Shown here: positions 1 through 64,000 of the stretch, in pieces
Layout of the letters: every line of letters begins with the position of its first letter
Numbering within the stretch: the first letter of the stretch is position 1
NCBI GenBank assembly: GCA_001771585.1
Contig: MEUE01000001.1
Span: forward strand, 255,789-319,788
Direction of reading: 5' to 3'
DNA length: 64,000 nucleotides
DNA from: a candidate division WOR-1 bacterium RIFOXYB2_FULL_46_45
Lineage (GTDB): Bacteria; Margulisbacteria; WOR-1; XYC2-FULL-46-14
Made by a program: the position numbers and the translations under genes
The notes under the pieces: generated by a model
Database searches by the model: none
What the model saw: the letters and a program-made list of their open reading frames with translations, nothing else
Told to the model about the DNA's origin: nothing

Positions 1-290
1 TTGTAGTTCTTCTTTGCCAGATAGTTAAACAATAAATAAAAATAATATCTTGGCTCATCACATATAATTTTTGTTGTGGTCCTATCCGTTATCTTTAAAG
101 AAAGTTCCTTCGTAACAAATACACCGGAAATATTTTTATTAGAAGATAGATTTGCAAGATATTTCTCGTCTTCAATAAAACCAAGTGTATTTGATAGATT
201 GTTATCTAATGGACCTAAAAATTCAAAGCCAACACTTTCCTTTAATAAAATACCAGCCCCCTCTTTTATTGTTTCATTTGTTATACGCAT
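1..290 (-). CDS. LpxD-like N-terminal domain protein (acyltransferase family), 3' end truncated by window edge
   Basis: Reverse-strand reading from ATG at 290: MRITNETIKEGAGILLKESVGFEFLGPLDNNLSNTLGFIEDEKYLANLSSNKNISGVFVTKEL..., open to window start; resembles the LpxD N-terminal uridine-binding domain (FLDNPKYL..L..). Confidence 0.5.
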   Translation of the reverse strand, partial: MRITNETIKEGAGILLKESVGFEFLGPLDNNLSNTLGFIEDEKYLANLSSNKNISGVFVTKELSLKITDRTTTKIICDEPRYYFYLLFNYLAKKNY

Positions 291-1344
291 ATTTTTCCTT
301 CTGTTCTTTGCTAAAATCTTGGGCAACCGAATTTTTCAATGCCTCGGCCATAGATTCTTTAAAGCCTAAACCAGAAAGCCTGGCTCTCGCTAGTTCCTCG
401 CCCACTTTCAATCCAGCAGTGTGTAACTCAATAATGGGTTGCGGGCCAAGGCAACCTGTCGTTATGCTCATATATCCTATGGGAGCCAATTTGTCTGGAG
501 TGTAAGGTAGCGAATATTTATCTAATTCGGCTTGATCAACCCCTCCTGAAAGATGCACAATTTTTATATTATTGTTTAGCTGCTTGAGCTGTTGCACGGT
601 TAGTTCCCCACCCTGCCCCAAAATAACGGTCCTTTTTTTGATATCTGCAAAAACTAGAATATCAGCAGCACTTAACAATTGCTGCGCTTTAGTTCCACTA
701 AGCGGACCAGCAATCAAATCAATTTGTATTTCTCTCCTAATAAGAGTATTAACAATAGCCGGACCAAAAACATCATCACCAACAATCACCACTTTGCATT
801 GAGAAACATCAATTCCTTGTTCAGAGATTAATTTTAAAACCACCAGACCTAGATATTGCATAATATCTATCCCGTTAGTAGACTCATTTGTCCCCAATAC
901 AGATATTCCTTTAGCTTGACAAGCGGATAGATCTAGATCAGTAGACCGAAATTCAAAGGTTTCAAACATTAAAGGTATAACGGCAGTTCTCTTTAACCAG
1001 CCAACAATAGTTTTATCAATCGGCCGGACAAAGCCCAAATTTGTTGCAACATCAGCCTGTTCAAAATACTCTTTTTTTCTATCGGAGTAAATGGATATAG
1101 TATTGTTAATACCCAACTCCCGAGCTAATTCTTGGGTTGACTTCTGCACGTCAGCCGCTGTGCCATACTGAGAATCCTTCGTTAAGGCAATAACCTTCTT
1201 AGCGCCAGCAAGTGCAGCAATCATCGGCGTAACTATAAAATTACCACTGGCTGCTTCAGTTACTATTGTCAGCCCGGTAAGATCAAGTTTTAATTGCTCA
1301 ATTGTTTTACTTATTAATGTTTTTAACTGTTCTACCTCTTGCAT
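274..1344 (-). CDS. Rossmann-type NAD-binding protein of unknown function in surface sugar locus
   Basis: ORF 356 aa; internal CKVVIVGDDVFGPAIVNTLIRREIQIDL nucleotide-binding-like segment; overlaps neighbours as in an operon. Confidence 0.6.
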   Translation of the reverse strand: MQEVEQLKTLISKTIEQLKLDLTGLTIVTEAASGNFIVTPMIAALAGAKKVIALTKDSQYGTAADVQKSTQELARELGINNTISIYSDRKKEYFEQADVATNLGFVRPIDKTIVGWLKRTAVIPLMFETFEFRSTDLDLSACQAKGISVLGTNESTNGIDIMQYLGLVVLKLISEQGIDVSQCKVVIVGDDVFGPAIVNTLIRREIQIDLIAGPLSGTKAQQLLSAADILVFADIKKRTVILGQGGELTVQQLKQLNNNIKIVHLSGGVDQAELDKYSLPYTPDKLAPIGYMSITTGCLGPQPIIELHTAGLKVGEELARARLSGLGFKESMAEALKNSVAQDFSKEQKEKYAYNK

Positions 1345-2459
1345 TTTAAAATAACCTCTTTCAATGTCTTAACAACCCGTTCAATATTTACCTCGTTCAT
1401 TTGCGCATAAAGCGGTAGAGTTAGCGCTTGAGCATAAGCCCGAGCAGAATTTAATAATTGTCCAGTTTTATAGCCAAATTTCTGCTGAAAAAACGGCTGA
1501 GCATGTAAAGCATAAGTTCCCAAAGTAGTCTCGATATCTTCTTTCTTTAGAAGTTCAATAACCTGGTCACGATCTATCTGCTCAGACAAAATAATAACGT
1601 ATGATTGATTAACCTGACCACCCCATGGAGGAACTGATGTAACCTTAATTTCCGACAATTTAGATAGTTTCTCATCATAAAGCTTAGCTAATTCCTGCTT
1701 GCGAGTAATTATTTTATCTAACTTGCGCATTTGCGCGATACCAATTGCCGCCAGAACATCACTAAGTCGATAGTTATAGCCAGCGGCAACGAAAATTGAC
1801 TGATTGGACCGCTTCTGCCCACCATGATTACGCAACAAACAGATCCTCTCTGCCAACTTATTATCGTTAGTGGTAATCATTCCCCCTTCCCCAGTAGTTA
1901 TAACTTTTCGGGGATGAAAACTAAAACAACCTGTCGTGCCGAAGCTGCCACAGTGCTTACCATAATAAGTAGTGCCAATGGCACAGGCAGCATCTTCAAC
2001 TATTTGCATCCCCTTTGATTTCGCCAAATCCAATATCGGACCCATGTCAGCGGATAAACCAAAAGCATGGACAGGCATGATTGCTTTAGTTTTCGCAGTT
2101 ACTTTGCTGATTAAATCATCAATATTGACAGTAAAAGTATCCAGATCTATGTCCACAAGAATAGGTTTAGCCCCTTGTTGCACAATAACATTAGCACTGG
2201 CTGGAAAAGTAAAATCAGAGACTAACACTTCATCCCCAGCTTTGATATTAAGAGCAGCTAAGGACAAATGCAAAGCAGTAGTTGCTGAAGTAGTAGCAAT
2301 TGCTTCCTTAACACCAATATACTTAGCAACCAATTTTTCAAATTCCACAACTTTTGGTCCCTGGGTTAAATAACCGGAGGCTAAAACTGCTTCTATTTCT
2401 TTCATCTCATCCGCATCAAGCCAAGGCTTAGCTAAACGGATTGTTTCTTTTTGTACCAT
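1332..2459 (-). CDS. DegT/DnrJ/EryC1/StrS family PLP aminotransferase
   Basis: ORF 375 aa; VEDAACAIGTTYYGKHCGSFGTTGCFSFHPRKVITTGEGGMITTND (PLP Lys motif). Confidence 0.92.
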   Translation of the reverse strand: MVQKETIRLAKPWLDADEMKEIEAVLASGYLTQGPKVVEFEKLVAKYIGVKEAIATTSATTALHLSLAALNIKAGDEVLVSDFTFPASANVIVQQGAKPILVDIDLDTFTVNIDDLISKVTAKTKAIMPVHAFGLSADMGPILDLAKSKGMQIVEDAACAIGTTYYGKHCGSFGTTGCFSFHPRKVITTGEGGMITTNDNKLAERICLLRNHGGQKRSNQSIFVAAGYNYRLSDVLAAIGIAQMRKLDKIITRKQELAKLYDEKLSKLSEIKVTSVPPWGGQVNQSYVIILSEQIDRDQVIELLKKEDIETTLGTYALHAQPFFQQKFGYKTGQLLNSARAYAQALTLPLYAQMNEVNIERVVKTLKEVILKCKR

Positions 2460-3397
2460 TCGATAGTTTTCCTTAACCCTTCCCTTAGTTTGGTTTTGGG
2501 CTGAAAATTAATATACTTTTTGGCAAGCAAAACCCCACCACAATGCCGCCTAACATCCCCTGGCCTAGCTTCAACATGAGTAATTGGAACATTAGCTTGT
2601 AATATATCAAGAATTTCTTTTGCCAGATCATTAATTGCAACCTCAATGCCAGAAGCTAAATTGATAGTCTGCCCTCGGGTGCTATCATTTTTACTTATCT
2701 CTACTGTCGCATCAACCACATCCTCTACAAAAACAAAGTCACGAGTTTGTTTTCCATCACCGTAAATAGTAATTGGTTCCCCCTTTAGTGCTTTGTTTAT
2801 GACAATAGGAATAATGCCAGCGAATTGTCCGTCGTTTTGTCTGGGACCAAAATTGTTAAAAGGACGCACTGTAACCGTGTCCAGGCCAAAAGTCTTATCA
2901 TAGGTACTAACAATATGATCCGCGGCAAGTTTACTAGCAGCATAAGGGGTACAGGGAATTAATGGATGATCCTCATCAATAGGAACTCTTAAAGCTGAAC
3001 CATACACTTCTGAAGATGAAAAATGGATAAGGGTTTTAAATTTTTCATCTTTGAGTAAATCGCACAAAACAGTTGTCATAGCAATATTAATCTCAACTGT
3101 CCAGCGCGGCCTTACAAGAGAGGTTGGCAGAGGAATAACGGCCATATTAAAAACAATATCAATTCTTTCCTGACTTATTATTTTTTTCATGGCTTCGTAA
3201 TCTGCAGCGTCCTGTTGATAAAACTTTAAACTGGAATAATCTCGTCTGGCCACCTCCAAATTAATTTCCTTGCCAAGAAAAAGATTGTCTACTACTACCA
3301 GGTTTGCAGGAGATTCCTGGATAATCCTGTCTACAAGATGGCTACCAATAAAGCCCGCTCCACCGGTTACCAGAATGCTTTTACCCGATAATTTCAT
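2432..3397 (-). CDS. NAD-dependent epimerase/dehydratase (LegB/4,6-dehydratase-like SDR)
   Basis: ORF 321 aa; GGAGFIGSHL, SSSEVYG, YAASK, RPFNNFGPRQ motifs. Confidence 0.9.
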   Translation of the reverse strand: MKLSGKSILVTGGAGFIGSHLVDRIIQESPANLVVVDNLFLGKEINLEVARRDYSSLKFYQQDAADYEAMKKIISQERIDIVFNMAVIPLPTSLVRPRWTVEINIAMTTVLCDLLKDEKFKTLIHFSSSEVYGSALRVPIDEDHPLIPCTPYAASKLAADHIVSTYDKTFGLDTVTVRPFNNFGPRQNDGQFAGIIPIVINKALKGEPITIYGDGKQTRDFVFVEDVVDATVEISKNDSTRGQTINLASGIEVAINDLAKEILDILQANVPITHVEARPGDVRRHCGGVLLAKKYINFQPKTKLREGLRKTIEWYKKKQSV

Positions 3398-3421
3398 AAA
3401 ATGTTTTCCATTGCTCCAATA

Positions 3422-4120
3422 TTAAATTGCCCCGTCAATATTAATTGCGGCACCATTTACATACGGCGACTCAATTAAAAACTTGATTGCATTGGCAATA
3501 TTTGAAACCTTCCCAAAAGATTTAGACGGTATCTGATTTAAAATCCCCTTCTTTACTTCATCCCCAAGTGTTTCAATCAATCCCACTTCAAAATAACCGA
3601 GCACTAAAACATTAGAGGTAATATTAAATCTTGCATTCTCTTTTGCAAAAACTCGAGACATCCCAAGTAGTCCCGTTTTACTTGTAGAATAAGCGATCGT
3701 GCCAGGCCTACTCTGTATCCCCACCACCGAAGAAATATGAATAATACGTCCAAATCGTTCTTGTATCATAATCGGCAACAAGGCCCGAGTAAGAGCAAAA
3801 TTACCTTTTAAATTAATTTCCATCACCTGATCCCAATCCGAATCTTTATAATTAGCAGCTAAAGCATCCGCGCTCGAAGCAGCAAAATGGATTAAAGTCA
3901 CTCTCGACAGTTTATCTTCCCACCTTTTAACGAAGGATTTAATATCCTGAAGATCTTTTAAGTTCAATTTGTCATAGAACAATTTGTCCTCTGACTGATT
4001 TTTTGGAACTGTTCTGTTATAAGTCCCTATTACTTGATCAATGCCTGTAAGATATTGCAGGATTTCCTTGCCAATCCCACCTGATGCACCAGTTAAAATG
4101 ATCATAAATCTCCCCCCCAC
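3422..4120 (-). CDS. SDR family oxidoreductase (FabG-like ketoreductase)
   Basis: ORF 232 aa; TGASGGIGKE, ISSVVG, YSTSKTGLLGMSRVFAKE, C-terminal NGAAINIDGAI; paralog of 23642-24343. Confidence 0.9.
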   Translation of the reverse strand: MGGRFMIILTGASGGIGKEILQYLTGIDQVIGTYNRTVPKNQSEDKLFYDKLNLKDLQDIKSFVKRWEDKLSRVTLIHFAASSADALAANYKDSDWDQVMEINLKGNFALTRALLPIMIQERFGRIIHISSVVGIQSRPGTIAYSTSKTGLLGMSRVFAKENARFNITSNVLVLGYFEVGLIETLGDEVKKGILNQIPSKSFGKVSNIANAIKFLIESPYVNGAAINIDGAI

Positions 4121-5079
4121 TCAATCAGACACCCCCCCCATGACAAACCCACTCCAAATCCAACCAACATGACGAGGTCTCCATTTTTTAAGCGCTTTTG
4201 TTCAACCGCATCTTTAAGCGCAATTGGAATAGAAGCCGAAACCGTATTCCCGATTTGTTGACAATTAACAAAAACCTTCTCTTCTGGTAGATTTAAACGA
4301 CGAATAATATTATCTATTACTAGTTTACTTGCCTGGTGAAAAACGAATAAATCAATGTCGCTTATGTGCTTTTTCGCTTTATCTAACAAATTATTTATGC
4401 ACTCGGGTACCGTTTCCATGGTGAACATAAAAACCTGAGCTCCGTTCATAAATAATTTAGGCTCCTGATTACCTTCTTTGACATTGCGAGCTCCGCTCGA
4501 AGGAACTATCAAGGAACTGTAGCCTGAACCATCTGTCCCCAGATCAAAAGGTCCTAAGTTATCGTTCTTGTCCGGTTCCAGTAAAGCAGCTGCCGCCCCA
4601 TCACTAAAAAGCGGCCTATTGGTACGATCTTTTTTATCAATGTACTTGGTATAAGTTTCACTGCAAATCAACAAGCCCTGCCTGGCTAAACCTGTTTCTA
4701 TCATCGATCCCCCAATAGCCAACCCATAAACAAAACCGGAACAACCCAAATTTACATCAAAAGTAGCGCACTTTTTTTTAATTCCCAGACGATCCTGCAA
4801 AATACATGCAGAGGTCGGCAAAACATAATCAGGCGATTGTGTAATTAAAATAACAAAATCGATCTCATCTCTTGAGACTCCGGTTGCAAACAATTTTTCC
4901 GCCGCAAGATATGCCATATCGGTTGCAGTTTGCCCCTGCCCAGCAATATGACGCACATAGACACCTGTTTTTTTCTCTATATCCTCAATCCGCCAGTCAG
5001 GATTATCTTTTTGTAGAATACTGCCATCCTCTGTTTGAGGGGGAAGATAATATTCAATCGCTTTTATTTTAACTTTCAT
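4102..5079 (-). CDS. 3-oxoacyl-ACP synthase III family protein (KASIII/FabH-like)
   Basis: ORF 325 aa; Cys in NLGCSGFVYGL, His in FVFHQASKLV, Asn in QIGNTVSASIP (C-H-N triad). Confidence 0.93.
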   Translation of the reverse strand: MKVKIKAIEYYLPPQTEDGSILQKDNPDWRIEDIEKKTGVYVRHIAGQGQTATDMAYLAAEKLFATGVSRDEIDFVILITQSPDYVLPTSACILQDRLGIKKKCATFDVNLGCSGFVYGLAIGGSMIETGLARQGLLICSETYTKYIDKKDRTNRPLFSDGAAAALLEPDKNDNLGPFDLGTDGSGYSSLIVPSSGARNVKEGNQEPKLFMNGAQVFMFTMETVPECINNLLDKAKKHISDIDLFVFHQASKLVIDNIIRRLNLPEEKVFVNCQQIGNTVSASIPIALKDAVEQKRLKNGDLVMLVGFGVGLSWGGCLIEWGGDL

Positions 5080-5081
5080 TA

Positions 5082-5342
5082 CTACCCTTCAATAATCAGA
5101 GAACTATCTCTTAAAATCTGTAAAATCTTTTTTACGGAATCAGCATTCGCCATCTCACTAATACTGGCCACTTTTCCGTTAAAAAATTTATCCAGAGCAA
5201 CAAGAATTCCAAGATGCCCTATTGAATCCCATTCCTCAATTACTCCGGCCGCACTATCCAAGGTTATCTTCCCTGTTTTTGGCTTCAGCGCATCTTGAAT
5301 AACCGCCAAAATCTCCTGTTCACCTATTTTTCCCATATTCAT
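5082..5342 (-). CDS. Acyl carrier protein-like
   Basis: 86 aa; phosphopantetheine motif EEWDSIGHLGILVALDKFF; paralog of 25082-25333. Confidence 0.85.
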   Translation of the reverse strand: MNMGKIGEQEILAVIQDALKPKTGKITLDSAAGVIEEWDSIGHLGILVALDKFFNGKVASISEMANADSVKKILQILRDSSLIIEG

Positions 5343-5357
5343 ATTCCTCCTTATTAA

Positions 5358-6089
5358 TCATAAATTATATGCGACATAAACATCTGTAAACCAAAGCACC
5401 ATACCAAATTTCTCAGTAATTTGAATATAGCCCTCTTCATGTAATTTTCTTAGTATTGCCACATGCTGATTCATTTCTTTAGGCAGAGGCCATTCCTCAT
5501 GGGCTAAAAGCTCAACATTGGAAAAATTTTCATGCGCAGCATTTAAGATATTATTGACATTTGAAAAAGAAATAATCGGAAAAAACAAACAGCCAGAAGA
5601 ATTCAAATGTGCTCTTGCTTTTTTTATGACCTGCACGACCAAGGAAGACCCATCACGTCCGGATTCACAAGGCACACCATCAAACCAAGGAGAAATTCTC
5701 GCCACTTCTTCCGAAACTCCGGAAACATCATCTACAATATAATCAAATTTTTCTTCGACCCAAGGGTCAAATAAGGCCCCACTCTTAGCAACCACAGGAC
5801 AATTGTATCGATCTGCATTCTTTTTAGTACAAGCAACAGATTCTTCGCTTAAATCCGAGGCATAGAGCAATCCCCTAACCACTCCTATTTGATGTAGTGC
5901 GATACCCATAACACCACATCCACATCCCAAATCAAGTATTTTCCCTGGCTTCTTAATATATTTTTGTACGGCTTTGAATAAAACCTCAGTAGTTCCTGTA
6001 GGGGTAAACACCCCATCCTGCACATCCAATACTAATTCGCCAAATTGATATCTGAGTTGTTTTGGTATGTTTTTTTCCTTTAATTCCAT
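5358..6089 (-). CDS. Class I SAM-dependent methyltransferase (HemK/PrmC-like)
   Basis: 243 aa; ILDLGCGCGVMGIALHQIG motif I. Confidence 0.8.
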   Translation of the reverse strand: MELKEKNIPKQLRYQFGELVLDVQDGVFTPTGTTEVLFKAVQKYIKKPGKILDLGCGCGVMGIALHQIGVVRGLLYASDLSEESVACTKKNADRYNCPVVAKSGALFDPWVEEKFDYIVDDVSGVSEEVARISPWFDGVPCESGRDGSSLVVQVIKKARAHLNSSGCLFFPIISFSNVNNILNAAHENFSNVELLAHEEWPLPKEMNQHVAILRKLHEEGYIQITEKFGMVLWFTDVYVAYNL

Positions 6090-6772
6090 TACAAATTATC
6101 TCCTTCTAATGACAAATGTTTTCTTTTTAAAGATTTACTTAACTGCATATTTTCTTTTGGTATAGAAATATGCTTGGCACAATGGTCACATTTGAAAACT
6201 TTGGCCTGTTCATTTTCTTCTATCAGACTAGACAATTTCCTCCCGCAGATACAAACAAACCCAAACAATTTACCCGGATTGCCCAAGACCAACCCATGAG
6301 GCGGGACATCGCTAACGACAACTGTTCCTGCTCCAATCATAGCATATTCACCAATTGTATTGCCGCAAACGACGGTTGCATTAGCCCCAATTGAAGCCCC
6401 CTTCTTGATTAAAGTCTTATAGATCTGCCAATCGGGGTCAAACGCCCTGGGATAAAGGTCGTTAGTCAATGTTGAGAAAGGACCCAAAAAAACATCATCT
6501 TCTAGCTCCACTCCACAATAAACAGAAACCCCATTCTGTACTTTTACACGGTCACCGATCTTCACACCTTGATCAATATAAACACTTTTGCCAATTATGC
6601 ATTTTTTACCAATAACAGCACTTTCTCTTATTTGAGCCTGATTCCATATCATTGAACCTCTGCCAATACGCGCTCCCGGTTTTATTTCAGCGCTTGGATG
6701 GATAAAAACATCTTCATATTTATTCACAAAAACACCCCCCCTTGTTTTCCTTTTATTTTGTAACAGCCTCAT
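6089..6772 (-). CDS. Hexapeptide-repeat acyltransferase
   Basis: 227 aa; left-handed beta-helix hexapeptide repeats (IGRGSMIWNQAQIRESAVIGKKCIIG..., IGANATVVCGNTIGEYAMIGAGTVVVSDVPPHGLVLGNP). Confidence 0.9.
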   Translation of the reverse strand: MRLLQNKRKTRGGVFVNKYEDVFIHPSAEIKPGARIGRGSMIWNQAQIRESAVIGKKCIIGKSVYIDQGVKIGDRVKVQNGVSVYCGVELEDDVFLGPFSTLTNDLYPRAFDPDWQIYKTLIKKGASIGANATVVCGNTIGEYAMIGAGTVVVSDVPPHGLVLGNPGKLFGFVCICGRKLSSLIEENEQAKVFKCDHCAKHISIPKENMQLSKSLKRKHLSLEGDNL

Positions 6773-8249
6773 TTTTTACTGGTATTTTATTGTTCAAACG
6801 CAAAAGGCCAAGAACAATATTGATTGTATTTCTTGTTATAATTTTAGCATGAATACCAGTCATTATAAAGGCGAGCAAAGAAGCAAGTTTTACGCTATAT
6901 TTCAATATAAAATGAGCATCTGTCATTCTAAGGTAGACTAGCAAAAACGCACTCAAAAAAACATTTAAATACAGAAATAACAATATCTTCACTTCATAAT
7001 TAATCCTAAAATATTTTTGAGCAATAAGATGAGAAATATAATTCATCATCACAATCGTAAAAGTTGTCGTGAGACCTGCTCCAATCGCTCCCCATCTTGG
7101 GATCAATAATATATTTAATAGCACATTTAAAATGACTCCAAGTATAGAAACAGGAAAACTCAAATAGGCTTTTTTTGCATAAGCAAGCGGAAGGCCAATA
7201 ATTTTACCAAAGGTTTGAGTTGCAATGCCACACAAAAGAATTAATGCTACATTGATTGCTCCGCTATAACTGCTGGGTGCTAATAGATAAATAAGCTCTT
7301 CCCCAAACAATATCATGCCTAAAACTGCAGTTAATGAAATGTATGTAAATATGGTAAAATTTCTGCCGACAGAAGAAGCTGCTGCTTTACCCCGATCAAA
7401 TATATCCTTCATAAAGATCGGATGAAAGGTCGATTGTACCGCAGTCATAAAAACAAACAACTTTGTGGTAATATTTTGTGCCAGACTATAAATTCCAGTG
7501 CTAGAAAGTGAAACGAAGCTACGTAGCATATATTTGTCAAACAACCCGTAAATTGCGCTGGTCAACAAATTGGGCAAAAGCGGTATGCCATATTTAAGAT
7601 TATCAATTAACATTTTTCTGTCAAAGGAAAAGGGGAAATCCCTTTGAAAGGAAATAAATAACAGAGAAAAAACAATTAGGCCCGCGCCCAAAGGGGCATA
7701 GATTAAACTAATATACCCAAATCGAAAACCAACCACCAGCAACAAACCCAAGCCAGTATTAATAATCATCATCATATTCATGTAAAAAGAGAATTTACCG
7801 GCCTTTTCCATATTTCGATATAATGTCATATAAAAAGTAGATAATATCCCCAAACAGGCAGAAACATATGACAAAAAAAGTGCAAAACCATAATCGACAC
7901 TGCCTAAGATTAAAAGTGAAAACCAATTCTTTAGCAAAAACACAACCGGCAATGCCGCTCCAAATGAAAGGACCAAAAAAGTGATCGTTGTATTAATTAA
8001 TCGGCTCAGCGCTTTATTGTCCCTGTGATATTCAAAAAAATACCTTTCCGCTCCAGTATGCACATTGCATGACAAAAAGCTTACCAAAATCGTCGGAAAA
8101 CCGGCTGCCAAGGCCACAATCCCAAAATCCTCTGGCAAAAGAAACCGGGTCATGATCGGCAAGGTAATGATTGGCAGGATATTTCCCAACATTGAAGGGG
8201 TTAAATAGGTTACAATGTTCTTTATTTTATTTTCTGCTGTTGTGGACAT
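6753..8249 (-). CDS. wzx: Polysaccharide flippase (Wzx / MATE-like oligosaccharide transporter)
   Basis: 498 aa; many hydrophobic segments; N-terminal YLTPSMLGNILPIITLPIMTRFLLPEDFG typical of Wzx family. Confidence 0.88.
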   Translation of the reverse strand: MSTTAENKIKNIVTYLTPSMLGNILPIITLPIMTRFLLPEDFGIVALAAGFPTILVSFLSCNVHTGAERYFFEYHRDNKALSRLINTTITFLVLSFGAALPVVFLLKNWFSLLILGSVDYGFALFLSYVSACLGILSTFYMTLYRNMEKAGKFSFYMNMMMIINTGLGLLLVVGFRFGYISLIYAPLGAGLIVFSLLFISFQRDFPFSFDRKMLIDNLKYGIPLLPNLLTSAIYGLFDKYMLRSFVSLSSTGIYSLAQNITTKLFVFMTAVQSTFHPIFMKDIFDRGKAAASSVGRNFTIFTYISLTAVLGMILFGEELIYLLAPSSYSGAINVALILLCGIATQTFGKIIGLPLAYAKKAYLSFPVSILGVILNVLLNILLIPRWGAIGAGLTTTFTIVMMNYISHLIAQKYFRINYEVKILLFLYLNVFLSAFLLVYLRMTDAHFILKYSVKLASLLAFIMTGIHAKIITRNTINIVLGLLRLNNKIPVKNEAVTK

Positions 8250-8949
8250 CTTCCCCCCTATATTCTTCTCTGCCGCTCCTAATTATTTGCAAGCTCCTGT
8301 CTCCCTCATTAAAAAGCAGGTCGATGGTTGACATGAATGGGATAAAATCGCCGTATTGCTGGCGGTATTGCGGACAGGTATATTGCTGATACTCTAGCTT
8401 TACCCCTTCAGCTTCGAACCTGTTATCTTCATCAATGTATCCCTTTGACCCTAAGGGGGACAAATAGGTGTCCGCGCCGACTGCTTTGCAAATATTGATC
8501 AAGCGCCCTACCCGATTGCCGGTGCAATTAAGTTCGGAGCTAAAGAGCATTTTTTTGGCAAGGTTAAGCCTGGTGACGATCGTTTTGATCAGCTTAATAT
8601 TCAATTCCGCAAGCTTCGACCAACCTGTTTCATAGATCATTTCATAATCCTTAATAAGGTCCTTAAAATATGCCGCTTTCTGATAATTTTGGACAATCGA
8701 TTTAAAATGAGTTTTGCTCCAGGCGGTTGCATTGTTGATCTCAACGTCCTTCAACAGCTGCGGAAATTTTTTGACTACCGGAACCGACAGCCAGAGCTCG
8801 CCTTGCAGCGTCTTGATTCGGTTGCGCGATTGCCACGACTGTTTTTCAAACTGGACATCATCTAAAAAAACAAAAACATCACTCTGATCCATTAGGTCAA
8901 AATATCCTATCCAAGGAAGATAGGTCGGCTGCATGATCACCGCTTTCAT
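8227..8949 (-). CDS. WbqC family protein
   Basis: 240 aa; MKAVIMQPTYLPWIGYFDLMDQSDVFVFLDDVQFEKQSWQSRNRI is the WbqC signature. Confidence 0.92.
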   Translation of the reverse strand: MKAVIMQPTYLPWIGYFDLMDQSDVFVFLDDVQFEKQSWQSRNRIKTLQGELWLSVPVVKKFPQLLKDVEINNATAWSKTHFKSIVQNYQKAAYFKDLIKDYEMIYETGWSKLAELNIKLIKTIVTRLNLAKKMLFSSELNCTGNRVGRLINICKAVGADTYLSPLGSKGYIDEDNRFEAEGVKLEYQQYTCPQYRQQYGDFIPFMSTIDLLFNEGDRSLQIIRSGREEYRGEDVHNSRK

Positions 8950-10667
8950 CGGACTGCCGCTCCTTGCTCGATTATTGACGCGATTCGCTTTGCCCCATTA
9001 GTATCAATTCTCCGGGCATTAGCAGCCATCCTTCTTCTGATCTGCGCATCAAATATTAAATTATCCAATGCTTTAGTAATTTGCCGGTCAAAGACATTAT
9101 TGTGCACGCCCAGGTTGCAGGCAATGCCATATTTATTGAAGGCTTTTGCTTCCAGGTTTTGCTCCGCGTTGTGAGAAATGATTATCGCGGGCACTCCCGA
9201 AGCGGCTGCTTCGTGCATCAACACGCCGCCACTTAAAACAGCCAGATCGGCATCTTTAAGTAAACCCGACATATCTGGAACAGCTGATTTCAGAACGCTG
9301 TTCTGAAGTGCGTGCGTCGCCTTTGCCAGATGGCTATAGTTTTTATACCCTGGTCCGGCAACAAGTATCTTTTTAAATTTGCCAAATTCAGGGCTTTTTA
9401 ATATCTTAACCATTCGCAGTGTTATGTCGCTCGGATCACTACCGCCGAAGCAAATAAGTATATTTTTAATCTCCCGCTTGATCTTTCGAGCTATACGTCG
9501 GTAATTACCACCAATGATCGCGTACTTGCCGCCGCTATAATACTTGGTCTGCTTGCTAATGCTGATCTTGGGCTGGCTCAAATTAGGATTAATAACGATA
9601 TCGCTGGGATAAAATACTTTTTTGCCGCCATAATAAATACTGACAAGCAGACCGACACGTTCTTTTGCCTGTTTTAAATAACCAGAATCGATCAAAGGCG
9701 AATCGGTTATCAAGACATCATCACCAGAATAAATGGAAAATTCCCAAGCCCGACTTTTTTTCAGAGAATGCGCCTTGAAGTGATTCGCTTTCAACATACG
9801 GCCAACGATTGGATCATTACGATAAACAAAGAGAATGTCCCCCTGCTTCGCCAGCTCGTTAGCCAGGCTGATGCTCCTGGATATATGGCCTAAACCGAGA
9901 CGGCTGTTGCCGTCAACGCGGAAGACAAAGCGCCTGGCCATGGTTTTTTGTTTAATCCGCCGGTTGATCCTGGCAATAGCCGGATGATGTTTAATTAAGC
10001 TTATTATTTCCGATAGGCTAAAGTCTGTCCTCGGCCTAAAATAAGCGCAGATCCGCCTAACTAATTCAAGATCGGCCGGCTCATCGACGCAGAGTCTTAA
10101 ATATGGTGAACTATCTTTTTTTGAGGCATTAACATTTTCGATCTTGAATAATTTAGGATTATGATAGATAAATGAGGTGACATGCTCCTGATGATGAAAC
10201 GCGGTCGCTAATTTGTAGGCAGTGGCCAGGGATGAAAAATTAACGACTTCAATATCCATTCCTCTGGGAAAGGTTTTACCGACGTTGCTGGCCGTATAAT
10301 CATTTCCATTTTCAAAATGGCGGCCAATAACCAGGTCGATCACTGTCGGGTCGATCAACGGACAATCCGCGGTGATCCGAACGACGATGTCTGCCCGCTG
10401 TTGTTTGGCCGCCAGATAAAAGCGCTGAAGGACATTTTGTTCAGACCCTCTGAAGCAAACAATGCCGGCACGTCGGCAGAGTTCGGCGATCGGCTTATCG
10501 ATCGACCGTATTGTGGTGGCGACCATGACCTGATCGATCAGCTTGGCCTTATGTACCCGCTTTATCACCCATTCCAGGACCGGCCGCTCTTCAACCGGCA
10601 GCAGCGCCTTGCCGGGCAGGCGGGTCGAGCCCATTCTGGCCTGAATTATCACAACTACCTTACGCAA
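8946..10667 (-). CDS. Fusion: SpsF/PseF-like cytidylyltransferase + PseG-like UDP-sugar hydrolase
   Basis: 573 aa; N-term VVIIQARMGSTRLPGKALLPVEERPVLEWV; C-term RFVFRVDGNSRLGLGHISRSISLANEL... ILICFGGSDPSD (PseG-like). Confidence 0.9.
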   Translation of the reverse strand: MRKVVVIIQARMGSTRLPGKALLPVEERPVLEWVIKRVHKAKLIDQVMVATTIRSIDKPIAELCRRAGIVCFRGSEQNVLQRFYLAAKQQRADIVVRITADCPLIDPTVIDLVIGRHFENGNDYTASNVGKTFPRGMDIEVVNFSSLATAYKLATAFHHQEHVTSFIYHNPKLFKIENVNASKKDSSPYLRLCVDEPADLELVRRICAYFRPRTDFSLSEIISLIKHHPAIARINRRIKQKTMARRFVFRVDGNSRLGLGHISRSISLANELAKQGDILFVYRNDPIVGRMLKANHFKAHSLKKSRAWEFSIYSGDDVLITDSPLIDSGYLKQAKERVGLLVSIYYGGKKVFYPSDIVINPNLSQPKISISKQTKYYSGGKYAIIGGNYRRIARKIKREIKNILICFGGSDPSDITLRMVKILKSPEFGKFKKILVAGPGYKNYSHLAKATHALQNSVLKSAVPDMSGLLKDADLAVLSGGVLMHEAAASGVPAIIISHNAEQNLEAKAFNKYGIACNLGVHNNVFDRQITKALDNLIFDAQIRRRMAANARRIDTNGAKRIASIIEQGAAVR

Positions 10668-12198
10668 CTTTCACTCCTTTGGCTTTCAAAACCGTGTCCA
10701 AGAGATATTTCGGATTCTCATCGGCAGGGTATTTAACCTGGTCGATACCGGCAAATATTTTCCTCAACCGTGGCGACCGGCTGATCATGTTGCGTTGCTC
10801 ACTGGTCAGCGGATGGTTAATACTCTGGAAGATATTCTTGAAAAGATCGATGAAATCGGTAACAAATACTTGCTCGTCCATTGAGAGCCACGGACGAAAA
10901 ATATAGCTCTCTTCCAGTCCGATTATTTCGCAGTTGCCCCAGAAAGCCAGCGTCCGGGGAAAAGCGCCATACTCTTTTTCAATATCATCAAACATCGGCG
11001 TTCCCGGCAGCGGCGTAAAAAAGTAAGCCATTCCCCTGACGTAAGGATTGATCTCTTTAAGCGTCAGCATCAGCCCAACTGCCGCCCGCCGATCCTCATC
11101 GGTCTCTCCCGGCAAGCCGAACATAAAATTATGAATCGAATTGATCTCCGCGGCAGCCAGCTTGCGGTTGATCTCCGGGATGTTGGCCAGTTTGATCGGC
11201 TTATTGATGACCTTTAAAAGTCTATCCGAAGCGGTTTCGATTGAGGCAATGACGGTTTGACAAAGCCCTTTAAGGTTCTCAATCACTTCATCGTTAAAAT
11301 CAGAAAAAGTGCCAATTGCCTGTTCAATATAAAACTTCCGCTCCCGCATTCCCCTTAATATCTCGACAGCCCTTTTTTTATTGGAAAAGAAATTATCGTC
11401 GCCAAATGTAAACACACTGATACCGTATTTTTCATTTAAGAATTTCAATTCTTGCAACACCTGATCGGCATTCCGGAAAAGGCATTTTCGCTGCTCCTTG
11501 CTGGCGCTCATCTGGTGGTAGCAGAACCGGCAACCGTAAGGACAGCCGCGACTGCTGAAAATATAAGCTAGATAAGGGACTTGCTTGATGTTGATTTTTT
11601 CGCCGAGCAAGCCCCAATCAAGTGGTTCACCGTAAATGACCGGGTTTGTAAGATAGCCAGTGTAAAATGGCTTGCCGTCTTTCAGAAAGCCGATATTAGG
11701 AACCGATTCGACCGAACTGCCGCTGGTGATCGCTTCAACCAACAAGCGGAGAGGTTCTTCGCCGTTAAATAATACGATGTAATCAGCTTTACTCTCTTTA
11801 AGGCAGGCTTCCGGTAGGGTTGAGGTCAACGCACCGCCCCAAACAATCGGCAGTTTCGGCATGATCGATTTGATATAATTGGATGTTTCTTGCGCGTTAC
11901 TGATAAATTTACCAATCAATGTGGTTATGCCGATCAGGCAGATATCGTTGTCTTGAAGAAGCTTTTTGATGGCCATCTCATAATTTTCTTCTAGGTGGGT
12001 ATCAAGCAGAATGGCTTCGATGCCATTCTGCTCCAAATAACTTCCCAATGTAACAATAGAAATGGGCGGGATATCGCGATGAACCCGATGCGGAACAATA
12101 TGTTGGGAGCCGGTCTTCCTCTCATGCCCCGGATTGATCAATAACACCTTTTTTTTGCTCATTTTCTTGTCCTTATTTAATAAAATCTTTCCAGACAA
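10660..12198 (-). CDS. B12-binding domain radical SAM protein
   Basis: 512 aa; N-term cobalamin-binding-like region (KVLLINPGHE...PPISIVTLGSYLEQNG), radical SAM CPYGCRFC (CX3CX2C). Confidence 0.9.
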   Translation of the reverse strand: MSGKILLNKDKKMSKKKVLLINPGHERKTGSQHIVPHRVHRDIPPISIVTLGSYLEQNGIEAILLDTHLEENYEMAIKKLLQDNDICLIGITTLIGKFISNAQETSNYIKSIMPKLPIVWGGALTSTLPEACLKESKADYIVLFNGEEPLRLLVEAITSGSSVESVPNIGFLKDGKPFYTGYLTNPVIYGEPLDWGLLGEKINIKQVPYLAYIFSSRGCPYGCRFCYHQMSASKEQRKCLFRNADQVLQELKFLNEKYGISVFTFGDDNFFSNKKRAVEILRGMRERKFYIEQAIGTFSDFNDEVIENLKGLCQTVIASIETASDRLLKVINKPIKLANIPEINRKLAAAEINSIHNFMFGLPGETDEDRRAAVGLMLTLKEINPYVRGMAYFFTPLPGTPMFDDIEKEYGAFPRTLAFWGNCEIIGLEESYIFRPWLSMDEQVFVTDFIDLFKNIFQSINHPLTSEQRNMISRSPRLRKIFAGIDQVKYPADENPKYLLDTVLKAKGVKVA

Positions 12199-13291
12199 TC
12201 TCTTTGCCAGCAGGAATACATTTAACCGCTTTCTTGCCGATCAAAATGTCCCAGTATCTTGGATGTATCCCCAGTTTCAGGTTGCGCTCCGACCGTAAAA
12301 TCCCTAGATTTTTTGGCGTAAACCGTTCATGCTTACTGATCTTGTTTATTGCCCTGATACTGCGGCGGTCGCAGGCGGCCAGATCCTTCTCTGACGAAGC
12401 GATCGTTTTTATGCCAAGACCGAGCATCATCATTACTTTTTTTTCACCGTACATTTTCATGATTGCGAGATATTGCTGGTTTTTATCAAACGCTTCGACT
12501 TTCCTTATCCCCTTGACCATCGCTTTTAATTCGTTCGGTTCAAGAGCAAAAGGATGGTCTGGGCCGGGTAATTTTTTATTGGGCGTAAAATGCTTTTCGA
12601 TCAGGTTGCATCCGGCCAACAACGAAACGACTGGTGCGGCTAAAGGATCTTCGGTATGGTCAGAAAAACCAACCGGCAGACCAAAGGCCATTTTCATTGT
12701 GGCGATGACATTTAAATTGCAATCCTTCAGCGGCGCTGGATAGGCGGTAACACAATGCATCAAAACAATATTATTGTTTCCAGCAGATCTGCATGCTTCA
12801 ATTGCTTCTTCAATATCCGCCATCTTACTTATTCCGGTAGATATAATCATCAGTTTTCCAAAAGAAGCAACATATCGCAATAATGGAAGATGTGAAAGTT
12901 CCGGAGATGCTATTTTAAAAGCATCAATATCAATATTATTTAATTCTAGTGCCGCTTTTTCAGAAAAAGGAGCACAAAGGAATATTAAGCCGCATTTTTC
13001 AGAATACTTTTTTAATTCGCGAAGCCAGTCGCCGGGAAGCTCCATCTTTTTTAACGCTTTATACAGATCGATTTTTCCTGCAGGGGTATCCACTTTGCCA
13101 CAATTCTTCGGGTAAAGTTCTTCCGCCTTGAAGAGCTGGAATTTGACGGCATCAACACCCGCATCTGCTGCAATTTCAATTAATCTTTTAGCCTGATCCA
13201 ATTTGCCATCGTGGTTAGAGCCGGCTTCCGCAATAATAAAACAACGACTGCCTTCTCCTATATATTTGTTTTTAATCTTGATTTTTTTCAT
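12173..13291 (-). CDS. NeuB-family nonulosonic acid synthase (PseI-like)
   Basis: 372 aa; FIIAEAGSNHDGKLDQAKRLI, FSDHTEDPLAAPVVSLLAGCNLIEKHFT. Confidence 0.9.
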   Translation of the reverse strand: MKKIKIKNKYIGEGSRCFIIAEAGSNHDGKLDQAKRLIEIAADAGVDAVKFQLFKAEELYPKNCGKVDTPAGKIDLYKALKKMELPGDWLRELKKYSEKCGLIFLCAPFSEKAALELNNIDIDAFKIASPELSHLPLLRYVASFGKLMIISTGISKMADIEEAIEACRSAGNNNIVLMHCVTAYPAPLKDCNLNVIATMKMAFGLPVGFSDHTEDPLAAPVVSLLAGCNLIEKHFTPNKKLPGPDHPFALEPNELKAMVKGIRKVEAFDKNQQYLAIMKMYGEKKVMMMLGLGIKTIASSEKDLAACDRRSIRAINKISKHERFTPKNLGILRSERNLKLGIHPRYWDILIGKKAVKCIPAGKEIVWKDFIK

Positions 13292-15034
13292 CTTACTCCC
13301 GCCAAAACATTTCTAAAACGATCTATTGCCGCAATATCGGAAGAAGCATCGTATTCCCTAAGAATTTCGGGAGAAATCTGTTTTTTCGGACTTTGTCTGC
13401 CCGACAATATATCATCAATTGCAGAAATTAACTTTTCCGGATCATCGAACACCAATTGATCTTTAAATTTTTCAACAAAGGGATGATAATAATATGACTG
13501 GTGAAAATACAAGCCCTCTTTGCCGCAAATCAATGCGATCGTGGCGGAACTAGTCATGCCTTGAGTCACCACAACGTCAGAAATTGCGATTATTTCGATA
13601 AAGCTCCATTCGGCAGGGGGTATAACAGTCGCATTAGCGCATTGTTTTATATTTGCATATATTTCAGCAAACTCATTTAGGCCCTGTTTAGAGTAGCGAG
13701 AATGTTTTTCAAAATATTTTACATCAATTTTTGGCTTAATAATGACAGCTATTGCAGGATTATGGCGAGCCAGCTCCAAGGCCGCCTTCCAAAGATTCAA
13801 ATGATGATCTTCCAGCATCCCGGAATCTCCGCCAAAAGACTCATCAAAAAAAGAAACAATCTTACTCCCCTCTCGAATGCCAATTTTTTTAACAATTTTA
13901 TCGCGTTCACCAGTAGCCTTAATAATAAAATTTTTAAAAACATACCCAATCGGGCACAAAATATCCCTCCTGCCCTCATGTCCTTGTATATGGGCATCTC
14001 CCCATAAAAAATATTTATCGCACGCCAAAAAAGCGCTGACATAGCGGTTTCCGTGCGTTGAATTATCCGACCAATGCATTAAATAATATTTTGTACCGTA
14101 ATTTTGACATACTATCGCCTCCGGAATATGCGAGGCCGAGTAATAATTATGTCCTAATTCGGAAGTTGCCATAAAATTGGAGAAAACTTTTTCATAAGGA
14201 ATTGCTTTTGTACAAAAAAATGCAAATAAACTAAAATACAAAGAAAAATCAACCGATTTAATTTCCCGAAACATTACCAGTGATCCCGCAACAATATATT
14301 TCGGAATTATCCTAAAAAAAATAATTGCAACCGAAACAGGAAGTTTTGCCAAAACGAATAACGAGTAAGGGGATTTCTTTGCATCATTATAAGCCTTTAA
14401 TCTCGTTACATCAGGAGAAACCCCGCGCGAAAACAGAAGGAGATATTCATCTTTTATTATCTCCCCGTCAATCATAAAATTGTCATAGAAATAGGAACCC
14501 CGATCGTATAATCCCCATAATGTCTCGCGCATTACCTTATAATGCTTTTTTAATGGTTTCACATTAACCCCGGTTTTAACGCTAGATATAACTATTCTAA
14601 GTGCCATTAAAACAATACATAATACCCTAGACAGAATCCCTTTTCTGGGCAACCAATTCACCCTGGCAATACGATTAAACTTCGACCTGTAACGATTATA
14701 AGCAAACCTATTGCCCGGATTATCTTCAATATTAAGGCTGTTTTCTGTCTCATTAGAATAGCTATCAAACAAAGAAAATAGGGACACAAAATAATCAACC
14801 AGCCATTTTTTTATTAACAGATCAAATCGGTCGGTATTAAATGCGCAATTTAATTGTTTGATAAAGCATGAATCCAATAATTTTTCCTGACTGGCAAATT
14901 CCTTTACCATATCAACCATTTCCTCATCAAGCCATTGTAAATATTCGGGGCTTTTATCCTTTTCTTTTACCCTGTTACTATCCAATACAGACAAAAAATC
15001 ACGAAAAATGTTGTTGTTTATTTTTTGAATAATA

Positions 15035-15042
<8 letters not shown>
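13288..15042 (-). CDS. Surface carbohydrate biosynthesis protein, possible capsule-type GT-B glycosyltransferase
   Basis: 584 aa; C-terminal ISDVVVTQGMTSSATIALICGKEGLYF resembles the C-terminal motif of capsule/CDP-glycerol-type transferases. Confidence 0.5.
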
Positions 15043-18335
<3,293 letters not shown>

Positions 18336-18344
18336 AATGATTTT

Positions 18345-19481
18345 CTACCCAAGACTCAACCTTCCGATTACTTCACATATTTTATTTACTGTTTTAATAT
18401 CTATATGAGAATAAAGTGGCAAGCTAACAACTCGATCTGTTATTCGAACCGTGTTTTTTAAATTATCATTGTATGTTCTAATTTGCAAAAACGCCTTCTG
18501 CTTGTGTACCGGGGGATAAAAATATTTTTTCACAATTATATTTTCGGCAAGTAATCTATTGTAAAGTTCGTCTCGACTCATACCAAATTTATTTTCATCA
18601 ATATATATAGAAAAATCTTTAAAGGTGCTACGATTAGCGGGATCGATCTGCTGAAATTCTATTCCGGCCATTCTAGATAATTTAAACTTATATAATTCTG
18701 CAATCTTATTTCTTCTTTTAACATTCTTTTCCAGTATCTTAAGTGATTCGATTCCTATCAATGCGTTTAACTCGCTCATCCTGGCATTAAATCCGGAAAA
18801 CTCACAGTCATAATTACCGGAATCACCATAATTTCTCGCTATTTTCAATTTTTCGGCCAAAGCCTTATTGTTAGTTGCAACAATCCCCCCTTCACCAGCA
18901 GTAAGAAGTTTAGTTGGACTAAGACTAAACGATTCTCCATCACCAAAGCCACCTACATGTTTACCACGATATTTTGAGCCAAAAGCGTGAGCAGCATCAA
19001 AAATCAATCTTAGCTTGTGTTTTTTTGCTATTTTTTCTAATGCTTCTACATTTGCAGGATTACCAAAGAGATGAACAGCAAGAATTGCAGAAGTCTTCGG
19101 CGTTATAGCTTTTTCAACTTGTTTTGGATCAATATTATAATTTTTAGGATCACAATCAACAAACACCGGCGTTAGCCCATTCCAAACAACTGCATGAGCC
19201 GTAGCATGAAAGGTGAAACTTGGCAGAATCACTTCACCCTTCAACTCCAACACTTTCATCATCAGAATTAAACCACTGGTACAACTGTTTAGGGCAACGG
19301 CATGTTTTACTCCAAGATATCGAGCGACATTCTCTTCAAATTTTTTTACAGTAGAGGCATTTGTAAGCATTCCACTAGTTATAATTTTTTTATATTTTCC
19401 AATCAATTTCTCCGGATCTGGCAAAGTTGGCTCGGTTATCGGGACTGTCTTATTAAATGCGGGCTCATATTTTTTCTTCAT
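18345..19481 (-). CDS. DegT/DnrJ/EryC1/StrS aminotransferase
   Basis: 378 aa; FDAAHAFGSKYRGKHVGGFGDGESFSLSPTKLLTAGEGGIVATNN. Confidence 0.92.
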   Translation of the reverse strand: MKKKYEPAFNKTVPITEPTLPDPEKLIGKYKKIITSGMLTNASTVKKFEENVARYLGVKHAVALNSCTSGLILMMKVLELKGEVILPSFTFHATAHAVVWNGLTPVFVDCDPKNYNIDPKQVEKAITPKTSAILAVHLFGNPANVEALEKIAKKHKLRLIFDAAHAFGSKYRGKHVGGFGDGESFSLSPTKLLTAGEGGIVATNNKALAEKLKIARNYGDSGNYDCEFSGFNARMSELNALIGIESLKILEKNVKRRNKIAELYKFKLSRMAGIEFQQIDPANRSTFKDFSIYIDENKFGMSRDELYNRLLAENIIVKKYFYPPVHKQKAFLQIRTYNDNLKNTVRITDRVVSLPLYSHIDIKTVNKICEVIGRLSLG

Positions 19482-19550
19482 CTTTTACCCCTTTCTCAAA
19501 AAATAAATATTTTTTCTAACGAACCAATCTTAATCCTACTACCTCAACCT

Positions 19551-20933
19551 CTAACCAATCTCTACATTATAATATTTAGGATCATTTATATTTGAAAACC
19601 TGTTATCCTCTATGGCCTTTTTTATCCTAAATATCGAATCCTTCAATTGTTTTACGGCTTTAAATTCTAATGTTTTTTCAATCTTACTAAAAGAAACAAA
19701 ATAGTTCCTCAGGTCTTTTTCTTCACCCTCAACAATAAGTTTTGCGTTTGGCACAGATTCTTTTACTGCTTTAGCAATATCAAGAATCTGATAATTTTGC
19801 TCTTCTGATCCAACGTTGAAGGTTTGTCCTTTGACGTTTTTAAGCGGCTCTTGCAAAACCCTCATATAGGCCTCTGCAGCATCTTCAACGTTCAAAAGAG
19901 GCCTCCATTGCTTTCCTCCACCATGAACAAATATTTTTTTATCAATAACCGCGTTTTTTGTCATAGTGTTTACAACAAGATCAAATCTCATGCGAGGAGA
20001 ATACCCGTATAAAGTACTCATCCGCAGTATTGTTGGGGAAAAATTTTCGTCCTCAAGAGACAATATCCCCTCCTCCGCCTGGACCTTAGACCTTGCATAA
20101 AGCGAAACCGGATTCAGGGAAGATTCCTCCGTCAGTTTTTCATCTCCTTCCATCATTCCATAAACACTGCAAGTTGAAGCATAAACAAAACGGTTGATTT
20201 GATTATATTTGCAAGCTTCCGCCAACGCCCTGTTTGCCAAAAAATTTGTTTCAATCGTATCAGCCGGCTTCAAGGTACAAGCAGGATCACCAACTATCGC
20301 CGCCAAATTAACAACTTGATCTACTCTCTCAATAGCCTTAACTAAAGTAGAAATATTTCTCATGTCGCCCTCAACTAATTCAAAAGCATCGTGTGCCAGC
20401 ATTTCCTCAATCGGCTCTCTCCCGTACATTAAAACATCAAGAACTTTTACCTTAAATCCATTCGAAAGCAATTTTCTTGACAAAATTGATCCTAAATAGC
20501 CCGCCCCACCAACAATCAAAACACGTTTACCCCCATTTTGGGATTGCCTAATGCTTCCGGATTTTTGTCCTATTACTATAGGAAGCAACTTATGGGGACG
20601 ATCCTTATCATCAAGAAGAAGAATATAACGACTATCCGGCATTTTTTCAAGCAATTGCTTCATCTTTTTTTTGGCCGTTGCATTATTGTTTACCTCTTTC
20701 GCTCTAACAACTATCGGATCGGCATTAACAATTTCCCTTACACTTTTATTAATATCATTACCCCTGATAATTGCCTTGCGAATTTCACTGTCACTTACAA
20801 CTCCGATCAGTTTGTTTTTGTCATCGACAACATAAGCCACCCTAAAACCGGAATGATCAATAATTTGCATTACTTTTTTTATTGAATCATTTTCAGATGC
20901 AACAACAGATTTCAACATTTTCTCTTTAGCCAT
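19551..20933 (-). CDS. CBS-domain pair fused to NAD-dependent epimerase/reductase (extended SDR)
   Basis: 460 aa; N-term CBS pair (SIKKVMQIIDHSGFRVAYVVDDKNKLIGVVSDSEIRKAI), then GGKRVLIVGGAGYLGSILSRKLL, STCSVYG, YARSK. Confidence 0.88.
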   Translation of the reverse strand: MAKEKMLKSVVASENDSIKKVMQIIDHSGFRVAYVVDDKNKLIGVVSDSEIRKAIIRGNDINKSVREIVNADPIVVRAKEVNNNATAKKKMKQLLEKMPDSRYILLLDDKDRPHKLLPIVIGQKSGSIRQSQNGGKRVLIVGGAGYLGSILSRKLLSNGFKVKVLDVLMYGREPIEEMLAHDAFELVEGDMRNISTLVKAIERVDQVVNLAAIVGDPACTLKPADTIETNFLANRALAEACKYNQINRFVYASTCSVYGMMEGDEKLTEESSLNPVSLYARSKVQAEEGILSLEDENFSPTILRMSTLYGYSPRMRFDLVVNTMTKNAVIDKKIFVHGGGKQWRPLLNVEDAAEAYMRVLQEPLKNVKGQTFNVGSEEQNYQILDIAKAVKESVPNAKLIVEGEEKDLRNYFVSFSKIEKTLEFKAVKQLKDSIFRIKKAIEDNRFSNINDPKYYNVEIG

Positions 20934-21495
20934 ATTTTTTCTCCATTAATTCCGCCATTTTTAAGATAGGATCGGGATCTCTGTCTTTAATTCTTTTAGG
21001 CGAAGATCCAACATATATGCCCCATGGCTCAATATCTTTTGTTATAATGCTCCCTGCCCCAACCATCGCTCCATCACCAATTGTAATTCCAGGCATAACA
21101 ATACAATTAGTTCCAAGAATGGCAAATTTACCCAACTTTACAGCAGATAAGATTGTTCCTTTAAATTCTCTAGGAATGCATGGATTAGCAAGTGTTTTTC
21201 CGGAAAAATCATCGCTACCGGTAATAATACGGCAACCAGCAGCAAGCCCGGAACAATCTTCAGCTATAAACTCTCCTCCTCCAATCACACTAGAAAAAAC
21301 CGCAATGTGGACTCTGCGGCCGATACTTATCCCCTTACCTCCAAACATAAAAGTGTAATCATCTATCTGAGAAAAATCACCAATAGAAATGACCTCCGGT
21401 TTAATTATATTTGCCTTCTCAAATATTTTTATATCCTTTCCGTGATATTTTAATTGATTTAGAAATTCATCTGATTTTAAGCTCATTTTTACCAA
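20926..21495 (-). CDS. Hexapeptide acyltransferase
   Basis: 189 aa; LGTNCIVMPGITIGDGAMVGAGSIITKDIEPWGIYVGSSPKRIKDR. Confidence 0.9.
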   Translation of the reverse strand: MVKMSLKSDEFLNQLKYHGKDIKIFEKANIIKPEVISIGDFSQIDDYTFMFGGKGISIGRRVHIAVFSSVIGGGEFIAEDCSGLAAGCRIITGSDDFSGKTLANPCIPREFKGTILSAVKLGKFAILGTNCIVMPGITIGDGAMVGAGSIITKDIEPWGIYVGSSPKRIKDRDPDPILKMAELMEKKYG

Positions 21496-22585
21496 CCCTT
21501 TGTAGGATTTTTACTATTTTCCTGGCTGTTCTTCCATCACCATACGGATTCTTGACATTCGCAAGTTTTTTCCTAAACCCCTTGTCAAATAATGCCCTAT
21601 TTATTGCCCTTTTGATCGCCTTTTTATCATGGCCGACATTTATAACGTTTGATCCTCGCTCTCTTCCCTTTTGCCTTGAACCTATATTAACAACAGGAAC
21701 TTTATAGGAGGCTGCCTCAATAATTCCAGAGCTAGAATTTCCAACCATTACCGCTGCGTTACTCATGATAAAAAGAAAAATATCGTGGGGTAGGTTTTTA
21801 AAAATTTTAAAACCCTGAACCCCTTCATACTCTTTAATCACCTCGATTATTTTCCTCCCGCCCGCATCAGCATTGGGATAGACAACTATCGCCTTCATTC
21901 CAGTTTCTTTAACCGCTTCCAGGGTCTGTACAGCTTGCTGCTTTGCCTGTCCGCTTTCCGAAACAACCGGATGCTGCACTACAAGAATATATCTTGATGA
22001 AAAATCAATTCCATATTTATTCTCAAATGCCCCTGGCTTTAGTATTGAATCAAGACCAAGCGCCCCCACCCGCCACACGTACTTTGGGTGTTCTCCAAAA
22101 CCAAGAATTCTCTCTTTACTCTTTTTCGTGGCGGGAAAATGGAAATCGGAAATTTTTGTAAGCGCATGTCTGAAAAGATCATCAACATTGCCAGACACAT
22201 CTCCTCCGTGTATGTGAGCTACCGAGATACCCAAAACCTTTGCCACCATAGCAGCAACCAACATCTCTCCGCGGTCTCCAATCGTTACCACAATTTCAGG
22301 ATTTAATTTCTTAAAAATACTTGGCAGTGCTCCCATCTCTTTCCCCAAAGAGACCACCATAGCCGATTTTGAGTCCTCTTTATAAGCATTATTTACAACT
22401 GCCGATATTTTAAAACCATCCTTTTTTATCTCGTCGATCGAATAGCCAAATTCTCTCATCAAATGCATACCCATAACAACGAGTTGAAGATTTAAATTTC
22501 TGTTTTTACCAATTTCAGAAAGTAATGGTTTTAATACCCCATATTCAGCCCTGGTCCCGGTTATAACGCAAATGTTCTTATTCAT
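21467..22585 (-). CDS. neuC: UDP-N-acetylglucosamine 2-epimerase (hydrolysing), NeuC/LegG-like
   Basis: 372 aa; ICVITGTRAEYGVLKPLL, HIHGGDVSGNVDDLFRHALTK, VGNSSSGIIEA. Confidence 0.95.
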   Translation of the reverse strand: MNKNICVITGTRAEYGVLKPLLSEIGKNRNLNLQLVVMGMHLMREFGYSIDEIKKDGFKISAVVNNAYKEDSKSAMVVSLGKEMGALPSIFKKLNPEIVVTIGDRGEMLVAAMVAKVLGISVAHIHGGDVSGNVDDLFRHALTKISDFHFPATKKSKERILGFGEHPKYVWRVGALGLDSILKPGAFENKYGIDFSSRYILVVQHPVVSESGQAKQQAVQTLEAVKETGMKAIVVYPNADAGGRKIIEVIKEYEGVQGFKIFKNLPHDIFLFIMSNAAVMVGNSSSGIIEAASYKVPVVNIGSRQKGRERGSNVINVGHDKKAIKRAINRALFDKGFRKKLANVKNPYGDGRTARKIVKILQRVGKNELKIR

Positions 22586-23634
22586 ACAAGATCTCTTTCT
22601 TTATTCAACAAGGAATCCTTTAAAATCCCTCTCTTTGCCAGCTTGCCAATAATTTGATTTAAGTATTTTGGAGGCAAACCGTTCCCCGGCCTTTTTATCG
22701 TTAGCATTTTATGGTTTATTTTTATTCCCTTTGGGATATTAACTGCAGCAACAATACTCTTTCTTGCAACTTTCATCGTATCTATTTCAGACTTTACCGG
22801 CACCTTTACGCCGCTGCCCAAAGCTCTCTCCACATTCCTTATTGAATTAACCATCTCTATTAACTGATTTGGCTCAATTGAAGCAAGGTGGTCCGGTCCG
22901 GGAAGCCCACAATCCAAAGTAAAATGCTTCTCGATAACACATGCCCCTAGGGCTGCTGCGGCAATCGAAACCTCAATTCCAACAGAGTGGTCGGAATATC
23001 CAGCCGGAATTTTAAATCGTTTTGCAATAGTCGCCATCGCTCTTAAATTAATATTGCTAAACTCTGCAGGATAATTAGATGTACAGTGAAGCAAAACCAG
23101 TTGTTTGTTCTTCTCTGAATATATAGTATTAACTGCACCCCTTATTTCTTTTATTCCTGCCATGCCAGTCGATAAAATAATAGGCTTCCCAAACGAAGCA
23201 ATCTGGCGAAGCAAGGGAAGATTAGTAAGGTCTCCGGAACTTATCTTAAATGCCTCAACACCAATCTTATTTAAATATTCTGCACTGATAGAATCAAAAG
23301 GAGTCGAGAGAAAGACAATCCCTTTTTTATCTGCATAGTCTTTAAGTTTCTTAAAATCAGCAAGAGGGAGCTCAAAACCTTTAGCCATTTCTATCTGAGA
23401 CCTAGAATTGCCCGTATTTTTTATCTGATATCTTGCCTTGGGGGCGTGTTCAGTCATTACTTCTTCTGCAATAAAGGTTTGAAACTTAACTGCACTAGCC
23501 CCAGATGAAGCAGCTGCATCAATCATTTTTCTGGCCAACTTCATACTGCCATTGTGATTAACACCGGCTTCTGCAATTATGAAAATGGGATTACTCGCCC
23601 CTATATATTTAGTTCCGATTTTTAATCTCTTCAT
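22582..23634 (-). CDS. neuB: N-acetylneuraminate/legionaminate synthase, NeuB/LegI-like
   Basis: 350 aa; FIIAEAGVNHNGSMKLARKMI, YSDHSVGIEVSIAAAALGACVIEKHFTLD. Confidence 0.95.
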   Translation of the reverse strand: MKRLKIGTKYIGASNPIFIIAEAGVNHNGSMKLARKMIDAAASSGASAVKFQTFIAEEVMTEHAPKARYQIKNTGNSRSQIEMAKGFELPLADFKKLKDYADKKGIVFLSTPFDSISAEYLNKIGVEAFKISSGDLTNLPLLRQIASFGKPIILSTGMAGIKEIRGAVNTIYSEKNKQLVLLHCTSNYPAEFSNINLRAMATIAKRFKIPAGYSDHSVGIEVSIAAAALGACVIEKHFTLDCGLPGPDHLASIEPNQLIEMVNSIRNVERALGSGVKVPVKSEIDTMKVARKSIVAAVNIPKGIKINHKMLTIKRPGNGLPPKYLNQIIGKLAKRGILKDSLLNKERDLV

Positions 23635-23641
23635 ATTCTAA

Positions 23642-24343
23642 TCAAATCCCACCATCAATATTTATAGTGGCCCCATTTACACATTGTGATTCTATTAAAA
23701 ATTTAATAGCTCGAACAACATCCGCAGTCTGTCCAAGTGTTTTGGATGGAATTTGATTTATTAAGGTTTCTTTTAAGGTGTCACTAAGTTTGCTATATAA
23801 TCCACTCTCAAAATGTCCGAGAGCCAAAACATTTGACGTAATATTAAATCGAGCATATTCTTTAGCCAAAACTCGCGACATCCCTATCAAACCCGTTTTA
23901 GTAGTTGAATAAGCTATGGTCCCAATATCTCCACATTCTCCCCCTCGAGAAGAAATATGAATTATTCGCCCCCATTTTTTATTAACCATTATGGGAAGCA
24001 AGGCTTGGGTTAAAAGAAAATTCCCTTTTAGGTTCACTGACATCATTTTATCCCAATCCGTTTCCGAATAATTAGCGACCAATCCGTCGATTTTTACAGC
24101 AGCAAAATGAATTACAATTACTCTAGAGGACTTAAACTTATTCTTAAATTTATTAACAAAGGCTCTAATCTCAATAGAATTCTCCAAATCCAATTGCTCA
24201 CAAACTAAATTATTCCTTCCTAAATGCTGGATTTGGGTTTTATTAAAAATACCGATCACCTCGTCGATATCAAGCAAATATGGCAAGATGACTTTCCCTA
24301 TTCCTCCAGATGCACCAGTCAAAACTATCATTCTACCCCCCAC
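23642..24343 (-). CDS. SDR family oxidoreductase (FabG-like), paralog of 3422-4120
   Basis: 233 aa; TGASGGIGKVI, YSTTKTGLIGMSRVLAKEYARFNITSNVLALG. Confidence 0.9.
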   Translation of the reverse strand: MGGRMIVLTGASGGIGKVILPYLLDIDEVIGIFNKTQIQHLGRNNLVCEQLDLENSIEIRAFVNKFKNKFKSSRVIVIHFAAVKIDGLVANYSETDWDKMMSVNLKGNFLLTQALLPIMVNKKWGRIIHISSRGGECGDIGTIAYSTTKTGLIGMSRVLAKEYARFNITSNVLALGHFESGLYSKLSDTLKETLINQIPSKTLGQTADVVRAIKFLIESQCVNGATINIDGGI

Positions 24344-24363
24344 ATTAAATTAAACATTTTTTG

Positions 24364-25059
24364 CTAAAGACTAAAAATTTGCTTATAATACAATTCTCCA
24401 TCTTTATCCATAAATTCACGCAAACTATCGACATACTTATTCTTGGGCAGCCTTTTGATCCTTTCCTCCATTTTCTTGGCAGAGTCCCAATATTGGCCCC
24501 TATTCTTTATTATTGTCAAATAATCTTTATAAATTGCGGCTATCCAAATCACATCAACAACTTCACGCCCTTTTACAAATAATTGGCGTTTAAATCCCTC
24601 GGCACGATAACCAAGTAATTCCATTCTTTGTTGCCATCCTGCAGCTAAATTAATATGTTGGCCGCCATGAATTCTATCAAGGCCCAATACTTGAAAACCA
24701 TGCTCACTAATTCTGGCAATAGATTCAAGAGCAATAAGCGGTGATCGTAGTACATCCATGGAAGAATCGACAATTATGGAAATTCCGGCAACTCTTTTAA
24801 TATAATCGATTACTGATAGTGTAACCACTCCCAAATAATCTTTTTTGTTGGAAATAATGAGAGGAAGCGCACCTTCTTTTTGTTGTTTTTCAAGAAAATC
24901 AACCTGGAGAGCCGGTGTATTCGGAAATGCGCGCTTTAGTGTATATCGTGCAATCTTGGGATCGTTAAGCCATGAATACCAATTTGATTTTTCGGCAAAT
25001 TCTCTGGTTGGTATGCATAAATCAATAATTTCCCCAGAAATAAAAACATCAAGCTTCAC
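24364..25059 (-). CDS. GNAT-family acyltransferase (PseH-like possible)
   Basis: 231 aa; WYSWLNDPKIARYTL..., ALESIARISEHGFQVLGLDRIHGGQHINLAAGWQQRMELLGYRAEG. Confidence 0.75.
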   Translation of the reverse strand: MKLDVFISGEIIDLCIPTREFAEKSNWYSWLNDPKIARYTLKRAFPNTPALQVDFLEKQQKEGALPLIISNKKDYLGVVTLSVIDYIKRVAGISIIVDSSMDVLRSPLIALESIARISEHGFQVLGLDRIHGGQHINLAAGWQQRMELLGYRAEGFKRQLFVKGREVVDVIWIAAIYKDYLTIIKNRGQYWDSAKKMEERIKRLPKNKYVDSLREFMDKDGELYYKQIFSL

Positions 25060-25081
25060 GTGATCCTCCTAGTCAAAATAT

Positions 25082-25333
25082 TTAAATCAAAGAATTATCT
25101 TTAAGTAATTGTAAGATTTTTTTTACCGAATCCGCATTAGCCATTCCCTTAATACCGGCAACTTTCCCGTCTAAAAAATCATCAAGAGCGGATAGAATAC
25201 TAAGGTGTCCTAAAGAATCCCACACAGTAACATTCCAAACAGAACTCTCAATAGTTATTAAGCCCGCCTCAAGATTTAGAGCCTTTTGAATAATATCCAA
25301 AACTTCTTTTTCACTTTTCTTATTCATGCACAT
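25082..25333 (-). CDS. Acyl carrier protein-like, paralog of 5082-5342
   Basis: 83 aa; VTVWDSLGHLSILSALDDFLDGKVAGIKGMANADSVKKILQLLKD. Confidence 0.85.
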   Translation of the reverse strand: MCMNKKSEKEVLDIIQKALNLEAGLITIESSVWNVTVWDSLGHLSILSALDDFLDGKVAGIKGMANADSVKKILQLLKDNSLI

Positions 25334-25971
25334 TCACCTCCTTTTATCCTTTTTAATAAAATTTGTTCAACCAGCCAAAAATCAAAAGGATCATCAATTT
25401 CGAACTGTTGCTCTTTATCCACAATAAATTTCTCTATTTTTTTTCCAAACATCATGCCTTGCTTTATTACTTCCGATTTAATAACATAAGCAACTCCGAC
25501 ATTATAGAAAAAACCGCCAATATCCTGCCGCCGGCTAGTGCTAGAGCCATATTCTGTATAGGTGCAATTAAACCCTGTTGCCAGGTTATCCGCACCGTTA
25601 TCTTTAAATTTCTTTATACATAAATCGAGCATCCCTTCATCTCGGACAGGAGAAGTGGGCTCAAGCAAAACAACCGCTTCTGCATCAACAACACTTAAAA
25701 CATGCTGCAACGCAGAAAGAGTTGTAGTATCGTCAGTTGCCAGTTCTTTCGGACGATCGATTACTTCTGCGCCAAATTGTTTTGCAATACTTGCGATTTC
25801 GACATCTTCTGTCGAAACAACCAATCTGTCAATCAACCTGGATTTTTTCGCCGCCTCAATCGTCCAGGCAATCAAAGGCTTGCCCGCTATCATCTTTATA
25901 TTTTTGCGAGGAACCCCTTTGCTCCCTCCCCGCGCTAAAATAACTCCTAATATCATCAGTAGATCGTCCAA
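25324..25971 (-). CDS. neuA: CMP-nonulosonate cytidylyltransferase, NeuA/LegF-like
   Basis: 215 aa; LGVILARGGSKGVPRKNIKMIAGKPLIAWTIEAAKKS, VLLEPTSPVR. Confidence 0.94.
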   Translation of the reverse strand: MDDLLMILGVILARGGSKGVPRKNIKMIAGKPLIAWTIEAAKKSRLIDRLVVSTEDVEIASIAKQFGAEVIDRPKELATDDTTTLSALQHVLSVVDAEAVVLLEPTSPVRDEGMLDLCIKKFKDNGADNLATGFNCTYTEYGSSTSRRQDIGGFFYNVGVAYVIKSEVIKQGMMFGKKIEKFIVDKEQQFEIDDPFDFWLVEQILLKRIKGGECA

Positions 25972-26699
25972 CCTCCATCAACCAACAAATTATGGCCGGT
26001 TATATATTTTGCCTTATCCGAGATCAGGAAGCGGACAGCATCCGCGATATCCGACGAGTCCGCCATCTTGCCGAGCGGAGTCCTAGATGCGTAGACTTCC
26101 GAGAACTTGCTCCCGCCTTTTTGCGAGTCGCCAACACCGCCCGGCGAAACCGCGTTACAACGAATATTATATTTGCCATACTTTGCCGCAACCCACTTAC
26201 AAAAATGAATCATGCCGGCCTTAGCAACCGAATACACCAAAGGAGAAGTTATCTTCATTCCTTCATAAACAGCAAAGGTCGGAGCAACTACCCCCTGAAT
26301 TGAACCTATGTTAATTATGCTCCCTTTTTTTTGTTCTTTCATATAAGGGATAACCAGCTTAGTCAACATGAAACTGGCCAACAGATTGACTTCCAGTACT
26401 TTTCTAAAAGTATCAACAGAATAATCTTCCAACTCATTAGCAATTCCAGGAGGCTGGCAGGAGGCATTATTGATTAATCCGCAAATCGGCATTTTTATTG
26501 ATTTTAAATGCTCAGAAAGTTTTTCAATATCCTGTTCATTTGAAATATCACATTTAAAAAATTCACCTAAATACTCACCCGAAGGGTCATTAATATCCAA
26601 AAGAAGCATCTTATAACCATCTTCTTGTAAAACTTTGGCGTAACTCTGACCTAAAACACCAAGCCCTCCTGAAATAAGAATTAATTCAGACTTATCCAT
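25956..26699 (-). CDS. SDR oxidoreductase (PtmA-like)
   Basis: 247 aa; ILISGGLGVLGQSYAKVL, NIGSIQG, YSVAKAG, SPGGV; adjacent to neuA-like gene. Confidence 0.85.
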   Translation of the reverse strand: MDKSELILISGGLGVLGQSYAKVLQEDGYKMLLLDINDPSGEYLGEFFKCDISNEQDIEKLSEHLKSIKMPICGLINNASCQPPGIANELEDYSVDTFRKVLEVNLLASFMLTKLVIPYMKEQKKGSIINIGSIQGVVAPTFAVYEGMKITSPLVYSVAKAGMIHFCKWVAAKYGKYNIRCNAVSPGGVGDSQKGGSKFSEVYASRTPLGKMADSSDIADAVRFLISDKAKYITGHNLLVDGGWTIY

Positions 26700-27661
26700 T
26701 TTTCCTCCTTCGAAGAACGCTCCATAGCATCAACAACTCTCATAACATTTACGGCAGAATCAATATCAACCAAGGGTTTTCCTTCTCCCCTGATTATTCC
26801 AATAAAATTCCTTATTTCATCAATGTAAGTTTCGGCAAACCTGGGACCTTCCGGCAATTTAAAAACCTCATCGGCCGAACCTTTTGTTTTTTCATAATAT
26901 TGAATACTGGCCTCATTTAAATCGGCCTCAAGCGTTCCGTTCTCGGCAATCACCTGCAAACCGCGCAAAGGCTTGTGAGACAAATAGTCCATATGCAATT
27001 CTACCATCATTCTGCCGCCATAATCAAAAATGGCCAAACTAAGATCGTCAGAAGAAATCTCTAATGCACTTATTTTATTTATAGAAGCAAAAACCCTTCT
27101 GGGCAAACCAAAAAACCATAAAAGATAATCGATTTCATGCACCAGTTCAATATGGACCCCCCCTCCTAATTCGCTTTTAGCGCTGATGGTTTCCCGATAA
27201 TCAACATTTTTTCTCCAATTAGGAAGATACGATCCTACATGCGCGCGAACGGAATAAATCCCGCCAAGCTTAGGCAAAAAATCTTTCATAAAAGAGAGAA
27301 GCGAATAATATCTTAAGTTGTAGGCAATATCATATTTAACAAATTTATCTATTATTTTTTTCATTTTAAAAGCAGCTGCCAGATCGTGCGCTGGCGGTTT
27401 TTCCAGAAGGAAAGGAATATTTCTCTCAACTAAAATAGCAACATCATCCAAATGCTTTGCTGTGGGGGAACAGACAACTGCACCGTCTAAAGCCCCTTCC
27501 GCCTCAATCGCTTCTTTTATCGAATAATACTCTCTGTACCCGTCTTTATTAGGATTATTATTTGAATGTCTTAACAAGACAACTTGGCATCCCAAGTCAA
27601 TTAAATTTTTAGCGTGCCGTTTTCCGATTGAGCCATAACCAATGACCAGAATTTTCATCAA
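26681..27661 (-). CDS. Gfo/Idh/MocA family oxidoreductase
   Basis: 326 aa; KILVIGYGSIGKRHAKNLIDLGCQV, FLLEKPPAHDLAAAFKM (EKP motif). Confidence 0.92.
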   Translation of the reverse strand: MMKILVIGYGSIGKRHAKNLIDLGCQVVLLRHSNNNPNKDGYREYYSIKEAIEAEGALDGAVVCSPTAKHLDDVAILVERNIPFLLEKPPAHDLAAAFKMKKIIDKFVKYDIAYNLRYYSLLSFMKDFLPKLGGIYSVRAHVGSYLPNWRKNVDYRETISAKSELGGGVHIELVHEIDYLLWFFGLPRRVFASINKISALEISSDDLSLAIFDYGGRMMVELHMDYLSHKPLRGLQVIAENGTLEADLNEASIQYYEKTKGSADEVFKLPEGPRFAETYIDEIRNFIGIIRGEGKPLVDIDSAVNVMRVVDAMERSSKEEKWISLN

Positions 27662-28969
27662 TTAATCCCTTAAGCTGAACGCGCTGATAGGTTTTCCTTC
27701 AATTTTATTCCTCAAAGAACAACTCAATAAAGCATCTTTAAGCAATCCGAATACTTCATCATAAACCTGCAGAGTGTATTCAATATCTTTACTCTGGTGC
27801 GCAAAACTGGCATGATGATAACCAACGAACAAAACTCCTCTTTTAACGCTTTCTTGCTGCAAATAAGATCTGATCTCATTAACAGAAAAATCCTTGTCTG
27901 GAAAAATTATCAGGTGGGTCATAGGAGCCAGGCCGACAATATCCAAGATGCTGTTAAGTTCATACTTATCAATTATTTTTCTTATACCATCTTTTAGCAT
28001 CGCCCCCATTTTCCAAACATGCGAAATGACCCCATCCCGCTGAATTATTGCAAGCGTCTTTATGCCTGCAGCCAATGATGCCTTTTCTGTGGCATACGAC
28101 GCGGAGAAGAAACACTTTTCATCCTCTAACTGTTTCATAAGATGTTTCTTGCCCGCCAGAGCACTTAAAGGGAAACCATTGGCAAGCGCCTTGCCAAATA
28201 TTGCAAGGTCCGGAATAACATTGAAATACTTTTGTCCCCCTCCCACATCCAGACGAAACCCCGTCTTCATTTCATCAAAAATCAGGACGATATTATTATC
28301 CTCCGTTAACTTTCTGATTTTTTCAAGAAATCCTTTCTTGGGCTCATAATTAATGATCGGCTCCATGATCAAGGCGGCTATATCAGAAGATTGCTCCTTA
28401 ATGGTTTTTTCAATAGATTCAAGATCATTATAATTGTGAGAAATAATCCACTCCGACATTAATTGAGGAATGCCTTTATTCCTGGGGGTGGAAGAGGTAA
28501 ACCAATCATGAAAACCATGATAACCACTAACGGTTATTATTTTTAACTTTTTAGTATAATTTCTTGCCAATTTGATTGCGGCTTCACAAGAATCGGAACC
28601 GTTTTTAACAAACCGAACCATCTCGGCACAAGGGACTATTTCAATTATCTTTTTTGCCAGAACAGATTCTTCTTGACACGAAAGCGTATAGATAAGACCA
28701 TCATCAATAGCCGATTTGGCCGCCGCATTAACTTCCGGATTTGAATAACCTAAAAGAATTATACTCAATGCCATCGCATAATCAAGAAATTCATTGCCAT
28801 CCAAATCGTAAATCCGACATCCTTTTGCTTCCTTGATATACAAAGGAGAACTTCCAATGACAAAAAAATTAGGATTTCTGCTGAAGGTGGAAGTTCCCAT
28901 CGGAATAACTTCAAGAGCATTGTTGTAATTTTCTAATGATTTATCGAATTTCATTTTATTTCCCTCCAT
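27662..28969 (-). CDS. Class III aminotransferase (glutamate-1-semialdehyde aminotransferase-like)
   Basis: 435 aa; IFDEMKTGFRLDVGGGQKYFNVIPDLAIFGKALANGFPLSALAGK. Confidence 0.92.
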   Translation of the reverse strand: MEGNKMKFDKSLENYNNALEVIPMGTSTFSRNPNFFVIGSSPLYIKEAKGCRIYDLDGNEFLDYAMALSIILLGYSNPEVNAAAKSAIDDGLIYTLSCQEESVLAKKIIEIVPCAEMVRFVKNGSDSCEAAIKLARNYTKKLKIITVSGYHGFHDWFTSSTPRNKGIPQLMSEWIISHNYNDLESIEKTIKEQSSDIAALIMEPIINYEPKKGFLEKIRKLTEDNNIVLIFDEMKTGFRLDVGGGQKYFNVIPDLAIFGKALANGFPLSALAGKKHLMKQLEDEKCFFSASYATEKASLAAGIKTLAIIQRDGVISHVWKMGAMLKDGIRKIIDKYELNSILDIVGLAPMTHLIIFPDKDFSVNEIRSYLQQESVKRGVLFVGYHHASFAHQSKDIEYTLQVYDEVFGLLKDALLSCSLRNKIEGKPISAFSLRD

Positions 28970-30141
28970 TATTTTAAAGCAAAAACTGTTTTTTCTATCT
29001 CAGCATCACCAAATAAAACCGGATTTTGTTCAAAAGCTGTTCTTACTTTGGTTGAATTATCAATTATAAGACGCAAATCGGCCTCTGTTTTTACTCCAAA
29101 ACCAAATAAGCTGGTTGGGATTCCCAAATCGTCACTAAGCTTCTTTATTTCTTCTGCAAATCTAAGTGATTTTTCTTTGTCAGATAGCCTTGGTTCGTCA
29201 AAAACAAGGTTAAATAACTGAGAATATTCTTCATAACCATTTGTTACATTGTATCTAATCACCTCGGGCAAAAATACTGATCCGGCCAAACCATGAGGAA
29301 CATCGAAATATACACCTAGCGGGTAGCTCAATGCTCCGGCCGGTCCGGCACCAGAATTCATCAGTGCAATTCCGGCAAAGCCACTGCCAATTAACAAACT
29401 AAGCTTGGTTTCTTTTGATCTGTCCCCAGCCGCAATTTTTTTTAGATTAACAAACAATAATTTAAAAGCTTCTCTCGAAAACATCCTTGACATATAAGTT
29501 GCGTTCTTTGCAACAAAACTTTCAAGGGTATGCGTCATTGCATCCATTCCGGCAGAAGCGAATATTTTTAGCGGGCAGCTATCTAGCAATCGAGAATCAT
29601 ATAGTCCTAATCGGGGATAATTGTATTCAGTATTAATTCCCAACTTCCACTTTTCATTGCTATCAATAAAAACCGCATAAGGAGTAACTTCACTTCCTGT
29701 CCCGGCAGTTGAAGGCAACGCCACCACAGGAAGAGGAATATTTTTTACTTTATCAAACCCTCTATAATTAATGGCCTTCCCCTCATTGGTCTGTAAAGTT
29801 GCCAACCCTTTTGTCAAATCAAGTGTACTCCCTCCCCCTACTCCAACAAAACAGTCGAGTTTTTGCCTAATAAATTGTTTTTTTACCTCCTCCAAATAAT
29901 CATAAGTCGGCTCCGGCATAGTACAGACCAATAATTCAACCTGCCCCATTTCTTTTTTTAATATTTCAATAATCTCTTCAATATAATCATTGTTATCATA
30001 TAACCCCTTATCAATAATGAGTCCGATGTTTTTCCATTTGTTGGCTTTTAAGTAGGTTGGAAGATCAAACGCTATCCCTTCTCCAGAAATTAATTCTGTC
30101 CTCATTATAAATCTAATCTTTTCCTTTAAATAATCCTTCAT
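28969..30141 (-). CDS. Iron-containing alcohol dehydrogenase
   Basis: 390 aa; GVGGGSTLDLTKGLATL, ALPSTAGTGSEVTPYAVF, GMDAMTHTLESFV, DVPHGLAGSVFLPEVIRYN. Confidence 0.93.
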   Translation of the reverse strand: MKDYLKEKIRFIMRTELISGEGIAFDLPTYLKANKWKNIGLIIDKGLYDNNDYIEEIIEILKKEMGQVELLVCTMPEPTYDYLEEVKKQFIRQKLDCFVGVGGGSTLDLTKGLATLQTNEGKAINYRGFDKVKNIPLPVVALPSTAGTGSEVTPYAVFIDSNEKWKLGINTEYNYPRLGLYDSRLLDSCPLKIFASAGMDAMTHTLESFVAKNATYMSRMFSREAFKLLFVNLKKIAAGDRSKETKLSLLIGSGFAGIALMNSGAGPAGALSYPLGVYFDVPHGLAGSVFLPEVIRYNVTNGYEEYSQLFNLVFDEPRLSDKEKSLRFAEEIKKLSDDLGIPTSLFGFGVKTEADLRLIIDNSTKVRTAFEQNPVLFGDAEIEKTVFALK

Positions 30142-30159
30142 TTTTTCCTCCTTTTAATT

Positions 30160-30858
30160 TTAAACATTTACTCCTCCTGGCAAACATTTTGATATCTTCC
30201 CCCAATACTCCAAAAAAAACGCCAAAAAAGCGCCTATAAATAACCCCACTCCCCCTCCCATCCCCACATTCTTCTTTGTATCCTTATTATACGGTCTTGA
30301 CGGCGCCACCGCCTCATCCAAAATCTGCAAATTAACACTCATCGCCTTTTGGTTAAGAAATTTTGTCAGTCCCCTGGCATAAGCATTGGCTATATCTGCC
30401 GCTACCTGCGGATCACTCCATTGAGCCGTTATCTTGTTGTCTTTCTTTCCTATTAAACCGGATTGTATCGCGGAAGAAAATTCGTCCAAAGTCGGCTCCT
30501 GACCAATCCACACATTATTCTGACTGTCCCATTTTTTAGCAAAAATAACCCTTTTAAGATTACTGCTTTCGGCTATTGACCTGGCCAAGGAGCGACTCTT
30601 CAAAATTATATCTATATTTACATCATCCGAACTACCACCACCTCCTCCTCCCAAAAAAGACAACCCGGACAATGCCGAAGCCAATCCCCCCATCCCCGAA
30701 CTCATCGACAACAAGGTCACTTCCGCCTTGTACATCTTGGGAGTACGCCAGCCCTGGATGAGTCCGACGAATAATCCAATAATTGTGAAAGCGATAATCA
30801 GGTTCTTCCGCTTCACTATGACTCTTATGTAATCCATCAAGTTTATTTCGTCTTCCAT
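30160..30858 (-). CDS. wzz: Wzz/chain-length determinant family protein
   Basis: 232 aa; N-term EINLMDYIRVIVKRKNLIIAFTIIGLFVGLIQG, C-terminal TM; Gly-rich SFLGGGGGGSS loop. Confidence 0.85.
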   Translation of the reverse strand: MEDEINLMDYIRVIVKRKNLIIAFTIIGLFVGLIQGWRTPKMYKAEVTLLSMSSGMGGLASALSGLSFLGGGGGGSSDDVNIDIILKSRSLARSIAESSNLKRVIFAKKWDSQNNVWIGQEPTLDEFSSAIQSGLIGKKDNKITAQWSDPQVAADIANAYARGLTKFLNQKAMSVNLQILDEAVAPSRPYNKDTKKNVGMGGGVGLFIGAFLAFFLEYWGKISKCLPGGVNV

Positions 30859-30875
30859 CGTCGCTTCGCTCCTTT
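30834..30875. repeat. 42-bp direct repeat copy A (5' end of wzz gene)
   Basis: CCATCAAGTTTATTTCGTCTTCCATCGTCGCTTCGCTCCTTT; copy at 32012-32053 differs by one base. Confidence 0.95.
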
Positions 30876-30877
30876 CC

Positions 30878-30912
30878 AGTACTAAGTACTAAGGATTAAG
30901 TACTAAGTGCTA
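30878..30912. repeat. Heptamer array (AGTACTA-type), 5 units
   Basis: AGTACTA AGTACTA AGGATTA AGTACTA AGTGCTA; overlaps the stop codon of the four-helix-bundle gene. Confidence 0.9.
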
Positions 30913-31283
30913 GATACCGTATTGGCTTTTAACTTGGCTTGCAATCCGCAAAGCATCCTGCCAATTTCGCTACATATTTCATCTAATTCATCGTATTCTT
31001 TTTGGTTTATATTCCCAAGATCTAAAGCCAAAATCAAATGATATTTGGTTTCCTCAAGTGAACTGTCGGCAATATTTAAAAAATAAGCGAACTCTTTATT
31101 GCTTCTTCTCTTAAACCCTTCGACAATATTAGTTGGAATCGATGCCGCGGATCGCCGGATCTGGGAAGTCAAACCAAATCTTTCTTCCGAAGGAAACTTT
31201 TTGGTAATCTTATAGACTCCGATTACCAGTTGATGCGCCTTCTGCCACACTTTTAAATCTCTAAACGTTTTTATCATTCCCAT
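30903..31283 (-). CDS. Four-helix bundle protein (S23/IVP family)
   Basis: 126 aa; FRDLKVWQKAHQLVIGVYKITKKFPSEERFGLTSQIRRSAASIPTNIVEGFKR signature. Confidence 0.95.
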   Translation of the reverse strand: MGMIKTFRDLKVWQKAHQLVIGVYKITKKFPSEERFGLTSQIRRSAASIPTNIVEGFKRRSNKEFAYFLNIADSSLEETKYHLILALDLGNINQKEYDELDEICSEIGRMLCGLQAKLKANTVSST

Positions 31284-31314
31284 ACTTAATCCTTAGTACT
31301 TACCACTTAGTACT
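31243..31314. repeat. 72-bp perfect direct repeat copy A (5' end of four-helix-bundle gene plus upstream heptamer array)
   Basis: TGCCACACTTTTAAATCTCTAAACGTTTTTATCATTCCCATACTTAATCCTTAGTACTTACCACTTAGTACT, identical to 32101-32172. Confidence 0.97.
31284..31314. repeat. Heptamer array (AGTACTA-type) in inverted orientation, about 4.4 units
   Basis: Minus strand AGTACTA AGTGGTA AGTACTA AGGATTA AGT directly followed by the ATG of the four-helix-bundle gene. Confidence 0.9.
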
Positions 31315-31352
31315 GTTTTTCAATCCCGCTCCCATTTTTCTTTTTCCTCTAA

Positions 31353-31376
31353 GACCCTAGGGTCCTATGACCCTAT
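31353..31376. repeat. Octamer array (ATAGGGTC-type)
   Basis: Minus strand ATAGGGTC ATAGGACC CTAGGGTC; hepT stop codon lies in it. Confidence 0.8.
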
Positions 31377-31709
31377 CCCCATTAGTATTTCTTCAAATTC
31401 CGTTTTTAGTTTTGGCAATTCTGTTTTCACCGTATCCCAAACTATCTCGTATTTCACCCCAAAATATTCATGGATCAATTTGTCTCTCATACCAGCCATT
31501 TCTTTCCATGGAACATGGTTATATTGACTTTTAATCGATTTTGGAATGTTTTTTGACGCTTCTCCAATTACTTCAAGCGCTCGAACCACGGCAAAAGCGG
31601 TTTTTTCGTCATCCCTGAAAGCGTCATAAGTTAATTTACCCGTAAACTTTTGAGCCTTATCGATAGCATCAATAACATCACGAAGATAATCCCGAGCATC
31701 TCTTTTCAT
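31365..31709 (-). CDS. hepT: HepT-like HEPN ribonuclease toxin (DUF86)
   Basis: 114 aa; RDYLRDVIDAIDKAQKFTGKLTYDAFRDDEKTAFAVVRALEVIGEASKNIP...MRDKLIHEYFGV (RX4-6H motif). Confidence 0.93.
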   Translation of the reverse strand: MKRDARDYLRDVIDAIDKAQKFTGKLTYDAFRDDEKTAFAVVRALEVIGEASKNIPKSIKSQYNHVPWKEMAGMRDKLIHEYFGVKYEIVWDTVKTELPKLKTEFEEILMGIGS

Positions 31710-32008
31710 ATGTAAACTACCTCATCCAATATGTATTTGCCAATGGTTGGCTTCAAGGCATCCTTCATGACTAAATCAACCTTTATCCCCAACAAGTCGC
31801 TCAGATGATTTTCAATGCCGATAAATTTTAGTAGTCCCATCCTTTTGTTTAATCGCACAAGAAGATCCAAGTCGCTCCTCTTCTTCTCTTCCCCTCTTAC
31901 AAAAGAACCGAATATTCCGATTTCTGAAATTCCATATTTCCTGCTCAAATTCCTTTTTTGCCCTTTAAGCACCCTTTTAATTCTTTCCAGTTTCGACACC
32001 GAAAACAC
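31706..32008 (-). CDS. mntA: MntA-like minimal nucleotidyltransferase antitoxin
   Basis: 100 aa; GIFGSFVRGEEKKRSDLDLLV (GSFxRGxxxxxSDxDLLV); overlaps hepT. Confidence 0.93.
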   Translation of the reverse strand: MFSVSKLERIKRVLKGQKRNLSRKYGISEIGIFGSFVRGEEKKRSDLDLLVRLNKRMGLLKFIGIENHLSDLLGIKVDLVMKDALKPTIGKYILDEVVYI

Positions 32009-32011
32009 CTC

Positions 32012-32053
32012 CCATCAAGCTTATTTCGTCTTCCATCGTCGCTTCGCTCCTTT
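32012..32053. repeat. 42-bp direct repeat copy B (orphan fragment of wzz 5' end)
   Basis: CCATCAAGCTTATTTCGTCTTCCATCGTCGCTTCGCTCCTTT. Confidence 0.95.
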
Positions 32054-32091
32054 TAGGGTCATAGGGCCTTAGGGTCAAGGGTCATAGGGTC
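32053..32091. repeat. Octamer array (TTAGGGTC-type), inverted relative to 31353-31376
   Basis: Plus strand TTAGGGTC ATAGGGCC TTAGGGTC AAGGGTC ATAGGGTC. Confidence 0.85.
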
Positions 32092-32100
32092 TACCCCTTT

Positions 32101-32172
32101 TGCCACACTTTTAAATCTCTAAACGTTTTTATCATTCCCATACTTAATCCTTAGTACTTACCACTTAGTACT
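32101..32172. repeat. 72-bp perfect direct repeat copy B (orphan 5' fragment of four-helix-bundle gene)
   Basis: Same 72 bp as 31243-31314; rest of the gene absent here. Confidence 0.97.
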
Positions 32173-32176
32173 TCCC

Positions 32177-34348
32177 CTATTTGAATACCTTATCAATCAC
32201 CAGAATCGACGCGATTGCTTCGAATATCCACTGGGTAAAATCCTTGGTGAAGCCCCAAAGAGTTACACTATCCAGCTTCTCCGGCACCAGGATCGAATCG
32301 CCGGGGTAGAGCCCCATCGCCACCACATCTTTCCCCTGCCGCTGGGAGACGACCGAACCGTTGGCGCGTAAAATGTAAATCCCGCCGTTGTCGGCAGTGG
32401 AGGTCGTTCCCCCAACCGAACTTAAATAATCCCGCACCCGCAGTCCCGCGATATAAGAAACTGCCGTCGGATTATAAACTTCGCCAAGAACCACCACACT
32501 CTTGGGAACCTTTGGAACCAGCACCTCATCCCCATCTTCCAGTTCAACGTCGTTCTTGCTCCCCTTCAATTTTGAAAGGTCATCCAAATTAACAATAACT
32601 CTCCCCTTAAAAGTTTTTTTCTTTAAATAATCGATAATTTGCTTGGTTTTGCTATAGGTCTCTTCCTTCATGGAAATCGACTGTTGGGCCACCATCCCAT
32701 TCCCCAGCTCCCGCTCCTTGCGCAAAAGATCAATCTCAAGTTTTGAAATTAAATCCATGTAATTTTCCTGCTGGATACTTTTTATACTCGGCCTGGTTAA
32801 AATCGCTCCGTAAATATAGGCATAATCGGTGAAGCCCCCCGCCCGCTCGATGACGGAACTGATCCTCTCCCCCAGCATCAAGGCATATTTACCCGGCCGC
32901 TTAAATTCCCCTTTGAGAGTAACACTTTCATCTTTTCTCTCCGGCAGAAAGACACTGATCTCATCCAACGGCTCAAGATAAATATTGTAAGCGGAATCTT
33001 TTTCCACAAAGAGCTTTTGGTAGTCGATCGGATAAATATTCGTTTTTGAACTGCCGGGAGCGGCGGCACGGACCACTTCAATTTGAGGGATCCCCGCGGT
33101 TTTAAACGAATTTTTACTCAAAACATCCAGGAGCCGCATCCCCTCTTTGTACTCGTAGCTCCCCGGATATTTCACTTCTCCTCTCAATAAAACCTTATTT
33201 TCTATGCTGGCATAAACGGAAAAAACCTTAATGATATCCAGATCCCGGATGGGAATGCCCATTTGAACCTTCTCGCTTAAAGCGGCAACCTGCTCGTCCA
33301 TTACAATCTTCTTTTGGTGCGCCACCATTCTTTCAATCTGGACCCGGTTTAAATAGGTCGCCGCGTTTACTCCCCCCGCCAACCACAAGACATCCACCAA
33401 ATCCGCCTGCCCCTTTATCTCATAAATGGCCGGCCGCTTCACCGCGCCGACTACCGCCGCCACATCCCCGATTACGGGGACAAAAACCGTATCCCCGGAT
33501 TGCAGCTGGCGGTCTTGAGAGCTGTCCCCTTTTAATAAGAATTTATAAAGATCGATAGTCGCGACCGCCCGGCCGTTGCGAAGGATTTTGATATCACGCA
33601 TTGAGCCCTGTTTGGTCGGACCGCCGGCGGCAAAAAGAGCGGCATAGGCGGTCGAAAGAGAATTCAAGGAGTAGCTCCCCGGCTGTTTTACCTCTCCCAC
33701 CACATAAATCCGCAAAGTTTTTAGGGTGCCAAAGGTTATCCCGACATTTATACCTTCGTAAAATTTGTTGAGCTGTGATTCGACAAAGGGCTTGAGCTGG
33801 CCGTAGGAGAGGCCGGCGACATTTACCACTCCGACTTTGGGAAGAACGATTTCGCCGTTCTGATTGACCGAGACCTTAAAAATCCCCTCGCTCACCCCCC
33901 AGATTGTGATATTAAAAGTGTCGCCCGGTCCGATGATGTAATCCGAATTAACCGGAACGTCTTCTTGGGAGGTAGGAAGAAAGGATGACGCCGATTTTTT
34001 GAAGAGATCGTAGCCAAACTGCGTCACCGGCTCATAGCCTTCAATCGTAATGTTTTTAGATATGTCTTGTTCCAATTTAGAAAGCCTATCCCATTTAGCC
34101 TTTGCTTCCAAGGTTGGATCCATAGTTAAAAAATTGATTTTTTCATCCGTATCCACCTGGTCTTGATTGCTCTGCTGTTGTTGATTGCCTGAAATAGAGC
34201 TTTTTCCCTGCTGGTTGTTCTGCAAATACTGCTGGGCGGCCTGGATGGCGGCAGGACTGATCGTTGTGGTATCAACCGCCTGGGCAAAAGGAGCGACAGT
34301 CGACAGGAAACAAAGCGACAGGAACAAAGCAATAACTTTTTTTAACAC
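32177..34348 (-). CDS. Polysaccharide export outer-membrane protein (Wza-like, multiple SLBB domains)
   Basis: 723 aa; signal peptide MLKKVIALFLSLCFLSTVAPFAQA; YIIGPGDTFNITIWG; repeated SLBB-like segments (VVGEVKQPGSYSL, VLGEVYNPTAVSYIAG). Confidence 0.93.
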   Translation of the reverse strand: MLKKVIALFLSLCFLSTVAPFAQAVDTTTISPAAIQAAQQYLQNNQQGKSSISGNQQQQSNQDQVDTDEKINFLTMDPTLEAKAKWDRLSKLEQDISKNITIEGYEPVTQFGYDLFKKSASSFLPTSQEDVPVNSDYIIGPGDTFNITIWGVSEGIFKVSVNQNGEIVLPKVGVVNVAGLSYGQLKPFVESQLNKFYEGINVGITFGTLKTLRIYVVGEVKQPGSYSLNSLSTAYAALFAAGGPTKQGSMRDIKILRNGRAVATIDLYKFLLKGDSSQDRQLQSGDTVFVPVIGDVAAVVGAVKRPAIYEIKGQADLVDVLWLAGGVNAATYLNRVQIERMVAHQKKIVMDEQVAALSEKVQMGIPIRDLDIIKVFSVYASIENKVLLRGEVKYPGSYEYKEGMRLLDVLSKNSFKTAGIPQIEVVRAAAPGSSKTNIYPIDYQKLFVEKDSAYNIYLEPLDEISVFLPERKDESVTLKGEFKRPGKYALMLGERISSVIERAGGFTDYAYIYGAILTRPSIKSIQQENYMDLISKLEIDLLRKERELGNGMVAQQSISMKEETYSKTKQIIDYLKKKTFKGRVIVNLDDLSKLKGSKNDVELEDGDEVLVPKVPKSVVVLGEVYNPTAVSYIAGLRVRDYLSSVGGTTSTADNGGIYILRANGSVVSQRQGKDVVAMGLYPGDSILVPEKLDSVTLWGFTKDFTQWIFEAIASILVIDKVFK

Positions 34349-34584
34349 TAGACACCGATCCTTTCCAATTTGGTTTTCATTTTGGTATAGGCCAATTTGG
34401 CCCGTTGTTGAACCCTTGGATTAAAAAGGTTCAAAATTTCTTTCCCCAGGACCCTGTACTGTCCGCCAACCTTACAGGTCTCAAGTACTCCCCTTTTTAT
34501 CAAGCGTAAAAAGGTGGAGCGGGAAATTTTTAGGAGTGAAGCGGTCTCTTCGAGCGTATAGATTTCGTGTTCGCGGACTTCCAT
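34348..34584 (-). CDS. Helix-turn-helix (excisionase/MerR-type) DNA-binding protein
   Basis: 78 aa; YTLEETASLLKISRSTFLRLIKRGVLETCKVGGQYRVLGKEI. Confidence 0.88.
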   Translation of the reverse strand: MEVREHEIYTLEETASLLKISRSTFLRLIKRGVLETCKVGGQYRVLGKEILNLFNPRVQQRAKLAYTKMKTKLERIGV

Positions 34585-34596
34585 GTTGATTTGGTA

Positions 34597-34625
34597 ATTG
34601 TAGCTTATGTGTCAAAATGTGTCAA
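34597..34625 (-). promoter_or_regulatory. Sigma70-type promoter upstream of HTH gene and polysaccharide locus
   Basis: Minus strand TTGACA-N17-TACAAT (-35 at 34620-34625, -10 at 34597-34602), 12 nt before the HTH gene ATG; a second TTGACA is embedded in the spacer. Confidence 0.65.
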
Positions 34626-35735
34626 GATATGTCGCGCAATGGCCGGAGCCGAGGTCAGCCCGGGCGACTCAATCCCAATCAGATTGATGAATCCCGGAAA
34701 ATCTTCTTGGATTATAAAATCGGGCTCTTTGCCGTCTTTCATATTCAATTTGGGGCGGATTCCCGATTGGTCGGGGGACAAATCTTCCAATTGAACCGAC
34801 GGCAAATATTTGGCGATTGATTCATGGAAGGCAAAACGGTGTTCGGCCACAACATTATAATCAATTTCATCAACCGGATAGGCATTCGGACCGAATTTAA
34901 TGCTCCCGCCGGTATCGATTAAGGTATGGATGCCCAGGGCCTTGTTCCCCTTTTGCGGTGTAGGATAGACCAGGCCATTCACAAGAGGACAGGTCGATGA
35001 CCTGTCCGTACGAGAATATGAAAAATATTCGCCCTTCAAATAATGCAACCTATATCCGGCGGAATCGATGTCGATTCCCGCCATCGCCGCGATTTTATCC
35101 GCCGATAACCCGGCGGAATTGATGACAATGCAACTTTCGATTTCCAAAGATGGACCGGTCAATGACCGGTCCCTACAATATATTTTATATTCTTCATCTT
35201 CTTTTTTAATCCCCGTAACCTCCGAATTAAAACAAAACATCACCCCATTCTCTTTCGCCTTCTTATAAAAATATTTCATGATACTGTGGGAATCGATCAC
35301 TCCGGTTATAGGAGAATAAAGCGCCACGATCGCCGAAACGTTCGGCTCCAATTCTCTAATTTTATCCTTGCCGATGATCTCCAATCCCTCCACTCCATTG
35401 GCCTCCCCCTTTTTCTTTATCTCTTCAAGTTGATTCAATTCCTCTTCTTTGGTAGCGACGATAATCTTTCCCAGCTTACGAAACAAAATGTTATGCTTTG
35501 CGCAAATATCCCAGAGCAGTTGCCGCCCTTCGACGCAAAGTTTGGCCTTCAAAGATCCGGGGGTATAATACATGCCGGCGTGGACAACTTCGGAATTGCG
35601 GCTTGAGGTCTCCTGCCCATATGAATCGTGCTTTTCAAGGACAACGATATCCTTATTCGGATATTTCTCCGAAAGCTCGAAGGCAATCGCGAGTCCGACT
35701 ATGCCCGCCCCTATAATAGTGATGTCGATTTTAAT
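34605..35735 (-). CDS. FAD-dependent oxidoreductase (L-2-hydroxyglutarate oxidase LhgO-like); 5' end extended beyond ORF-track start
   Basis: ORF-track portion 34605-35573; reading continues in frame upstream as (I)KIDITIIGAGIVGLAIAFELSEKYPNKDIVVLEKHDSYGQETSSRNSEVVHAGMYYTPGS, restoring the GxGxxG FAD motif; probable ATT start at 35735 after a GGAG motif. Confidence 0.8.
   Translation of the reverse strand: MKIDITIIGAGIVGLAIAFELSEKYPNKDIVVLEKHDSYGQETSSRNSEVVHAGMYYTPGSLKAKLCVEGRQLLWDICAKHNILFRKLGKIIVATKEEELNQLEEIKKKGEANGVEGLEIIGKDKIRELEPNVSAIVALYSPITGVIDSHSIMKYFYKKAKENGVMFCFNSEVTGIKKEDEEYKIYCRDRSLTGPSLEIESCIVINSAGLSADKIAAMAGIDIDSAGYRLHYLKGEYFSYSRTDRSSTCPLVNGLVYPTPQKGNKALGIHTLIDTGGSIKFGPNAYPVDEIDYNVVAEHRFAFHESIAKYLPSVQLEDLSPDQSGIRPKLNMKDGKEPDFIIQEDFPGFINLIGIESPGLTSAPAIARHILTHFDT
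34987..35007. repeat. In-frame palindromic element copy 1 (in LhgO-like gene)
   Basis: GGACAGGTC GAT GACCTGTCC, perfect 9-bp arms; peptide RTDRSSTCP. Confidence 0.93.
35152..35172. repeat. In-frame palindromic element copy 2 (in LhgO-like gene)
   Basis: GGACCGGTC AAT GACCGGTCC followed by CTAC; peptide CRDRSLTGP. Confidence 0.93.
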
Positions 35736-36658
35736 ATGCCCTTCTCCGTAATGTAGCCTGTAATGTATTTAGCGGGAGTGACATCAAAAGCCGGGTAGCG
35801 GACCGGAGTCCCTTTGGCCGCGATGCGTTTGCCATTGACGACAACAACCTCGTCCGCGTCTCTCTCTTCTATCTTTATATCTTTACCGCTCTTGGTCTTT
35901 GGATCGATCGTTGAAAAAGGGACCGCGATATAAAATGGGATACCGTGTTCCTTGGCCAGTACCGCGATTGAATAAGTTCCGATCTTATTGGCGGTATCAC
36001 CGTTTCTGGCAACGCGATCGGCTCCGGTAACAACCAGGTCGATCTCCCCTCTTTGCATAAAGTGGCCTACCATATTATCAGTGATCAGATGATAATCAAC
36101 CCCCATTTGTTTTAATTCCCAGGCAGTTAAGCGAGCCCCTTGCAGATATGGGCGGGTTTCTCCTGTGAAAACATGTATCCTTTTTCCCTGTTCATGCGCC
36201 GCGCGGATGACGCCGACCGCCGTCCCATAATCTACCGTTGCCAGTGCTCCAGCGTTGCAATGGGTTAGAATCGACATGCCGCTTTTGATAAGTTTGGCAC
36301 CGTAGGCCCCCATCTTTTTATTGATTGCGATATCTTCTTCCGCCATACGATTCGCTTCAACCAATAGATCCTTCCCTTCTTCATTATATTGAAGCATTTT
36401 GTTGACCGCCCATTGGATATTAACCGCCGTTGGGCGGGAAGCGATTAGGGCCTTTGCCGCTTTTTGCAAATCTTTTCCGGCCAAGACACAACCGTACGCC
36501 GCGGCAACACCGATCGCCGGCGCTCCACGAATGTTCATATCCTTGATGGCTTTAACGACATCTTGATAGGTTTTTAAGTATAGAAACTTTAATTTATGGG
36601 GAAGTTCTAACTGGTCGATGATCTTTAGTTTGCCGTGAACCCATTCAAGAGTACGCAT
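35711..36658 (-). CDS. mtnA: S-methyl-5-thioribose-1-phosphate isomerase
   Basis: MRTLEWVHGKLKIIDQLELPHKLKFLYLKTYQDVVKAIKDMNIRGAPAIGVAAAYG..., GADRVARNGDTANKIGTY; start set at 36658 because TATAAT lies 6 nt upstream (ORF track began at 36853). Confidence 0.93.
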   Translation of the reverse strand: MRTLEWVHGKLKIIDQLELPHKLKFLYLKTYQDVVKAIKDMNIRGAPAIGVAAAYGCVLAGKDLQKAAKALIASRPTAVNIQWAVNKMLQYNEEGKDLLVEANRMAEEDIAINKKMGAYGAKLIKSGMSILTHCNAGALATVDYGTAVGVIRAAHEQGKRIHVFTGETRPYLQGARLTAWELKQMGVDYHLITDNMVGHFMQRGEIDLVVTGADRVARNGDTANKIGTYSIAVLAKEHGIPFYIAVPFSTIDPKTKSGKDIKIEERDADEVVVVNGKRIAAKGTPVRYPAFDVTPAKYITGYITEKGILKSTSLL

Positions 36659-36706
36659 GGTATGATTATAATTGAAATTTTTTCCAAATTCTAGCGATAA
36701 TATAGT

Positions 36707-37210
36707 ATGAACGTAAGTAGAATTGGTTCTTTGCTTGTTTGCCAACGGGAATTTGGAATAACTAATCTGCCAACCATTAGAACCGTCGGTTTTAATACTT
36801 GCGCGATTGTGGTTTTTATTAATCGTAAGGCAGGCATTGGTGCTTTGGCACATTTTGATATAAATACGGATATTCGAGCTTCACTTCAAGAAGTCATACT
36901 TCCCTCGTTAAGACAAGCGGATACGGAGTTTAGCGTTAAGATTATCTGCAGACATTTGAGCAAATTGCCACAAACTATTCAGACAGAACTGATAAAAAAC
37001 GGCATAAGAAAGGTCAAGGTTTTTCTTGCGCAAGGTTTCCGCAAAGGACTTGCAGCAAAGACACTAACGGGTAAGCTGCTTGAAGATAAAGCGGTAATGA
37101 CCCCTCAAGAATTAAGCAAATTAGAAGATTCGTTACGGCATATAATGAGTGGAAATAGATTAATTAGAGATGTTTCTCTTATCTCACCCAATCCACCACC
37201 ACCGTCCTGA
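36707..37210 (+). CDS. Possible CheD-like deamidase
   Basis: 167 aa plus-strand ORF; FNTCAIVVFINRKAGIGALAHFDI has the Cys...His arrangement of CheD-like proteins; TTGAAA-N18-GATAAT lies 5 nt upstream of the ATG. Confidence 0.5.
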   Translation: MNVSRIGSLLVCQREFGITNLPTIRTVGFNTCAIVVFINRKAGIGALAHFDINTDIRASLQEVILPSLRQADTEFSVKIICRHLSKLPQTIQTELIKNGIRKVKVFLAQGFRKGLAAKTLTGKLLEDKAVMTPQELSKLEDSLRHIMSGNRLIRDVSLISPNPPPPS

Positions 37211-37670
37211 TTTCGTCAGATGACTGCCCGTTTGATTCAAAAGACAAAATGTATCCTTTTTTCTTATACGAATAGGTAACCTTGTTCGGATTTTCCGGAG
37301 TGTTGACATTAACCGCCGGTTCGCCGTATTTTTGCCTGATAACCGAAAGAGAGACCGGATAATCAAGTTGTAAAATTACCAGCCCCTCCTTTTTTGTATT
37401 GCTCAAGCGGACCTCAACCTCCCCCCACCTCCCATCCTTCAAAGTATAAACCGTAAAATACGGGGTCTTTTTATCAGCCTTGTCGAGCTTAATTTCAAGG
37501 ATGGTTTCAATTTGGCTTTTGGCCAAAGGGATATTTTTTGACAGGGCATCAAGTCCCTTAAACAGCAAAGAATTATCCCGACTTGTTTTAACCACAGATG
37601 CCTCCTTTATAAAAATAAAAAACAGAAACAAAAAAAGAATAAACAAAACTGCCGCTTTTAAAAATTTCAT
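37179..37670 (-). CDS. Hypothetical membrane-anchored/secreted protein
   Basis: Start set at MKFLKAAVLFILFLFLFFIFIKEAS (hydrophobic N-terminus); the longer ORF-track start (37742) overlaps murE. Confidence 0.6.
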   Translation of the reverse strand: MKFLKAAVLFILFLFLFFIFIKEASVVKTSRDNSLLFKGLDALSKNIPLAKSQIETILEIKLDKADKKTPYFTVYTLKDGRWGEVEVRLSNTKKEGLVILQLDYPVSLSVIRQKYGEPAVNVNTPENPNKVTYSYKKKGYILSFESNGQSSDEIRTVVVDWVR

Positions 37671-37708
37671 TGCCGCCATATTATACATGTCCCTGCACAT
37701 CCAACAGT

Positions 37709-39088
37709 TCAATCGTGGCTTCTCCTCACTTTTTTCTTCCAAAACTCCTTAACCACCTGCCGATCGTCAATTTCAACCTTCTTCCCGTTAAAGTCCTGAT
37801 AGGTCTCATGCCCCCGCCCCGCAATAACGACGATATCGTCTTTTTGGGCAATACCTAGAGCTTTCTGAATCGCTTCCTTTCTATCTGCCCTCTTTTCCCT
37901 GTTTGACATTTGACATTTGTCATTTGTCATTCCGAGCGCGATCTCATCAATAATTTGTTCTGGGCGCTCGGTATGCGGGTCGTCGGTTGTAACAATCACA
38001 TAATCCGCAAGCTCCGCGGCAATCTTGCCCATGATCGGCCGTTTCTCGCGATCGCGGTCTCCGGGACAGCCAAATACCAGAATAATTCGTCCGATTGTGA
38101 AACTTTTCACAAGCTCAAGTAGTTTACGCAGCGCGTCCGGAGAATGAGCAAAATCAACAATCACATTCTCTCCAATTCTTTCAAATCGCCCCGGAACCCC
38201 TTTCAATGCCTCAATCCCCTTTTTGATTATTTTGGGATTAAGATTCAGCGCCAAACCGCAATGATAGGCGGCAAGAATGTTATAAAGATTATACTCCCCG
38301 ATAAGTGAAGTATTAAACTCCGACAAAGCCCGGCCTTTTTCATCTCTCATCTCATGCTTTACTTCACGCAGTCCATAAGTTATAACCTCCGCGTTACAAA
38401 CATCAATTATCTTTTGCGCGTAAGGGTCGTCGGAATTGACGATCGCAAAAGCGTCGTTTTTCAATTCCGCAAAAAGTTTTTGTTTGGCGACTAAATATTC
38501 GTCCATCGTCTTATGAAAATCGAGATGGTCGTGGGTTAAATTGGTAAAAATAGCGATATCAAAATCACAGCCCCAAACCCTATCCTGCGCCAGAGAATGG
38601 GAAGAGACCTCCATTACCACATGGGTTATCCCCTGTTTCAAACAATCGGCAAAATACTTGTGGAGCTCGGGGGCTTCGGGGGTCGTTAAACCGGTTGGAG
38701 TATCAATCGTTCCGATTTTACCAACTTTGAAACCGGCCGTTTTTAAGATCGATTCAATTAAATAGGCAGTCGTGGTCTTACCGTTTGTGCCGGTAATTCC
38801 GATTAAAGTGAGCTTTTTTGAAGGATCGCCGTAGAATTCGCTCGAAAGTTCGGCCAGAGCCTTTCTGGCATCCGGGACTATTCTTTTTTCAATCCCATCC
38901 GGGATTTTAAAGTCCTTCTCCGCGACGACAAGCTTCGCTCCGTTTTTAATCGCCTGCGGGATAAAAGAATAACCGTCTGCTTTTGTCCCCGGAATCGCGA
39001 CAAAAGCAAATCCCTCTTTAACTTCTTTTGAATTATATGTAATACCTTTTATCATATTTATATCAGCTAAATAATTTTCAATTATCAA
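37709..39088 (-). CDS. murE: UDP-N-acetylmuramoyl-tripeptide synthetase (MurE); true start possibly 39055
   Basis: 459 aa; GITGTNGKTTTAYLIESIL, EVSSHSLAQDRVWGCDFDIAIFTNLTHDHLDFHKTMDEY, VFGCPGDRDREKRPIMG, TDDPHTERPEQII. Confidence 0.96.
   Translation of the reverse strand: MIIENYLADINMIKGITYNSKEVKEGFAFVAIPGTKADGYSFIPQAIKNGAKLVVAEKDFKIPDGIEKRIVPDARKALAELSSEFYGDPSKKLTLIGITGTNGKTTTAYLIESILKTAGFKVGKIGTIDTPTGLTTPEAPELHKYFADCLKQGITHVVMEVSSHSLAQDRVWGCDFDIAIFTNLTHDHLDFHKTMDEYLVAKQKLFAELKNDAFAIVNSDDPYAQKIIDVCNAEVITYGLREVKHEMRDEKGRALSEFNTSLIGEYNLYNILAAYHCGLALNLNPKIIKKGIEALKGVPGRFERIGENVIVDFAHSPDALRKLLELVKSFTIGRIILVFGCPGDRDREKRPIMGKIAAELADYVIVTTDDPHTERPEQIIDEIALGMTNDKCQMSNREKRADRKEAIQKALGIAQKDDIVVIAGRGHETYQDFNGKKVEIDDRQVVKEFWKKKVRRSHD
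37902..37929. repeat. Heptamer array inside murE, 4 units
   Basis: TTTGACA TTTGACA TTTGTCA TTTGTCA; translated as MTNDKCQMSN in MurE. Confidence 0.88.
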
Positions 39089-39165
39089 TTAACAATTATC
39101 AATTTATGAACTATTTTATATAATAATACATTAATTGAACATTGAAAATTGATCATTGATTATTC
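39075..39165. repeat. Facing heptamer arrays between murE and femAB-like gene
   Basis: Left 39075-39102 TTTTCAA TTATCAA TTAACAA TTATCAA; right 39134-39161 ATTGAAC ATTGAAA ATTGATC ATTGATT; opposite orientation. Confidence 0.88.
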
Positions 39166-40173
39166 TCCCAAAGAGTCCGAAATTTTGCCTTTCGTCAGCA
39201 AACTTCTCGCGTTTTTAAAAAACGCCAAGCCTTTTTCAAATAAATGATAAAAGAGCGGGTCAAAGACCAGATCGTGCATGCCGACATATTTTATCAACTC
39301 TCCGTTAAAGCCCTTTTTGAAACGATAAACACCCCAAAGAGGGTGATCGGGTGTGGGGTTGGAAGGAACCCCCCACAAATCATAGATTTTGTATCCCGCC
39401 TGTTTAGCCCATTGGATGATATGCCAGTGCAAAGCGTGGTTTGGCATCACGTTACGCTGTTCGGATTTTGAAGCGCCGTACATGTACCAGACGCGGGAAC
39501 CGAACATAAAAACAAAGACCCCGGCAATCGGCTCGTCTTTTAAATAAGCAATAAAAATCTTGGCCATACCGCGGTCGACAAGGTGCGTCTTAATTTTTTG
39601 ATAATATGAGATGGGATGGATCAAAAAATTATCCCGTCCGGCGGTCTCTTTATAGAGCTCGTAAAATTCTTCAACCGTCCCGTCGTTGACAACAACTCCT
39701 TTTTTGGACGACAGACGGATATTGTAGCGGGTCTTCTCATCACATTTTTTTAAGATCTCTTCTTCCGTTTTTGTTAAATCAATATAATAGGTGGACCTGG
39801 GCTGGACCTGTTTTTTGTTGGCGATAAAACCTTGTTGGGACAAAAGGGACGCTTTTTCTTCCGGAATGGCGGGATCGATTTTCAACACGATCGCACGGTG
39901 TTTCTTGGCCTCTATTCTAATGTCTTTTATCAACCGCCCAACAATTTCGCGGTCAGAAAAATCGACCGCGGGACCGTTGGGACAATAAAAAATAGATTTG
40001 TTAAGATAAGGGATTTTGCGTTTCAGGATCGAAGCCGCGGCAATTATTTTACCGTTTTCTTCGATAGCCAGGCGGATCGGCTCCCACCCTTTTACTTCGG
40101 CCCACTCCCACGATTGTAAAATAGGGCACTGCGGGGTTGACGCAACATACTCGTTCCATAAATTTCGGTCCAT
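39160..40173 (-). CDS. FemAB/FemX-like peptidoglycan branching aminoacyltransferase
   Basis: 337 aa; [66 protein letters not shown]. Confidence 0.92.
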
Positions 40174-40209
40174 ATCAACATTTTATCATGGTGTGCTATA
40201 ATAAAAACC

Positions 40210-40773
40210 ATGATATTAATGATCGACAATTACGACTCTTTTACCTATAATCTGGTCCAATATTTGGGCGAACTGGGAGAAAAACTGGAAGTTTATCGCA
40301 ACGACAAGATCGACGTCGCGACAATTGAAAAACTGGCCCCCAAAAGAATCGTTATCTCTCCCGGTCCGGGAGAACCGAAAGACGCCGGGGTTTCAATTGA
40401 AACGATAAGAAACTTTGCCGGAAAAATACCAATCCTCGGAGTATGCTTGGGACATCAAGCGATCGCGGAAGCGTTTGGTGGGAAAGTTGTACGGGCTGGA
40501 CGCTTGATGCACGGAAAGACCTCCGAAATACATCATGACGGCAAGACCATTTTTAAGGGATTACCCAACCCCTTCACCGCCACCCGCTATCATTCGCTGA
40601 TTGTTGAAAGAGAGAGTTTGCCCGATTGTTTTGAAGTGAGTGCCAAAACCGAAGAAAAGGAAATCATGGGCATCCGCCATAAAGTTTATAAGCTGGAAGG
40701 GGTGCAGTTCCATCCCGAATCTATTCTGACTTCTTCGGGGAAGCTGCTTCTGAAGAATTTTTTGGCTCTTTAG
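40210..40773 (+). CDS. pabA/trpG: Anthranilate/aminodeoxychorismate synthase component II (glutamine amidotransferase)
   Basis: 187 aa; [59 protein letters not shown]. Confidence 0.96.
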
Positions 40774-40993
40774 GTTTTTCAACCGGCTTGGGAGTCTTCT
40801 TCTCCGTTTTGGCCTCTTTCTTGTAATCGGTAATATGAAAACCGGAACCTTTGAAGATAATCCCGCTGGCGGAGATCAGGCGTTTGACCGGACCGGAACA
40901 TTTGGGACAAAATTCAAGCGGCTTTTCAGTCATTTTTTGCGCGGTTTCAAAAACATATCCGCACTCTTTGCACTTATAATCATAAATGGGCAT
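40721..40993 (-). CDS. FmdB family zinc-ribbon protein
   Basis: 90 aa; [57 protein letters not shown]. Confidence 0.95.
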
Positions 40994-42191
40994 TTAAAAC
41001 CTCGGGGATTTCAAAGGTCCCGTCTTCTTTCTGGAAGTTTTCCATGATCGCGGCCAGCGTTCTTCCAACCGCCAGTCCCGAACCGTTTAGTGTGTGCACA
41101 AACTCCGGTTTAGCTTTCGCGTCCCGGCGGAATTTGATCAGAGCTCTTCTTGCCTGAAAATCCTCAAAATTGGAACAGGAAGAGATCTCCCTGAACCGCC
41201 CCTGCGAGGGAAACCAGACTTCAAGATCATAAGTTTTGGCGGAGGCAAAACCCAAATCGGCGGCGCAAAGCTCAACCACCCGATAGTGCAAACCGAGCTT
41301 TTGGAGTATCTTTTCGGCATCAAGGGTCAGCTTCTCCAATTCCGCGAAAGATTTTTCCGGCTCCGTAAATTTTACCAGTTCAACTTTGTTGAACTGGTGC
41401 TGGCGGATCAGCCCGCGGACATCTTTGCCGTACGATCCGGCTTCGCGGCGGAAGCACGGGGTATAGGCGCAATATTTTAGCGGAAGATCATTAATGGATA
41501 AAATTTCTTCGCGGTGGATATTGGTCACCGAAACTTCGGCGGTCGGCAAGAGCCACAGATCGTCCGAACAATGATAAAGGTCCTCTTCAAATTTCGGCAG
41601 CTGTCCGGTCCCCTGCATCGATTTGGTATTGACCAGGATCGGAGGAAAAACTTCGGTGTAACCATTTTCTTTGGTGTGAGTATCAAGCATCAAATTAATT
41701 AAAGCCCTCTCAAGTTTTGCCGCCAGCCCTTTTAAGATAACAAAGCGTGAACCGGAAACTTTGGTCGCCCGCTCAAAATCAAGTATTCCCAGCTTTTCCC
41801 CGATTTCAAAATGCGGCTTGGGGGTAAAGGTGAAGCATGGGGGCTTTCCGGATCTTCGGATTTCAACGTTATCTTCGGCGCTTTTTCCCGCAGGGACAGA
41901 CGAATCGGGAATGTTGGGGATTTGGAGAAGGATCAAATTCAGTTGTTCTTCCGCCGTTCTTTTTTTCTCTTCCAGCTCTTTAATTTTTTCGCGGAGTTCT
42001 TTTCCGTCTTTTGCCTGTGATTCGGACGCCTTATTGCGCCTGGCTCGTAGTTCATCAATTTCCAAAGTAAGTTTACGCCATTCGGAATCTATCTCCGCAA
42101 ATTTGCCAAAAGATGCGGCATCGGCCTTGCGCTGTTTTAAGGCCTCTTTGATTTTTTCCGGATTACTGCGTAGTAGTTTTATATCAAGCAT
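40980..42191 (-). CDS. serS: Seryl-tRNA synthetase
   Basis: 403 aa; [73 protein letters not shown]. Confidence 0.98.
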
Positions 42192-42198
42192 AGTTAAG

Positions 42199-42405
42199 TT
42201 AAGCTTTTTTGAGATGGACTTTCCTCACAAAAGGGCTTAAGAATCTCGAGGCATTAAGAATTTCAATTCCTATGACTTTTTTGTTTTTATCCAATTCAAC
42301 ATTAACTCCCGGAGCGACCTCGGCAAATTCTTCTTCTGATCCTTTTTTGGTTAATATATACAAAATATCGGCATCTCCATCAAAATAAACTTTCGGCTTT
42401 CTCAT
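42199..42405 (-). CDS. DUF2283 family protein (putative antitoxin-like)
   Basis: 68 aa; [17 protein letters not shown]...[21 protein letters not shown]. Confidence 0.85.
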
Positions 42406-42695
42406 TTTCTAGTCCACCTCCCGGTTTTAATACGATTTTCTTTTTGCCCGTGTTTTAAGGGGTGAATAGTAATCGCCTCCAAAATTTTACTTGCCGCGTC
42501 TTCCCTATAAATCACCGCTAAATCTCTCATTTTTTTCTTATATTTATTCTTTCCAACAGCTACCAAATAATGGGTGGCCGTATCATAATACCTTTCAACC
42601 GCAAAAATCAGGACATCTTTTGCCAAATTATAAGGCAATTCTCTTAATCTTATCCTCTCACGTAAATGATTTGAATATTTTATGCGCCAAGCCAT
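42402..42695 (-). CDS. DUF4258-like / RelE-type putative toxin
   Basis: 97 aa; HLRERIRLRELPYNLAKDVLIFAVERYYDTATHYLVAVGKNKYKKKMRDLAVIYREDAASKILEAITIHPLKHGQKENRIKTGRW; partner of the DUF2283 gene. Confidence 0.65.
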   Translation of the reverse strand: MAWRIKYSNHLRERIRLRELPYNLAKDVLIFAVERYYDTATHYLVAVGKNKYKKKMRDLAVIYREDAASKILEAITIHPLKHGQKENRIKTGRWTRK

Positions 42696-42720
42696 TTAAG
42701 ATTGCTCCAATTATACCATC

Positions 42721-44136
42721 TTAGGTGATGCCCTTCCACCTAACCCCTTGAGCAGTATCTTCCAATATTATACCCTTTTTAAGCAGGTCGTTGCGAATTT
42801 GGTCGGCTTTTTTAAAATCTTTATTTTTGCGGGCGGCTTCGCGTTCGGCAATCATTTTTTCAATCTCCTCACTGTTATCCGGACAGGTCTTTGACCTGTC
42901 CCTACCCTCGACTCTCAACCCCAACAACTCCATATAGCCGATCAAAGACTTTCTGATCTTCAAAAGCAACGCTTTATCCGACGGATTCTCTTCCATTATT
43001 TTATTGGCAAAAGCGACAATTTCAAACAACACTCCAATCGCCCCGGCGGCGTTAAAATCATCGTTTAAAGCAATGATAAAATCCTCATCCAATTCCAAAA
43101 GTTTCGAATCCAAACCGTGCGACTCTTTCGGCTTTTCGATGCTATCCATTACAAACTGGATGCGGTCGATTGTATCGCGCAGGCGCCCCAATCCTTTTTC
43201 CGCCGCTTTGAGCTGGTCATCCGAAAAATCGATCGGAGAACGATAATGGGTCGAGAGTAAAAAGAACCGGACCACCATCGGATCGTATTTCTTAAAAATA
43301 TCTTTCAAGGTAAAAAAGTTGCCAAGCGACTTTGACATTTTTTGCTTATCGACATTGACAAAGCCGTTGTGGACCCAGTATTTTACCCACGGCTTGCAAG
43401 TTAGCGCTTCGGTCTGGGCAATTTCGTTTTCGTGGTGGGGGAAAATCAAATCAAGACCTCCGCCGTGGATATCAAAAGATTCACCAAGATACTTGGTCGA
43501 CATCACCGAGCATTCGATATGCCAGCCGGGCCGCCCTTTCCCCCACGGCGAATCCCAGGAGGGCTCTCCCTCCTTTGCCCCTTTCCAGAGGGCAAAATCG
43601 AAGGGATCTTTTTTTCTTGAATCGACTTCAACCCGGGCTCCGGACCGCATTTCGTCCAGTTTTCTTTTTGAAAGTTTCCCGTAATCTTTAAACTTCCCGA
43701 CTTCAAAATAAACATCATGGTCGATTTGGTACGCATATCCTCCGGCCTCCAACCCCTTTACCCATTTAACCATCTCCGGTATATGCTCGGTCGCTTTCAC
43801 GTATCTGGTCGGATTCAAAACACCAAGCTTCTCCATTACTTCCAAATATGAGTCAAAATATTGCTGGGCGATTTCGTTCACAGTTCGCCGTTCACCGTTC
43901 GCCTTATTGATTAATTTATCGTCAATATCAGTAACGTTCTGAATATATGTCACTTTGTATCCTGAATATTCGAGGAAACGGCGAATAATATCGAAAGTGA
44001 CATAAGCGCGGCCGTGGCCAAGATGCGCTTCGTCGTACGGAGTAACTCCGCAAACGTACATCTTAACTTCATTTGGGTGAAGAGGAACAAATTCTTCCTT
44101 TTTTTGCGTCAGCGTGTTGTAGATAAAAAGAGGCAT
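42721..44136 (-). CDS. cysS: Cysteinyl-tRNA synthetase
   Basis: 471 aa; YVCGVTPYDEAHLGHGRAYVTFDIIRRFL, GWHIECSVMSTKYLGESFDIHGGGLDLIFPHHENEIAQTEA, KMSKSLGN. Confidence 0.98.
   Translation of the reverse strand: MPLFIYNTLTQKKEEFVPLHPNEVKMYVCGVTPYDEAHLGHGRAYVTFDIIRRFLEYSGYKVTYIQNVTDIDDKLINKANGERRTVNEIAQQYFDSYLEVMEKLGVLNPTRYVKATEHIPEMVKWVKGLEAGGYAYQIDHDVYFEVGKFKDYGKLSKRKLDEMRSGARVEVDSRKKDPFDFALWKGAKEGEPSWDSPWGKGRPGWHIECSVMSTKYLGESFDIHGGGLDLIFPHHENEIAQTEALTCKPWVKYWVHNGFVNVDKQKMSKSLGNFFTLKDIFKKYDPMVVRFFLLSTHYRSPIDFSDDQLKAAEKGLGRLRDTIDRIQFVMDSIEKPKESHGLDSKLLELDEDFIIALNDDFNAAGAIGVLFEIVAFANKIMEENPSDKALLLKIRKSLIGYMELLGLRVEGRDRSKTCPDNSEEIEKMIAEREAARKNKDFKKADQIRNDLLKKGIILEDTAQGVRWKGIT
42881..42901. repeat. 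In-frame palindromic element copy 3 (in cysS)
   Basis: GGACAGGTC TTT GACCTGTCC followed by CTAC; peptide GRDRSKTCP. Confidence 0.93.
43876..43903. repeat. Heptamer array inside cysS, 4 units
   Basis: GTTCACA GTTCGCC GTTCACC GTTCGCC; translated as ANGERRTVN in CysS. Confidence 0.85.
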
Positions 44137-44185
44137 AAATCAATTATACACTGAAATTTTTAAAAAAGTATTTCGAAATATATTC

Positions 44186-45478
44186 ATGAGGATTACCCGT
44201 CCAGATATCAACATAAGAACAACCGGAGGATACGGCAAAGCTGCCGCTCTGCTTAGGTCAATTGGGCAACAAGAATTTACTTTTTTTCTTACTCTAAGGT
44301 GCAACGTGAAATGCGCACACTGCCAAGCACCAAAAGGGAGAACAGAATTAGATACTGATCTGGTTAAAGACACCATCGACGATTTAACCAGGCTTCCAAC
44401 CATATCTTTTTCGGGAGGACAACCCAGTCTTTATAAAAGCAACCCTTATACTTATATGGACTTATTACACTATGCGGCACCAAAGGCAGGAATAAGAATA
44501 GTGGTTTACACGAACGGGACCGAATTTCCAACCGAATTATCAAGCGCGGTTCGCTATCTGGATGAATATCCAAATAACGCGACTTTTTGCTTGTCACTTG
44601 ACAGACATCATCGGGAAGCTTTGGCGCAAAACGGTTTTGATTTAAAAATAATATTCAGGACTTTGTATGAAGCATGCGGATTGTCCGGAAAACGGCTGGA
44701 GTTTAATGCCAGAGTCGAACCGGAAAAAACGGGAATGCCATTAAACGGACTTGAGGATATTTTCTCATCCGAACACCAGAAAACATCCTGGAAAGCAATG
44801 GCTTTTGCCAATTCGGTCCTTGCCCAAGGATGGGCTATAAACCTCCCTGAAAATGAGACAAAGCTGTTGTCCTTGGCAGACTTTCTCCTGCATCTTAAAA
44901 AAATCCATCCGATGGGATTATGGGCAACTTCCACCGGACTGGTTGCGAGTTCGGGCCATGCCGCGCACCTGGCCTCCCCGCCGCCTTTTGCCGTTTACGG
45001 AGATCTAAACAAAACAACTTTGGCAAAGATACTTTGGGAGAGTTTGGGAGGATATTTTGTAACATCGGGAAAGGCCAAAGGGTTAAGTTTTGAGGAAGCA
45101 ATGGTGCAACACGCAAAAAACTTTGTCCTTGTTCCCACAGACACGGAAAAATTTATGAAAATATTGTGCGATAAAACAGAGACCCGCGAACCGCCCGCAG
45201 AAGAGGTCGCTGCGTTTTTGGCAAATCCCAAAGTTCCCATAACCTGGGAAGTCGACGTCGACGATCCGCTCCCCTATCTTAGCGGTTTTAGTTTTGATCC
45301 TAAAATGCTTGGTCCCAATATTATCCCTGTAATCAAAAAAGGTCGCTTAGAATTCCTTTCGAAAGAAGCTACAAAAGCCGCTGAAATTATTCCTTTCAGA
45401 CCTAGAGGGTTAGAGTTTCAATTGTCCGATGGTTCAAGAATAGTTTTTGGACCAATACATGAGCGTTCTTTATTATAA
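44186..45478 (+). CDS. Radical SAM protein of unknown function
   Basis: 430 aa; [16 protein letters not shown] (CX3CX2C), [11 protein letters not shown]. Confidence 0.85.
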
Positions 45479-45964
45479 CACCCGGGCCGGATTCCCCACC
45501 ACCGTGGTATTGGCCGGAACCGGCTTGGTAACAACCGACGCGGCGCCGATCCTGGCATTGTCTCCGATCGTTATCGCTCCCAAAACAATCGCGTTGGCTC
45601 CAATGATTACATTGTTGCCGATGGTCGGATGGCGCTTCCCTTTTTCTTTTCCGGTCCCGCCCAGGGTTACCCCCTGAAACATTGTCACATTTTCTCCGAT
45701 TTCGGTCGTTTCTCCGATCACTATTCCGTTACCATGGTCGATAAAACAGCCGGAACCGATTTTGGCACCCGGATGGATTTCAATCAAAGTCAGCAGGCGG
45801 GCAATCTGCGAGATTAAACGCGGAAAAAACGGGATCTTTAATGTATAAAGGAAATGAGCAATTCGATGGAACCAGATCGCCCACAACCCCTGATAGAGCA
45901 GCACCTCAAAGATATTCGCCGCCGCCGGGTCCCTTTCAAAAATTACCTTTATGTCGTTTAGCAT
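45473..45964 (-). CDS. cysE: Serine O-acetyltransferase
   Basis: 163 aa; [67 protein letters not shown]. Confidence 0.93.
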
Positions 45965-46054
45965 GGTTAAAAAAAATTAATGTGAAATTCCAACCCAATT
46001 ATACCGATATATATATAGAAAGGTCAAGGAAAGACCTGCAAGGAGGAAGAAAAA

Positions 46055-47077
46055 ATGATTGGAGGAGTATCAAGAGCATCGGGAACATCATTATCGCTAG
46101 TATCAACTAATATCCCCGCCCGTTTTATTGGACACTTCCGAAGCATGCTGGGCAATAATGCAATTACAACAATTCGTACCATAACTAGTCCCGCGCAAAT
46201 TGCCCAATTGCAAAGAATTGAACGAAAATTGGCAAATGCCATCAAAAGTGATTTTCGCGATTCATTGTCAAGAGAAGGCACAAGCATTACATTGGATATG
46301 TTCCGCTGGACGCGCAGCAAAACATTCTGGTTTGATAGAATGAATAAAAAACTAAATAGCTTAGTTCCATCGGTGGAACTTGAACTGATCATTTTAGATA
46401 GAGGAGACAACCGGAGCAAACTTCTGATTACAACCAGCGAAGACAGGTATAATTTACAATCTTTTAATCAAGGCATAGAGGTTAAATTTGATAGCGATGT
46501 TGGAATAAGAAGGTTCGTTTTGCCGGCACAAACGGCGAACCAGACTGGTGTGTTCCGAACAGCAGTTTTTCCTATTGCTCAATCTACAACCGCAATAGTC
46601 CCTCATGAAACATCAGGTGAGGAAATTACAGTTACAAGAATACTACAAGAGATTGCGACTATTCAAGAAGAACAACACAAAGCCAGTGCAGACAATGCAA
46701 AAAAAGAAACTAGGATGAATAAAGTAATGCCGCTAATAGGTTCTACTTTAGGCGTAACAACCGCAGTAGTAGGACTTACAATGGGAGCTCCAATATCATC
46801 GAAAATTGCATCTTATTTGCTCGATTTAGGATTTATTCATGTATACACATCTTATGATTTGATCATGTTTGGTTACAACCAATCGGCAATAGCAGCCATA
46901 ACAATACTCACGGGGGTTGGTATCTCCGCCTCTCCTATTATCTGGTATTCGTTAAAAAATAAAATATCATCCCTTATCGCAGGCAGGAAAATTCGACAAT
47001 TAGAATCCAAAGCAAGAGAACAAGAATATGTTTTAGCCGGTGCTGACACGGAAAAACCCAAATTACTTGGCCAGTAA
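46055..47077 (+). CDS. Hypothetical protein with C-terminal transmembrane segments
   Basis: 340 aa ORF preceded by AAGGAGG; no family recognised. Confidence 0.6.
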   Translation: MIGGVSRASGTSLSLVSTNIPARFIGHFRSMLGNNAITTIRTITSPAQIAQLQRIERKLANAIKSDFRDSLSREGTSITLDMFRWTRSKTFWFDRMNKKLNSLVPSVELELIILDRGDNRSKLLITTSEDRYNLQSFNQGIEVKFDSDVGIRRFVLPAQTANQTGVFRTAVFPIAQSTTAIVPHETSGEEITVTRILQEIATIQEEQHKASADNAKKETRMNKVMPLIGSTLGVTTAVVGLTMGAPISSKIASYLLDLGFIHVYTSYDLIMFGYNQSAIAAITILTGVGISASPIIWYSLKNKISSLIAGRKIRQLESKAREQEYVLAGADTEKPKLLGQ

Positions 47078-47081
47078 TAAT

Positions 47082-47609
47082 CTACCTGTCAAAAAACGGA
47101 TTCTTACCGGAGACCGATAACGGAATCCCATAGGCAATTTTAACATCTTCCCCGATTAATTTCATCTCTATCGACGCCATTCCGATTGTGTACATGACAC
47201 GGTTGTCGATATGGTGCGCCGCAGCGACCGAAACTGCCGAGCCGACCGCGATCCCCAGGTCCCCGGGATTAAAAACGCAGATTCCGTTATTCTTTTCGTT
47301 CTCCGCGCAGTTTTTGAAACCGCACAGGCCGCAATAGCGAAGGCCAACCGTCTTTTTCCTGGTCCCGATAATTACAACCGCCTGGGAACTTAAAATATTT
47401 TTAGAATCCCGGATGAAAGTCTGGTTGTTCTCCCTCTCCCCGATTTCAAGCATTTTACCGGAAATCTTTTTGATATCATCACCGTCTAAAACGGCAATCT
47501 CCAAAAAATCAAAGCCCTTTGCCTTTGGAGCGGTGCGGGCCGCAACCGACATCTTTTGGGCAATCGAAAGAACCGCCTCCGTCCTAAAATCCGGCTCGTT
47601 TTTTATCAT
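47082..47609 (-). CDS. DUF2148 ferredoxin-domain protein
   Basis: 175 aa; LRYCGLCGFKNCAENEKNNGICVFNPGDLGIAVGSAVSVAA. Confidence 0.88.
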   Translation of the reverse strand: MIKNEPDFRTEAVLSIAQKMSVAARTAPKAKGFDFLEIAVLDGDDIKKISGKMLEIGERENNQTFIRDSKNILSSQAVVIIGTRKKTVGLRYCGLCGFKNCAENEKNNGICVFNPGDLGIAVGSAVSVAAAHHIDNRVMYTIGMASIEMKLIGEDVKIAYGIPLSVSGKNPFFDR

Positions 47610-48598
47610 ATCAATTTTTCAAGCAGGTCCAATTGCTCTTGGGTTCCGATCGCGACTAATATATCCCCGTGATTTATTTTTGTGGACCCAATCGGCTGGA
47701 TGTTGAAATGGCCGTCGGGTGACTGGATCGCCAGGATTGTTGCCCCCGATTTTTGGCGGAATTCGGTTTCGGCCAAAGTTTTTCCGCCCAAACTGTGCCG
47801 GCCGTCAACCTTGAATTCCTTGAGGCCAAAATTGACGTGTTCTCCCTGCATGACGGTATCCAGATAATCGATCGCCACCGGCTTCATCACCATTGCCGCC
47901 ATCCTTCTCCCCGCGATAAGGTACGGGTTCAAGACCCGGTTGGCTCCGGCTTTGATCAACTTGCTCTCGGTATCTTTTACCGCCGCCCGGGCGACGATAT
48001 AAAGTTTGGGATTTAGAACCCGCGCCGTTAAGGTGATAAAAACATTGGTCGCGTCGGAATCGGCTACCGCTATAATACCCTTGGCCCTCTGAATGCCGGC
48101 TTTTTCCAAAATATCGTCGGATGAGACATCCCCCACCAAAAACGGAATATTAGCGGACGAGAGCTCTTCCGCGATCTCCGGTTTATTGTCAATAATCACA
48201 TAAGAAATCTTCTCCGCCTCCAGATCTTCCGCCACCTGATGTCCAACCCTTCCAAAACCACAAATGATGTAATGGTTTTTTAGCTCCAAAATTCTTTTTT
48301 CCATTGATCTCCTCCTTCTATAGCCGACTATTTGCCCTTCCATAATTATTTCAATCAGCCGTCCGGCCGCCACCGCCACCGCGCCTACTCCAATCAGTAT
48401 TATCCCGATGCTCAAAAGTTTTCCATAAGTACTCAGGGTATAGGCTTCGCGAAAACCGAGCGTCGCCAACAGTAAAACCATGGTAAAAATCGCGTCCAGC
48501 AAAGGTTGTTTTTCGAGAAAAGTATACCCCAGAATGCCAACGATCATAACTACAACTATAATACTCAACGGAACCACCAATCTTCTGAAAGGATGCAT
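47606..48598 (-). CDS. Potassium channel with TrkA-N/TrkA-C (RCK) domains
   Basis: 330 aa; two N-terminal TM segments, YIICGFGRVGHQVAEDLEAEKISYVIIDNKPE RCK domain; canonical TxGYG filter not visible (TLGFREAYTLSTYGK). Confidence 0.88.
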   Translation of the reverse strand: MHPFRRLVVPLSIIVVVMIVGILGYTFLEKQPLLDAIFTMVLLLATLGFREAYTLSTYGKLLSIGIILIGVGAVAVAAGRLIEIIMEGQIVGYRRRRSMEKRILELKNHYIICGFGRVGHQVAEDLEAEKISYVIIDNKPEIAEELSSANIPFLVGDVSSDDILEKAGIQRAKGIIAVADSDATNVFITLTARVLNPKLYIVARAAVKDTESKLIKAGANRVLNPYLIAGRRMAAMVMKPVAIDYLDTVMQGEHVNFGLKEFKVDGRHSLGGKTLAETEFRQKSGATILAIQSPDGHFNIQPIGSTKINHGDILVAIGTQEQLDLLEKLI

Positions 48599-48610
48599 CG
48601 TCTTATTCTC

Positions 48611-49231
48611 CTACCTTAGTAAAAACAAGGTAAAATCGGCCGGATGATAATCGTGCCGCAACATGAACCGGGAACAAAAGGATCTGCAGTATTTTACCAG
48701 ATCTTCGGGTTTAAAGTAATGGTAATTTCCGGAGCCGGTCTCGCGCAGGGCCCCCCTTGATAGAAAATTGGCCCCCACCCCTATTTTCGACAGTTCGTAC
48801 ATTCTAAGAAGGATCGCCTTAACCTTTTCAAGATGCTCTTCCTCGTCCATAAAACGGAGATTAAAGGCCCCGGAACAAAAGACAAAATCGGATCTTTGTG
48901 GAATATGGCTCTCCAAAATGTCGGCCACTTCAAATTTTGCCTCCGGATGTTTTCTCCGCGCCGCGGCAACCATCCTCTCCGAAATATCGTAGCCGGTGTA
49001 GCTAAAGCGGAAACCGCGCTTCTTTAAAAAACCGAAAAAATCGCCCAGTCCGCAGCCGATATCAAGGATTGAAAATCCGCGCCCTTTTCCGGCGATTGAA
49101 AAGAGCTGTTCCAATATCTGAAAACGGAGGGTTTGGCTCTCGGCAGATTTCCAATCAAGGGACAAGGGGCTTTTATCGCCATGCTTTTCCAGCAGTTCTT
49201 CGTAATAGCTTACCTGTGTATCATGCGGCAT
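48611..49231 (-). CDS. Class I SAM-dependent methyltransferase
   Basis: 206 aa; SILDIGCGLGDFFGFLKKRGFRFSYTGYDIS. Confidence 0.9.
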   Translation of the reverse strand: MPHDTQVSYYEELLEKHGDKSPLSLDWKSAESQTLRFQILEQLFSIAGKGRGFSILDIGCGLGDFFGFLKKRGFRFSYTGYDISERMVAAARRKHPEAKFEVADILESHIPQRSDFVFCSGAFNLRFMDEEEHLEKVKAILLRMYELSKIGVGANFLSRGALRETGSGNYHYFKPEDLVKYCRSFCSRFMLRHDYHPADFTLFLLR

Positions 49232-50234
49232 TAAGCAATTTCTCCGCGATTATAACCGCGTTCAAAGCCGCGCCGCGCCGCAAATTGTCGGAGACGATCC
49301 ACATTTCAATCCCGTTTTCCTGCGAGATGTCTTCACGGATCCTGCCGACAAAAGTATCGTTTTTTCCGGCACATTCAATCGGGGTCGGATATTCCCCTTT
49401 GCCCGGATTATCAACAACTTTCACGGTCGGAAAAGCGGAGAGCAGTTCCCTGACCCTGGCAACAGATATCTTCTTTTTGGTTTTTATGTTCACGCATTCC
49501 GAATGGCCGATCACAACCGGCACCCGGACGCAGGTCGCGGTTACTTTTATGGAATCATCTTCAAATATCTTTTGGGTTTCATTTACCATTTTCATTTCTT
49601 CTTTGGTATAACCGTTGTCGGCAAACTGGTCGATCTGCGGGACAACGTTGAAGGCAATCTGTTTAGGCAGATACTTCACGTCTACTTTTGCCTCCGGGTT
49701 TTTAAGCAGCGCGGCGGTCTGTTCAAACATTTCGGCAACCGCCTCTTTCCCCCAGCCGGAGACCGATTGATAGGTTGAAATGACGAGTCGTTCGATCCCG
49801 ACCTCATCGTAAATTGGTTTTAGGGGGAGAACCATCTGGGCGGTTGAGCAGTTCGGGTTGGCGATGATCCCTTTGTGCCTTTTAATCGCCTGCGGGTTTA
49901 CTTCGGGAACAACCAGGGGGACATTCGGATCCATCCTGAAATGGCTGGTGTTGTCGATGACGACACAACCCCGTTTTGCCGCTTCGGGGGCGAGTGCTTT
50001 TGAAATAGATGCTCCGGCGGAAAAGAGACCAATCTCAATCCCTTCAAACGATTCCGGTTTCGCTTCGATCACTTCATATTCTTTGCTGTTAAATTTTACG
50101 GTGCTCCCGGCGGTGCGCGACGACGCCAGCGGCAGGAATTTTCCAACCGGAAAATTCCGCTCCTCAAGCACTTTGATCATCTCTTTCCCCACCATCCCGG
50201 TGGCACCGAGGACGCAAATGTTATATTTTTTCAT
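49221..50234 (-). CDS. asd: Aspartate-semialdehyde dehydrogenase
   Basis: 337 aa; NICVLGATGMVGKEMIKVLEERNFPVGKFLPLASSRTAGS, IANPNCSTAQMV. Confidence 0.97.
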   Translation of the reverse strand: MKKYNICVLGATGMVGKEMIKVLEERNFPVGKFLPLASSRTAGSTVKFNSKEYEVIEAKPESFEGIEIGLFSAGASISKALAPEAAKRGCVVIDNTSHFRMDPNVPLVVPEVNPQAIKRHKGIIANPNCSTAQMVLPLKPIYDEVGIERLVISTYQSVSGWGKEAVAEMFEQTAALLKNPEAKVDVKYLPKQIAFNVVPQIDQFADNGYTKEEMKMVNETQKIFEDDSIKVTATCVRVPVVIGHSECVNIKTKKKISVARVRELLSAFPTVKVVDNPGKGEYPTPIECAGKNDTFVGRIREDISQENGIEMWIVSDNLRRGAALNAVIIAEKLLNAA

Positions 50235-50285
50235 AGTTAAAGATTATCATATTTTGGGGGGAGAGGCAATTTGATTCTATCTTTT

Positions 50286-51431
50286 TTATTTCGTAAAATA
50301 TCTTAACGCTTGAGCTGCCAACAAATCGTTCGCCGTGGCGTTTTCTCCTGTTGATTCAAATCCGGGAAGTTGTTGAAGGTTACCTGATTCCCGAAAAAAA
50401 ACAAATTGATCTTTGTCTTTCTCGGCAATTTTTGCCAGCGCTTTTCTCGCTTGAGACGATCCCGCCTTGGCAAAATTAATAAGAACCATTAATGCGTTTG
50501 CACGCAGACGGTTCCACTCCTCATCAATGCTGCTACGATATTCCCATATAGGAGCATCGGCAGACTGTGCTTGAGGATAATATTCCCCGGGAGCTTCTTC
50601 GCTCTGAATCATTTGTCGTTCCGAAAATCTATAATTAAAATCCCTATTTTCTAATATCTGCGAAAGCAACAACTCAAGCGGATTCAAATGCAATCTTATC
50701 GGCCTACGCAGAATTTTTCCAATAGTAGGATCCCTGTTGATTTGTTTTCTTTGGACTTCTAAAAACTGCTTGAGTGAAATCCACTCCCGGTACATTGGCG
50801 GGTCAAATATTTTCCAGTAAGTTCTTTCAATCTGCGATGTCCAAACAATCCCTGCGTTATCAGGCACCAGCCCGCCCTTTCCTATTACTACAAATTTTTC
50901 ATTCTTAGCTTCTTGATCTGTCCCGGCGATTAAATGATATCCGCGGCCAGAGCGGATAAATTTGCTTAACACCAGGATGTCGTGCGGTTGGCCATGAATG
51001 CTCAAAAAAAGCCCCCCGTTTTTTTTATTTGCTAAACGGAGGTCCTGACATGGAAGGAAGCCCAATAAATTAGTTACTAATATCTGCAATGTTTTTCTCA
51101 TGCCAACCCCCTGAACCCTGCCTCTTAAATGAATTCTGGCCAATACTTCCGTTTCACTTCCTATTCTTGTCCCATCTATTTGAAACAAATATTCCGGATA
51201 ATGATCCTTAAAATAAGGGCTTCGATGCTCTCTTATTATTTGATAAGCCTCTATTCCTGATTTAACAATACTTGCAGGATAAATCCTGTCAATTGGAGTT
51301 GAAACAGCTCTTGTTATTCTCCTTTGAAACGGAGCGCGCAGAACCGAAAATCCCGGCACTGAAATTTTAGTCATGTTAATTGCTCCCTTATTCCTTAGCA
51401 TTGCTTGTTTACGACCTAGCCACTTAAACAA
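50286..51431 (-). CDS. Uncharacterised protein containing acylphosphatase-like motif
   Basis: 381 aa; ARIHLRGRVQGVGMRKTLQILVTNLLG matches the acylphosphatase GRVQGVGFR motif; start overlaps the end of the 1069-aa gene by 8 nt. Confidence 0.7.
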   Translation of the reverse strand: MFKWLGRKQAMLRNKGAINMTKISVPGFSVLRAPFQRRITRAVSTPIDRIYPASIVKSGIEAYQIIREHRSPYFKDHYPEYLFQIDGTRIGSETEVLARIHLRGRVQGVGMRKTLQILVTNLLGFLPCQDLRLANKKNGGLFLSIHGQPHDILVLSKFIRSGRGYHLIAGTDQEAKNEKFVVIGKGGLVPDNAGIVWTSQIERTYWKIFDPPMYREWISLKQFLEVQRKQINRDPTIGKILRRPIRLHLNPLELLLSQILENRDFNYRFSERQMIQSEEAPGEYYPQAQSADAPIWEYRSSIDEEWNRLRANALMVLINFAKAGSSQARKALAKIAEKDKDQFVFFRESGNLQQLPGFESTGENATANDLLAAQALRYFTK

Positions 51432-54400
51432 ACCTTAATTGCGGAAATAACCATTCAACCGCGCCAAGATTTTTCTTGTTCGACACCAGCGGCAAGGCAA
51501 TTTGATCTTCTGAATCAGGATCAAAGTCCGCCGAAGAAAAGCTTCCCATTCCGACCAACATTTCGTGATCAACATTTTCTTTGCCTCCCCTATCGCCAAC
51601 TTTAACTATTTGATCAATATCCACCCCTATTCTTCCCGAAAAATCATACAAAGCCACCCCTTTATGCACCTCTGATCCGTAATCGGACGAAGTCAATATA
51701 ATACTGGCGTCGGAATAAATCGAGCTGCTTATTCTGGCCTTTAACGGAATTCCGGCATATTCCATCAAATAATTTATCAGGGCAAGCAAGTTCCCCTGCC
51801 TCATCCTTTCATGCGGCATGATCGTTATTTTATGGTCAGCAACATAGTACAAATCCTCAAAATCAAGTAAGTACCTTCTTATTAACGACATCGCCGCGGA
51901 AAGGACATACTTTGGAATTTTTCTGTCATAAAGAAGCTCGTCGGGAGAATCCAGCCTAAACCCTAAAGCCCCGACCGATGGATAAGCATAGAAACGCTGA
52001 AGTAAACTGGTATCCTTCTTTGCTTTTTCCGCCAATTTCGACAATAACATTTTATTCAATGATCCCTCCAGCCGGCCTGATATAAAAGCAACTGGAATCC
52101 CGCTCTCAGCAAAACCAAGCAGGTGGCTTATCATACGGGGCGGAACCTCCCCTTGCAGATCAGTTAAATTTTCATCAACATCAAAAATTGCCGCGCGATA
52201 CTGTTGTTCAATTGCATACGTAAATCTTGCCCACATAATTTCCGCCTGATGATCCTGTGAATAGTTGCCAGTTCCATCAACAGACGCGGAAAGATCAGCC
52301 TTTTTACGATAAAGCTCTTCTTCAATCGGGACGCTGAATCTTGTTCCGTTTTCTAATTCAATCTGGTACGTTTCTACTATTGCCGCCTCTGCAACTGTAT
52401 TGAACCCTTGTGTTTCTCTTGGGTCTGCCCCGGCAAAAGCAATCATTTTGGCTCCTTCGTCGCCAAAAAAACGAAACGACTGGAGCAGATCTATGTCTTT
52501 TCTTAAACCACTCTCCCCAATCCATCTACGTAATCTCTTTATCCCTTCAAAGAGCCGGTCTCTTCTGACAACAAACAAGCTTGCATCATGCTCACCATAC
52601 TGTCTCCTAGTTTGCGGGTCTTCTTTTGTTTGAAAAATCCCGATAACATTCCCATCCGAATCGCGCTCTATCCCCGCATAAGGATTCCCTTCCCAACAGG
52701 TCGGCATAGTTACATCCGGATCACCCAAAGCCTCGTGAATAAATAAAGCTTCACGCATGGTAGAAAGCCTCACGTTAGCAGCGTCCCCCCAAACAATCAT
52801 CACATTCTTTATAGAAGGGTCCAGGCTGTCTTCTGCCACAAGAATGGACGAACCGGTTCCCATCGGTAGGCCAACAACGGTGTTGGGGTTAATTCCGGCT
52901 TGGGACAAAGTATCTCTGATAGCAGCATCATTGTCCTCGTTGGTCAAAACGATAAAATCACGATCTATACCGCTAACCCTTCTGATCAAATGCAGTAGAG
53001 CCGGTTCTCCATTGATCGGATAAAGAGCTTTGGGATATTCTGATTTTAACCTGGTCGACTGTCCGCCGGCGGCAATCATAATTCTTACTGGAGAAATTGG
53101 CGAGTACTCTTCTAATCTTCTTATCCCCAATATTCTGTTTCCTAGGTTATGAACCCTTTCCCTTACTTCTTCAAATTTTAACGGATTTGAAAGTAAATTT
53201 TCTAAAACCATACGATCTCTTTCTAGAACTGATGAGCTTTTTGGAACAATACATCCTTCCCTGTAACAGCAATTTAAACGGTCCAATCGCTGCAAAACCA
53301 GAATTAATTTAGCGAGTTTATCGCTGACATGATGACCGGGAACGACAGAATCTTCTATGTCAGCCTCAATAACGTTAAGCCCGAGTTTTTTTAAATCTTC
53401 GATATCTATTGGAATATGGGTTTTTCCCCCGTTGATATCCACCCTGTACCCGTGAGTATTTACTATCACATAATCCAATAGGTCGTGAATAAAAGTGTCT
53501 TTCCTAAGCTCGGCTTGAAATAAAGACTCCATTGTTAAAAGCTGTTCACTGGCAGTTCTCTTTCCCCGTTCCCGCACAAGGTTTAAAATGCAAACCTTCA
53601 AAGCCAGACTACTCTTATAGTCCGAAGGGAAACGTTTTGTCTTTATGGTTGGAGCTAAGCTGGAACTGAATGTTGTCGGGGCAAACACTAAAACATCGGC
53701 AGACATGGCTATCCGTGCTTCCGCGGACAATTCTATCGCCACATCTCTTTCTTCTAAAAACCTCTTTTTTTCTTCAACTGTTTTCATTTGACCCAATGCG
53801 TCTATCTCTTTTTTTGAAGCTGGCTTGGCCAAAAGATAAGTGTTGTCGATTTCCTGTTCTAAAAGCCGGTCAACAATCTCTGCCTCGGAAGCCAAAAACT
53901 CACCTTTTTCCGTCAAGGCCACCAACCAAAGTGATTGTGAATCGTTTAAAATTATTCTCCCTCTTACCCCCAATAATCCGCTTAGCTCTTCAATCGCCGT
54001 ATTGTATCTGCCGTTTTTCATATACACCCCTGTAAAAACAAGGTTGCGAACCCCAAAATCCCGTAAATCGTAATCCGGAGAAACCCGCAAGGCACGGCGG
54101 TAAAAATATTTCAAATAAGATCGGAAGCTCTCTCGCACTCCAGCCGGCAAAAGATAAAAGGCCTTTTCAAAATCCGTTCCCCCCGGATCTTCGCAAGTTG
54201 TAATGCGCCGTAAAGATTCCAAATGCTCCGCGGGAGAAAACGACTTTGAAAGTCTCATGCCCAAAAACAGCTTTATAGCGGAAGATCCCTCCATCTGCGG
54301 ATCTAGCAAGTTTACAATATTTTTTGCTATGTCCGAGGGACCAAGCATATTAAAATCATGCCTTATCTTCCCGGTGCTTTTTCCGTCATCATAAGCGTTA

Positions 54401-54633
54401 AGAAGAACAGACAAATCAACCCCGCTAACATCCGCCAGAGAAGAGGAAAGCCCGTTTGATCCGGTCCCGCCGGAAAAGAGCGTAACAGAACAGCTTGCCT
54501 GCGAGATCCATAGTTTATCGAAAAGGCCGACCAACCCTTCGGAAGAAATTTTTTGTCCCACCAGCCTGCCAATAATTTTATTCGTGCCTAATGTTTGCGC
54601 CACCACGGCGGAATGCACTCTAACACTTGTCAT
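51424..54633 (-). CDS. Trifunctional fusion: YvcK/GlmR(CofD)-like domain + GlmU-like nucleotidyltransferase + HAD phosphatase
   Basis: 1069 aa; N-term VTLFSGGTGSNGL...YDDGKSTGKIRHDFNMLGPSDIAKNIVNLLD; middle RIMIAAGGQSTRLKSEYPKALYPINGEPALLHLI; C-term AIFDVDENLTDLQG...VKVGDRGGKENVDHEMLV. Confidence 0.85.
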   Translation of the reverse strand: MTSVRVHSAVVAQTLGTNKIIGRLVGQKISSEGLVGLFDKLWISQASCSVTLFSGGTGSNGLSSSLADVSGVDLSVLLNAYDDGKSTGKIRHDFNMLGPSDIAKNIVNLLDPQMEGSSAIKLFLGMRLSKSFSPAEHLESLRRITTCEDPGGTDFEKAFYLLPAGVRESFRSYLKYFYRRALRVSPDYDLRDFGVRNLVFTGVYMKNGRYNTAIEELSGLLGVRGRIILNDSQSLWLVALTEKGEFLASEAEIVDRLLEQEIDNTYLLAKPASKKEIDALGQMKTVEEKKRFLEERDVAIELSAEARIAMSADVLVFAPTTFSSSLAPTIKTKRFPSDYKSSLALKVCILNLVRERGKRTASEQLLTMESLFQAELRKDTFIHDLLDYVIVNTHGYRVDINGGKTHIPIDIEDLKKLGLNVIEADIEDSVVPGHHVSDKLAKLILVLQRLDRLNCCYREGCIVPKSSSVLERDRMVLENLLSNPLKFEEVRERVHNLGNRILGIRRLEEYSPISPVRIMIAAGGQSTRLKSEYPKALYPINGEPALLHLIRRVSGIDRDFIVLTNEDNDAAIRDTLSQAGINPNTVVGLPMGTGSSILVAEDSLDPSIKNVMIVWGDAANVRLSTMREALFIHEALGDPDVTMPTCWEGNPYAGIERDSDGNVIGIFQTKEDPQTRRQYGEHDASLFVVRRDRLFEGIKRLRRWIGESGLRKDIDLLQSFRFFGDEGAKMIAFAGADPRETQGFNTVAEAAIVETYQIELENGTRFSVPIEEELYRKKADLSASVDGTGNYSQDHQAEIMWARFTYAIEQQYRAAIFDVDENLTDLQGEVPPRMISHLLGFAESGIPVAFISGRLEGSLNKMLLSKLAEKAKKDTSLLQRFYAYPSVGALGFRLDSPDELLYDRKIPKYVLSAAMSLIRRYLLDFEDLYYVADHKITIMPHERMRQGNLLALINYLMEYAGIPLKARISSSIYSDASIILTSSDYGSEVHKGVALYDFSGRIGVDIDQIVKVGDRGGKENVDHEMLVGMGSFSSADFDPDSEDQIALPLVSNKKNLGAVEWLFPQLRFV

Positions 54634-54835
54634 AATTATTCCCTCTGTTTTTTCTTAGAAACCTTTAAAACGTTCTTACTTGGAAAGGTTGCTACTTTTC
54701 TTAACACGGGCAAACAACCCGATACTTCTCCCATCTCACTCAACCTCCCTTATATTTAGACCAGTATCTTTTGCCCATTCCGGAATCTGAAGTTCAAGCT
54801 TTTCTTCAGGTACAACAAACTATTTTTGAACCTCA

Positions 54836-55477
54836 CTACCCGCTAAAACAACCCCCGTCACTAAACCCTCCCCCCGAATTACCATCGCTATCGCCTCCCC
54901 CATCATAACCACCGGAAGAATCTCCCCAAGATCCCTCGCTTGCCCCATAAGAATCTTCTCCTCCCATTGCCCCACCAACAGAATCGCTCCCGCCAGAATA
55001 ACCACTACTAGTACTTCCTCCCCCTTCTCCATAATCCCCCATTCCTCGGTCTTCCGACTCATAGCTTCCCTCCCCTGTTGAAGCCACAATATTTTTTGGC
55101 ATAATAACCGGTGAGAATAAAACCCCCTGTTGTACAAGGCTTTCCTGGTATTTCCTTGATGGCTGGTCGCACAAAATATCAAGGATTTTTTTTATTTGCT
55201 TTTGTTCTGTTCCTTTGGAAAAAGTAATTTTTAGGATTCCTGCCTTATAGAGATTTTTAGCATAATAATTGGAGGCCACAATTGGAATATTTTCTTTTTC
55301 CGTGTACAAACCATCCGGCTTAACCAATAAATCAACATCTCCAAGGACACCGATCCCCCAAATCGCGGCACAAACCTTACTTGCCCCACGAGTAAAAGTG
55401 GCACTATTAAACAACAACCTTGGCCAAGAAATATTTCTTTGTGATCCAAGAAAAGAAACATTAGCTGTTTTTAACAT
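54836..55477 (-). CDS. Hypothetical protein with long Gly/Ser/Asp-rich low-complexity C-terminus
   Basis: 213 aa; tail EGSYESEDRGMGDYGEGGGSTSSGYSGGSDSVGG...GGGFSDGGCFSG. Confidence 0.6.
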   Translation of the reverse strand: MLKTANVSFLGSQRNISWPRLLFNSATFTRGASKVCAAIWGIGVLGDVDLLVKPDGLYTEKENIPIVASNYYAKNLYKAGILKITFSKGTEQKQIKKILDILCDQPSRKYQESLVQQGVLFSPVIMPKNIVASTGEGSYESEDRGMGDYGEGGGSTSSGYSGGSDSVGGAMGGEDSYGASEGSWGDSSGGYDGGGDSDGNSGGGFSDGGCFSG

Positions 55478-56019
55478 GTTGTTCCCCCCTTTTTTGTCTT
55501 CACCATCTTCCGAACAATCTTCGCTAAACCTTCCGCTTCATCCTTCATCTTTTTGATCAGATCAAAATCCTCAACCATCGCGTCCAGCTGCTCCAACAAT
55601 TTATGGCAGTAACTTATTTCTTTTTTCGCCTCCTCTAAAATCGTCTCCTGGTCTTCCGTATCGACACTGTGTTTTGCAACCAGCAAATGGACCCGGTAAA
55701 CATCCGTCGCAAACAGGAGCGAAGATTCAATCAAGTGGTGGATCGGCTCCCTAAGATCGATTCTTTCCTCCATTTGTCCGGCCATAACAATCGCCATCTT
55801 TCCAAAGCCAAACGCCTTTTCAATGCAGGGATTGGCCGCCCTCTCTTTTTCCAGCGTTCCGATAAAAGAATTTAAGGTCGGAAGGTTTTGATCTTCAAAT
55901 ATCTCTTCTTGTTGAATTAAATCGCTCATGTATCGGTACCAGCAATTTTCGCGCCGTAAAATCACGCTTGCGTCCCCTCCAATCTGTAGCCCTTTCATTA
56001 CATCCCTGTAGAAAAACAC
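55471..56019 (-). CDS. Hypothetical protein; putative helical protein (start possibly 55998)
   Basis: 182 aa; overlaps the downstream 213-aa gene; no family recognised. Confidence 0.6.
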   Translation of the reverse strand: MFFYRDVMKGLQIGGDASVILRRENCWYRYMSDLIQQEEIFEDQNLPTLNSFIGTLEKERAANPCIEKAFGFGKMAIVMAGQMEERIDLREPIHHLIESSLLFATDVYRVHLLVAKHSVDTEDQETILEEAKKEISYCHKLLEQLDAMVEDFDLIKKMKDEAEGLAKIVRKMVKTKKGGTTC

Positions 56020-56063
56020 TACAATTTAGTGAAATTTTGAGGTAGAATGACCGATATATATTT

Positions 56064-57404
56064 ATGAAAACCGATAAACCAAAGATACTGGCGATCGACG
56101 ACGAAGAAAGCATCTTAATTACTTATAAAAACTACTTGAAAGAAGATTTTACGGTAGTCCTCTGCCAGTCCGGAAAAGAAGGACTGGAAAAAATCAAAGA
56201 GACCCCTTTCGACGCAGTCATCCTTGACCTAAAAATGCCCGAAATGGACGGGTTTGAAGTCCTTGCGAAAATTAAAGCGTTCGACGAATCAATCGACGTG
56301 ATTGTCGCTACCGCGGTTGACGACACCAAATACGCGGTGAAAGCGATAAAAAACGGCGCTTTTGATTATGTCACCAAACCGTTTGAGCTTGAAGAATTAT
56401 TATCCCTGATCAATAAAATCATAGAACGGAAAAATCTTATGAAAGATATCCAATATCTTAGAACCTCTCTTGAAGAACAACAGTCCTTTTCCGAATTTAT
56501 CGGCGATACTCCCACCATGCGGAATATTTTCTTAACCATTAAAAACATCGGTTCAATCAACAGCACTGTCCTCATTACCGGTGAATCGGGGACCGGAAAA
56601 GAATTAGCCGCCCACGCGATCCATAAAAACAGCATAAGGAAAAACCATCCCTTTGTAATCGTAAATTGCGCGGCGATCCCCGAAAATTTGCTGGAATCGG
56701 AGCTTTTTGGTCATGAACGGGGCGCTTTTACCGGCGCGATCGAACGCAAGATCGGAAAATTCGAACTGGCGGACGGAGGAAGCATTTTCCTTGACGAAAT
56801 CGGCTGTATGCCCCAAACTATGCAGGCAAAATTGCTGCGGTTTTTGCAGGACAATAAATTTGACCGCGTGGGAGGGAAAAATCCGATCGAAGTGGACGTC
56901 CGGATCATCGCCGCAACCAACAATGACCTTCCGGAAGCGATAAAAAACGGTTCTTTCCGCCATGATTTGTACTATCGCTTAAACGTCATCCCCGTCAATA
57001 TCCCCCCTTTGCGTGAACGGAAAAAAGACATCCCCCTGTTCGTAAAATACTTCATAAAAAAGTTTAACCATGAGATGAAAAAGGAAATAAAAGAGGTGTC
57101 TGTCGGCGTTATGACGGCGCTGATGGAATACGACTGGCCGGGCAATGTCCGGGAACTGCAAAATGTGATTGAGCGCGCGGTCGCCTTAAACCGTGAAGGA
57201 AATTACCTAAAAACGGTTTTTATTAAGGAGGAACGCACCCTTAATCCCAAGATCAGCCTAAAAGAGGCCTGCCAGGAATTTGAAAAGAATTATATCTCCA
57301 ATGTTTTGGAACAGACCAAGGGGAATCAATCTGCCGCGGCAAGGATACTGGGAATTCATCGGGTAACCCTGATTTCAAAGCTGGAACAGCTGGGACTAAA
57401 GTAA
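56064..57404 (+). CDS. Sigma-54-dependent NtrC-family response regulator
   Basis: 446 aa; receiver DDEESILITYKNYL...VILDLKMPEMDG; AAA+ GESGTGKELAAHAIH, ELFGHERGAFTGA; C-term Fis HTH NQSAAARILGIHRVTLISKLEQL. Confidence 0.97.
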   Translation: MKTDKPKILAIDDEESILITYKNYLKEDFTVVLCQSGKEGLEKIKETPFDAVILDLKMPEMDGFEVLAKIKAFDESIDVIVATAVDDTKYAVKAIKNGAFDYVTKPFELEELLSLINKIIERKNLMKDIQYLRTSLEEQQSFSEFIGDTPTMRNIFLTIKNIGSINSTVLITGESGTGKELAAHAIHKNSIRKNHPFVIVNCAAIPENLLESELFGHERGAFTGAIERKIGKFELADGGSIFLDEIGCMPQTMQAKLLRFLQDNKFDRVGGKNPIEVDVRIIAATNNDLPEAIKNGSFRHDLYYRLNVIPVNIPPLRERKKDIPLFVKYFIKKFNHEMKKEIKEVSVGVMTALMEYDWPGNVRELQNVIERAVALNREGNYLKTVFIKEERTLNPKISLKEACQEFEKNYISNVLEQTKGNQSAAARILGIHRVTLISKLEQLGLK

Positions 57405-58388
57405 CACCGTAAAGACCGTCCCCTCCCCCGGCTTGCTTTTTACAGTAATCGTGCCCCCATGCTCCCGGACAATCTTATAGCTGATCGCCAGACCAAGCCC
57501 CGCCCCTTTTTCTTTGGTGGTAAAAAACGGGTCGAAAATATTTTTAATTTTGTCTTCCGGAATCCCAGTCCCGTTGTCAGACACTTCAACCGCCAATTGG
57601 CCAGCGTCTGAATTAGTGCCGACGCACAATTGTCCGCCATCGGGCATCGCCTGGATGGCGTTTAAAATAAGGTTAGTAAAAACCTGTCTCATTAATTCGG
57701 GGTCTAAATCTTTTTTGGAGACAGTCCCTAATTCCATTTTTACCGTGATGTTCCCCTTCATGCATTCCATTTCAAACAACTTCAAGATGTTTTCAACTAT
57801 CTCATTAAGATCAACCGGCAGCTTATTTGGCTTGGTCGGCTTGGAATAAGCCAGCAGGTTTTGGATCAAATTGCTAATGCGATCAAGTTCTTTGGGAACG
57901 ACTTTTTTAAAATCCTCCAATGCTTCCCGGTCGTTTTTCTCAAAAGCTTTCACAACAATTTCGGTCATGCCCTTAATTGAGGCGAGAGGATTCTTGATTT
58001 CATGCGCCATTCCGGCGGCAACAGTCCCAAGAGAAGAAAGTTTGTCGGCCTGGAGCAATTGGCGCTCGGCCGCGATCATCTCCTGATGCAACCGGGCCCG
58101 CTCAAGGGCCACCGCCAGCTGGTTTGAGACCGTATTCAAAAAATCGATATCGTCGTCGGTATACATTTCGTGGTTTGTCTTTTCGCCCAAAGCCAGAACG
58201 CCGATCAAGCGGTCTTCGGCAAAGAGCGGAACGCAGACCGCGGCTTTAATTTTTTCTAGTTCATTTTTTACCGCCAGCAACTTAAAATCAGGGTTGCTGA
58301 CAGATTCAAGCTCCAAAGTTATTTCTTCCAAAACAACTGGACGCCTGGTTTTTTTAAGGAATTTCACTAGCGGATCATCTTTTTGCAT
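57396..58388 (-). CDS. Histidine kinase core with partial GAF domain
   Basis: 330 aa; [39 protein letters not shown] (GAF end), [15 protein letters not shown] (H box), [18 protein letters not shown] (ATPase); in-frame TAG a few codons upstream of the ATG. Confidence 0.94.
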
Positions 58389-58394
58389 AACCCA

Positions 58395-58423
58395 ATCCTA
58401 GAGCAGAAGACAGGCAAAGTCAA
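58395..58423 (-). promoter_or_regulatory. Promoter for histidine kinase gene
   Basis: Minus strand TTGACT-N17-TAGGAT, 6 nt before the ATG at 58388. Confidence 0.55.
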
Positions 58424-58426
58424 TCG

Positions 58427-59506
58427 GTGTATAATAATAAACAAATGAACGATTTAATTGTTAAAAGTATCGCTCTTTTTATTGTCGGCTGCCTAAATGT
58501 TCTGATCGGCCTGATTATATTATTAAAAAACAAAAACTCCATTCAAAACCGGGCCTTTTTTCTTTGTACTGTAGCGGTCGGCATTTGGTCTTTCGCCCTG
58601 TCCGGCTTTATGATTGCCGCCAATGTTTCTGCCGCTCACTTTTTTATAAATATAGTAGTAATTTCACTTGTCAGCATACCAGCGACATTCCTTAATTTCA
58701 CAATAACTCTATCCTACAAAATAATTGATAGAATAAAAAAAATACTGCTATTGGGGAATCATGTAATGATAGGGGTCGCCGTTGTCCTGGTTTTCACCGC
58801 GCCAAAATTTTTCACAAAAGAGATATTCTTGCGGGGATGGGAAAATGAAAGCATCATTAATATGGGGTATTATATTTTTTCCATAATATTTCTAATGCTT
58901 ACTTTGTGTTTTTTTTACATGCTTTCCTTAAGCCTTAGAAGCAAAGAATTGACTTGTCAAGAAAAACACATTAATCATTGTCTGTTTTGTGGTCTTATTC
59001 TCACTTTTATTGTCGGTTCCATTTTTAATTGGCTTTTACCTTTGTTGCTTTGCGATAAATATATATGGGCAGGCCCTTACGCTTCGTTTTTCTTTTTTGG
59101 GTTCTGTGCTTATATCATTACCAGGCATAGGTTTATGGATGCCCGGATAGCCATAAACCGGATTGCCGCTTATTTAATATTGGTCTTCATTTATGGATTG
59201 ACCGGGGTGGTTTTCTCATCCTTCTTTTCTTATTTTTTCACTTTCGGATTAAATTTACCAACTTCTCTCTTCCTAACAATTCTTCTTGTTGCCGCAGGTA
59301 TAGCGTTCCACCCCCTGCGTCTCCACCTGCAGACCACTCCCGACCGGTTTTTGTTTAAGAAAAAATACGAGTATGAGCAGGCCGTAAAGGAGCTTGGGGA
59401 AAAATGCGGAGCGGTGGTTGAAGCCGGGGCATTAACCAATCTATTCTCACAAAAAATAAAAGAGATGACAAAGACCAGTAATTTAAAAATATATTTTGTA
59501 GATTAA
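58427..59506 (+). CDS. Multi-TM histidine-kinase-type sensor module without kinase domain (start possibly 58445)
   Basis: 359 aa; many TM segments, then HPLRLHLQTTPDRFLFKKKYEYEQAVKELGEKCGAVVEAGALTNLFSQKIKEMTKTSNLKIYFVD and stop at the expected start of a GAF domain. Confidence 0.8.
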   Translation: MYNNKQMNDLIVKSIALFIVGCLNVLIGLIILLKNKNSIQNRAFFLCTVAVGIWSFALSGFMIAANVSAAHFFINIVVISLVSIPATFLNFTITLSYKIIDRIKKILLLGNHVMIGVAVVLVFTAPKFFTKEIFLRGWENESIINMGYYIFSIIFLMLTLCFFYMLSLSLRSKELTCQEKHINHCLFCGLILTFIVGSIFNWLLPLLLCDKYIWAGPYASFFFFGFCAYIITRHRFMDARIAINRIAAYLILVFIYGLTGVVFSSFFSYFFTFGLNLPTSLFLTILLVAAGIAFHPLRLHLQTTPDRFLFKKKYEYEQAVKELGEKCGAVVEAGALTNLFSQKIKEMTKTSNLKIYFVD

Positions 59507-59512
59507 AACAAG

Positions 59513-60559
59513 ATGGAAATACAATATTTTATAGCGTTACTGCTTGGAACCGTCGCCGCGATTCAGCTTGGATTGGGAATTTTAATTTTCCAAAGGAACA
59601 AAACCAATCGGATCAATATCACCTTTTTGCTGCTAATGATCTGCCTGGCTCTCTGGTCAATTCTTATGCCGGCAGCCTATTGCTTTAGTTTTTTTTCTTC
59701 CGCGGTCGCTCTATTTTTAACCAGGCTGTTAACTGTCCCGGCCTTCTTTTTTCCCAGCATTTTTTTATACCTGACCAAAATCTTTCCAGAGAATACCTAT
59801 AAAAACAAGGCGGCCTTTTTTGCTTTTCACGCTACATTTATCCTGCTTCTACTTTCTTTCCTCTTTTCCGATTATTACATCAAGAGCTCGCAAATAGTTC
59901 CGGGTGGAATAGATTTTAAATTTGGGATTATTTATATTGTCTTTGGGATTTACCTGGCGGCAACCATGGCTTACGGATGTTATGAGCTCTTAAAAAAACT
60001 GACTTTCCTCAAAGGGGCGCAAAGATATCAGGTTTTACTCTTTATGGCCGGGGCGATCATCAGTCTTATCCTGGGAATGATTTTTGCCTTTATCCTGCCG
60101 GCCTTTAATATTTATTTTAACTTTTTGGCTCCTGCCAGCACACTGTTTTGCATCGGGTTTCTTACCCAGGCAATCATAAAAACCAGGTTTATGGATATCC
60201 GTGTCGCAATTAACCGGCTAACCGCCTACTTTATTCTAATTGTTATTTATCTGCTGTTGGGAGCTTTCTCCTTATTTGTTTACTCGCGGTTCCTTTCGTT
60301 TGAATTGAACTTTTTAACGGTCGTTTTTTTGGCGACACTCCTATTTTTAGGATCTTCCATCTACCACCCCCTCCGCCTCCACCTGCAAACCACCCCCGAC
60401 CGGTTTTTGTTCAGAGAAAAGTACCTTTATGAACAGGCCATAAAAGAGCTGGGAGAAAAAAGCGGCTCAATTGTCGAGCTAAATGAACTTGAAGAGACTT
60501 TCTGCCAAAAAATAAGAGAAATCCTGAGGTCGGATGATGCGACGATCTATATGCTATAA
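59513..60559 (+). CDS. Multi-TM histidine-kinase-type sensor module without kinase domain, paralog of preceding ORF
   Basis: 348 aa; HPLRLHLQTTPDRFLFREKYLYEQAIKELGEKSGSIVELNELEETFCQKIREILRSDDATIYML then stop. Confidence 0.8.
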   Translation: MEIQYFIALLLGTVAAIQLGLGILIFQRNKTNRINITFLLLMICLALWSILMPAAYCFSFFSSAVALFLTRLLTVPAFFFPSIFLYLTKIFPENTYKNKAAFFAFHATFILLLLSFLFSDYYIKSSQIVPGGIDFKFGIIYIVFGIYLAATMAYGCYELLKKLTFLKGAQRYQVLLFMAGAIISLILGMIFAFILPAFNIYFNFLAPASTLFCIGFLTQAIIKTRFMDIRVAINRLTAYFILIVIYLLLGAFSLFVYSRFLSFELNFLTVVFLATLLFLGSSIYHPLRLHLQTTPDRFLFREKYLYEQAIKELGEKSGSIVELNELEETFCQKIREILRSDDATIYML

Positions 60560-60567
60560 TTAATATT

Positions 60568-61134
60568 ATGCAACTCGAAATCAAAAAGCTCCTCAACAAA
60601 AGCATCGAAGTAAAAAAGAAGGTCCTTGAAACCTTGACGCCAAAGATCGAAGAGGCGGCAAAGGCCGTAATCAAGGCCTTAAAATCAGGCAACAAAATCT
60701 TAATCTGCGGCAACGGCGGCTCGGCCGCCGATTCACAGCATATCGCCGCCGAATTTATCAATCGTTTCAAAATCAACAGAGATCCTTTGCCGGCCATCGC
60801 CCTGTCAACCGACACCTCCATCATCACATCGTGCGGCAACGATTTTGGTTTTGAATTGATCTTTTTGCGGCAAGTGAAAGCCCTGGCAAAAAAAGGAGAC
60901 GTCTTGATCGGAATTTCAACTTCCGGAAATTCCAAGAATGTTTTATTGGCGCTTGAAGAAGGAAAAAAGATTGGCTGTGTCAATATTGGACTATTGGGCT
61001 GCGGCGGCGGAAAAATCGCGTCGCTCACCGATATTAATCTGACTATCCCATCAAATGATACGCCGAGGATACAGGAATCACATATTACCATTGCCCATAT
61101 AATTTGCGAACTGGCCGAAAAAGAAATGGTATAA
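60568..61134 (+). CDS. gmhA: Phosphoheptose isomerase
   Basis: 188 aa; GNKILICGNGGSAADSQHIAAEFINRFKINRDPLPAIALSTDTSIITSCGND. Confidence 0.96.
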   Translation: MQLEIKKLLNKSIEVKKKVLETLTPKIEEAAKAVIKALKSGNKILICGNGGSAADSQHIAAEFINRFKINRDPLPAIALSTDTSIITSCGNDFGFELIFLRQVKALAKKGDVLIGISTSGNSKNVLLALEEGKKIGCVNIGLLGCGGGKIASLTDINLTIPSNDTPRIQESHITIAHIICELAEKEMV

Positions 61135-61156
61135 TAAATATAAGGAGAGAAAAGAA

Positions 61157-61393
61157 ATGAGCAAAAATGTAAAAGAACTAAAGGAAGTAAAGGAACTGGT
61201 TTCTTATTTCAGAAAGCTCCCGCCAATCAGACAAATCGAGGCGCTGGATTACGTCAAGTGGCTTTGGGTTTCACCCCAAGAGGAATATACCGAGGAAGAA
61301 TGGAAAAAAATAGACAAATTAGCCAAACAAAAAGGAAAAACCTTAACCTGTTGGGAGGATGCCGATAATCACTTGAAAAGCATGATGAAATAA
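61157..61393 (+). CDS. Putative antitoxin of type II TA pair
   Basis: 78 aa small ORF overlapping a RelE-like ORF; LVSYFRKLPPIRQIEALDYVKWLW. Confidence 0.6.
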   Translation: MSKNVKELKEVKELVSYFRKLPPIRQIEALDYVKWLWVSPQEEYTEEEWKKIDKLAKQKGKTLTCWEDADNHLKSMMK

Positions 61394-61668
61394 TGCGCTA
61401 CAAATTCCAACCTTCTTTTGACCGCCTTTTCAAGAAAATGGTTCCTTACAAGCAAGAGCTTATCAGGGAAGCCATTGAAAAACTAAAATCTTTTCACGAA
61501 ACCAATCAGCTGCCTCAAGGGCTGGGATTAAAAAGCTTAAGAAAACAATACTGGGAAATAAGGGCAACACTTCATGATCGATTGTTGTTTTCAATTGATA
61601 ACGATACAATTTGCTTCATTTTGGTAGGGAACCATGATGATGTCCGTAAGTTTTTAAAAAATCAATAA
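61393..61668 (+). CDS. RelE/YafQ-like putative toxin
   Basis: 91 aa; LGLKSLRKQYWEIRATLHDRLLFSIDNDTICFILVGNHDDVRKFL. Confidence 0.75.
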   Translation: MRYKFQPSFDRLFKKMVPYKQELIREAIEKLKSFHETNQLPQGLGLKSLRKQYWEIRATLHDRLLFSIDNDTICFILVGNHDDVRKFLKNQ

Positions 61669-61679
61669 GGAGCTTTGTA

Positions 61680-62240
61680 ATGGGTAAAGCGGTTTTTTTG
61701 GATAAGGACGGAACGATCAACCATGATAAAGGTTACATCGACCATCCGTCAAAGATAGATCTCCTTCCCGGATCGAGCGAAGCGATCCGGACATTTAATG
61801 AAGCGGGGCTTAAGGTCGTGGTAATCACCAACCAATCCGGGGTGGCGAGGGGGTATTTTAACGAAGGGATGCTCTCGGCAATCGATAAATCATTGCAAAA
61901 AAAACTGCTCTCCGAAAACGCTTTTTACGACGCCATTTACTACTGTCCGCATCATCCCGAAGTTGGGAGCTATCCCTACAAGCAGGATTGCGACTGCAGG
62001 AAACCGAACCCGGGGATGCTCCTAAAAGCGGCGGAAGAATTCAACCTCAATTTAGACGAATGCTTTATGGTCGGCGACAAGTTATCGGATATCGAAGCGG
62101 GAAAGAACGCCGGCTGTAAAACGGTTTTGGTCTTGACCGGCTACGGAGAAGAGGTTAAGGCAAACTTAAACGGCACCCGTCCCGATTTTATCGCGAAGGA
62201 CCTTTTGGAAGCGGCAAACTGGATCCTGACACTTGCATGA
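61680..62240 (+). CDS. gmhB: D-glycero-beta-D-manno-heptose 1,7-bisphosphate 7-phosphatase
   Basis: 186 aa; AVFLDKDGTINHDKGYIDHPSKIDLLPGSSEAI, CPHHPE, CDCRKPNPGML, MVGDKLSDIEAG. Confidence 0.97.
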   Translation: MGKAVFLDKDGTINHDKGYIDHPSKIDLLPGSSEAIRTFNEAGLKVVVITNQSGVARGYFNEGMLSAIDKSLQKKLLSENAFYDAIYYCPHHPEVGSYPYKQDCDCRKPNPGMLLKAAEEFNLNLDECFMVGDKLSDIEAGKNAGCKTVLVLTGYGEEVKANLNGTRPDFIAKDLLEAANWILTLA

Positions 62241-63670
62241 AACATCTAAAAACGATTATTCCCCATTTTGAGGGAAAAAAGATTTTGGTGGTCGGAGATT
62301 TGATGCTCGATGAGCACATCTGGAGCACGGTCTACCGAATTTCACCCGAAGCCCCCGTCCCCATCGCCAATGTCAAAAAAATTACCCATGTCCCCGGCGG
62401 CTGCGGCAATGTCGCCGCAAATATAAAAACTTTGGGAGGAACACCTATTTTGCTCGGCTTGATCGGAAACGACAGCTCTGGAGAGAAACTGGTCCGGGCC
62501 TTAAAAAACCAAAAAATTTCCACCGCTTCTTTAATAAGATTTAAAGAACGCCCCACTATTTTAAAATCAAGGATTATCGCCGGCGGCCAGCAAGTGATCC
62601 GGGTTGACCGCGAAGAAAAAGAAGAACTCCCGCCCGCTTTGGAAAAAATTATCCTAAAAAAACTCAAGCAGGCCATCAAAAACTGCGACGCGATCATCCT
62701 CTCCGACTACGGAAAAGGGATGTTGTCCGCGAAAATTTGCCGTGAAGCGATCAAAAGCGGAAAACCGCTGGCAATCGACCCCAAAGGAAGCGATTATTCA
62801 AAATATAAAGGGGCTTTCGTCATCACCCCAAACCTGTACGAAGCCGAGGTCGCCGCTAAAACAAAAGATTATAAGGCGGCCGGAAAAATCTTGCTCAAAC
62901 AAACCGGCGCCAATCATATCATTATCACCCGGGGAAAAGACGGGCTCTCGATTTTTTCGCAATCCGGGAAAATAATCGACGTCCCGGCGGTGCCAAGGGA
63001 AGTTTTTGACATCACCGGCGCGGGAGACACGGTGATTGCCACCCTCTCACTCGCTTTGGCGTGCGGAGCCGGGATCGAAGAGTCCGCCATGCTTGGAAAC
63101 TACGCCGCCTCGGTCGCGGTCTCAAAGATCGGGACCCAGCCGGTTTATAAAGATGAGCTGGAAGAGGCGCTGGAAGAAAAAGAGCCGGCCGGCAAAAAAA
63201 TAAAATCCCGCAATGAACTCGCGAAAATAGTAAGGAGATTAAAGTCGCAAGGGGCGAATATTGTTTTTACCAACGGCTGTTTTGATATTTTACATTTGGG
63301 CCACGCACGCTATTTAAGAGAGGCCAAAAAACTGGGAGACATTTTGATCGTCGGCTTAAATTCGGATTCTTCGGTTAAAAAACTGAAGGGAAACTCCCGC
63401 CCCTATGTCACCGAACTGGAACGGGCGGAGGTATTGGCCTCGCTTGAATGCGTTGATTATGTTACTATTTTCGGGGAAAGTCGTCCGGATAATCTTTTGA
63501 AACTTCTAAAACCAAAAGTGCATGTTAAAGGAGGAGATTATAAGATGGAACACCTCCCTGAAGCCAAACTGGTCAAAGCACTCGGCGGCAAAGTGGTAAT
63601 CATCCCGCCGGTCGCGGGACGATCGACTACAAATATCGTTGAGAAAATTAGGAGTGAAAGATGCGATTAA
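62237..63670 (+). CDS. hldE: Bifunctional heptose-7-phosphate kinase/heptose-1-phosphate adenylyltransferase
   Basis: 477 aa; PfkB domain (VVGDLMLDEHIW, DITGAGDTVIATL) + nucleotidyltransferase FTNGCFDILHLGHARYLREAKKLGD. Confidence 0.97.
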   Translation: MKHLKTIIPHFEGKKILVVGDLMLDEHIWSTVYRISPEAPVPIANVKKITHVPGGCGNVAANIKTLGGTPILLGLIGNDSSGEKLVRALKNQKISTASLIRFKERPTILKSRIIAGGQQVIRVDREEKEELPPALEKIILKKLKQAIKNCDAIILSDYGKGMLSAKICREAIKSGKPLAIDPKGSDYSKYKGAFVITPNLYEAEVAAKTKDYKAAGKILLKQTGANHIIITRGKDGLSIFSQSGKIIDVPAVPREVFDITGAGDTVIATLSLALACGAGIEESAMLGNYAASVAVSKIGTQPVYKDELEEALEEKEPAGKKIKSRNELAKIVRRLKSQGANIVFTNGCFDILHLGHARYLREAKKLGDILIVGLNSDSSVKKLKGNSRPYVTELERAEVLASLECVDYVTIFGESRPDNLLKLLKPKVHVKGGDYKMEHLPEAKLVKALGGKVVIIPPVAGRSTTNIVEKIRSERCD

Positions 63671-64000
63671 AACTGCTTTTGTGTTTTTTTATTCTGATAT
63701 TCTGTTCCTCTGATGTTCTGGCCTGGAGCATGACGCCGGAATTAAGGAAGGAGATTAACGAGAAAGAGGCGGCTTTGAGGAAAAACCCCGATTCGGCCTT
63801 CACCCGTTTTGACCTGGCGGTCACCTATTCCTATTCCAACAAAATCCTGGAAGCGTGGGACACACTTAAAAAAATCCCGGAACTTGATCCGACTTTCAAA
63901 GAAAAAGGACTGGCTTTTTATGTCGACAAGGTCAGGAAAGATCCGGGGGACTGGAAAATGCGCTTCCGGCTTGCCTTTGCCCTTTATTTTAACGGCCGGA
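63661..64000 (+). CDS. Secreted TPR-like protein, truncated at window end
   Basis: ATG at 63661 overlapping hldE stop; MRLKLLLCFFILIFCSSDVLAWS signal peptide, then TPR-like helices. Confidence 0.65.
   Translation, partial: MRLKLLLCFFILIFCSSDVLAWSMTPELRKEINEKEAALRKNPDSAFTRFDLAVTYSYSNKILEAWDTLKKIPELDPTFKEKGLAFYVDKVRKDPGDWKMRFRLAFALYFNGR

Follow-up and report, generated by a model that had tools for sequence, protein, structure and literature searches.

A single-chain fusion of YvcK/CofD-fold, GlmU-like nucleotidyltransferase and HAD domains with linked relatives in bacteria and large phages: a candidate route to nucleotide-activated sugars

The window (the whole stretch of 64,000 nucleotides analysed) carries on its minus strand one open reading frame, which runs without interruption from 54633 down to 51424 and encodes P0001, a protein of 1069 amino acids. 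Its start codon is the ATG at 54633, and a Shine-Dalgarno-like AGAGGG lies a short way 5' of this codon. The coordinates, length and all motifs quoted in the initial annotation were confirmed, as was its claim of three domains in one protein, which both Pfam/NCBIfam profiles and the AlphaFold model uphold. By these profiles and the model, P0001 is a fusion of a YvcK/CofD-fold domain, a GlmU-like nucleotidyltransferase (NT) and a HAD domain, with folds assigned by prediction. The full-length AlphaFold2 model is confident (pLDDT 89, pTM 0.87). The fold was computed from alignment A8 and the HAD domain was modelled separately, because full-length alignments with phage HAD rows (A4 and A7) placed those rows wrongly. 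A helical linker (residues 451-514, 53092..53283, minus strand), seen in alignment A3 and in the structure model, is kept in all four triple fusions. The end of the gene overlaps by 8 bases with a reading frame for a 381-aa protein on the same strand (50286..51431), which is a probable co-transcribed neighbour; we make no claim that it belongs to the system. No Pfam or NCBIfam family matched the 381-aa protein above cut-off, leaving it unassigned, and one weak relative was found in the 57 genomes searched. No glycosyltransferase gene adjoins the P0001 gene, and the window's polysaccharide/sugar-nucleotide cluster ends some 20 kb off.

The N-terminal domain (residues 47-450, 53284..54495, minus strand) matches Pfam CofD (E 6e-28, residues 50-426). 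In profile comparison with the PDB, this unit scores far better with YvcK (2ppv/2hzb, E 1e-37) than with CofD (3c3d, 7e-4), and Foldseek places the domain model on 2hzb with a TM score of 0.86 over the target. Judged by profile and model, its nearest kin is thus YvcK/GlmR rather than the CofD of F420 synthesis; the YvcK/GlmR-like label first given to this domain holds (E ~1e-37). The F420_cofD equivalog is not among the NCBIfam matches listed for P0001, and the score for TIGR01826 (YvcK/GlmR, UPF0052) is 77.7 bits, below the cut-off of 196. P0001 shares with YvcK/GlmR the fold, the glycine-rich loop and the catalytic Asp pair: its motif YDDGKSTGKIRHDFNMLGPSDIAKNIVNLLD sits at residues 81-111, and D82 and D83 fall on the positions of GlmR D40/D41. 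However, it reads NAYDDGxSTG/LGPSDxxKN where YvcK/GlmR has VADDGGSSG/PPGDIRN; the Asn of NAYDD falls at the point where the matching motif of solved CofD starts.

Among 41 sequences from bacteria and phages, 23 positions of this domain are invariant, including N79, D82, G84, T87, G88, R91, D101, K104, R127, D192, N197, E250 and N351. The second Asp (D83 position) varies in phages, with family totals of 29 D, 10 N and 2 A. Conservation at this level indicates that the active-site region is under strong constraint across bacteria and phages. GlmR is a uridyltransferase that makes UDP-GlcNAc from UTP and GlcNAc-1-P, and its D40A/D41A/N198A triple mutant loses activity about 100-fold (PMC10128056). 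In the profile alignment, N198 of Listeria GlmR, its position inferred from the LPN motif, corresponds to T329 in P0001. The UDP-GlcNAc sensing site of GlmR includes Y265 and R301 (PMC7525490). R301 aligns with H434 and Y265 of B. subtilis GlmR has no counterpart in P0001, the alignment being loose at both places. P0001 differs from YvcK/GlmR in lacking N198 and these site residues as well as in its fusion to NT and HAD domains.

The central domain (residues 515-770, 52324..53091, minus strand) is GlmU-like, as first annotated, according to NCBIfam GlmU (1e-19), Pfam NTP_transf_3 (4e-9), alignment A5, the PDB search with the family profile (GlmU the best match, 6e-30) and Foldseek, which also returns GlmU. 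The NT signature AAGGQSTRLKSEYPKALYPINGEPALLHLI occupies residues 521-550. The domain resembles the N-terminal pyrophosphorylase of GlmU in fold and in nucleotide-binding residues, with GlmU K25, D105 and N227 kept as K535, D617 and N745. Nevertheless, it scores 70 bits with the equivalog model, whose cut-off is 367, and by NCBIfam the C-terminal acetyltransferase half of GlmU is absent from P0001. An Asp also stands at the position of the sugar-site Asn of GlmU.

The C-terminal HAD-IIB domain (residues 795-1069, 51427..52251, minus strand) contains FDVDENLTD at residues 817-825 and GDRGGKENVDHEM at 1013-1025. Its catalytic residues are D818, D820, S852, K991, D1014 and D1022, and all of these except S852, representing motifs I-IV, are invariant in 20/20 sequences. 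Single-sequence matches are weak (NCBIfam HAD-IIB 4.5e-4; Pfam Hydrolase_3 E 0.009, under its cut-off), and Hydrolase_3 is strong in homologous fusions (6e-14 in L074, 9e-9 in L039). Profile A6, built from the fused HADs, matches phosphomannomutase (PMM; 6e-14) and alpha-phosphoglucomutase (alpha-PGM; 4bnd, 4e-12) in the PDB, compared with 1e-5 for the best phosphatase. In Foldseek, the domain model (pLDDT 94) finds PMM/alpha-PGM at the top with phosphatases close behind. By sequence profile, the domain is thus nearest to HAD phosphomannomutase/alpha-phosphoglucomutase; the HAD label is correct and the dephosphorylation attributed to it is not established. With PMM1/2 and the L. lactis alpha-phosphoglucomutase it shares the HAD-IIB core and cap, motifs I-IV and the wide Asp spacing of motif IV. 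Unlike in these enzymes, a PF03332 search did not detect the P0001 domain, and the arginines that bind the second phosphate in PMM show no clear alignment or conservation.

A back-translated single-sequence search gave no matches in genomes or viral contigs; relatives were found by alignment with the G058 relative. The search for the architecture across genomes that had been proposed from the start revealed the order YvcK/CofD-NT-HAD in three Omnitrophota genomes, within giant proteins. The triple fusion is rare (1/74 genomes of its own phylum, 2/384 Omnitrophota). The four triple-fusion genomes share domain order and inter-domain linkers, which shows that the fusion did not arise from faulty assembly; their proteins are 35-49% identical and retain the catalytic residues. 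The three parts are also adjacent elsewhere: an NT gene lies within 6.5 kb of 28 of the 33 other bacterial YvcK/CofD-like genes, the five misses adjoining contig ends, and a HAD gene lies beside 21 of the 33. YvcK paralog controls showed no such linkage (0/4). Most bacterial loci have a GT2 glycosyltransferase fused or adjacent, in L074 within the same reading frame. For the separate bacterial HADs, matches to subfamily IA phosphatases, pyrophosphatases and CbbY are about as good as those to beta-PGM, or better. Phosphatases scoring equally well, we do not claim a mutase identity for them.

Seventeen phage contigs carry the module, with a YvcK/CofD-HAD fusion in 17/17 and an NT in 16/17. A relative of T4 beta-glucosyltransferase is present in 15/17 of these loci, alongside nucleotide-metabolism genes including nucleotide kinases and, in some, a thymidylate-synthase-fold gene. 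This recalls the DNA glucosylation modules of T4-like phages. T4, however, draws on host UDP-glucose, whereas the phages here supply their own NT and YvcK/CofD-HAD. We also asked whether phosphoglucuronate DNA like that of SP-15 could serve as a model for phosphodiester-linked sugars, and set it aside for its different gene set; the SP-15 paper names that set and does not mention a YvcK/UPF0052 protein (PMC5977210). Overall, the linkage of the three parts is ancient and repeated: in many bacteria and in large phages their genes are fused or lie side by side. In line with the initial annotation, which knew of no described protein of this kind, we found no paper on the architecture in the open-access literature searched, but P0001 is not a unique protein.

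Besides P0001, the genome encodes GlmS, a GlmU-type NT of its own and a further YvcK-like paralog, and P0001 is therefore a specialised extra copy. With E 0.001 as threshold, PF03668 detected no RapZ/YvcJ in this genome, a search whose control matches were missing from some genomes expected to hold the protein. F420 ligase (PF01996) was not found in the genome, and the CofG model matches only far under its cut-off. On these grounds we rejected a role of P0001 as the 2-phospho-L-lactate transferase of F420 synthesis.

On balance we lean slightly towards P0001 being a multifunctional enzyme rather than an envelope sensor, one that would produce a nucleotide-activated sugar phosphate and hand it on by the logic of CofC and CofD. 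The HAD domain would supply the sugar phosphate, most simply by converting hexose-6-phosphate to hexose-1-phosphate as a phosphohexomutase, or alternatively through a phosphatase step. The GlmU-like domain would then join sugar-1-phosphate and NTP into an NDP-sugar. The YvcK/CofD-fold domain might act as the catalytic partner of the NT, as CofD does for CofC in coenzyme F420 synthesis, moving the phospho-moiety of the nucleotide-activated intermediate to an acceptor or remodelling the intermediate, and its product might pass to a glycosyltransferase. Joining the parts in one chain, or keeping their genes closely paired, would channel the intermediate. Here we infer each reaction as well as the reaction order, sugar, nucleotide and acceptor. 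A precedent for such a pair is the transfer of a labile nucleotide-activated compound from CofC to CofD (PMC8764529), to which the pairing of an NTP transferase with a domain of the CofD fold would correspond; the uridyltransferase activity of GlmR is another. The parallel is an analogy: the NT of P0001 is GlmU-like, not CofC, and its partner domain is closer to YvcK than to CofD. Counting against this reading are T329 in place of N198, the variable second Asp in phages, the second-phosphate residues of PMM that are not clearly conserved in the HAD domain, the phosphatase-like matches of the separate HADs and the absence of a glycosyltransferase gene next to P0001.

Several other readings were weighed. 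The YvcK domain could be a second, GlmR-type sugar-1-phosphate uridylyltransferase, so that P0001 would combine two pyrophosphorylases with a HAD, for example to handle two sugars or to keep one activity in reserve. The closest solved kin, the retained D82/D83 and the reaction of GlmR (PMC10128056) speak for this, but the change of N198 to T329, the second Asp often missing in phage members and the steady company of a dedicated GlmU-like NT, which makes a duplicate activity unlikely, leave it improbable. A very similar, low probability attaches to an otherwise unchanged enzyme set in which the HAD is a phosphatase whose substrate is a bisphosphate or a phosphorylated product (like GmhB or sucrose-phosphate phosphatase), with the order kinase, phosphatase, NT, YvcK/CofD. 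The HAD-IIB fold is common to phosphatases with close Foldseek scores, the separate HADs are phosphatase-like, phages have kinase genes, and in L040 the module lies between units resembling cytidylate and guanylate kinases. In E-value, however, the fused-HAD profile puts PMM/alpha-PGM some eight orders of magnitude ahead, and a phosphatase-only reading of the fused HAD was set aside.

The initial annotation suggested a YvcK domain sensing UDP-GlcNAc and tuning synthesis and dephosphorylation in envelope precursor control. Its link to activated sugars stands, given the GlmU-like domain and the glycosyltransferases consistently near relatives, and homology to YvcK/GlmR and the GlmS and GlmU-type NT of the genome would suit a sensor. 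Sensing and GlmS control are not supported: the Y265/R301 residues are not kept in the loose alignment, RapZ/YvcJ was not found in the genome, and cell-wall control is implausible for a family present in phages near nucleotide-metabolism and DNA-glucosyltransferase-like genes. We consider this model quite improbable. That P0001 is a fusion artefact or a decaying pseudo-enzyme of no coherent function would fit its rarity within its own phylum, but with four genomes sharing order and intact catalytic residues and a confident full-length model, it is hardly credible.

The established roles are those of a wall-precursor uridyltransferase/regulator for YvcK/GlmR and of a cofactor enzyme for CofD. 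Returning to synthesis and hand-over of an activated sugar, an apparently undescribed mode, we offer only tentatively, and as rather unlikely in its full extent, that the three parts form a new three-step pathway. In it, a nucleotide-activated sugar would be made and transferred as sugar phosphate (a phosphodiester-type glycoconjugate), which bacteria would use on surface glycans and large phages for hypermodifying their own DNA, with P0001 as the single-chain version. If real, a third widespread branch, nearly always with its own NT and often with a HAD partner, would mean that the fold has a general role, so far unrecognised, in the chemistry of activated sugars, and single-chain P0001 would be a handy reagent for finding the reaction. 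The phage branch makes a concrete and testable prediction, namely phage DNA with sugar modifications of a new kind.

P0001, a 1069-aa three-domain protein, is encoded at 54633-51424 on the minus strand of the window by an ORF free of internal stops, with AGAGGG preceding its ATG. The initial annotation read it as a fusion of YvcK/CofD-type, GlmU-like nucleotidyltransferase (NT) and HAD parts, and domain searches bear this out. Pfam CofD (6e-28, residues 50-426) and NTP_transf_3 (4e-9) score above cut-off, and NCBIfam GlmU (1e-19, residues 517-756) and HAD-IIB (4.5e-4, residues 816-1026) match under their curated cut-offs. The HAD domain is weak alone in Pfam (0.009) and strong in homologous fusions (6e-14, 9e-9). 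AlphaFold2, run on a 42-row alignment, likewise agrees with this architecture over the whole chain (mean pLDDT 89, pTM 0.87). The folds, residues and linkage of the three parts are direct observations. No glycosyltransferase adjoins the P0001 gene in the window. The gene overlaps that of a 381-aa protein of no known family (50286-51431), in which a short stretch, RVQGVGMR, resembles acylphosphatase (E 0.13); upstream lie two unknown genes (54836-56019), one with a Gly/Ser-rich tail.

Compared with solved structures, a profile built from 41 YvcK/CofD-type domains matched YvcK at ~1e-37 and CofD (3c3d) at 7e-4, and Foldseek pointed in the same direction (2hzb, TM 0.86 over target). Across these sequences, from bacteria and phages, 23 positions are invariant. 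Joint mutation of D40, D41 and N198 in Listeria GlmR lowers uridyltransferase activity ~100-fold (PMC10128056). Both aspartates are retained in P0001 (D82, D83), whereas the N198 position is T329; at the second Asp position, 29 family sequences have D, 10 have N and 2 have A. UDP-GlcNAc binding by B. subtilis GlmR requires R301 (PMC7525490). In this loosely aligned region, the R301 position is H434 in P0001, and Y265 is not conserved. For the NT, a profile of 34 nucleotidyltransferases best matched GlmU (6e-30), and N745 of P0001 corresponds to GlmU N227. GlmU K25 and D105 (PMC10128056) have counterparts in K535 and D617.

The HAD domain could be a mutase or a phosphatase. A profile of 20 HAD domains (four triple fusions and 16 phage proteins) matched phosphomannomutases (PMM; 6e-14) and the L. 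lactis PMM-like alpha-phosphoglucomutase (alpha-PGM; 4e-12) over core and cap, with the best phosphatase at 1e-5; D818, D820, K991, D1014 and D1022 are invariant in 20/20. Modelled separately (pLDDT 94), the domain had PMM/alpha-PGM as its top Foldseek matches, closely followed by trehalose-phosphatase and other HAD phosphatases, so fold search alone cannot tell the two apart. PF03332 gives no match to the P0001 HAD domain, and separate HADs of other bacteria resemble phosphatases as much as beta-PGM.

Within the window's phylum, which includes a Candidatus Margulisiibacteriota MAG (G058, JABSQL010000004.1), only the genome of origin carries the triple fusion (1/74). It is also present in three Omnitrophota genomes (2/384 in an even draw), with domain order and linkers kept: within a 2905-aa protein (L039), within a 9814-aa frame (L074) and at L040 (6747-12915), where cytidylate kinase, YvcK/CofD, NT, HAD, guanylate kinase and DUF218 follow one another. 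A two-base NN gap (8787-8788) breaks the L040 frame between the cytidylate-kinase/YvcK part and the remainder; the series is probably one protein. The 9814-aa frame (G076:C3 around 69307-72372; L101, L074) joins the triple unit to PLP enzyme, phosphodiester glycosidase-like, HD, second HAD, PI3/4-kinase-like and GT2 (glycosyltransferase family 2) domains. In the YvcK/CofD-domain tree, the window sequence clusters with L039 and L074 (92/86; 97/92 with a Ktedonobacteraceae sequence added); L058, the Margulisiibacteriota relative, falls outside this group, a placement suggestive of lateral transfer.

The genome scan used the YvcK/CofD domain alone and so did not select for partner genes. Triple fusions aside, 28 of 33 distinct bacterial loci have an NT gene within 6.5 kb, and 21 have a HAD gene nearby (cut-offs 1e-3 to 1e-5, fragmentary contigs). 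The five loci lacking NT (L042, L053, L070, L075, L078) are all within ~2.2 kb of a contig end. Twenty of the 21 HADs are subfamily IA (two tested, both best matching TIGR02009); the remaining one (L042) is PMM-like, as in phages. Neither NT nor HAD stands beside four YvcK-type paralogs of the window's phylum. Taxonomically, these loci belong to Pseudomonadota, Myxococcota, Acidobacteriota, Bdellovibrionota, Armatimonadota, Binatota, Chloroflexota and Margulisiibacteriota. The YvcK/CofD gene frequently carries a fused GT2-like domain, with a further GT2 gene and genes for an epimerase, a methyltransferase and a radical SAM protein as frequent flanks. The fused GT2-like domain often misses the usual DXD. 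Margulisiibacteriota (L038/L058, 1865-7835) and Magnetococcales (L060, 7947-16866) have a common cluster of radical SAM, methyltransferase, NT, YvcK/CofD-GT2 and GT2.

A YvcK/CofD-HAD fusion also occurs in 17 distinct IMG/VR phage contigs (HAD in 17/17), accompanied by NT (16/17), a T4 beta-glucosyltransferase relative (15/17; PF09198 4.6e-17, PHROG 2e-50), a thymidylate-kinase-like gene (13/17), guanylate kinase (9/17) and a thymidylate-synthase-fold gene (6/17). This gene set (L079-L099, L105) is a probable DNA base hypermodification module. Of 50,697 deposited phage records, one matched: LR756500.1 (462 kb, unannotated), which combines the fusion and NT with both kinases and the synthase-like gene, although the 13.8 kb stretch analysed showed no glucosyltransferase. 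PHROG gave no match for the phage YvcK/CofD-HAD (two tested) or NT (one tested), and no YvcK/CofD match was evident among the best 50 in a viral structure library.

The initial annotation proposed that the fusion may link sensing, synthesis and dephosphorylation of an activated sugar in envelope precursor control. A sensor role is disfavoured because the GlmR sensing residues are missing, RapZ/YvcJ was not detected in the genome of origin and the family is present in phages. CofC uses a nucleotide to activate a phospho-compound and passes the labile product to CofD for transfer (PMC8764529). A GlmU-like NT with a YvcK/CofD-fold partner fits this logic by analogy. As to reactions and substrates, we infer that the HAD unit may supply or trim a sugar phosphate, the NT would act on the sugar-1-phosphate together with its YvcK/CofD-fold partner, and a glycosyltransferase would act downstream.

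The genome of origin also holds a separate GlmU-type NT (L033), GlmS and a second YvcK-like protein; hence P0001 is an additional, specialised enzyme. The second YvcK/GAK-like protein (L032, 5937-11429) lies between genes reading as phosphoglucose isomerase, phosphohexomutase and phosphofructokinase.
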